32,219 nucleotides of DNA. It comes from Pseudomonadota bacterium (GTDB taxonomy: Bacteria > UBA10199 > 2-02-FULL-44-16 > JAAZCA01). Of this stretch, positions 1 through 32,219 are shown piece by piece. The translations under genes were made by a program, and so were the position numbers. The stretch is taken from the NCBI GenBank assembly GCA_016927275.1, contig JAFGMW010000103.1, positions 1 through 32,219 on the forward strand, read 5' to 3'. The notes beneath the pieces are model-generated. The model searched no databases. It worked only from the letters and a program-made list of their open reading frames with translations, and was not told the DNA's origin. Each line of letters begins with the position of its first letter. Within the stretch, counting starts at the first letter, position 1.

Positions 1-258
1 CGCTATCGCCGCCAGTATAATGATACGCTCCAAACGCATGGGGATGCCTCCGGGCTTAAGTGATGCAATAAATGGGCCAGGCCGCCCGGTGGAAGTGCTT
101 AAATTCATGTGTAATATCGATATATTACAAAGAGAATCATCGATCGCCGCTGCATATCTGATTGCGATTGAGGGGTCCAAACCCCAGAAGTGGGAAAAAC
201 TACCAGAAACAAGCTGATAGTTACTGGCAGGCCAATCGGGGACCGGAGATCTGTGATA
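1..258. other. Gene-poor stretch with stem-loops
   Basis: No convincing gene is present. A TATAAT hexamer lies at 16-21, but its -35 would be outside the window. Three inverted repeats are visible: positions 47-55 with 84-92 (8 of 9 pairs), 110-117 with 122-129 (perfect 8 bp, loop CGAT), and 172-176 with 181-185 (5 bp). None has a U-run, so none is a clear terminator. The stretch could encode a structured RNA on the plus strand starting near 28, or it could simply be the end of the Tad operon transcript. A 65-codon ORF at 20-217 has no ribosome binding site and no recognisable protein character. Confidence 0.35.
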
Positions 259-291
259 AGTGGTCAGTGGTCCGTGGTCCGTGGTCAGTGA
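259..291. repeat. Heptamer tandem repeat (MGTGGTC x4)
   Basis: Four consecutive 7-bp units (AGTGGTC, AGTGGTC, CGTGGTC, CGTGGTC) followed by a partial unit. It lies 16 bp from a second heptamer array at 307-334, which has a related but different unit. Confidence 0.8.
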
Positions 292-306
292 ACCGTGCAT
301 AGACCA

Positions 307-334
307 CTAGTCACCAGTCACCAGTCACCAGTCA
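307..334. repeat. Heptamer tandem repeat (CCAGTCA x4) at a gene end
   Basis: Four 7-bp units (CTAGTCA, then CCAGTCA three times). The TCA of the last unit is the complement of the TGA stop codon of the last Tad operon gene, so the array abuts and includes the gene end. The same unit recurs at 16922-16935, and a one-base variant (CGAGTCA) recurs at 11299-11333. Confidence 0.85.
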
Positions 335-1081
335 CTTTATACGGGCAAGGCGCTCGCGCATGCCTCGGATGTCGGGGGTGTCCGGCGCGCGGTCGAGCAG
401 CCTCGCAAGCCTCGCCGCCACCATCTCGGCCGAATCGCCGCGTGCGAGCAGGGCGCGGCCGAGGTTGAGGTACGCGGCCGCAAGCCCGGGGTCGGACGCG
501 ATCGCGGCCTCGAAGAGGCCAGCCGCGCGCGCCGGGTCCCTTCGGAGCGCCGCCATTCCCGACTCGTGCAGCTTTGACGCGGCCGGCGCGGCCGTTTCGC
601 CCGCGATGAGCGACGACGCGAGGCGCCTGCACTCGAGGAACACCTGAAGGAAATTCTCCCCGCCCGATGTGCACACCACGCCGAGCCCTGCCCCCTTTCT
701 CTTCAGGGTAATGAGCGCGCCCTTTTTTGCAGGGTCGCCTTTCGGCGAGAAGACGACGATCTCGGCATCGTTTGAACCGAGCTTCGCTGAAATCGGTTTC
801 TCGACAGCTGCGGAATTCGCATAGGATCCGGCCGCATCGGCGAGCGAGCGATCCGCACCCCTGTCGCCGCCCGCGGGGAGCCACTTCAGGCCGATGCGGG
901 AGCCGTCGCTGCGACGCCAGGCCCCAATGCAGTCGCCGCAATCATCCGCGGCGCGCCACTGACCGCCGGGCGCCTCGAACGAGATGCCTTCCGCTGAAAC
1001 AGGGCGCCGCGATGCAAAGGCCCAGGCATCAAAAGGATGCGCGAGCAGCGCAGCGCACAGCGCAAAAGCGATTTTCATCAT
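332..1081 (-). CDS. Exported TPR protein, last gene of Tad operon (TadD-like?)
   Basis: Predicted 249-residue secreted or periplasmic protein. The start is ATG at 1081 because it forms an ATGATG overlap with the upstream stop codon and has a GGGAGG about 6 bases before it; the longer reading to 1237 would run far into the upstream gene. Residues 1-22 look like a signal peptide (hydrophobic core FALCAALLAHPF). The middle (about 25-170) is of unknown fold and holds a Cys pair (DDCGDC). The C-terminal 70 residues contain a TPR-like helical pair (LFEAAIASDPGLAAAYLNLG). TPR lipoproteins such as TadD are standard in Tad loci and assist secretin assembly, but this protein has no lipobox and is shorter in its TPR part, so equivalence to TadD is only an inference from position. 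The stop codon lies in a heptamer repeat. Confidence 0.75.
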   Translation of the reverse strand: MMKIAFALCAALLAHPFDAWAFASRRPVSAEGISFEAPGGQWRAADDCGDCIGAWRRSDGSRIGLKWLPAGGDRGADRSLADAAGSYANSAAVEKPISAKLGSNDAEIVVFSPKGDPAKKGALITLKRKGAGLGVVCTSGGENFLQVFLECRRLASSLIAGETAAPAASKLHESGMAALRRDPARAAGLFEAAIASDPGLAAAYLNLGRALLARGDSAEMVAARLARLLDRAPDTPDIRGMRERLARIK

Positions 1082-2271
1082 CGAACCTCCCTCTCCGTGC
1101 AGCGCGCTGAATCCATCAGGCTCGAATTTATCCCCAGCGCGCCCACTCTCGACATGAACTCCCTGATCTGTGCGTATGTCTTCGAAGCCCTTTCGCATCC
1201 GAAAAGGCGCTCCGCCTCGCGGGCCGACGCCAGCCACCTCGCAGCCACGCTCCCGATGCCGTCCCGGATCTTCCTGCGCAGTGCGGCCGCCCGTCCTCCG
1301 CCCCGATCGCCCTTCATGAAATCGGAGATGTCTGTCCAGGAGCCTGCGATCATAGCCGCGGCCTCGGGAGCCTCCATCCCCTCCGCCGACTCCACGATCT
1401 TCGCAGCGCGCTCGAGCGACGCGACGCGCACCGAGTCGAGCGCCGAACGGGCCTCGCTTTGCGCGCGCTGGAGGTCCTTTGCAAACGCGGTCTCAGGGGC
1501 CGAATGCCCGAGAGCCAGGGCCGCGGCGTCGAAGGCGTCGGCCGCGCCCCTCGGGTCGCCCGATCGCATCGCCTCCATCCCTTCCCTGTAGAGAGACTCC
1601 GCCCTCTCCTCCGCGTCGCGCGCCTCGAGCGCTGCAGCCGAATCCTGCGAATTCACCTCAGCCGCCTCTATGGCCGCGAGCAGCGCCTCGACCTCTGTCC
1701 CGCCACGGCCGCCCTCCCGGATCTCGACGAGGGCGAGTTTCGCCTGGCCTGTGTCGCCCCTTCGCAACATGTGCCTCGCCTCCTCCATCGGATCGCCGGC
1801 GTCAGGACCTGCGATGTGAGCGGCCTCGACGGCCCCCCGCTCGACGCGCGCCTCGGCGGAGCGGCCCCCTCGATGGCGGAGCGCCGCTGCGGCGAGGGCG
1901 ACCGCTGCGATCGCGGCGCAAAAGAGGGCGATCCCCCGGCGCCTCGATGCGCGCTCCGCAGGGAGCCAGACGACAAATCCCCTTGCGCCTATCTCAACCC
2001 CGTCGCCGTCATTCACGAAAGGCGGGCTGGACAGCGACAGCGTCGCCTCGGCCCTCATCGAGCGGGCGAACACCTCCGCCCCGCATCGGGTGAACACCGC
2101 GTAGACGAGTGAACCGGGGCGAGGATCCTCCGTGAGGGTCAGAGAGTGCCCGCTCCCGCCCGCGCCCGGGCCGGAACGTGCCAGAAATATGGCGTTGCAC
2201 CGGCCGAATCGGGCCTCCATGAACCGGTCGCCCGCGCCTTCGCGCGGCGTCAGTCTGAGCAGCCTCGCCAT
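1078..2271 (-). CDS. Membrane protein with FHA-like N-terminus and helical repeats
   Basis: 397 residues. The N-terminal 105 residues are beta-rich and end in a segment, NDGDGVEIGARGFVVW, that resembles the last strands of an FHA (phosphothreonine-binding) domain; the usual GR, SR-H and N-G motifs are not clear, so the assignment is tentative. A single membrane segment follows (about 113-131, IALFCAAIAAVALAAAAL), then an Ala/Glu-rich helical region with at least one TPR-like unit (YREGMEAMRSGDPRGAADAFDAAA). The topology suggests a cytoplasmic FHA-like head and a periplasmic helical domain. ATG at 2271 has GGGAG upstream and overlaps the preceding gene by 22 bp. FHA proteins accompany some Tad and type VI systems; here the role is probably in assembly or control of the pilus machine. 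Confidence 0.7.
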   Translation of the reverse strand: MARLLRLTPREGAGDRFMEARFGRCNAIFLARSGPGAGGSGHSLTLTEDPRPGSLVYAVFTRCGAEVFARSMRAEATLSLSSPPFVNDGDGVEIGARGFVVWLPAERASRRRGIALFCAAIAAVALAAAALRHRGGRSAEARVERGAVEAAHIAGPDAGDPMEEARHMLRRGDTGQAKLALVEIREGGRGGTEVEALLAAIEAAEVNSQDSAAALEARDAEERAESLYREGMEAMRSGDPRGAADAFDAAALALGHSAPETAFAKDLQRAQSEARSALDSVRVASLERAAKIVESAEGMEAPEAAAMIAGSWTDISDFMKGDRGGGRAAALRRKIRDGIGSVAARWLASAREAERLFGCERASKTYAQIREFMSRVGALGINSSLMDSARCTEREVR

Positions 2272-2714
2272 ATCTTTTCTCCCGAGCGCTTCGCCGACTC
2301 CGCGCGCTTAAGATGCCTCTGCCACCGCTTTCGATCCCCCGACTCCAGCGCATCCTGAGCCATTGCCGACTCGAGGGCCGCCCTCGCATCGGCATCCCGC
2401 CTGAGCTCGATCATGAAAGAGGCCGCCTCGCCGTCCCCTCCGGCGAGGAACGAGGAGAGGAGCGCCGCGCAGCCCGCTTCAGAGGTCTCGCCGGACCGCA
2501 ATCTCAACCTCGCCTGAACGAGGAGCCACGAGGCGAGCTCCCCTGCCGCAGATTCGGGCCCGATTGCAGAGGCGGGCGTCACCATTTTCGGACCCGGGCC
2601 CCGGAGTTGGTCCGCTGCGGCCGCAGCGATGATCACCGCCGATGCCAATGCGGCGATCGCGACCCCCCTGCGGCTGCGCAGCGCAGCCGCGATGTGCTCA
2701 AATATCTTCTCCAT
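2250..2714 (-). CDS. Small single-pass membrane protein of Tad operon
   Basis: 154 residues, not recognised. Residues about 16-34 form one membrane segment (GVAIAALASAVIIAAAAA) after a short basic cytoplasmic tail. The remainder is mostly helical and charged with an Ala/Arg/Glu bias (for example RKRWQRHLKRAESAKRSGEK near the C-terminus), in the style of a short helical-repeat protein. It overlaps both neighbours (17 bp upstream, 22 bp downstream) and has only a weak ribosome binding site, which suggests translational coupling. With the two genes on either side it forms a set of inner-membrane accessory proteins of unknown role, co-transcribed with the pilus genes. Confidence 0.65.
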   Translation of the reverse strand: MEKIFEHIAAALRSRRGVAIAALASAVIIAAAAADQLRGPGPKMVTPASAIGPESAAGELASWLLVQARLRLRSGETSEAGCAALLSSFLAGGDGEAASFMIELRRDADARAALESAMAQDALESGDRKRWQRHLKRAESAKRSGEKIWRGCSD

Positions 2715-3138
2715 GGCTTATCGATATCACGAGGCGATCGGCCCCCGCCGATGCCGCGGTCATGAGAACAGAAGTCCCCGCCCACGAGACGCGGCCCGAT
2801 GCCGCATCGTCTCGCATGGCCCTCGATGCGATCGCGAGGGTTGCGGCCCTCGCGTCCTTCGGCGCTGCGTCGATGAGGTGGGAGCCCCTCCCGGCGCGCA
2901 GGAGCGAGGATGCGGACCCGCCCGCCTCCGTTATCCTCATCGCAGGATCCAGGCAGATCGCGGCGGAGCCGGTCAGCCGCTCGATGCATCGGAGCCACTC
3001 TCCGCAGCGCGGCAGATCGTCCTGCGAATGAGCGGGATTGGGACCTTGAGCGGGACCCTCTTCTTTCCGCGCCCTCCACGCGAGGGCAGCCCCGAGGGCC
3101 ACGATCGCCAGAGCCGCGATGTGCATGAGGTTCGGCAT
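2698..3138 (-). CDS. Membrane-anchored PAS-like protein of Tad operon
   Basis: 146 residues. The first 20 residues form a hydrophobic anchor (LMHIAALAIVALGAALAW). Residues about 45-145 resemble a PAS fold: AICLDPAMRITEAGGSASSL matches the typical opening of a PAS domain (a value, D, x-x-x-I-x-x-A-N pattern), and the end, DRLVISISH, matches its last strand. No kinase, GGDEF or response-regulator domain is attached, so it would be a sensor or protein-interaction module rather than an enzyme. The gene follows tadC directly (stop at 3140) and overlaps the next gene. The PAS assignment is by eye, and a structure prediction would settle it. Confidence 0.6.
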   Translation of the reverse strand: MPNLMHIAALAIVALGAALAWRARKEEGPAQGPNPAHSQDDLPRCGEWLRCIERLTGSAAICLDPAMRITEAGGSASSLLRAGRGSHLIDAAPKDARAATLAIASRAMRDDAASGRVSWAGTSVLMTAASAGADRLVISISHGEDI

Positions 3139-3139
3139 G

Positions 3140-4015
3140 TCAGAACAGCGCCTCCGCTCCGCCCATGGCCGCGCGGACGAAGATCGGACCGAAGACGATC
3201 ACGAAGGTCGCGGGCATTATGAAGGCCACAAGGGGGAGAAGCATCTTCTGCGAAGCGATCGCGCCCCTCTTCTCCGCGCGGGCGAACCTCTCGTCCCTGA
3301 GCCTCTCCGAGGCCGCCCTGAGCACCGGCGCCACCCCCGCGCCCAGCCTCTCCGACTGCGCGAGCAGCGCGGCGAGCGCCGATAGCGAAGGGACCGCGAG
3401 CGAGTCGGCCATGCGCCTGATCGCGTCCTGCCTGCGCACGCCCATCCTCATGGCCGCGTCCGCCTCGGCGAGCTCCCGGGAGACGATCCCGCCGGTGCGG
3501 GACGAGACCCTGGACACCGCCTGAGCGAGATCGAGCCCCGCCTCCACGGAGAGTGTGATGAGGTCCAGTGCGAAGGGGAGCTCCCTCTCCACGGCCTCGC
3601 GCCTGGCCCTCGCCAGCGAGCGGAGCCGCGCCATGACGATCGCGAAGCAGAGCGCCCCCGCGGCGAGCGCGCCCGGCGCCCGGTTTGAATCAGATAGGAG
3701 ATACGCCGCGACGGAGACGGCGACGCCCGAGGAGATCCAGAGGAGCGCAAAGCCCGCGGGGTCGAGTCCTGACATCCCTGCGCCCTTGAGCCTGAGCCTC
3801 ACGCTCTCCACCGGGATCAGGCGCAGGAGTGCGGGCGCCCTCTTCTCTGCGAGGCGGGCGAGGGCCGAGCATGCCGGCGCCAGCCTGCGGGGCCGCACAT
3901 CTCCTCTGTTTTCCACGGCACCCAGCATCTCCCTGCGGGCGGCCGCCGCGAGCCACGCCCTTGCCGCCGAAGATGCGAAGAGCGAGAAGAGCGCTATGCA
4001 GAGTATCAGGTCCAT
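3140..4015 (-). CDS. tadC: Tad pilus inner-membrane platform protein TadC
   Basis: 291-residue type II secretion F (GspF) family protein, one half of the inner-membrane platform that couples the TadA ATPase to pilin extrusion. Start at ATG 4015, with GGGGAAGAG just upstream and 10 bases after the preceding stop; an in-frame start at 4048 would overlap that gene. Membrane segments: 1-23, about 90-110, about 118-135, and the C-terminal pair near 255-285 (LPLVAFIMPATFVIVFGPIFV). The conserved GspF helix bundle includes ELPFALDLITLSVEAGLDL and, further on, SERLGAGVAPVLR. The region ends with the usual KMLLPL motif before the last membrane segments. It is separated from tadB by one gene of unknown function, which is unusual because tadB and tadC are normally adjacent. 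Confidence 0.93.
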   Translation of the reverse strand: MDLILCIALFSLFASSAARAWLAAAARREMLGAVENRGDVRPRRLAPACSALARLAEKRAPALLRLIPVESVRLRLKGAGMSGLDPAGFALLWISSGVAVSVAAYLLSDSNRAPGALAAGALCFAIVMARLRSLARARREAVERELPFALDLITLSVEAGLDLAQAVSRVSSRTGGIVSRELAEADAAMRMGVRRQDAIRRMADSLAVPSLSALAALLAQSERLGAGVAPVLRAASERLRDERFARAEKRGAIASQKMLLPLVAFIMPATFVIVFGPIFVRAAMGGAEALF

Positions 4016-4025
4016 TCTCTTCCCC

Positions 4026-4637
4026 TCACGGCAGCGCGGCCCACGCAACCTCCACCGTGTACGCCGAGTCTGCGCCCGCGATCCCTATCTCCCAGATCGC
4101 AGGGGCGAGCCGGCCCTCGAATCTCATCTCCGCGGCAAGAGGGGTGAGGCGCCTGCCGCACAGCAGCGCGCGGCCCGCGCCCGAGACCGCGGCCTCCCTT
4201 GACGCCGGACCGCCCTCTTTTTCGGCGCGCGATCTCCCCTCGACCGAGACCGACCACTCGCCGCAGGGCGAATCCGCGCGCGCGGCCCCGTCGGTTCGGC
4301 GCGCCCTCGCGAACGCGACGACCGGGGGCATATTCTCGCCTGCGATCGTGAACGAGGCGCTCATCTCTTTCGCATCGAGGGATCCGTCCGATGCTGCAAA
4401 TGGCCAGAAGACGCCGCCCGCCAGCTCGGACCAACCCACGCCTGCGAATCCCGGGCTTCTGCCGGGATCGAAGAGGACCTGCCGGTTCACGCCGCTCGCT
4501 TGCCCCTCGGCCGGCCCCTTCGCCCTCGAGACGAAGCGGTACTCCCTGGGCGCCGTTGCCCCGAGCGCGCACGGAATCGACGCTGTCGCGATCACCGCAG
4601 CATGCAAAAGTATGGCTGTCGCAACTCTCATGCGCAT
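4026..4637 (-). CDS. Exported protein of unknown function between tadB and tadC
   Basis: 203 residues with a clear signal peptide (about 1-26, cleavage after a motif like ALGA). The mature part is not recognised; it is rich in short beta-like stretches and contains three Cys (residues near 121, 157 and one in the signal peptide), and ends in a strand-like IAGADSAYTVEVAWAALP. It follows tadB after 3 bases and precedes tadC by 10 bases, so it is certainly in the operon. A periplasmic assembly factor or minor pilus-associated protein would fit the position, but nothing in the sequence proves it. Confidence 0.6.
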   Translation of the reverse strand: MRMRVATAILLHAAVIATASIPCALGATAPREYRFVSRAKGPAEGQASGVNRQVLFDPGRSPGFAGVGWSELAGGVFWPFAASDGSLDAKEMSASFTIAGENMPPVVAFARARRTDGAARADSPCGEWSVSVEGRSRAEKEGGPASREAAVSGAGRALLCGRRLTPLAAEMRFEGRLAPAIWEIGIAGADSAYTVEVAWAALP

Positions 4638-4640
4638 CTC

Positions 4641-5324
4641 TCACACCTTTATGGCCGCGATCCTCATGAGCCAGAGCCCGCCCGCCGCCTCCAAGAGGAG
4701 CGCGAAGATCATGAGGGCGATCCCGAGCCTGGTCGAGCACATGGGCCTCATGAACTCAGGGGCCAGGACGGCGAGCGCGGCAGCCAGGCCCCAGGGCAGC
4801 AAGAGCAGCACCGCTGCCTGCGCCCTCCCCTGCGCCGTGAGCGAATCTACCCTCCCCTTCACTCGCCTGCGCTGCTCGATCGTCTTCGCGAGCGATGAGA
4901 AGGTCTGGACGAGGTTGCCGCCGGTGCGCCTGAGCACCTCCACCGACTGCGTGACCAGCGACGCGTCCTCGGTCGGCACCCGCTCCGAGAGAGAGGCAAA
5001 CGCGGAGTCGAAGTCCTTCCCGGCGCCCTGCTCCGCCTCGATCCTCGCCAGCTCCTCTCCGAGCGGCGGGGCCAGCTCCGATGCGGCGAGCTTGACCGCC
5101 TGCTGCAGCGACAGCCCGGCCTTGAGCGCGTTGCAGAGCATGACGAGCGCCTCGGGCAGCTGTTCGTCGGCGCGGCGCGCCCTGCGGCGGCCGCGATGCG
5201 CCCGCGCGAGGCGAGAGAGCCGGCCGAAGGCCAGAGGGGATTTCGATCGGAGCAGCGCGAACGCGGATATCGCCGCCGATAGGCCGAAGAAAAGGGCCGC
5301 CGCAGCGAAGATGAGCCCGCTCAT
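4641..5324 (-). CDS. tadB: Tad pilus inner-membrane platform protein TadB
   Basis: 227-residue GspF-family protein. The start is ATG 5324, which shares ATGA with the stop codon of the ATPase gene; the longer frame up to 5714 is only the antisense-free overlap of the ATPase gene. One N-terminal membrane segment (1-25), a basic linker (RRRARRADEQ), the GspF helical domain (LPEALVMLCNALKAGLSLQQAV, about 60-165, with RRTGGNLVQTF) and two C-terminal membrane segments (LLLLPWGLAAALAVL and LGIALMIFALLLEAAGGLWL). It is shorter than typical TadB, which has about 300 residues and an extra N-terminal membrane helix. It should pair with TadC to form the platform above the TadA hexamer. Confidence 0.92.
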   Translation of the reverse strand: MSGLIFAAAALFFGLSAAISAFALLRSKSPLAFGRLSRLARAHRGRRRARRADEQLPEALVMLCNALKAGLSLQQAVKLAASELAPPLGEELARIEAEQGAGKDFDSAFASLSERVPTEDASLVTQSVEVLRRTGGNLVQTFSSLAKTIEQRRRVKGRVDSLTAQGRAQAAVLLLLPWGLAAALAVLAPEFMRPMCSTRLGIALMIFALLLEAAGGLWLMRIAAIKV

Positions 5325-7261
5325 GCGATCCCCCTGATCCCGTGCGAATGCCCCGTCCCGTCGGCGCCGCAGCGGTGCGCGGGGGCGAGCCCGGTCGAGA
5401 TGAGCATCCCCGAGCGCTGGTCGAACGCGGCCAGCGTCTGCATGCTGATGACCTGTCCCTCCATCCCGGTTATCTCCGATATCTCCACGACCTTCCTCTG
5501 TGCGCCCACCCTCGCCAGCTGCACGATCACCCCTATGGCACGTGCGATCTGCTCGCGGACAGCGCAGATAGGCAGGTCGAGGCCCGCCATGAGCGCCATG
5601 GTCTCGAGCCGCGACACGGCGTCGCGCGGGGAGTTGGCGTGCACCGTCGTGAGCGAACCCTCGTGGCCGGTGTTCATGGCCTGGAGCATGTCGACCGCCT
5701 CCGCCCCCCTGCACTCGCCCACCACTATCCTGTCAGGCCTCATCCTGAGCGCGTTTCTGACGAGGTCCCTGATCGATATCGCGCCCGCGCCCTCGACGTT
5801 GGGCGGCCGGGCCTCCAGCCTCACCACGTGGGTCGTTCTGATCCGGAGCTCCGCCGCGTCCTCTATCGTGACGATGCGCTCACCGTCGGCTATCTCCGAG
5901 GCGAGCGCGGCGAGCATCGTGGTCTTTCCCGTGCCGGTCCCGCCCGACACCACCATGGATACGCGCGACGCCACGCACTCGGAGAGGAATCGCGCCGCGT
6001 CGGAGGTCATGCTCCCCCTGCGGACGAGCTCGCGGAGGTCCCAGCTTGCGCGGCCGAACCTGCGCACCGTGAGCGCCGGCCCGTCTATCGCGACGGGGCC
6101 GATGACCGCGTGCAGCCTCGATCCGTCCGGGAGCCTGGCGTCAACCATGGGCGAGGCCTCGTCGACCCTGCGCCCGGTCGGGGCGAGCATCCGCTCGATA
6201 ACCGACAGCAGCTGAGAGGAGTCTGCGAATGAGAGCCCGGCCCTGGCGAGCCTCCCCTCCTTCTCGAAGAAGATCAGCCCTGGCCCGCTGACCATGATCT
6301 CGGTGACGCCGTCGTCTTTGAGCAGGTACTCGAGCGGGCCGAACCCCAGTATCTCGTCGACCGCGCACGACGCAGCCTCGTCCGCGCGCGCGCCCGGGGC
6401 CCCGCGCGACTTGAGCGCCTCCGCCGCCCTGAGGGCGACGGCCGCAACCGCTCGCCTCAGCTCGTCCCTGTCGCCGCGCCTGTTCGCGTCGCCGACTATC
6501 TTTTCGAATTCCGGGTCCCGCCTTATGCCAGCCAGGATCTCCTCGACCCCTTCGGGCCGCGCGATTTCACGAACCCCTCTCTCAGCATGATTCGCGACAT
6601 CCCGCACCGAGGCGCGGCGCGGGATCGCCCTGTCCATGAGCCTGCCTGCGAGCGATGCCGCGTCCAGTCCGTCGCCCCAGGATTGAATGCCCCACCGCCC
6701 GGCCAGCCGCGCCGCCACCTCCCTGTCGAAAGGCGCCATGCAGAATCCGGCGGGGGAGACCGCGCCGGGGGAGTCGAGCAGCCTTTTGACCGCCGATCCT
6801 GCGAGATTGATCGGCGCGGGGCCGTCCGCATGGACGCACAGCATCGCGGGTATCCCGGGCACGCGGGCCAATGCCGACTCAAGCCAGCCTGCGGCTCCCC
6901 TTGAATCGGGGCTCGCCTCCAAGGCGACGAGCGCGATGTCGTACGCCGACTCGATCGATTCGATAGTGCCGTCGTCCATCTCCGATTCTGCAAGCGAGAG
7001 CAGGCCTGCGCGGCCCGGGCGCGGCGACAGATACCCGCGGAGCGACCGGCCGGACAACCCGGCCCCGTTCGCCCTGAGCTCAGCGACGGTCCTCGCGCCC
7101 TCGACCGCTCCGACGGACCCGGCGATCACGAGCGCATCGATCCCGCCGGAGACGAGCCATGATGCGACCCTGTCCGCGCACGCGCAGCGGCCCGCCCCCC
7201 CGCAGCATATCATTGCGGCCCACAGGCATCTTGCCGCCGACATGTCGTTTCTCATCTCCAT
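5321..7261 (-). CDS. tadA: TadA ATPase with N-terminal degenerate TadZ/MinD-like domain
   Basis: 646 residues. Residues about 225-646 are a complete TadA/CpaF type IV secretion-like ATPase: N-terminal CpaF domain (ILGFGPLEYLLKDDGVTEIMV), Walker A GGTGTGKTT at 440-448, Asp box IVTIEDAAELRI, Walker B region around Glu516 (RIVVGECRG) and the His box (TGHEGSLTTVHANS). It hydrolyses ATP to drive Flp pilin assembly. Residues 1-215 look like a ParA/MinD fold as in TadZ/CpaE: CCGGAGRCACADRV sits where the deviant Walker A belongs but lacks the Lys and Thr, followed by YDIALVALE and GFCMAPFDREVAARLAGRWG, typical of the family's later strands. So it appears to be a TadZ-TadA fusion with a pseudo-ATPase half. 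GAAGGAGG lies 11 bases before ATG 7261, which overlaps the secretin gene; ATG 7255 (ATGA overlap) is an alternative start. Confidence 0.92.
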   Translation of the reverse strand: MEMRNDMSAARCLWAAMICCGGAGRCACADRVASWLVSGGIDALVIAGSVGAVEGARTVAELRANGAGLSGRSLRGYLSPRPGRAGLLSLAESEMDDGTIESIESAYDIALVALEASPDSRGAAGWLESALARVPGIPAMLCVHADGPAPINLAGSAVKRLLDSPGAVSPAGFCMAPFDREVAARLAGRWGIQSWGDGLDAASLAGRLMDRAIPRRASVRDVANHAERGVREIARPEGVEEILAGIRRDPEFEKIVGDANRRGDRDELRRAVAAVALRAAEALKSRGAPGARADEAASCAVDEILGFGPLEYLLKDDGVTEIMVSGPGLIFFEKEGRLARAGLSFADSSQLLSVIERMLAPTGRRVDEASPMVDARLPDGSRLHAVIGPVAIDGPALTVRRFGRASWDLRELVRRGSMTSDAARFLSECVASRVSMVVSGGTGTGKTTMLAALASEIADGERIVTIEDAAELRIRTTHVVRLEARPPNVEGAGAISIRDLVRNALRMRPDRIVVGECRGAEAVDMLQAMNTGHEGSLTTVHANSPRDAVSRLETMALMAGLDLPICAVREQIARAIGVIVQLARVGAQRKVVEISEITGMEGQVISMQTLAAFDQRSGMLISTGLAPAHRCGADGTGHSHGIRGIA

Positions 7262-8766
7262 TTTTTCGGGCGCCTCCTTCTGCTCGGATCGCCGGCCGCC
7301 CCGTCGCCTGGCGCGCCGAAGCGCTCCGCGTGCTCCTTATTCGAGCGGTCCATCGCCATCGCCTCCTCTGCATCGAGGAAATCGCGCAGCGCCGCCTCGG
7401 CCGGCTCCGGCTGCGACATGACCCTCGGCGTCACCACGATCACGAACTCGGACCTGTTGGACTGGAAGTCCTTCGAAAGGAACAGGCTGAATATCGAGGA
7501 CGACGTGTCGGTGTCGCGCGGGACCCTGTTCCTCATCTTCACGTCGTTGTTGCGGACGATCCCGCCGAGCATGACGCTGTGGCCCAGGGGGCAGACCGCG
7601 GTGGTGGAGACGGTGTGCGTGTCGACCGCGCCGCGTATGTCGGCCGACGGCGCGGAGAGCGTCGCGGCGATCCTCAGATCCACCCCGCCCGCGACCTCGA
7701 TCGGCGAGGCCTTGATGTCGACGCCGACCCTCTTGAACTGGACCTGCTCGCCGCTCAGAAACGGGACCTCGGAGCCGCTGAATATCTGCGCCTCCTCGCC
7801 GTTCTTCACCACGACCGACGGGTTCTCGAGCACCCGGCCGTCGCCCCTCTCCCTTATGAAGCGCAGCTTGGGCACGAAGTTGAAGACGAACCCGAGCACC
7901 GATTTCCCCATGTCGCCGATCGAGCCCATGAGCCCGGCCCCGCCGCCCGCCGAGGCGGTCGCGGCTCCGCCTTGCGGAAACGAGCCCGGCGACCAGTTGA
8001 ACGCAAGCTCCCTGAGCGCCTGCTTCTTTATCTCCATGAGATGGAACTCGAGCTGGATGAGGCTCGCCCTCCCGGGGCTGCGCATGGAGTCGCGCACCTC
8101 GATGAGGTCCATGACGTGCGGCGTGTGGAGCCTCGCGATCTCGATCGCCCGCTTCGCGTCGGCCGCGGAGAAGACCGTACCCTCCAGCGCTATCCTGTCC
8201 CTCACCGCCCTCACCGTCACGCCCGGGACGTCTATGGCATCGCGTATCGCCTGCCCGGTCCTGGCCAGCACGTCCTTCGTGATCCTCACGCTGCTGCGCA
8301 CCCGCGGGTCCGATTGCGAGATCGCCTCGATCGCCCTGAAGTCGTCGGGGTCCGCCGTCGCACCCCCTATCCTCACCTTGCCGTCGCTGAGCTCGACGGT
8401 CACCCCCGCGATGCCGCCCACCGCCTGCTCCACCCTCTCGAGCGCCTCCTTGAGCGTGGTGGTGACGACCCGCACGGAGATCTCGTCCCTGATCGATCCA
8501 TCCGCGTCCCATATCGTGACCATCGTCTGCCCGCCACCCCGGGCGTTGAGGTAGATAGAGCCGCGGTCCTGCGAGACGAGGTAGTCGCACACCGAGCGGT
8601 CGGCGACAGCCACGTCGCCGATCGAATAGTCCATGGAGACGGTCTCGGACTGGCCCTTGATGAGCGTTTTCTCCGCCGCGGCCCCGGCCGCGCACGTCGA
8701 GGCGGCGAGCGTGAGCATCGCCGCCGCGGTCCAAAACAGCATGCGCGCGTTCCTGAGCCGTCTCAT
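7252..8766 (-). CDS. cpaC: Outer-membrane secretin of Tad pilus (CpaC/RcpA)
   Basis: 504 residues. Signal peptide 1-27, then the pilus secretin N-terminal domain (about 33-100; DVAVADRSVCDYLVS, IYLNARGGGQTMVTIWDADG), two BON/N1-like ring-building modules (about 105-215; VEQAVGGIAGVTVELSDGKV and IDVPGVTVRAVRDRIALEG), and the secretin barrel domain (about 245-460), recognised by VLENPSVVVKNGEEAQIFSG, EVPFLSG, VGVDIKASPIEV and VMLGGIVRNND. The C-terminal 45 residues are charged and basic. It forms the gated outer-membrane channel for the pilus. Start ATG 8766 shares ATGA with the cpaB stop and has GGGGGGCGAG upstream. Confidence 0.94.
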   Translation of the reverse strand: MRRLRNARMLFWTAAAMLTLAASTCAAGAAAEKTLIKGQSETVSMDYSIGDVAVADRSVCDYLVSQDRGSIYLNARGGGQTMVTIWDADGSIRDEISVRVVTTTLKEALERVEQAVGGIAGVTVELSDGKVRIGGATADPDDFRAIEAISQSDPRVRSSVRITKDVLARTGQAIRDAIDVPGVTVRAVRDRIALEGTVFSAADAKRAIEIARLHTPHVMDLIEVRDSMRSPGRASLIQLEFHLMEIKKQALRELAFNWSPGSFPQGGAATASAGGGAGLMGSIGDMGKSVLGFVFNFVPKLRFIRERGDGRVLENPSVVVKNGEEAQIFSGSEVPFLSGEQVQFKRVGVDIKASPIEVAGGVDLRIAATLSAPSADIRGAVDTHTVSTTAVCPLGHSVMLGGIVRNNDVKMRNRVPRDTDTSSSIFSLFLSKDFQSNRSEFVIVVTPRVMSQPEPAEAALRDFLDAEEAMAMDRSNKEHAERFGAPGDGAAGDPSRRRRPKKWR

Positions 8767-9608
8767 CTCGCCCCCCTGTATTCCTTGAAGGGCCTCCTGA
8801 GCGGGACCACCCCGCCCGCCCCCTCGGCGATGCTCGATATGGTGGTCGGCGCGGGCGGCTCGTTCGACTCCCCCTCATAGGGGGGCCTGACCGCGAGCGC
8901 GATGGACCCCGACTCCTGCGCAAAGGCGATGGCCTGGGCCTGAGCGGGGCTCACCGCGAGAGTGACGGAGACCTCGCGCGACAGCTGCCCCTGCGCAATC
9001 GCCCCGCCGAAGAGCCCCTTGCCCGCATCGGCGCCCGCCTCCCGCTCGGGAGATCCGGCGACTCTCCTCTCCACCGCCACGACCCTCGCGTCGGTCACGA
9101 GCGCCATAGTGGTGATCTCCGGAGACGAGCCTGTGCCGAGGTCGAAGGTGGCGATGAGATCGACGCGGTCGCCCGGACCGACGAGCCCGCCGGCCGCGCG
9201 CGATCGCGGAAGGGACACCGAGAATGCCCGCATGCCGGAGGCAAGGAGCGGGGCCACGCCGGTTGCGTGATCCGCCCTCCTCGCCGCGGACCTCGTGAGC
9301 TGCGAGCCCTTGCGGAGCGGCACCATGGCCACCCTCCCCTCCGCCTCCGATATCTCCCCTATCGCGCCGGGCTGCACGAAGATCGCCGGGACGCTCGATC
9401 TGCGGAGCGCCGCCCTGTCTATCGTCTCGCCGGGCGGTATGTCGCGGGCGGCGATGACCACCGGGGCCGGTTCGGCCGCCCTGGATATCTCGCCCTCCCG
9501 CCTCGCGAGGTAGGCCGAGGCGAGCAGGGCCGCAGCCAGGCCCGCCACAACGGCAGCCGCTGCCGGCCGCTCCCGGACCGCATCCCTAATGAACGCAAAT
9601 CTCTTCAT
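8763..9608 (-). CDS. cpaB: Tad pilus assembly protein CpaB/RcpC
   Basis: 281 residues. One N-terminal membrane segment or signal (about 18-34), an SAF domain (about 48-108: VVIAARDIPPGETIDRAAL, VPLRKGSQLTRSA) and the RcpC domain (about 118-240: MRAFSVSLPRSRAAGGLVGPGDRVDLIATFD, VTLAVSPAQAQAIAFAQESG). CpaB/RcpC is a periplasmic or secretin-associated factor that stabilises the secretin; SAF domains may bind carbohydrate. GGAGGTGAGG precedes ATG 9608. The gene overlaps the upstream TadE-like gene by 23 bp and the secretin gene by 4 bp. Confidence 0.93.
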   Translation of the reverse strand: MKRFAFIRDAVRERPAAAAVVAGLAAALLASAYLARREGEISRAAEPAPVVIAARDIPPGETIDRAALRRSSVPAIFVQPGAIGEISEAEGRVAMVPLRKGSQLTRSAARRADHATGVAPLLASGMRAFSVSLPRSRAAGGLVGPGDRVDLIATFDLGTGSSPEITTMALVTDARVVAVERRVAGSPEREAGADAGKGLFGGAIAQGQLSREVSVTLAVSPAQAQAIAFAQESGSIALAVRPPYEGESNEPPAPTTISSIAEGAGGVVPLRRPFKEYRGAR

Positions 9609-9924
9609 CGACTACCCTCACCTCCTGCGGCACCGCTATGTCCGCCCTCATCGGACCGACGCCGAGCGAAAGGGGCTCTCCTCCCGCGCCGAACGAAATT
9701 CGATCCATCCCCTCGAGGCACGGCCTCGCAAAACCCGATGAGGCGTGGACGGTCTCCCACCGGCGCACCGCGCGCGCCGCCATGGCCTCCGCCTCCGCCA
9801 CGTGCGCGACCGTTGTCGAGAAGAGCCGGGCGAGCTGGAATGCGACGACGATCACGAGCGCCGCCACGGGCGCCATGGCCGCCAGTTCAAGACACGCAGC
9901 TCCCCTTTCGACCCTGATCCGCAT
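9586..9924 (-). CDS. TadE-like minor pseudopilin (second copy)
   Basis: 112 residues. A short basic leader ending in ERG is followed by AACLELAAMAPVAALVIVVAFQLARL: predicted prepilin peptidase cleavage after the Gly, Glu at +5 and a long hydrophobic helix, the TadE hallmark. The rest is a small soluble domain with two Cys (near residues 69 and 110), possibly a disulfide. AGGAGGG lies 7 bases before ATG 9924. Gene order matches other Tad loci, in which TadE/TadF pseudopilins are cotranscribed with the machine. Processing would require a TadV-type peptidase that is not in the window. Confidence 0.85.
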   Translation of the reverse strand: MRIRVERGAACLELAAMAPVAALVIVVAFQLARLFSTTVAHVAEAEAMAARAVRRWETVHASSGFARPCLEGMDRISFGAGGEPLSLGVGPMRADIAVPQEVRVVDEEICVH

Positions 9925-9943
9925 CCAAAGCCCTCCTGTGAAT

Positions 9944-10789
9944 TCAGTCCTCTGCCTCCTCCACGCCGATCGTCCATTTAGGGACCAGCGCGGCCCTGTA
10001 GAGCGCGTCGTATCCCTCCTCGTCCGTCCACCCCTCGGCGAGGTCGCTATCCTCGACCTCCTCGATCGCGAAATCCTCGATCGAGCCGCCGTAGGCGGAG
10101 GCGGCCGCAGAGGCGTAGATGTCGATGCCCTCGGAGAGGATGGGTCCCGCTGTCAGCGGCTCGACCCTCGCGCTCGCGAACACGCCTATGGCCGCATCCC
10201 CACCTCTCTCCTTGACCAGGTATTTGAGAGCGTCGTATTCGCCGCCCTCCACGTCCTCGGGATCGAGGTAGATGTCCCCCTCGATGTGGCTGTAGCCCAC
10301 CCTCTCCCACTGCTCCTCCGGAGCGAGATCGTCCCGAAGGCGAACCTCCCCCGCTATCCGGTGCCAGGCGAAGGCCGAGGGGTAGTTCGCCGCGAGCGCG
10401 CCGGCAGCCGCGCCGGCCGATCTGGCGCGCATCGCATCCAGCACCGACGCCATCTCACCGAGCTCCGAATCGCGCTCCGCCTCGTAGCGGGCTATCCGCT
10501 GCCGGGCCGCATCTTCGTCCTGCTGGCTCGAGGCGTCGAAGTCGGCCTTCAGCCTCCTGAACGACTCGTTGATGCGCCGGTTGGATGCGGCGAGCATGTT
10601 CAGCGAATGAGCAAGCGACGCAGCACCCGCATAGGCGGCCCTGTCCGCCGCGGCCGAAAGCCTCGCGCGTGCGACCGCTATCCTTCCGATCTCGACGATC
10701 GCTATCAGCGCCGCCGCCATCAGCGGCAGGGCAGCGACGAAGAGCACGGTCACAGATCCCCTCGATCGATTCATTCGGGCCATCCGCAT
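9944..10789 (-). CDS. TadG-like pilus assembly protein
   Basis: 281 residues. The N-terminus (RSRGSVTVLFVAALPLMAAALIAIVEIGRIAVARARLSAAADRAAYAGAASLA) matches the TadG-like N-terminal domain: one membrane helix followed by the A-A-D-x-A-x-x-A-G-A motif. There is no Glu at +5, unlike TadE. The remaining 200 residues are periplasmic, acidic and rich in Glu/Asp toward the C-terminus. It lacks the von Willebrand A domain of long TadG proteins. ATG 10789 is preferred because AGGGAGG lies 9 bases upstream, giving an 18-bp overlap with the previous gene; ATG 10774, with an ATGA overlap, is the alternative. Confidence 0.85.
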   Translation of the reverse strand: MRMARMNRSRGSVTVLFVAALPLMAAALIAIVEIGRIAVARARLSAAADRAAYAGAASLAHSLNMLAASNRRINESFRRLKADFDASSQQDEDAARQRIARYEAERDSELGEMASVLDAMRARSAGAAAGALAANYPSAFAWHRIAGEVRLRDDLAPEEQWERVGYSHIEGDIYLDPEDVEGGEYDALKYLVKERGGDAAIGVFASARVEPLTAGPILSEGIDIYASAAASAYGGSIEDFAIEEVEDSDLAEGWTDEEGYDALYRAALVPKWTIGVEEAED

Positions 10790-11265
10790 GCGCTGTAGCC
10801 TCCCTCAGTCCTGCAGTACGGCGACGGCGTGTCGCCGCCCCTGAGCACCCTCTCGCCCAGCCCCTCCGGCAGCGCCGGGGTCGCCGGGCTCTTTCTCACG
10901 ACGGACCGGCTGCCGGCCGCTCCGCCGGAGAGCGCCGCGCCGGACACGGCTTCGAGCGTGAGGATGCCCTCCATCTCGTTGGAGAGACGAGTCCCTCCTG
11001 CATCGGCGATGACATCGAACGAATGTGCGCTGAACATCGACGGCGCGAGCGAGGCGTGCAGCTCAGCGCCGATCAGCCCGTCGTTGAACACCGCGGCCAC
11101 GCGCGCCGCCCTCGCTGCAGCGTGCTGCGCGACCACCGTCCGCAATCCGGTCGCCGCCATCCCGAGCACGGCGACGATGATCGCCACGGCGGCCGGCAGC
11201 ACCAGCGCGTGCTCCACCGCCACCTGTCCTCTGTCCCCACGGGATCCTTCGGCGATAATGTTCAT
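10771..11265 (-). CDS. TadE-like minor pseudopilin (first copy)
   Basis: 164 residues from ATG 11265 (an in-frame start at 11313 would place a charged tail before the leader and overlap the repeat array). Leader ending GDRG, then QVAVEHALVLPAAVAIIVAVLGMAATGL: cleavage expected after Gly, with Glu at +5, and a hydrophobic helix. The soluble domain carries two Cys near the C-terminus (PYCRTEGGYSACGW), a likely disulfide. It sits between the Flp pilin and the TadG-like gene. TadE proteins are pseudopilins that help assemble or cap the Flp pilus. Confidence 0.85.
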   Translation of the reverse strand: MNIIAEGSRGDRGQVAVEHALVLPAAVAIIVAVLGMAATGLRTVVAQHAAARAARVAAVFNDGLIGAELHASLAPSMFSAHSFDVIADAGGTRLSNEMEGILTLEAVSGAALSGGAAGSRSVVRKSPATPALPEGLGERVLRGGDTPSPYCRTEGGYSACGWPE

Positions 11266-11298
11266 GTCCTCGGCCTCAGAATGATAACTTTGTCTTCG

Positions 11299-11333
11299 CG
11301 AGTCACGAGTCACGAGTCACGAGTTACGAGTCA
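11299..11333. repeat. Heptamer tandem repeat (CGAGTCA x5) at flp stop codon
   Basis: Five 7-bp units (CGAGTCA, with one CGAGTTA). The last TCA is the complement of the flp TGA stop codon. This array separates flp from the first TadE-like gene inside the operon, so it is transcribed with them. It is a one-base variant of the unit at 307-334 and 16922-16935. Confidence 0.88.
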
Positions 11334-11528
11334 CGGATTCGGATTCGACATCTGCTGATTCGTCGTGAGCCAACCCGAGACGTTGGCCGCGAGCTCCGCC
11401 ACCGCCTGGTTGAACACCGGGATGAAGTGGCTGGCCGCGGAGACGAGCCCCAGCACCACCACCGCCACTATCAGCATGTACTCCGTGGCCGACTGTCCCC
11501 TCTTTCCCCTGAGCAGACGAAAACGCAT
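11331..11528 (-). CDS. flp: Flp/Fap-type major pilin
   Basis: 65 residues, the usual Flp prepilin size. Basic leader MRFRLLRGKRG, then QSATEYMLIVAVVVLGLVSAASHF: prepilin peptidase cleavage after Gly11 leaves Glu at +5 and Tyr at +6, the Flp signature, followed by the hydrophobic assembly helix. The mature pilin would have 54 residues with a short polar tail (TTNQQMSNPNP). GGGGAGGTGAAGG precedes ATG 11528. It is the first gene of the Tad operon, about 30 bases after the predicted sigma-54 start site, as expected for the most abundantly needed product. It would be exported through the secretin and polymerised by TadA/B/C. Confidence 0.95.
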   Translation of the reverse strand: MRFRLLRGKRGQSATEYMLIVAVVVLGLVSAASHFIPVFNQAVAELAANVSGWLTTNQQMSNPNP

Positions 11529-11569
11529 CCTTCACCTCCCCTGTGTGTGTGTTTACTTCTCCAGACAAT

Positions 11570-11584
11570 GCAGGGGCCGTGCCA
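11570..11584 (-). promoter_or_regulatory. Sigma-54 (RpoN) promoter of the Tad operon
   Basis: On the minus strand the sequence reads TGGCACGGCCCCTGC, against the sigma-54 consensus TGGCAC-N5-TTGC: only one specified base differs, and the GG (-24) and GC (-12) elements have exact spacing. The predicted start site is near 11558, giving a 30-base leader with a good ribosome binding site before flp. Confidence 0.8.
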
Positions 11585-11636
11585 AGAATGAGGCCTCGAA
11601 AAATCATGGAGTTGCAGCGCGCGGCAGCCGCGGGGG

Positions 11637-11674
11637 TGCTGCGTTTCGCTGCAGGGGTGCACAAAAACGCAGCA
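11637..11674. promoter_or_regulatory. 10-bp inverted repeat, candidate enhancer-binding site
   Basis: TGCTGCGTTT (11637-11646) and AAACGCAGCA (11665-11674) are perfect inverted complements with an 18-bp spacer. The centre is about 97 bp upstream of the predicted sigma-54 start, the normal range for a bacterial enhancer-binding protein. It also lies 13 bp upstream of the -35 of the divergent cotransporter gene, so it could serve that promoter instead or as well. Confidence 0.6.
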
Positions 11675-11687
11675 GTTCAGCGGGCCC

Positions 11688-11715
11688 TCGACATCCGGCT
11701 CCGTTTCCCTATAAT
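11688..11715 (+). promoter_or_regulatory. Sigma-70 promoter giving a leaderless cotransporter mRNA
   Basis: TCGACA (11688-11693), 16-bp spacer, then a consensus TATAAT (11710-11715). The ATG of the Na+/Pi cotransporter is at 11723, 7 bases after the -10 box, so the start site should fall on or next to the ATG. No ribosome binding site is present before this ATG. Confidence 0.7.
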
Positions 11716-11722
11716 CGCCCAC

Positions 11723-13375
11723 ATGGAGAGCTTCAGCTGGTCGGTGCTCATAGGCGGGGTGGCGTTCTTCTTCTACGGGCTCAGGCGCGCCCGCAAGGGG
11801 CTGGAGGTCATCGCGGGCGACAGGCTCAGGGCCGCCATGGGCCGCGTGACCGGCAACAGGATCTCCGCGCTCATCTTCGGCGCCTTCGTCACCATGGTGC
11901 TGCAGAGCTCCGGCGCCGCCTCCGCCATGCTCGTCTCCTTCACCGAGACGGGGCTGCTCAACCTCTTCCAGGCGAGCGCGGTGCTGCTCGGATCGGACAT
12001 CGGGACCACCCTCGTGGTCGTGCTCCTGTCCATCAAGAAGATCACCGACGTGGCGCTTCTGATCGTGGCCCTCGGCGTGGCGGTGCAGGCGTTCGGACGG
12101 AAGCGCAAGGTCCGCGACGCGGGCTCGATAGTGCTGGGCTTCGGCCTCATCTTCTACGGCATGCACCTGATGACCGCCGCAGCCTCCCCTCTCAAGGAGA
12201 GCGAGGAGGCGCTCAAGGTCTTCGCCTTTCTCTCGACCCACCCCCTGGCCACCCTCATCGGGTCCTCGATGCTGGCCGGCGTGGTGCACTCCGCGGGGAT
12301 GATCGGAATAGCCATCGCGCTCGCCTTCGCAGGCACCATCACGTTCGAGGCCTCGATCCCGATCGTGCTCGGCGCCAACATAGGCTCCTGCGTCACGGCG
12401 GTGCTGGCCTCGTTCGGGGGCGGGACCGCGGGCCGCAGGGTGGCGCTCGCGCACACGCTCACCAAGGTCATAGGGGTGGCCGCGGTCTTCCCCTTCATCT
12501 CTTACGCCGCAAAGCTCACCGGAGACGCAGACGCATTCATATCAGGCGTCTTCCCGAACTACGGGGCGGGAGTCGCATCCAAGATCGCGCTGACCCACAT
12601 ACTCTTCAACCTGGCGATCGCCGCGGTCTTCACGCCGCTGCTCAAGCCGCTCGTGAAGCTGGTGGAGATCATCCTCCCCATGCCCCCGCCCAGGGAGGAG
12701 CCGTTCGGCCCGCTGTACCTGGACAAGTCGGCGCTGCAGACCCCGGCCATCGCCTTCGCGCAGGCCAAGCGCGAGATCATGCGGCTCGGCTCCATCGCCC
12801 AGCAGCTGACCGCCGACAGCCTGCGCATGTTCAGCAAGGGGGAGGAGGTCCGGGACGTGATCGAGAGGATGGAGGCGGAGGACGACAAGATCGACATCCT
12901 CGAGAAGGCCATCCGCTTCTACCTCGCGCAGGTCGCGACCGAGCGCATGTCGGAGGACCAGGCCCGCATGCAGATAGCGCTGGTCGCCATCGCCTCGGGC
13001 ATGGAGGAGGTGGGCGACATAATATCGAAGGAGCTCGCGTCGCTCGCGCGCAAGAAGGCGCAGTGGCGCAGGCTCTTCTCCGACCAGGGATGGCGCGATC
13101 TGAGGGATTTTCAGGCCATGGTGATGGACAACTTCAACCTGACGATGCTGGCGTTGGCGCAGCCGCACAAGGAGATCGCGCTGAAGCTCCGCCGCCACGA
13201 GGAGCACATGAACGACGTGGAGCAGCAGCTCCGGCAGGGACACATAACCCGACTGCACCAGGGGCTCAAGGAGACCTTCGACACGAGCTCGATCCACCTG
13301 GACATACTCGCCAACCTCCGCAGGATCAACTCGCGCATCACTCGAATCGCCGAGATGGCCTGCGAAGGAACGTAG
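11723..13375 (+). CDS. Na+/phosphate cotransporter with PhoU domain
   Basis: 550 residues, NptA/YjbB family. Two copies of the Na/Pi symporter core occupy about 1-330 with about eight membrane helices. The signature QSSGAASAML and its second-half counterpart VHSAGMIGIAIA are visible, each followed by a G-x-N/D-I-G-(S/T) motif (LGSDIGTTLV, LGANIGSCVTAV). Residues about 350-550 are a cytoplasmic PhoU-like helical bundle (IERMEAEDDKIDILEKAI, LRRHEEHMNDVEQQL). The protein would couple phosphate or a related anion to Na+ movement; in some relatives the direction is export. The start was set at ATG 11723, where the first membrane helix begins; the in-frame upstream codons overlap the regulatory region. 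The gene stands alone and ends in a strong terminator. Confidence 0.9.
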   Translation: MESFSWSVLIGGVAFFFYGLRRARKGLEVIAGDRLRAAMGRVTGNRISALIFGAFVTMVLQSSGAASAMLVSFTETGLLNLFQASAVLLGSDIGTTLVVVLLSIKKITDVALLIVALGVAVQAFGRKRKVRDAGSIVLGFGLIFYGMHLMTAAASPLKESEEALKVFAFLSTHPLATLIGSSMLAGVVHSAGMIGIAIALAFAGTITFEASIPIVLGANIGSCVTAVLASFGGGTAGRRVALAHTLTKVIGVAAVFPFISYAAKLTGDADAFISGVFPNYGAGVASKIALTHILFNLAIAAVFTPLLKPLVKLVEIILPMPPPREEPFGPLYLDKSALQTPAIAFAQAKREIMRLGSIAQQLTADSLRMFSKGEEVRDVIERMEAEDDKIDILEKAIRFYLAQVATERMSEDQARMQIALVAIASGMEEVGDIISKELASLARKKAQWRRLFSDQGWRDLRDFQAMVMDNFNLTMLALAQPHKEIALKLRRHEEHMNDVEQQLRQGHITRLHQGLKETFDTSSIHLDILANLRRINSRITRIAEMACEGT

Positions 13376-13391
13376 GACGCGGAGAGGGCGC

Positions 13392-13421
13392 AAAAAAGGC
13401 CCCGCCATCGCGGGGCCTTTT
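13392..13421. terminator. Intrinsic terminator, bidirectional
   Basis: AAAAGGCCCCGC (13394-13405), loop CATC, GCGGGGCCTTTT (13410-13421). A-tract on one side and T-tract on the other let it serve both the cotransporter gene and the convergent small basic gene. Confidence 0.92.
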
Positions 13422-13444
13422 CATTCTCTCTTCACGCTCCCTCT

Positions 13445-13792
13445 CTACAGGCTCTTCCTCGCCGCCTGGGCGCGCTTCTTCTGGCGCTCGATCTGCGCGA
13501 TGGCCGCGTCCGCCCGGCCCGCCTTGAGCTGCGCCGTGCGCGCCTTGACGAACTTCTTTGCCTTGGCAAAGGCCTTGACCTTCCCCATGACCTCGGCGCG
13601 CGCCTTCTTCGAGCGCTCGATCTCGCGATCGTAGCGCTTCTCGATCCTGTCGAGGTGCTGCTTCGCGTGCGCCTTGAACGCCGACTCGAAGGCCTTCCTG
13701 CCCTCGGAGCTGGTGCGCTTGAGCCCCTTCTCGCGGTGCTCGGGGTGCTCCTTGAGGAAATAGTGCCAGGTATATTTGCTGTTCAGTGACAT
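13445..13792 (-). CDS. Small basic helical protein of unknown function
   Basis: 115 residues from ATG 13792, chosen because AAAGGTGAG lies just upstream; an in-frame extension to 13846 crosses a palindromic repeat and has no ribosome binding site. The sequence is Lys/Arg/Ala-rich and helical throughout (KARAEVMGKVKAFAKAKKFV, QIERQKKRAQAARKSL). The opening MSLNSKYTWHYFLKEHPEHR is less biased and may be the conserved part. A nucleic-acid-binding or ribosome-associated role is possible from the charge alone, but no family is recognised. It is a single-gene unit convergent with the cotransporter. Confidence 0.7.
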   Translation of the reverse strand: MSLNSKYTWHYFLKEHPEHREKGLKRTSSEGRKAFESAFKAHAKQHLDRIEKRYDREIERSKKARAEVMGKVKAFAKAKKFVKARTAQLKAGRADAAIAQIERQKKRAQAARKSL

Positions 13793-13821
13793 TGTCTTCT
13801 CACCTTTCTCTCTGGACGTGA

Positions 13822-13840
13822 CCTGCCTGCCGCAGGCAGG
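13822..13840. repeat. Palindrome CCTGCCTGC-C-GCAGGCAGG
   Basis: Two perfect 9-bp arms around a single base, 29 bp upstream of the small basic gene. No U-run follows, so it is not a terminator. It resembles a dispersed palindromic element, but only one copy is seen here. Confidence 0.6.
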
Positions 13841-14050
13841 CGACAAACAGGAGCGCGTGGATAGTCGATTTCCCCTTCACAGTCAAGGAGTTATTGAACA
13901 CTCTCCGCTGTCGTCGATATCGCCCGATTGCAGGGACAATCATTCACAACTGCCTGATATTATTCGGTAAATAAAATGCGACTCAAGCGCAACTTCGGCA
14001 GGGCCCCCGGCCGATAATAGAGCTGAGGGGGCAAATATCCGGAGCTCTAT

Positions 14051-14488
14051 ATGAGTGAGACAAAAATACCCATCGACCACAGCCATATGACCATCCAGGG
14101 ATGCACGCCGGAGAGAAAGAGGCTGACCGAGGAGGTTCAGAGGGCCCTGGGCGACGGCATCGAGCTCCCCGAGTGCGCCGACGTCGAGCTCCTGGAGGAC
14201 GGGAGCATCAGGGCGACCGTCATTTCGGAGAACGGGACGGTCCACGCGGTCGACATCTACGCAGACGGCGAGGTGACGACTTTCATCATGTGCAATCCCG
14301 AGGATTCCTTCGTCGGAACAGGGAACGATGCGAGGCAGGTCTGCGAGAACTACTACAGCTCGAAGCCGAAAGGCATCGCTGAATCCAGACTCAAGAGCGC
14401 TCAAGCGATACTTCTCAAGGCAAAGGAAAAGGCCGAGGGCTCCGATCAAAAACCCCAGGAACCGAAGGTCTCGCTGGCCAAGAAATAA
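14051..14488 (+). CDS. Conserved-looking hypothetical protein
   Basis: 145 residues, not recognised. No signal peptide or membrane helix. The middle (about 45-95) alternates short strands (DVELLEDGSIRATVISENGT, VHAVDIYADGEVTTFIM), suggesting a small beta-sheet domain, followed by a helical, Lys-rich C-terminus (SAQAILLKAKEKAEG). Two Cys and a CNPED motif are near residues 80-84. CCGGAG lies 7 bases before ATG 14051. Codon use and the ribosome binding site support a real gene. It converges with larC, with only 5 bp between the stop codons. Confidence 0.65.
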   Translation: MSETKIPIDHSHMTIQGCTPERKRLTEEVQRALGDGIELPECADVELLEDGSIRATVISENGTVHAVDIYADGEVTTFIMCNPEDSFVGTGNDARQVCENYYSSKPKGIAESRLKSAQAILLKAKEKAEGSDQKPQEPKVSLAKK

Positions 14489-14493
14489 GGGAG

Positions 14494-15654
14494 TCAACGC
14501 CCTCGCCGGACAATCCCCGCCGACTCCGCCGTCGCTTCATTATATACGTCGATCAGCGGGCGGCGCTGTCTCTTCGCAATCCTTTTCACATCCTCGTGCT
14601 CGGGCACGGCCTTCACGATGCGGCCCGACCCGTCGCGGCCTATCTTGAACGAGATCCCGCCTCTTTTGAGCCTGCCCTTTGCGAGCTCGCGCGCGAGCAT
14701 CCTGCGCTCCACGTCCCAGTAGCGCACGCCGAAGGTGGTGGTCTCGGACAGCACGGCGTCGATAACCCGGTCCTTCGCGGCCCAGGGGGCCACGCAGGCG
14801 AGCCTCACCCCAGGCCGGTTCTTCTTCATCTGTATCGGCTGGAGGGTCACGTCCACGGCGCCGGCCGCGAACATCCTCTGCATGGCATTGTCGAACAGCT
14901 CCGGGTTCATGTCGTCCATGTCAGACTCGATGGCCACAGCGCGGAATCCATCGCCGATCATGAGGCGCAGGATGTTGGGCCGGCCCGGTATCTTTCGGTC
15001 TCCGAATCCCACCCCGACCCTGTCGATCCGCTGCAGGGGGCTCTCGCCGAAGTGAGACGCCACAGCCGTGAGGATCGCTGCGCCCGTGGGGGTGACGAGC
15101 TCCCCCTCGACATCGGTCTTTCTGAGCGGCACGCCCCTGATGAGCTCGAGCGTGGCGGGCGCAGGCACCGGGAGCTCTCCGTGGGCGCAGCGCACGGTCC
15201 CCCGCGAGAGCGGGAGCGGCGAGCAGTGCACCTCTCTGAACCCCATCTGCTCCAGCGCGATTGCCGATCCCACTATGTCCACGATCGAATCCACCGCCCC
15301 CACCTCGTGGAAGTGGACCTTTTCCACCGTGGTGCCGTGGACGCGCGCCTCCGCCTCTGCGAGCCTTCTGAATACCTCCCTCGCCAGCTCCTTCGCGCCC
15401 TTCGCGATCGGCGCCCGGGAGATCGCGCGGTCGATGTCCCCGTAGTGCGCATGGTCCGGCTCCGCAAGCGCAACGACCCGAAGATCGGTGCCTGCGAAAT
15501 CCTTCCGCTTCCTTTTGTCGATCCTGAACTCGCCGATCCTGAGCTTAGCGAGCTCCCGGGTGATCTTCGCGAGCGGCGCCCCGGCGTCGACGAGCGCGCC
15601 GAGTATCATGTCGCCCGAGGCCCCGGAGAAACAATCGAAGTATGCGATGGTCAT
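14494..15654 (-). CDS. larC: Nickel pincer cofactor biosynthesis protein LarC
   Basis: 386 residues, LarC/DUF111 family. LarC inserts nickel into the pyridinium-bis-thiocarboxylate mononucleotide made by LarB and LarE, giving the nickel-pincer cofactor of lactate racemase and relatives. Family features are clear: opening [20 protein letters not shown], the His/Glu-rich motif VEKVHFHEVGAVDSIVDI (about 110-127), GRPNILRLMIG, DMDDMNPELFDNA (about 240-252) and MKKNRPG (about 272-278). In some species larC is split and needs a ribosomal frameshift; here it is one intact frame. ATG 15654 shares ATGA with the upstream transporter gene. No larB or larE is in the window. Confidence 0.93.
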   Translation of the reverse strand: MTIAYFDCFSGASGDMILGALVDAGAPLAKITRELAKLRIGEFRIDKRKRKDFAGTDLRVVALAEPDHAHYGDIDRAISRAPIAKGAKELAREVFRRLAEAEARVHGTTVEKVHFHEVGAVDSIVDIVGSAIALEQMGFREVHCSPLPLSRGTVRCAHGELPVPAPATLELIRGVPLRKTDVEGELVTPTGAAILTAVASHFGESPLQRIDRVGVGFGDRKIPGRPNILRLMIGDGFRAVAIESDMDDMNPELFDNAMQRMFAAGAVDVTLQPIQMKKNRPGVRLACVAPWAAKDRVIDAVLSETTTFGVRYWDVERRMLARELAKGRLKRGGISFKIGRDGSGRIVKAVPEHEDVKRIAKRQRRPLIDVYNEATAESAGIVRRGR

Positions 15655-16910
15655 AAGATCTTCTCCCCTTCGGCTTTATCTGCCGTGCGCCACGCCTCCA
15701 CCTCAAGCACCGCCCGATCGGTGGCGCGGCTGACCCTGTACTCGAAGCGGCCGGAGCGGAACGACTCGCCCGCCTTCGGTATCCTCTCCAGCTCGTGGAT
15801 CACGAACCCGGCCACGGTCTGGTAGGGGCCTGCCGGGATCCCGAGCTTGAGCCTCTCGTTGGCGTGCGAGACCTCGAGCCTCCCCGAGAGCAGATACCGG
15901 AACCTGCCTGTCCTCGTGTAGTGCTCAGGCACCTCGTCGTGCTCGTCGCGTATCTCTCCCACAACCTCCTCGAGCAGGTCCTCGACCGTGACGATCCCGG
16001 TCGCCGCACCGTATTCATCGACCGCCACCGCCAGGGGCACGCCCTTTCGCTTCATCTCGATCAGCAGCTCGTCCAGCGACATCTCCTCGGGCACGAAGTA
16101 GGCCTTGTGCATGAGCTCGCGAACTCCCTTGCCCTTCCCTCCGAACAGGAGGTCTATGCCGGTGAGCACGCCCACGACGTTGAACGCATCGCCGTCGATG
16201 ACGGGCACGCGGGAGAACCCGTGGAGGTCCATCACCCCGCACGCCTCTTCGTGGGTCGCCCCGACCGGGACAGAGACCACGTCGACCAGGGGCGTCATGA
16301 TCTGTTCCACGCGCTTGTCGGCCAGGTCGAAGAGCCTCGATATAAGCGTGCGCTCCGCGGGGCGGACGTCGCTGGTGCCGGCCCCTCCCACCTCGATCAT
16401 GAGCTCGAGCTCGTCGCGCGTGATCGGATGGCCTAACTCCGCCCTCCTCTTCACGCCGCCGAGCAGCACGTCGGTCAGCTTTGAGAAGAGCCATACCGCG
16501 GGATAGAGCGCGAACGAGACCCCCAGCAGCAATGGCGCGACCCTCAGCACGATGCGGTCCGCGTGGTGCTGGTAGACCGCCTTCGGCACGATCTCGCCGA
16601 ACACCAGGGCCATGGGCCAGTAGAGAATCGCCAGCGGGGCGTACGCCTCGCCGAACCGGTCGATTATGAAGAAGGTCGCGACCACGGTCGCCGTGATGGC
16701 GGAGAGGTTCGTGCCGAGGAGGGTGGTGCTGAAGAACACCGCGGGGTGCTTTGCGAGGTGAAGGACGGAGCGCGCCCGCTTAGAACCGGCATCGGTCGCC
16801 AGGGCGAGCCTGTACTTGTCCGCGTTCACTACCGCTATCTCGCTCCCAGAGAAGAACCCCTCGAGCAAGAGGCATAAGACCAAGATGATTATTACCACGA
16901 CCAAGCTCAT
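15651..16910 (-). CDS. CNNM/CorC-family transporter with CBS and CorC_HlyC domains
   Basis: 419 residues. CNNM (DUF21) membrane domain about 1-185 with three to four helices and the motifs [17 protein letters not shown] and EIVPKAVYQ; a CBS pair about 200-330 ([48 protein letters not shown]) and a C-terminal CorC_HlyC domain about 340-410. Members are linked to Mg2+ or Co2+ efflux; the old name is hemolysin-like, with no evidence of lytic activity. It follows a shorter paralogue at 16943-17932 after a 32-bp gap holding two heptamer repeats, and is translationally coupled to larC. The ribosome binding site (GGCGGAA) is modest. Confidence 0.92.
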
Positions 16911-16921
16911 AAAATTTTCCG

Positions 16922-16935
16922 CCAGTCACCAGTCA
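16922..16935. repeat. Heptamer CCAGTCA x2 between CNNM genes
   Basis: Two direct copies of the unit found four times at 307-334. They lie in the short gap just before the longer CNNM gene, close to its ribosome binding site. Confidence 0.75.
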
Positions 16936-16942
16936 CGGTCCT

Positions 16943-17932
16943 TCATTCCTCGATTTCCCCGAACATCTCCTCCTGCACGTCGTCCATGGTCACCAGGCCC
17001 CTGATGTCGCCGGCTTCCCCGAGGACGATGGCCATGTGCATCCTTGTCCTCTGGAACTCCCTCAGCAGATCCTCGAGCGGCGTGGCCGCGGCGACGAAGA
17101 GCGGCTCCTTGAGATAGGCCCTGAGCTCCGGCGACTCGCCGGCCTTCCTCCGCATGTTGAAGGTGAAGAGGTCCCTCACGTGCAGGATCCCCACGACGTT
17201 CGCGCGATCGCCCTCGTAGAACGGGACGCGGCTCCACTGCGTGGAGGCGAGATCCTCCATGAGCCTCTCGTAAGGCAGGTCGATCGGGAGCGCGAAGATC
17301 CTCTCCGCAGGGGTCATGATGTCGCCCGCCCTCTTGTCGGTGAACTCGAAGACGTTGTGTATGATCTCGCGCTCCTCCTCCTCGATCGCCCCCTCCTTGA
17401 GCCCCATGTCCACGAGCCTGCGGTACTCCTCCTCCATGACCATAGGCTCCGCGCTCTCTGCCGTGCCTCCGAAGAGGACGACCATCTTCTTGGCGAACCA
17501 GGTGAGGACCTCCCGCAGCGGCGCGATGAGTTTCGCGAAGGCGCCTATCGGAAGCGCCACGAAACGCGCCGCCTGCTCGGCGAAGCGGAGCGCGACGTTC
17601 TTCGGGATGATCTCGCAGAACACCATGACGATCGGAGTTATAGTCGCTATCGCCACGATCGTCTGGACCCTCACGTTCGCCTGCATCATCCTGCCCACGA
17701 TGGCCGCCCCCACGATCGATATGCATATGTTCGCGAGCTCGTTGCCGAAGAGTATCGTCACCAGCGTCCGGCGCGGAGCCTTGAGCAGCTCGATGAGCCT
17801 GGCCGCGGTCCGGGTGTCCACCTCGCGGAACCGGTGGACCTGGAGCTTCGAGAGGGAGAAGATCGCGGTCTCCGATCCGGAGAAGAACATCGAGCAGAGC
17901 ATGAGCAGGAAAAAGACCGGGAGGAGGTTCAT
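16943..17932 (-). CDS. CNNM-family transporter, short form with CBS pair
   Basis: 329 residues. CNNM membrane domain about 1-150 (MFFSGSETAIFSLSKLQVHR, EIIPKNVALRFAEQ) and a CBS pair about 195-325 (IMTPAERIFALPIDLPYERL, IRGLVTMDDVQEEMFGEI). Unlike its neighbour it ends right after the second CBS domain and lacks CorC_HlyC. Such tandem pairs of one long and one short CNNM are common and may form heteromeric cation exporters. ATG 17932 shares ATGA with the thiL stop. Confidence 0.92.
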   Translation of the reverse strand: MNLLPVFFLLMLCSMFFSGSETAIFSLSKLQVHRFREVDTRTAARLIELLKAPRRTLVTILFGNELANICISIVGAAIVGRMMQANVRVQTIVAIATITPIVMVFCEIIPKNVALRFAEQAARFVALPIGAFAKLIAPLREVLTWFAKKMVVLFGGTAESAEPMVMEEEYRRLVDMGLKEGAIEEEEREIIHNVFEFTDKRAGDIMTPAERIFALPIDLPYERLMEDLASTQWSRVPFYEGDRANVVGILHVRDLFTFNMRRKAGESPELRAYLKEPLFVAAATPLEDLLREFQRTRMHMAIVLGEAGDIRGLVTMDDVQEEMFGEIEE

Positions 17933-18924
17933 GCCCGTACCCCGAAGTGATCGAAGCCCGCCGATGAGAGGTTGATCTCGACGCCGTCCGCGCGCAGCGC
18001 CCTGTGCGCAGCGGGGTCGGACACCATTGCCCCGATCCTCGTCACGCGCACCCCCGCCCGCGGGGCGATCTCGCGCTCGAAGCGGCCTGCCTCGGCCGAA
18101 GCGACCGTGAACGCGAGCTCGTAGTCCTCGCCGCCGGACAGCGCCAGCTCGAGCGGATCTGCGCCCGCTTCAGCGGCGAGTCCGGCGAGCGTCGCGTCCG
18201 TGGGCAGGGCCTCCGCGCCGACCTCGAAGCCGGCCCCGCTGGACGCGGCGATGTGCCCCAGATCGGCCATGAGCCCGTCGCTTATGTCTATCATCGAGGT
18301 GAGAAGGCCGCTTTCGGCGAGGAGCCTCCCCGCCTCGACGCGCGGCCTCGGGTCGTTGTGCCTGTTCGCGAAGCGCCCCGCGCCTTTGTCCGCGATCCCT
18401 CGCATCATGAGCGCCAGCCCCAGCGCCGAGCCGCCGAGCTCGCCGGTCGCGTAGATCGCGTCGCCGGGCCTCGCCCCGCTGCGCATCACCGCGCGCCCCG
18501 AGGGGCACTCGCCGATCGCGGTTATCGACAGGAAGAGGCCCCTGTCGCTCGACGAGGTGTCGCCCCCTATGAGGATTGCGCCGTGCTCCGAGGCCACGGC
18601 GTTCATCCCCCTGTAGAGGGCGGCCGCGCCGCCGGCGCCCACGCCGCCGGGCAGGGCGATCGAGCACAGCCAGAACCTGGGGGCGCCGCCCATGGCGGCT
18701 ATGTCGCTCAGGTTCACCGACAGCGCCTTCCTGCCCAGGGTCACGAGATCGGTGAAGCGAAGGTCGAAGTGCGCGCCCTCGCACAGCAGGTCGGAGGTGA
18801 CAAGCCAGTCCCTCCCCTCAGGCCCGGCGACGATCGCGCAGTCGTCGCCGACCCCGCACGCGAGGTCGTTTCCCTTTTTCGGAAGCTCGGAGGTAAGAAG
18901 CGCTATGAGTTCAATCTCCGTCAT
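17929..18924 (-). CDS. thiL: Thiamine-monophosphate kinase ThiL
   Basis: 331 residues. ThiL phosphorylates thiamine monophosphate to the active diphosphate using ATP. Motifs of the PurM/AIR synthase-like fold are all present: GVGDDCAIV (about 24-32), the metal-binding VNLSDIAAMGG (about 69-79), GGDTSSSDRG (about 119-128), MIDISDGLMADLGHIA (about 210-225) and ALSGGEDYELAFTV (about 266-279). The start is ATG 18924, overlapping the upstream stop as ATGA; the frame is open upstream to 19599 only as an overlap of the lipoprotein gene. No other thiamine gene is nearby. Confidence 0.95.
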   Translation of the reverse strand: MTEIELIALLTSELPKKGNDLACGVGDDCAIVAGPEGRDWLVTSDLLCEGAHFDLRFTDLVTLGRKALSVNLSDIAAMGGAPRFWLCSIALPGGVGAGGAAALYRGMNAVASEHGAILIGGDTSSSDRGLFLSITAIGECPSGRAVMRSGARPGDAIYATGELGGSALGLALMMRGIADKGAGRFANRHNDPRPRVEAGRLLAESGLLTSMIDISDGLMADLGHIAASSGAGFEVGAEALPTDATLAGLAAEAGADPLELALSGGEDYELAFTVASAEAGRFEREIAPRAGVRVTRIGAMVSDPAAHRALRADGVEINLSSAGFDHFGVRA

Positions 18925-20861
18925 TTCACGGCCCTTATCCGCCCGCCCTGGATGGTGAGCACGAACATCTTCCTCTGGGCGTCGCCCTCTGCGTCGAAGC
19001 TCGCCACGCCGGCCACGCCGGGGAACCCCTGCATGGCCGCCAGCGCCTGCCTCATCGATTCGCGGCCGCCCGCGCCCCTGTCCTTCACCGCGGAGTAGAT
19101 CATCCGCATGGTGTCGTAGCCGAGCGCCTCGAGGAATGTGACGTCGCCGCCGTAGGCGCCCTTGATGTTCGCGATGAATGCCGCGGCGTCGGCCTCGGTC
19201 GAGTCCTTGAAGAACGAGTCCACGAAGACCGCCCCGTCGACGTAGTCGCCGCCCAGCTCGGCGAACTTGGGATTGTTCCACCTGGGGATGCCCAGCAGCT
19301 GCACCTTCCTGTCGCCCGAGAGCATCATCACCTGCATGAGCGAGCTCACGACCCACGGCGAGTCGGGGATGAAGACCGCATCGTAGGAGGCGCTGGTGCT
19401 CAGGTCGAGGGTCTGGCTCACCGCCATCGTCTCCACGGCGCCCCTGCCCCTCAATTCGCTGACGAACTGCAGCTGCCCGGACTTGTACGAGCGGGACGAC
19501 ACGACCTTGCCCCCCATCTCCTGCGCCTGCTGCGAGAATATGGTCATGTACTCGCCGCCCATCTTCGTGTCCGGATATATCACGAAGAAGCGCTTCCATC
19601 CCCTGGAGCCCACCGCGTAGTCGAGCAGCGAGCGGACCTCCGACTCGGGCGAGGTCGAGTTGCGGAAGGCGTATTCGCCGATCTCCGCCACGCCCCTGCG
19701 CTGGGAGAGCGAGATCAGGGGGATCCTCTGCTCCTGCGCTCGCTGGGCGGCGCCCTGCGCGTCAGCGGACTCGAGCGGCCCAACGATCGCCACGACGTCT
19801 TTGTCCCTCGCTATGTCGTCGACCGCCGCCGAGGCGCCACCCGGGAACGACGCCGAGTCGCGCACCACGAGCCTCACCCCGCCAGGCCCGGTGCACGGCT
19901 GGTACAGCCCGATCGCGCACTCGACCCCGTGCAGCACCGAGGTGCCGTAGAGGGAGTTCTTGCCCGTGAGCGGCAGTATCACTCCCACCGCGATGCCGGC
20001 GAGCTCGCCCGCCGCGCCGCCGAGCTCTCCCATGAGGAGCCTCGCCGCCCCGTAGTACTCGTGCTTCGGGTAGCCGGAGACATACGCCTTGAGAAGCTTC
20101 GTCGCCTCGTCGGTGTTGCCCTCGCCGTGACAGGCCAGGGCCTTCTTGTACATCAGGTAGCCGCCGGACCGGCGCCCCTTCATCTCCTTCATGGGCATGG
20201 CCTCGACCTGAGCCGCGGTGACGGACCTGTCGTTCACCCACCTGCGCACCTCGTCGAGGGCCTCCGCCTCCGGGACGATCCTCTCCCCCTCGACCCCCAC
20301 GCCGTCCCCGACCGCGCCCCTCGAGTAGTCGTCGAGCACGCGCAGGTCCCACACCACGTATTCGCCGAGCGGCCTGCGCAGCGCCTGGGATGCCCTAACC
20401 CCCACCGAGTCGGCGCGGAGAAGGAGCACCTGGCTGGCATGGCGCCTCTGCATGCCCGCCACCGCATCGATCGCCTCCGGGTTGCGGCCGAGCCTGTGCA
20501 GCGAGAGGCCGGCCTTGAGCCTGGCCTTCGGCCCCACCGCAGGGGAGTCGATCTGCGAATAGGCCTGGCGGTAGAGATCGGCCGCCGCAGAGTAGTTGCC
20601 CCTCATGAAGGCGATCTCGCCGCGCAGAAAGCGCGCCTCGTCGGTGAGCTGGGTGTAGGGGTGGGTCGTAGTGAATCTCGCGAGTGCCGCGTCCGACTCC
20701 GCCAGTTTCTGCGCTTCGTAGAGGACCTTTGCGGAGTCGAATTCCGCCTGGGCCTGCGGGGTGATCGCGTTCGGATATTTCACCTTGCCGGCGCCGAGCC
20801 CTCCGAATGTTGCGCAGCCCGCCAGCGCGACAAGCGCGAACGACAAAAAGATATTCTTCAT
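18921..20861 (-). CDS. LpoA-like lipoprotein: TPR domain plus periplasmic-binding fold
   Basis: 646 residues. Lipobox LAGC gives lipidation at Cys15. Residues about 35-260 are TPR-like helices (ALARFTTTHPYTQLTDEARFLRGEIAFMRGNYSAAADLY). Residues about 285-640 are a type I periplasmic-binding (Leu/Ile/Val-binding) fold: AVGVILPLTGKNSLYGTSVL, VAIVGPLESADAQGAAQRAQ, IPLISLSQR, and FLEALGYDTMRMIYSA. This TPR-plus-PBP layout matches LpoA, the outer-membrane activator of penicillin-binding protein 1A, but the same fold also serves amino-acid ABC uptake; no ABC genes are adjacent, which favours LpoA-like. GGGGGAGAC precedes ATG 20861. It lies between grpE and thiL. Confidence 0.85.
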   Translation of the reverse strand: MKNIFLSFALVALAGCATFGGLGAGKVKYPNAITPQAQAEFDSAKVLYEAQKLAESDAALARFTTTHPYTQLTDEARFLRGEIAFMRGNYSAAADLYRQAYSQIDSPAVGPKARLKAGLSLHRLGRNPEAIDAVAGMQRRHASQVLLLRADSVGVRASQALRRPLGEYVVWDLRVLDDYSRGAVGDGVGVEGERIVPEAEALDEVRRWVNDRSVTAAQVEAMPMKEMKGRRSGGYLMYKKALACHGEGNTDEATKLLKAYVSGYPKHEYYGAARLLMGELGGAAGELAGIAVGVILPLTGKNSLYGTSVLHGVECAIGLYQPCTGPGGVRLVVRDSASFPGGASAAVDDIARDKDVVAIVGPLESADAQGAAQRAQEQRIPLISLSQRRGVAEIGEYAFRNSTSPESEVRSLLDYAVGSRGWKRFFVIYPDTKMGGEYMTIFSQQAQEMGGKVVSSRSYKSGQLQFVSELRGRGAVETMAVSQTLDLSTSASYDAVFIPDSPWVVSSLMQVMMLSGDRKVQLLGIPRWNNPKFAELGGDYVDGAVFVDSFFKDSTEADAAAFIANIKGAYGGDVTFLEALGYDTMRMIYSAVKDRGAGGRESMRQALAAMQGFPGVAGVASFDAEGDAQRKMFVLTIQGGRIRAVK

Positions 20862-20890
20862 GTCTCCCCCGATATAAGCTCAAAGGGCCA

Positions 20891-20921
20891 AGCTCAAAGG
20901 CTTCCCTTTCACCTTTGAGCT
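20891..20921. repeat. Inverted repeat between grpE and lipoprotein gene
   Basis: AGCTCAAAGG (20891-20900) and CCTTTGAGCT (20912-20921) are perfect 10-bp arms with an 11-bp loop. The surrounding 60 bp is built of CTTTCACC/CTCAAAGG-like short repeats, and the grpE stop codon (20923-20925) falls in one of them. No U-run follows on the minus strand, so it may be an mRNA-stability hairpin or a partial terminator within the operon. Confidence 0.65.
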
Positions 20922-20922
20922 T

Positions 20923-21519
20923 TCACCTTTCGCCTTCCTTCGCGACCGTGACCATGGCCGGCCGAAGCAGCCTGTCGTGGAGCCAATAGCCCTTGCGGTG
21001 GACCGCGATCACCGAGCCGGGCTCGCTCTCGCTCTCCACCGTGGCTATCGCCTCGTGCTGCGCCGGATCGAACCGCTCGCCCAGCGCGGCCACCTCTTTG
21101 AGCCCGAACTTCTCGAGGGTCGATGCGAGAGAGCGCCGCGCGAGCGCGACGCCGTCCTCGAAGTCGCGCACCTCCTTCGACGCGTCGATCGGCACGTGCT
21201 CCAGCACGCGGTCCAGGTCGTCGAGCGCGGGCAGAAGGTCCGCGAGCAGCTTCTCGTTCGAGAACCTGGTGAGCTCCTCGCGCTCGCGCGCCTGCCTTTT
21301 CTTGTAGTTGTCGAAGTCGGCCATCACCCGGAGCAGCTTGTCGTAGTGCTCTTTGGCCTCGCGCTCCGCCGCGGCGATCTGCGCCTCGATCTCGTCGCCT
21401 TCGTTTTCGCCCCCGGCCTTGTCCTCGGCCTCGGCCTTGGCCTTGGCCTCAGCCTCAACCTCGGCCTTCCTGTGGTCGAAACGCTCCTCCTGCTTGTGAT
21501 CGAGTGACTTCTTGCTCAT
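20923..21519 (-). CDS. grpE: Nucleotide exchange factor GrpE
   Basis: 198 residues. GrpE dimers release ADP from DnaK. The charged N-terminal 50 residues (Glu/Lys/Ala repeats, EAEAKAKAEAEDKAG) form the flexible or coiled part; residues about 55-105 the long helix (LLRVMADFDNYKKRQAREREE); residues about 105-195 the four-helix and beta domain, with the signature KGYWLHDRLLRPAMVTVAK at the end. GGGGGAAA precedes ATG 21519, 12 bases after the hrcA stop. dnaK and dnaJ are not downstream, unlike the usual hrcA-grpE-dnaK order. Confidence 0.96.
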   Translation of the reverse strand: MSKKSLDHKQEERFDHRKAEVEAEAKAKAEAEDKAGGENEGDEIEAQIAAAEREAKEHYDKLLRVMADFDNYKKRQAREREELTRFSNEKLLADLLPALDDLDRVLEHVPIDASKEVRDFEDGVALARRSLASTLEKFGLKEVAALGERFDPAQHEAIATVESESEPGSVIAVHRKGYWLHDRLLRPAMVTVAKEGER

Positions 21520-21531
21520 CTTTATTTCCCC

Positions 21532-22563
21532 CTACGAATCCAGGACGTCGCTCAGGACCTTGGCGGTGAAGTCAACGATCGGCACCACGCGCGAGTAGTC
21601 CATGCGCATGGGGCCTATCACGCCGATGGCGCCGACGACCTTTCCGTCCTTGAGATAGGGCGCCCCCACGATGCCGACCGAGTCGACCCCTTCTATGTGT
21701 GCCTCCGAGCCTATGAATATGCGCACCCCCTGGCCGTCGCGGCAGCGCTCGAGCAGCCCGAGCATGGAGCTCTTCTCCTCCAGCGCCTCCACGATCCTTC
21801 GGAAGTCCTCCGCCTTTGCGAACTCCGGCTCGGCCAGCAGCTGCATCTCGCCGTCCACCACGAGGTCGATCCCCGGTATCGCGGAGAGAAGCTCCTCGGA
21901 GAGCGCCATCGCCCCCGAGAGCAGCCGGTCGTACTCCTCGCGCGCCGCCGCATGCTCCGTCCTCGCCTTCTCCAGCGCATCCTCGAGCGAGAGCCCGAGG
22001 AACGAGCGGTTGCAGTAGTTGTTTATCCTCTCGATGTCGGGATAGCTGTAGTCCTCCCCCACCTCGATGAGCCTGTTCTGCACCGAGCCGTCCTGCGAGA
22101 CGAATATCCCCAGGAGCCTCCGCCCCGAGAGCGGCACGAACTCCATGTGGCGGAACTTTATCCTCCCCGCGTCAGGGGTGACCACCATGCCCGCGTAGCG
22201 GGACACGGCGGCGAGCATCCTGGAGGTGCGGGAGAGCACCGCGTCCATGCGCCGCTCGTCGCCCGCGCACCGGCGCCTTATCTCGTGCATCTCCGTCTCG
22301 GACAGGTCGCGCCTCTTGAGAAGGGTCTCCACGAACACCCTCATGCCCAAGGCGGTGGGGAGCCTGCCTGCGGAGACGTGCGGCTGCGCCAGCAGGCCGA
22401 GGTCGGTCAGATCGGCCATGATGTTTCGCACGGTGGCCGGCGAGAGGTGGCCGTGGTGCTGCCGCGCGATCGTGCGGCTGCCCACCGGCTGGGCTGAGGC
22501 GATGTAGTCGGAGATGAGGATCTCGAGTATCTCGAGATGCCGTTTTGTGGGGCCTGGTGTCAT
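21532..22563 (-). CDS. hrcA: Heat-inducible transcription repressor HrcA
   Basis: 343 residues. HrcA binds the CIRCE operator and represses chaperone genes until heat stress. N-terminal winged helix about 1-75 (HLEILEILISDYIASAQPVGSRTIAR, LSPATVRNIMADLTDLGLL, HVSAGRLPTALGMRVFV); GAF-like dimer and core domain follows (VGEDYSYPDIERINNYCN), ending in the conserved VGAIGVIGPMRMDYSRVVPI. Start taken as ATG 22563 since the frame above it opens only with a TTG at 22569; neither has a clear ribosome binding site. It is followed directly by grpE. Confidence 0.95.
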   Translation of the reverse strand: MTPGPTKRHLEILEILISDYIASAQPVGSRTIARQHHGHLSPATVRNIMADLTDLGLLAQPHVSAGRLPTALGMRVFVETLLKRRDLSETEMHEIRRRCAGDERRMDAVLSRTSRMLAAVSRYAGMVVTPDAGRIKFRHMEFVPLSGRRLLGIFVSQDGSVQNRLIEVGEDYSYPDIERINNYCNRSFLGLSLEDALEKARTEHAAAREEYDRLLSGAMALSEELLSAIPGIDLVVDGEMQLLAEPEFAKAEDFRRIVEALEEKSSMLGLLERCRDGQGVRIFIGSEAHIEGVDSVGIVGAPYLKDGKVVGAIGVIGPMRMDYSRVVPIVDFTAKVLSDVLDS

Positions 22564-22584
22564 TTTCAATAATGAATTCAGTTA

Positions 22585-22643
22585 ATTGGCTCACCCATCG
22601 AATGGGCGCGGGCACGCTAACAGCAGGGAGGGGGGGTTGTCAA
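22585..22643 (-). promoter_or_regulatory. Possible hrcA promoter with degenerate CIRCE-like arms
   Basis: On the minus strand a perfect TTGACA (22638-22643) is followed about 15-17 bases later by a poor -10 (TGTTAG region). Just downstream come TTAGCGTGC and, 17 bases on, GTGAGCCAA, each matching 6 of 9 bases of the CIRCE arms (TTAGCACTC and GAGTGCTAA), but the spacing is 17 instead of 9. The gap also has a small palindrome, CCCAT-CGA-ATGGG. Confidence 0.35.
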
Positions 22644-22681
22644 CGGCGCTATGGAGGGCGTTCTGCGGCATCCTGGACCTC

Positions 22682-23815
22682 TCATACGGCCCTGCGGCAG
22701 TCGGAAAGGAGGCGCGCCAGCGATTCCCTTATCGTGCCGATATGCCATCTGTTCGAGGCCTCCGATGCGAGAACCTCGTCGAGGTGAGTTCCATGGGCCA
22801 GATCCTTCACAGACCTCATGGAGAGGATCAGATCCGGCTCTACGCCGTGCTCGGCGGCCACCTTGGCCCTCCAGGACTTGATTGCATCCATGAGATCCGC
22901 CGAGTGCAGCGCCCTCCTGCCGTGCCTCGGCGCCCTGGGCCACGAGAGCCTGGGGCGCGCCAGCCCCCTCTTCACGGCGGCCATGATCTCCGCCGCCCCC
23001 CTGCCCCTGAGATACGGGTGCATCCCTCGGCGCCTTGCGAGGTCGGAGGCGTCGCTCGGCGGCCTGTTGGCGAGCTCGACGAGGTTGTCGTCGGAGATAA
23101 CGCGGAAGAGCGAGAGGTCGAGCCTCCTTGCGATCTCGTCGCGCGCCCTGGCCAGCTCGTCGAGCACGGCCAGCGCCCTGCCGTCGCAGCGCTCCTTCGC
23201 GCGCTTGATCCTCGCGAAGGCGGGCCTCTCGTCCGGCTCGTGGCGTATGAGCTCGCGCTCCGCGAACTTGGCGAGCGCCCAGTCGATCCTGCCCAGGCGC
23301 ACAAGCTCCGCCTCGAGGAGGTCGCGCAGCTCGACCAGGTGCGCCACGTCGCCGGCAGCGTAATCGAGCATGTCGGCCGGCAGCGGGCGGATGGTCCAGT
23401 CGGCCCGCTGAAAGCGCTTTGATCCCATGACGCCGAAATAGTGCTCGAGCATGGACGACAGCCCGAACTGCCTATGCCCGCAGAGGCGGGCGGCGATGAG
23501 CGTGTCGAAGATGTTGCGGGGCCTGACGCCGAAGTCTCGGTCGAGCGAGCGCATGTCGAAGTCCGCGTCGTGCATGACGATCTCCACCGCCGGGTCCTCG
23601 AGGATCGCCTTCAGCGGCGCGAGATCGAGCCCAGCCAGCGGATCGACAACGAAGGCCCTGTCGCGCGACGCCATCTGGATGAGGCAGACGCGCTTTGCGT
23701 AGTGGTGCAGCCCGCTGGCGCACTCGAGGTCGACCGCGACCGAGCGCTCGCGGGAGAGCGCCGCGGAGAGCCGCCCCATCCCGCGCTGATCGGTTATGAT
23801 CTCATATGGGGTCAT
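22682..23815 (-). CDS. rnd: Ribonuclease D
   Basis: 377 residues. 3'-5' exoribonuclease that trims tRNA precursors. DEDD exonuclease domain about 1-185: VAVDLECAS (metal-binding Asp and Glu), MHDADFDMRSLDRDFG, the internal FDTLIAARLCGHRQFGLSSML, and YAAGDVAHLVELRDLLE (fourth acidic site). HRDC domain about 210-290 (AFARIKRAKERCDGRALAVLDEL, NLVELANRPPSDASDLARRRG), followed by a C-terminal helical region. ATG 23815 is used: it has GCGAGGG upstream, and the 84 codons above it hold no domain sequence. It is the first gene of the run leading to hrcA, 118 bp away. Confidence 0.92.
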   Translation of the reverse strand: MTPYEIITDQRGMGRLSAALSRERSVAVDLECASGLHHYAKRVCLIQMASRDRAFVVDPLAGLDLAPLKAILEDPAVEIVMHDADFDMRSLDRDFGVRPRNIFDTLIAARLCGHRQFGLSSMLEHYFGVMGSKRFQRADWTIRPLPADMLDYAAGDVAHLVELRDLLEAELVRLGRIDWALAKFAERELIRHEPDERPAFARIKRAKERCDGRALAVLDELARARDEIARRLDLSLFRVISDDNLVELANRPPSDASDLARRRGMHPYLRGRGAAEIMAAVKRGLARPRLSWPRAPRHGRRALHSADLMDAIKSWRAKVAAEHGVEPDLILSMRSVKDLAHGTHLDEVLASEASNRWHIGTIRESLARLLSDCRRAV

Positions 23816-24163
23816 GACAAAACCCTCGCCTGCATCGTTCGACCGCCGTGAAAAAAAACTGCGTGCTCCGCCCTGAAGGTGCTGACAATCTAATTGCATA
23901 AAAGTCGATTTAATCAAATAAATATTCCTGAAGGTTCTCCATATCCGCCTCCATAGAGAAATGAAAGGGAAGGGATGCCTTAAAATGCAGGCGGCATGGG
24001 CCTTGCAGGGCATCGCCCTTGACAATAGGTTTGACACTGGAGCACCTCGGTGCTCTAGGAGAAACATCTATGTCGCGTATAGTTTTAAAGGCTATGTGGG
24101 ACATAGGGGAATTTCTCTCGATTCCCTTTCGCCGCATTCCTAGCTCAAAAAAACCGCAAAAAG
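23816..24163 (+). other. Leader region upstream of the Cys-rich lipoprotein gene
   Basis: Gene-free between divergent rnd and the lipoprotein gene. On the plus strand there are two TTGACA boxes (24019-24024 and 24031-24036) with poor -10 matches, a hairpin GAGCACC-TC-GGTGCTC (24040-24055), and an AGGAG followed by ATG at 24069. That ATG is in frame with the lipoprotein gene and would add 47 residues, but it would bury the lipoprotein signal. Transcription of the lipoprotein gene from here must pass the terminator at 24164-24189. The minus-strand half is AT-rich near 23890-23930 and likely carries the rnd promoter. Confidence 0.5.
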
Positions 24164-24189
24164 AATACGCCCCGGGGCGTATTTTTTTT
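24164..24189 (+). terminator. Intrinsic terminator just before a gene start
   Basis: A perfect 20-base palindrome AATACGCCCC/GGGGCGTATT (24164-24183) followed by a T-run to 24189. It ends only 21 bases before the lipoprotein ATG and includes no room for a further promoter, so it looks like an attenuator or the end of a small RNA. Confidence 0.85.
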
Positions 24190-24210
24190 GCACAACAACA
24201 AGGAGGCGCT

Positions 24211-27180
24211 ATGAAACTCCGAACCGCGTGTTGGATCGCGGTCGCCACGGTCAGCGCTCTTGCGCTCTCGTGGGGCTGCGGAGGGGGTGGAGTCGACGAA
24301 GCTGTGTCCGGCATCGAGCAGGACGTCTCCTCGGAACAGCAGGGCGTCCTGTTCAACCTCCGCGACGGAGCCTACATCGAGAGCGGGACATCGGCGGTCT
24401 ACTTCGCTCCGATGGACGCTGAAGGATCGGTGAGGGCCGTCGTCACAGGGAGCGGCGCCTCCTCGCAGGATCCGCTTGTCGTAAAGCTCACGGCCCTCGA
24501 CAGCGACGGAGCTGAAAAATCGACCGGCCTGCCGCAGGATAATCTGACATCTTTCATAACGATCAACGGTTCAACCCCTATGACGCCGGGCACCTACGGC
24601 CAGATATATTCTGTGAATGTAGACGGGACTTCCTACCAGTGTTCGGGCGTCAGTTCCGCCGGCGGCACGATCGTCTCCGGAGCGATAATGGGCATAGGCG
24701 GAACGCAGTACACCGGCTGTGTCCGGATAGAGCCGTTTGACAGCTTCGAGGCGAATTACTACATCGACGAAGACTCGGTTTCAGTCCTCGTGGACGATCT
24801 GTTCGCCAACATACTTCCCGGCCCGCCCCTCTGTTTGGACAGCGATTGCGGCACCTTCGCCGAACCGGTGGACATGCCCAGGCTGTTGGCTGCCTACTCC
24901 TATTCGGCCATAAACTGGCCTTTGCCGATGGGGCTGCTGAGAGAATACGACCTCTTCCGCACCGGCTTCTTCGTGCATGAGACAAGGAGGGACGCATATG
25001 AGAACATGTTCAAGGAGCTCTTCACCCAGCGCAATCTGTGGCGCGACTACGAGGACGAGATAAACAGCTTCTCCGAGAATGACGTCGGGTTCGGCCAGCT
25101 GATCGACGCGATCACGGAGGCCATCAAGCTTGCGGAAGGAGCCACTGAGGCCGGCGATCTTCTCCTGCATTTCTCGCCGGCCATGGTAGACGTCATCAAG
25201 GAGAGCATCCTCAACTGGCCCAAGTACGCCAACAACAGGTACGTGCTGGACAGGGCCAGCGGTTTCTTGGCTGCGCTTCAGCTCGAGCTTGGCGCGGCGC
25301 TCGCGGTAGAGGAAGCGGCTTTCAAATGGACTCTGTATCAGGCACTGGCAGCCGGCATCTGCGAAGCGCAGATCGCGGCATTCGAGGAGAAGATCATCCC
25401 TGACGTCAAAGACCCGGCGTTGAAAGAGGCGTTTTACAACGTGAAGAGGGCACTGCTGGGCGCGGACCCCGGCACGCGCGAAGGTGGAATCCTCTACGAC
25501 GACCTGGCGAGGCTGACCGCCGTCAGCGTGGACGCCGCATTTGAGATCGGAAGGCTCGGCTTCGAGTTCCTTGTGGACATCGCACTCACCGAAGGCCTTG
25601 TGGCGACCGGCATAGGCGCTGCGGCGGCGGCTGCATATGGGTTCCCACCCACGGCAATACCCGCGGTCCTGGCTACTGTCGTCCTGGCAGGGATGGAAGA
25701 TCAGTTTGCATTCGATCTCGAGAGAAAGATCGTCATAGGCCAGGCGACCATGATGTACAACGAATACGAGGCATTCGATCTGTTCGAGGATGCATGCCCG
25801 TCGACGGAGGAGAGGAGCGTCGATCTGGCGGCTGCCCAGGTGATGCTGTACTCAGCCAGGCTTTATTTCTCCCTGCTTCACAACAGCTACGGGCGATGGC
25901 TTATATCGGGGCAGCTTCTGCTGGACGACATACCGGCCGCGATCATGGAGCTGCTCGGCTTCAGTTCGGAGGAGCACCTCTGGACAGATGCGAGGCGACT
26001 CGAGCTTGAGAGGCTCGGCGATGTCTACGGACCAAAGGCCGTGAGGGGCCTTGAACTCCTGATGACCTGCGGAGACGATTCGGAGGAAGGGGGAGATCCT
26101 GAGGACCCGCCCCCATGCACAGACGAGTGCGCCGCCGGACAGACGCAGTGTGCGGGAGGAAAGGTTTACACATGCATCGGCGGCCCCGAGGGATGCATGG
26201 TCTGGGACGCCGGCACCGCTTGCCCCACCGGCATCTGCGCGGCCGACGGGCTCACCTGCAGCGGCTGCACCTCCCACGACCATCAGGCCTGCTACTCGGA
26301 CGACATCTACTGGTACGACAGCTGCAACATGCGGGAGGACATGCTGACCGACTGCGGCGTGGACCAGTGGACAGGGACGCCGTTCTGCCAGTCCAACGAC
26401 GTGTATCAGAGCTACATCGACCGCGGGTGCCTGAGCGCCAGCTGCACTCAGAGCACCACTAATAAAAAGAAGGAGGAGTGCGACCTCGCGGGATGCCTCA
26501 ACGGCGCGTGCTGCGAAAGCCACGCCAGCTACAAGTGCTACAGCGACGACGTCTACTGGTACAGCTCGTGCAACAACAGGGAGGACAAAAAACAAGAGTG
26601 CGGCACAGACGGCTACGTCGGCAGCCCCTATTGCCAGAGCGGCGACGTGTACCAGAGCTACGCAAACTACGGCTGTTCAGGCAGCTCCTGCACGAGCAGC
26701 ACCACAGCAAAGCTCAAAACCGACTGCGGAACACTCAACTGCGATCCGGATACTGGCGCCTGCTGCATCAACCACTCCTACAAGCAGTGCTACGGAGGCG
26801 ACGTGTATTGGTATACCTCATGCGACGCGAAGCAGGACATGTACAAGGACTGCCACGCGACCCAGACGTGCTCGAACGCCACGTGCGTGTGCCCCTCGTC
26901 CACGCCCTGGACAAGCAATTCGCTCAGCGCTGTCAAGGTTACCGGCGGCATACAGCTCACGTGGACCGCGGCGCCCTCCTCATGGATCCACCACTACGAA
27001 CCCGCGCGCGCGCCAGGCTCCACCACGCCGCCGCCGGGATGGGCGATCGGGTCGACCACCGGAACCTCATTCAAGGACACAAGCGGGACACCGGGACAGA
27101 CCTACAACTACATAGTCTACGGGTACGACGCCTGCGGGGTGAACAGGAACACGAGCCAGATAGTAAACATCACATATTAA
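24211..27180 (+). CDS. Large Cys-rich surface lipoprotein with repeats and FN3-like end
   Basis: 989 residues, function unknown. Signal peptide with lipobox LSWGC, lipidated Cys23, then a Gly-rich tether. Residues about 45-195 are beta-rich; about 240-640 are helical, with a hydrophobic Ala/Gly-rich stretch near 465-500 (IGAAAAAAYGFPPTAIPAVL). A Cys-rich module at about 632-685 (C-x3-C-x6-C pattern, ending in CAADGLTC) resembles modules of myxobacterial and deltaproteobacterial surface proteins. Three tandem Cys-rich repeats follow: 686-767, 768-851 and a shortened one at 852-895, each with a CY-x-x-D-x-YWY-x-SC core. The last 90 residues look like a fibronectin type III domain. It is probably exposed on the cell surface and disulfide-braced. 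GGAGG lies just before ATG 24211; a terminator precedes and another follows it. Confidence 0.82.
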   Translation: MKLRTACWIAVATVSALALSWGCGGGGVDEAVSGIEQDVSSEQQGVLFNLRDGAYIESGTSAVYFAPMDAEGSVRAVVTGSGASSQDPLVVKLTALDSDGAEKSTGLPQDNLTSFITINGSTPMTPGTYGQIYSVNVDGTSYQCSGVSSAGGTIVSGAIMGIGGTQYTGCVRIEPFDSFEANYYIDEDSVSVLVDDLFANILPGPPLCLDSDCGTFAEPVDMPRLLAAYSYSAINWPLPMGLLREYDLFRTGFFVHETRRDAYENMFKELFTQRNLWRDYEDEINSFSENDVGFGQLIDAITEAIKLAEGATEAGDLLLHFSPAMVDVIKESILNWPKYANNRYVLDRASGFLAALQLELGAALAVEEAAFKWTLYQALAAGICEAQIAAFEEKIIPDVKDPALKEAFYNVKRALLGADPGTREGGILYDDLARLTAVSVDAAFEIGRLGFEFLVDIALTEGLVATGIGAAAAAAYGFPPTAIPAVLATVVLAGMEDQFAFDLERKIVIGQATMMYNEYEAFDLFEDACPSTEERSVDLAAAQVMLYSARLYFSLLHNSYGRWLISGQLLLDDIPAAIMELLGFSSEEHLWTDARRLELERLGDVYGPKAVRGLELLMTCGDDSEEGGDPEDPPPCTDECAAGQTQCAGGKVYTCIGGPEGCMVWDAGTACPTGICAADGLTCSGCTSHDHQACYSDDIYWYDSCNMREDMLTDCGVDQWTGTPFCQSNDVYQSYIDRGCLSASCTQSTTNKKKEECDLAGCLNGACCESHASYKCYSDDVYWYSSCNNREDKKQECGTDGYVGSPYCQSGDVYQSYANYGCSGSSCTSSTTAKLKTDCGTLNCDPDTGACCINHSYKQCYGGDVYWYTSCDAKQDMYKDCHATQTCSNATCVCPSSTPWTSNSLSAVKVTGGIQLTWTAAPSSWIHHYEPARAPGSTTPPPGWAIGSTTGTSFKDTSGTPGQTYNYIVYGYDACGVNRNTSQIVNITY

Positions 27181-27202
27181 TAAACCGCTTTTCTTGCGTA
27201 CA

Positions 27203-27234
27203 AAAAAGGGCCGCGGAAAACCGCGGCCCTTTTT
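27203..27234. terminator. Intrinsic terminator, bidirectional
   Basis: AAAAAGGGCCGCGG (27203-27216), loop AAAA, CCGCGGCCCTTTTT (27221-27234). It lies between the two convergent lipoprotein genes and serves both. Confidence 0.93.
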
Positions 27235-27251
27235 CGCAGCCAGAAAATTTC

Positions 27252-27914
27252 CTACTGCTCGCAGCCCTTGCAGTCCGAGGCCACTTCGCAGTTCTCGGCG
27301 ACCTGCCCATCGATCGTCACCACGGCGGTGCCGTCGCAGCCGATCGTCGGGCTGGGCTCGATCGAACCAGTGGCAGTCCACGTGACCGCGTCAAGATCGG
27401 CCGTGCCGGCCGCGTCTCCTGTGAGCGTGACCGTCCCGCTCAGCGTGCCGCTGCCGTTGATCGTGGCTCCCGTCGCCTCAGAGCCGGTGATCGTGCCCGT
27501 GACGTTGGTGCTCGCGGTGCCGTTGAGGACCTCGTTGTAGGTCGTCCCTTCAATCGTGACGGTCTTCGCGCAATCGTTGAACACGACCTGGACCGGGGCG
27601 TCCGTTATGGTGCATGTAATGCTCGTAGCTCCTTCGACGCAATTTGCGTTGACCGTACCTGATGGCGTGTAGGTGCCGCTTCCATCGCAGGAAACCGGAG
27701 TGTTGTCGATCGGGAATGCTTCCTTGACCACCTGCGCTCCGTTGCCCGGATTCAGCGCCGCCAGCACCGCCTCGCCGCCCGCCGAGATCGTGGCTTCGAT
27801 CGCCGCCTCGGCCGCGGCCTTCGTCGCCGTCGTGGTCGGCGTCCCGCCGCCGCCGCTGCCTCCGCACGCCGCAAGCAGCGCCAGCGCCATAACTGCAACA
27901 GCGATTCTCTTCAT
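27252..27914 (-). CDS. Small Thr/Gly-rich lipoprotein
   Basis: 220 residues. Lipobox LLAAC gives lipidation at Cys17, then a Gly/Ser tether (GGSGGGG) and a helix (ATKAAAEAAIEATIS). The rest is beta-strand-like, Thr/Gly/Ala-rich (VTGTITGSEATGATINGSG, LSGTVTLTGDAAGTADLD), with several Cys (CDGSGTY, NCVEG, ITCTI, NDCAKT, and ENCEVASDCKGC at the end) probably in disulfides. No family is recognised. GGAGG precedes ATG 27914 by 6 bases. It converges with the large lipoprotein and shares its terminator. Confidence 0.82.
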   Translation of the reverse strand: MKRIAVAVMALALLAACGGSGGGGTPTTTATKAAAEAAIEATISAGGEAVLAALNPGNGAQVVKEAFPIDNTPVSCDGSGTYTPSGTVNANCVEGATSITCTITDAPVQVVFNDCAKTVTIEGTTYNEVLNGTASTNVTGTITGSEATGATINGSGTLSGTVTLTGDAAGTADLDAVTWTATGSIEPSPTIGCDGTAVVTIDGQVAENCEVASDCKGCEQ

Positions 27915-27984
27915 ATAAGCCTCCTTTGGTTTTCCGGCATGTTATACATTTTTTGCGCCATGGCAAGGGCTACTATGAAGCCCT

Positions 27985-28881
27985 TCAGAGAGCGACCGAG
28001 CGGCCCCTCTCCACCATCATGGCGTGGAATATCTTCACCGCCTCCGAGAGGACGATTCCCTTTTTCATGATTATGGACAGGGTGCGGCGGACGGGGTCGC
28101 CGGCGATCCTGACGCTCGCGCACTTGCGGAAGAGGAGCTGCTCCCTGATGGATTCGCGCGGCAGGAGCGCGACCCCCAGGTCCGCCTCCGCGAGCCTCGC
28201 GGCGGCGCTGTGGTTGTAGACGTCGACGGTGTCGCCGATCCTCACCCCGTGCGCCTTGAAGACCCCTTCGATGATGACCCTGGTGCGCCGCCGCCTGGGG
28301 CTGATGATCAGGGGCAGCCCCGCGAGCTCCTCCAGCTGGACGAACCTGCGCCTTGCCAGGCGATGGCTTGCGGCGACCAGGACGTCCAGGCTGTCCGTGT
28401 AGAGGACCTCCTCCATAAGCCGGGGGTTGCGCCTGGATGTGCCGGTCACGACGCCGAGATCATAGGCGCCGGAGAGGACCCCCTCCTCGATCTCCGTGGA
28501 GCTGTCCACGTCCAGCGAGATGTGGACGCCCGGATACCTCTTGCGGAACTCGACGAGCGAGGGCGGGGTGATGATGAGCGTCGCCGCGTCTGTGAGGCCG
28601 AGCTTGAGCTCGCCCACCGGGCTCGACGACCCGTAATTGAGGCTCGAGAGCTCCCGCACATCCGACAGGAGCTTCTTCACCCTCTCGTAATAGAACCTCC
28701 CGAAATCGTTGAGCGCGAGGTACTTGCCCCTGCGCTGGAAGAGCTGCCCCCCGAGTCCGTTTTCGAGCCTCGCCAGGTGCTTGCTCACGCCCGGCTGGGT
28801 CATTCCGAGGGCCTTTGCGGCCCTGGTGGTGGTCTGGTTCTCCACCACCGAGGCAAAGACTTTGAGATCAACGAGTTCCAT
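27985..28881 (-). CDS. LysR-family transcriptional regulator
   Basis: 298 residues. N-terminal winged helix-turn-helix about 1-60 (VFASVVENQTTTRAAKALGMTQPGVSKHLARLE), then the LysR linker and effector-binding domain about 90-295 (ELKLGLTDAATLIITPPSLV, YDLGVVTGTSR, LDVLVAASHRLA, and ARLAEADLGVALLPRESI). It resembles the CysB/CbI/Cbl-type LysR with the T-x-A-A-x-x-L-x-x-[ST]-Q-x-x-[IV]-S pattern, but the effector cannot be named. It is transcribed divergently from a small gene at 28986 across a 104-bp AT-rich gap, the usual layout for a regulator and its target. Confidence 0.92.
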   Translation of the reverse strand: MELVDLKVFASVVENQTTTRAAKALGMTQPGVSKHLARLENGLGGQLFQRRGKYLALNDFGRFYYERVKKLLSDVRELSSLNYGSSSPVGELKLGLTDAATLIITPPSLVEFRKRYPGVHISLDVDSSTEIEEGVLSGAYDLGVVTGTSRRNPRLMEEVLYTDSLDVLVAASHRLARRRFVQLEELAGLPLIISPRRRRTRVIIEGVFKAHGVRIGDTVDVYNHSAAARLAEADLGVALLPRESIREQLLFRKCASVRIAGDPVRRTLSIIMKKGIVLSEAVKIFHAMMVERGRSVAL

Positions 28882-28904
28882 GCCATCTATTCCTTTTGGG
28901 CATA

Positions 28905-28932
28905 TATATAATACTTTTTAATTATTTTACAA
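28905..28932 (-). promoter_or_regulatory. Likely lysR promoter in AT-rich divergent gap
   Basis: On the minus strand TTGTAA (28927-28932), 16-bp spacer, TATATA (28905-28910), and the LysR ATG 24 bases downstream. The whole 28900-28945 stretch is strikingly AT-rich against the GC-rich surroundings, and probably includes the regulator's own binding sites and the opposing promoter. Confidence 0.5.
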
Positions 28933-28985
28933 CATATATCCGACATGCAAATCCATGTATCAGGAGACAGAGAAAGGGGGCACAT

Positions 28986-29183
28986 ATGAAACAGGTCATG
29001 GACTCGGCTGGAAAGTGGGGACGCTTCGAGGCGGAGGGGCCTGAACATCACGCGGAAGGGGACATCTCTACGAGGCACTGGTATACGCAGATGGTGCACA
29101 TCGAGGACGCCTCGGGCTACGAAGATCACGAGGCGGACGATCTCCGGAACAACGGCATCGAAAATCTCCACTGCTGGCTGTAA
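28986..29183 (+). CDS. Small acidic protein divergent from lysR
   Basis: 65 residues from ATG 28986, with AAAGGGGG 5 bases upstream, not recognised. It is soluble, rich in Asp/Glu and His (EGPEHHAEGD, HIEDASGYEDHEADDLRNNG) and has Trp at residues 11, 33 and 64; one Cys near the end. A longer in-frame reading from 28896 starts inside the promoter gap. Support for reality: a good ribosome binding site, its own terminator 60 bp after the stop, and the divergent LysR arrangement, which suggests it is the LysR target. The His/acidic clusters could bind metal, but that is only a guess. Confidence 0.65.
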   Translation: MKQVMDSAGKWGRFEAEGPEHHAEGDISTRHWYTQMVHIEDASGYEDHEADDLRNNGIENLHCWL

Positions 29184-29243
29184 GGCCGGTGCCGCCCTGC
29201 ACACCTGCACCTTGAAGATGGAACAGCGGATCAGACGAGGTCA

Positions 29244-29276
29244 AAAAGAGGGCCGCCCTTTCAGGCGGCCTTCTTT
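29244..29276 (+). terminator. Intrinsic terminator after the small gene
   Basis: GGCCGCC (29251-29257), loop, GGCGGCC (29264-29270), with the stem extended by AAGAG and TTCTT-type pairs and a T-rich tail (TTCTTT). Confidence 0.82.
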
Positions 29277-29546
29277 ATGCGCGAGCGGCACCGCCCGCAA
29301 CGGAGCAAAGCCTTAAAAAAATCGTTGTGATTCAGCAGGTCGGCAGTGACCGCTACATCTTTGATTTCCCTAAAGAATAAATCCTTTATCCCGTGACCGG
29401 CAGTTTGCTTCGCCCCGTGACCGGCGGTTCTGAGCGGCGGTGCGTGACCGAAGCTGCCGATTGTTTTTACGCAACTCTGTCGGTCCGGCGCCGATAAGCA
29501 GGCATGATGGCTCGCTGCGCATAACCGGGCGCAAGAAGGGGTGCGG
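29277..29546. other. Intergenic region with short CCGTGACCGGC repeats
   Basis: 270 bp without a gene. It has direct repeats CCCGTGACCGGC at about 29390 and 29413 and a related CGTGACCG at about 29443. The promoter of the following gene should be here, but no clear -35/-10 pair was found; the AT-rich part near 29355-29385 is the best candidate. Confidence 0.4.
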
Positions 29547-32069
29547 ATGTCGGATGACATAAAGACGCTCGGACCACATCGCCATCTGCGTCCGATGAAC
29601 GATGGTGCCGCTGCATCCGCAGGCGATCCCCCTTCGGTCGGCGACGCAGGGGCGGACAATCACGAGCGGGTCGAACCCCCGACTGAATTTGTGGAGTCGC
29701 AATCCGCTCTGCAGCGCCATGTCATGGGCCATGACCACAATGTTTTTTCCCGCATCCGCGCGGTCCATACCTACACGGAGCTCTCAGCGCATTTCACGGA
29801 CGCCTCTCCCGAGATCCGTCTCGGCGCTGCGACGCTGCGAAGGCTCATGAGGGACCCGGATGTCGACATGCAAAGGCTGGCGGTCCACGCCTATGGCTCC
29901 CTGTTTCAAAGATTCAAAGGGTGTCCGCCGGAGATCCGCTCCGGCCTCCAGGAGCTGCTTGGGCTGATGGGGAACCCTGATACGGGATTGCGGATCCTGG
30001 CGGCCGAGGCATGCGCAAAACTTTCAGCCAATCTCAGGCATAACTCCCCCGAGGTCCATGCTCTGGCCGCGGCGCTGCGCAGGCTGATGGAGGACTCGAC
30101 GACGAATGCGCGGAGGGAGGCGACCCAGGCCTACAAGGCGCTGGCGAGCAGGCTCCCGCATGGGGACCCTGAGGTATACGAAGCAGCCGCTGCCCTGCGG
30201 CGGATGATGACAGAGACCGAAGGGGCGGTGCGCTTCTCGGCCGCCGATGCGTACAAAGAGCTCACCGCAAAATTCCTGGAGGGTTCGAGCGAGGTCTACG
30301 AAGAGGCGTCGGCGCTGCGCAGGATGATGGAGGACCCTAGGGACGACGTGCGAAAACATGCGGCCGAATCCTACGCGATCCTCTCAGAGAAGTTCGCAGG
30401 GACTTCTGCAAAGATCGGCGAAGAGGCCGACGCGATCCTCGGGATCCATCAGCGTCGACCGGCGCAGCTCAAGGATCTGCTCAAGGGCTCCTTCCATCAC
30501 CTCTCGCACATCGGTTTTTTCAAAGCCGGATTCGAATCCGGCGCATGGCTCGACAGACTCGGCCTCACAAGGCAGGCTGTGCACAATCTCCGGGGGTTCG
30601 CGCAGCAGCCCGGCTACATAGACTTCCGCGATTCGGTCATCATGACGCTGGACTTTTTGTCCAGGCTCGACGACGACAGGCGCCTGGTGGCGAGCAGGAT
30701 ATTGGAATCCACGGATCCCGCTAAGTGGAAGTCGGTGCGCAACACCGTGAGCACCCTGCGCCTGCTCTCCACCATCGATTCACTGCCCGAAAGCGTGGGC
30801 GATCAGTTCTATCTCGCCAACAGGGATGTAGAGGGTGATCCACGGGCGCTTCTGAGATCGGATGTGGGGGCGGCCCTGCTGTCGTTTCTCCGCGGAAAGA
30901 TCGACGAAGTTGGGGCCTCCGCGATGGTCTTCATGGCCGAGGCCCCGGACGGGCCGGCCAACACTCTGAAGCAGCGAGGCGCCCAGGAGATCCGAAGGTA
31001 CCTCTCGAACAAGGGGCTCATCGGCCTATTCGCCCAGTCGGCCTCTTTCATGGAAGACGAGGGTTTGCGTATTCTAAAATCGCTGCTCGGCGAGCTTGCC
31101 GAAAGCCGTATCAAAGAGGGAAGGCTGCTGTATCAGAAGAGATACGATCGGATGGTCGAAAGGCTGGGCTTCTCGCCCAAGTTCGTCGCCCTGTGGAGCA
31201 GGGAGTGGGAAAGACAGCACGGCACCACAGGCGAAGCGGCGGACGCACAGGCGGCCAGGGTGATGGCCATGGGACAGGCCGCGGCCCAGCTCTCCGCACA
31301 CGTGGCATCTACCCGGGGCAGCGAGGGCAGGTTCGTGGATCTCCCCGACAGGATGCGGGCCCTGGCATGCATGCTGGAGCGCGGAGAGGTGGACATCGGG
31401 GATTTGCGCCTGTTGCATGAGATGATGGAGCTGGGCTACGCAAAGATACGCGAGACGTACGGCGACCTCTTCGCCAACGCGCGCGTGGACCTCAAGAACC
31501 TCCTCACCGGCCTCACGAGGGGAGTCAAGTCGGCGAAGACGACGGCATACACCGAGATCACCGGGCTCGTGGAGAAGATAGCCTTCCACGGATCGATCCC
31601 CACGGAGACATGCCAGCGGCTCTCAAGCCTCTATTCCAAAAATACCAACGGCCGCGGCCAGCCTCTCAACAAGCTGATATGGGGGCAGTTCAGGCTGGCC
31701 AACCACGTGATAGACGGCGAGGTCGTGGCCAGGCGCATGCTGGAGGTGACGCTCGACGGGCAGGGCCTGGAGCACCTGCTGGCTGAGAGGCCATACATCG
31801 CGGGCGGATTCGCAGGGCTTGCCGATCTGGACGCGGATATCCTGGAACATGCGCAATCAATAGGGATCACAGCCGATCGGGTGCACTTCCTCGACCGGCA
31901 CGAAATGCGCCGGATCCCGGCCCCGCTGGCCACCGGCGCGCTCATTTACAGGGACTCCGGGCTCTCCGAAATCGAACCGGCGCTGACGATGCCCTTCCGC
32001 CCCTTCGCGCGCACGGCCATGGTCATGCCGAAGATCTCCGCAGCAACAATGTTTCGCACCGTGAGATGA
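29547..32069 (+). CDS. HEAT-like repeat protein of unknown function
   Basis: 840 residues from ATG 29547 (AAGGGG upstream; a GTG at 29541 would sit on the ribosome binding site). No signal peptide or membrane helix; cytoplasmic by this criterion. Residues 87-286 are five consecutive repeats of exactly 40 residues, each with the pattern S-P-E-(I/V)-x8-LRR(L/M)M-x-(D/E)-x11-A-x2-(A/S)Y-x2-L; a half-repeat precedes at about 71-86 and a decayed sixth follows. Such repeats pair helices as in HEAT or TOG arrays and form a curved superhelix for protein binding. The remaining 550 residues are largely helical and unrecognised, with a C-terminal region (about 700-840) of mixed structure. No catalytic motif was seen. 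The gene stands alone. Confidence 0.8.
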   Translation: MSDDIKTLGPHRHLRPMNDGAAASAGDPPSVGDAGADNHERVEPPTEFVESQSALQRHVMGHDHNVFSRIRAVHTYTELSAHFTDASPEIRLGAATLRRLMRDPDVDMQRLAVHAYGSLFQRFKGCPPEIRSGLQELLGLMGNPDTGLRILAAEACAKLSANLRHNSPEVHALAAALRRLMEDSTTNARREATQAYKALASRLPHGDPEVYEAAAALRRMMTETEGAVRFSAADAYKELTAKFLEGSSEVYEEASALRRMMEDPRDDVRKHAAESYAILSEKFAGTSAKIGEEADAILGIHQRRPAQLKDLLKGSFHHLSHIGFFKAGFESGAWLDRLGLTRQAVHNLRGFAQQPGYIDFRDSVIMTLDFLSRLDDDRRLVASRILESTDPAKWKSVRNTVSTLRLLSTIDSLPESVGDQFYLANRDVEGDPRALLRSDVGAALLSFLRGKIDEVGASAMVFMAEAPDGPANTLKQRGAQEIRRYLSNKGLIGLFAQSASFMEDEGLRILKSLLGELAESRIKEGRLLYQKRYDRMVERLGFSPKFVALWSREWERQHGTTGEAADAQAARVMAMGQAAAQLSAHVASTRGSEGRFVDLPDRMRALACMLERGEVDIGDLRLLHEMMELGYAKIRETYGDLFANARVDLKNLLTGLTRGVKSAKTTAYTEITGLVEKIAFHGSIPTETCQRLSSLYSKNTNGRGQPLNKLIWGQFRLANHVIDGEVVARRMLEVTLDGQGLEHLLAERPYIAGGFAGLADLDADILEHAQSIGITADRVHFLDRHEMRRIPAPLATGALIYRDSGLSEIEPALTMPFRPFARTAMVMPKISAATMFRTVR

Positions 32070-32076
32070 GAAGTGC

Positions 32077-32112
32077 ACCGCCGGTCCCGGCGGTTGCGCC
32101 CAAAATTTTGGG
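32077..32112. repeat. Two palindromes after the HEAT-like gene
   Basis: ACCGCCGG-TC-CCGGCGGT (32077-32094) and the perfect palindrome CCCAAAATTTTGGG (32099-32112). The first may end transcription of the upstream gene, but no T-run follows directly. The rest of the window to 32219 holds no recognisable gene. Confidence 0.55.
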
Positions 32113-32219
32113 TTGGTGTAGCACAAGGGATTGTCGCTTCGCTCTGACGATCAGGGCTATTTGTTCAGAGCTTTCGCTCTTCACTTTATTATAGCCTTTG
32201 TACGTTCGAACCCTCGACC

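Follow-up and report, generated by a model that had tools for sequence, protein, structure and literature searches.

A sigma-54 promoter and tandem operators ahead of the flp-Tad pilus genes probably belong to a competence-type regulon

The 32,219-nt stretch of DNA analysed here (the window) carries the genes of a Tad pilus. Ahead of flp, the gene of the major pilin, we found a sigma-54 promoter and two tandem copies of a 19-bp operator that recurs before sigma-54 promoters of competence-type genes in related genomes. In our best reading, which we consider probable, the Tad pilus is part of a sigma-54 regulon of competence type that would be controlled by an enhancer-binding protein (EBP) with FHA domains. 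The sites, their conservation, their phasing and the content of the regulon were taken directly from the sequence; the identity of the activator, a kinase input, DNA uptake and read-through into the operon are what we infer. Comparisons were made between the genome of the window (G000) and three relatives (G001-G003), which together represent four genera of one family (f1), and within a set of 46 genomes of the phylum.

Results

The Tad operon and its promoter

The pilus genes are located on the minus strand. The flp gene (11331-11528) encodes a Tad major pilin of 65 aa (MRFRLLRGKRG/QSATEYMLIV...), for which orthologues were found in all four family genomes and in 13 of the 46 genomes of the phylum. 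It is followed by a second gene that is TadE-like by appearance and has no family hit (10771-11313) and by genes for a TadG/TadE-like protein (9944-10789, PF13400), RcpC/CpaB (8763-9608, PF16976), the RcpA/CpaC secretin (7252-8766, PF00263 and PF13629), the TadA/CpaF ATPase (5321-7261, PF00437) and the T2SSF proteins TadB (4641-5714) and TadC (3140-4048, both PF00482). With flp, CpaB, secretin, TadA, TadB and TadC together, the locus qualifies as a Tad operon. TadZ and the prepilin peptidase TadV gave no hit among the scanned ORFs, several of which match no family, and an NCBIfam scan of the Tad ORFs provided weak hits only. An operon of 14 genes, as counted in the earlier note, was not confirmed: we count about 13 ORFs in the same direction, several of them lacking family hits. 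A search of contigs for Flp returned one named relative, Deltaproteobacteria bacterium RIFCSPHIGHO2_01_FULL_43_49. On the plus strand a divergent gene (11723-13375) encodes a protein that by eye resembles Na/Pi cotransporters. A sigma-70-type promoter of this gene, TCGACA - 16 bp - TATAAT, is seen in the sequence at 11688-11715; TATAAT lies 7 nt before the ATG, which is a leaderless arrangement, and both TATAAT and TCGACA are kept in G003.

The predicted sigma-54 (-24/-12) promoter of flp (TGGCACGGCCCCTGCA, 11569-11584, minus strand) can be regarded as established by its sequence. Within it, TGGCACGGCCCCTGC (11584-11570) has the exact GG-N10-GC spacing, and its sole departure from TGGCAC-N5-TTGC is a C for the first T of TTGC. 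For the pattern TGGCAYGNNNNBTGCW the site is the sole exact match in the 32-kb window, while four matches against 1.5 expected are obtained if one mismatch is permitted. The flp ATG at 11528 is located 42 nt past the -12 C at 11570. Transcription is predicted to start 12 nt past the -12 C, at about 11558 (11556-11560), such that the flp leader would measure about 30 nt. A good Shine-Dalgarno sequence precedes the start codon (GGGGAGGTGAAGGATG, 11526-11541). The promoter proposed earlier, of RpoN type with exact -24/-12 spacing and about 30 bases ahead of the flp start, is thereby recovered.

The genome also encodes the corresponding sigma factor: an rpoN gene, on which that proposal depended, is present on contig C16 (PF04552, E 1.3e-61). 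A strict sigma-54 pattern matched 21 times in this genome compared to 5 times for the reversed control, and 86 against 11 times in the four family genomes. When the upstream regions of related Tad operons were compared, a sigma-54 site was found in 4 of 4 family genomes and in six more. Including the three relatives, nine other genomes of the phylum thus carry a comparable site ahead of flp or of a preceding small flp-like gene: it lies before flp itself in all four family genera and in G021, and before the small flp-like gene in G004, G019, G023, G036 and G037. Some loci of family f16 have no sigma-54 site in the 330 bp ahead of flp, and their candidate sites are located farther upstream. At three f16 loci (L014, L016, L019) the ORF preceding flp resembles four-helix-bundle (23S intervening-sequence) proteins, again with the nearest sigma-54-like sites farther upstream. 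At five loci of other families (L013, L015, L017, L020, L021) the small flp-like gene between sigma-54 site and flp has no evident Shine-Dalgarno sequence.

Tandem operators upstream of flp

Upstream of the promoter we identified two copies of a 19-bp palindromic operator with the consensus GTGCAGCGWWWCGCTGCAC. On the minus strand the proximal operator O1 (CTGCAGCGAAACGCAGCAC, 11636-11654) is centred at about -87 and the distal operator O2 (CTGCTGCGTTTTTGTGCAC, 11657-11675) at about -108. Since some of the scored promoters had also been used to train the operator model, a second model was built without the flp sequence, which served as control together with downstream regions. With this model O1 gave the best score in the 32-kb window (27.5) and O2 the second best (19.5), the third-best position reaching 7.5. 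In the genome search O1 has two mismatches to GTGCAGCGNNNCGCTGCAC. The distance between both operators is 21 bp, and a tandem arrangement at 20-21 bp recurs at C1, C14, C20 and C61. Being located beyond about -70, in tandem and in helical phase, the flp dyads have the properties of EBP upstream sites.

In this region the earlier note had described a perfect 10-bp inverted repeat centred near -97 and had taken it for the enhancer. The repeat itself is exact: its arms TGCTGCGTTT and AAACGCAGCA occupy 11674-11665 and 11646-11637, with the centre at 11655.5, i.e. at about -97. A perfect 10-bp repeat with a spacer of up to 40 nt was, however, obtained in 35 of 3000 shuffles of the flp intergenic region (about 1%), such that by itself the palindrome is only slightly unusual. 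The genome search for it returned one occurrence only, and its arms are not co-conserved in the syntenic relative G003. We therefore rejected the palindrome as a functional unit in favour of two operators. An upstream enhancer near -97 stands, while the unit is the 19-bp operator, of whose two copies the inverted repeat (11637-11674) merely contains pieces.

The operators sit in a 194-bp intergenic region that is common to flp and the divergent gene, and could for this reason also serve the latter. One may go further and assume that they regulate the Na/Pi-cotransporter-like gene while the sigma-54 site is incidental, in line with the common region and with the conserved -35/-10 promoter of that gene. 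This assumption is hardly credible, since flp of G002 has operator and sigma-54 site despite a different upstream neighbour and since elsewhere the operator tracks sigma-54 sites.

The operator at other sigma-54 promoters

The association with sigma-54 sites was quantified in the four family genomes. Around 85 strict sigma-54 sites, TGCA-N3-9-TGCA dyads were found 25 times in 17 kb of upstream sequence compared to once in 16.7 kb of downstream sequence. Operator scores over 89 sigma-54 sites were bimodal, with 25 of them at 15 or above and the next at 7.9. None of the 85 downstream control regions carries an operator, their best score being 3.1. Relative to the promoter, the operator centres are in phase with a period of about 10.5 bp (Rayleigh p ~2e-6), as expected if the bound activator has to be turned towards the polymerase.

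A search of the genome of the window provided 35 matches with up to three mismatches compared to 40 for the reversed pattern. This level is thus uninformative by itself, and only the few best AT-centred matches inform. With up to two mismatches there are eight of these, of which five are followed by a strict sigma-54 site at a distance of about 40-61 bp and two further ones by relaxed sites, namely those of comM and pgpA-cinA. A strong operator with one mismatch (C94:2442-2460, L165) has no sigma-54-like site nearby and is unexplained.

Palindromes of this kind could also be REP-like mobile repeats spread by Y1 (RAYT-like) transposases, some of which have a palindrome upstream. Y1 transposase genes do occur among the flanking genes, and the C94 operator is one clear strong AT-centred match away from any sigma-54 site. 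Against this stands that the copies are few per genome and nearly all helically phased upstream of a sigma-54 site, while numerous copies scattered independently of promoters, the hallmark of REP/RAYT systems, were not seen. The palindromes moreover recur in different genera at the orthologous promoters of comM, flp and M23. A mobile repeat is thus a very improbable origin. In other families, exact dyads upstream of leaderless genes (see below) did not provide a single common motif, so that this operator sequence may be confined to family f1.

Genes of the putative regulon

Operator and sigma-54 site occur together before flp-Tad in G000, G002 and G003, before comM in G000 and G003 and before pgpA-cinA in G000, G001 and G002. 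In G003 they also precede a small gene, behind which a ComEA-type helix-hairpin-helix protein is encoded (comEA operon). In G000 the small gene of this operon runs off the contig end, past which comEA itself would lie. G001 keeps the sigma-54 sites of flp and of the comEA operon; the operator at each of the two is weak or missing, that of comEA being weak. ComM, CinA and ComEA are established competence proteins. Judged by sequence, co-regulated genes of DNA uptake and processing, as expected of a competence regulon, are thus found in comM, pgpA-cinA, the comEA operon and flp-Tad. Given that these genes have the same promoter type and operator, the pilus looks like part of a jointly switched DNA-uptake programme.

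The list of members is a lower bound, as the coverage of whole genomes is incomplete. It further includes a secreted metallo-beta-lactamase-fold (MBL) protein with a divergent partner in G000, of which a homologous pair exists in G020, as well as an M23 peptidase, a PEGA protein, an RHS-repeat protein, Y1 transposases and ORF6N proteins. The operators between the divergent MBL genes in G000 are common to both. At L178 and L186 a secreted MBL-fold protein is divergent from a conserved protein without Pfam hit, both sigma-54 sites being at leaderless spacing. In other families of the phylum comM, the MBL pair, M23, PEGA, kinase and Y1 genes are again found behind sigma-54 sites. With respect to comEC, a ComEC-C-like MBL protein alone was seen; full-length comEC and dprA are not among the genes located so far. 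The Y1 transposase, ORF6N, RHS and PEGA members have no obvious role in DNA uptake, and the regulon may be broader. Many operator-free sigma-54 sites in G000-G003 precede genes of predicted lipoproteins or secreted proteins that are led by a Shine-Dalgarno sequence, which suggests a second, separate sigma-54 regulon.

Sigma-54 promoters predicted to give leaderless mRNAs

At 18 of the 85 sites in the four genomes an ATG is found 14-15 nt past the -12 C; 16 of these open an ORF of at least 80 aa, the other two being flp of G001 and G002. At this spacing the predicted leaders are 0-3 nt long, i.e. the mRNAs would be leaderless. Phylum-wide, 130 matches have the ATG at 14-15 nt compared to 31 at 22-23 nt, and a pyrimidine precedes the ATG in 107 of the former and 17 of the latter. 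An ATG at 14-16 nt occurs at 13 of 22 operator promoters compared to 8 of 63 others (Fisher p 5e-5). The flp mRNA itself would be leadered in the window and leaderless in the sister genera G001 and G002.

Candidate activator

A search for AAA+ activators revealed six full EBPs in the genome. The best candidate, proposed from its neighbourhood, is encoded on contig C53 and comprises two FHA domains, an AAA+ domain and a Fis-type HTH (HTH_8). FHA domains bind phosphothreonine. The gene stands back-to-back with an M23 peptidase gene that carries operator and sigma-54 promoter. All four f1 genomes and G023 retain the M23/FHA-EBP pair, and in four of these five genomes M23 is preceded by a sigma-54 site; in G003 the neighbourhood is retained together with operator and sigma-54 site. 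In G000 and G037 a Ser/Thr kinase gene starts 14-15 nt behind a sigma-54 site; possibly, a Ser/Thr kinase provides the input to the FHA-EBP.

The operator may instead belong to another of the six EBPs, i.e. the C117 trio, the C116 regulator or a second FHA-EBP on C17, with the C53 protein being a mere neighbour. The C117 trio is widespread: three tandem EBP genes as at C117:22344-25709 recur in many genomes across the phylum, whether or not these contain flp. Scanning these loci, no operator was found near the C117, C17 or C116 EBP genes, whereas G003 retains the C53/M23 neighbourhood along with its operator and sigma-54 site, and in G001, G002 and G023 the M23 and FHA-EBP genes are still adjacent. 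We thus consider another EBP unlikely, yet worth bearing in mind.

The earlier note had proposed that an activator dedicated to the Tad operon binds the palindrome and switches on the sigma-54 promoter. Activation of the EBP type is supported, promoter and palindrome both exist, and a sigma-54 regulator of flp-type pilin genes is known from Desulfovibrio vulgaris (DVU2114, PMC3333781). The activator would, however, not be reserved for the pilus, because this operator also precedes the comM, pgpA-cinA and comEA promoters and, in total, about 25 sigma-54 promoters in the four genomes. The palindrome is furthermore not conserved as a unit. A local dedicated EBP was rejected, since in none of 11 genomes with flp does the contig of flp carry an EBP gene. 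Overall, a dedicated activator appears improbable.

Discussion

Our favoured mechanism is the following. The sigma-54 RNA polymerase would transcribe flp from the promoter at 11584-11569 and presumably also the Tad operon behind it. An EBP, for which the FHA-domain protein on contig C53 is the best candidate, would bind O1 and O2, two helical turns apart on one face of the helix, and open the promoter by ATP hydrolysis. The same element would control comM, pgpA-cinA, the comEA operon, the secreted MBL-fold protein, the peptidoglycan peptidase and others. The Tad pilus would then probably serve to capture DNA within a competence-type programme whose parts are switched together, possibly by way of a Ser/Thr kinase. 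The step from regulation to DNA capture is suggested by the operator and sigma-54 site common to flp-Tad and the competence-type genes. A wider scheme, in which competence throughout the phylum is a sigma-54 regulon acting via a kinase-responsive FHA-EBP, with Tad as uptake pilus where present and with much of it leaderless, the distance from the -12 element determining the start codon, is a tentative extrapolation that we rather doubt than favour.

The favoured mechanism gives Tad pili a testable role as DNA-uptake pili in an uncultured lineage and names a candidate switch, and the 19-bp operator allows the regulon to be listed in related genomes. Among papers outside subscription journals we found no published competence-type gene set under sigma-54 with a common EBP operator. 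In a partial literature search no sigma-54 class of leaderless mRNAs was found either; where a promoter element is named, it is of sigma-70 type. Sigma-54 promoters with the start codon at the predicted start site would thus be a second bulk route to leaderless mRNAs, which raises the question how translation is tied to activation by the EBP.

Leaderless mRNAs as such are familiar. In Leptospira many mRNAs likewise have little or no leader (PMC5243855). In Deinococcus-Thermus, according to PMC12340547, a promoter element is likewise close to the ATG and many mRNAs have little or no leader; there the ATG-adjacent element is a sigma-70-type -10, whereas here it is the -12 element of sigma-54, 14-15 nt upstream of the ATG.

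Liberibacter crescens takes up DNA by means of its Tad pili, and Micrococcus luteus needs Tad pili as well (PMC8513845). The presence of competence proteins in the regulon, together with this role elsewhere, leads to the competence-type reading. As in these two species the Tad pilus is tied here to natural transformation, though the link is common regulation as seen in sequence only; the accessible part of that source does not describe sigma-54 control. There is also a precedent for a Tad-type pilin under sigma-54 control: DVU2114, a sigma-54-dependent response regulator of D. vulgaris, was shown to target flp-type pilin genes that precede Tad assembly genes (PMC3333781). The flp gene studied here resembles these in its sigma-54 control. 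DVU2114 is, however, a response regulator with pilus targets, while here the candidate is an unlinked FHA-type EBP and the operator is common to competence-type genes. FHA-domain EBPs acting with sigma-54 are likewise found in Myxococcus xanthus (Jelsbak et al. 2005, as cited in PMC12288465). According to the same account they serve fruiting-body development, whereas the candidate described here would serve pilus and DNA-uptake genes.
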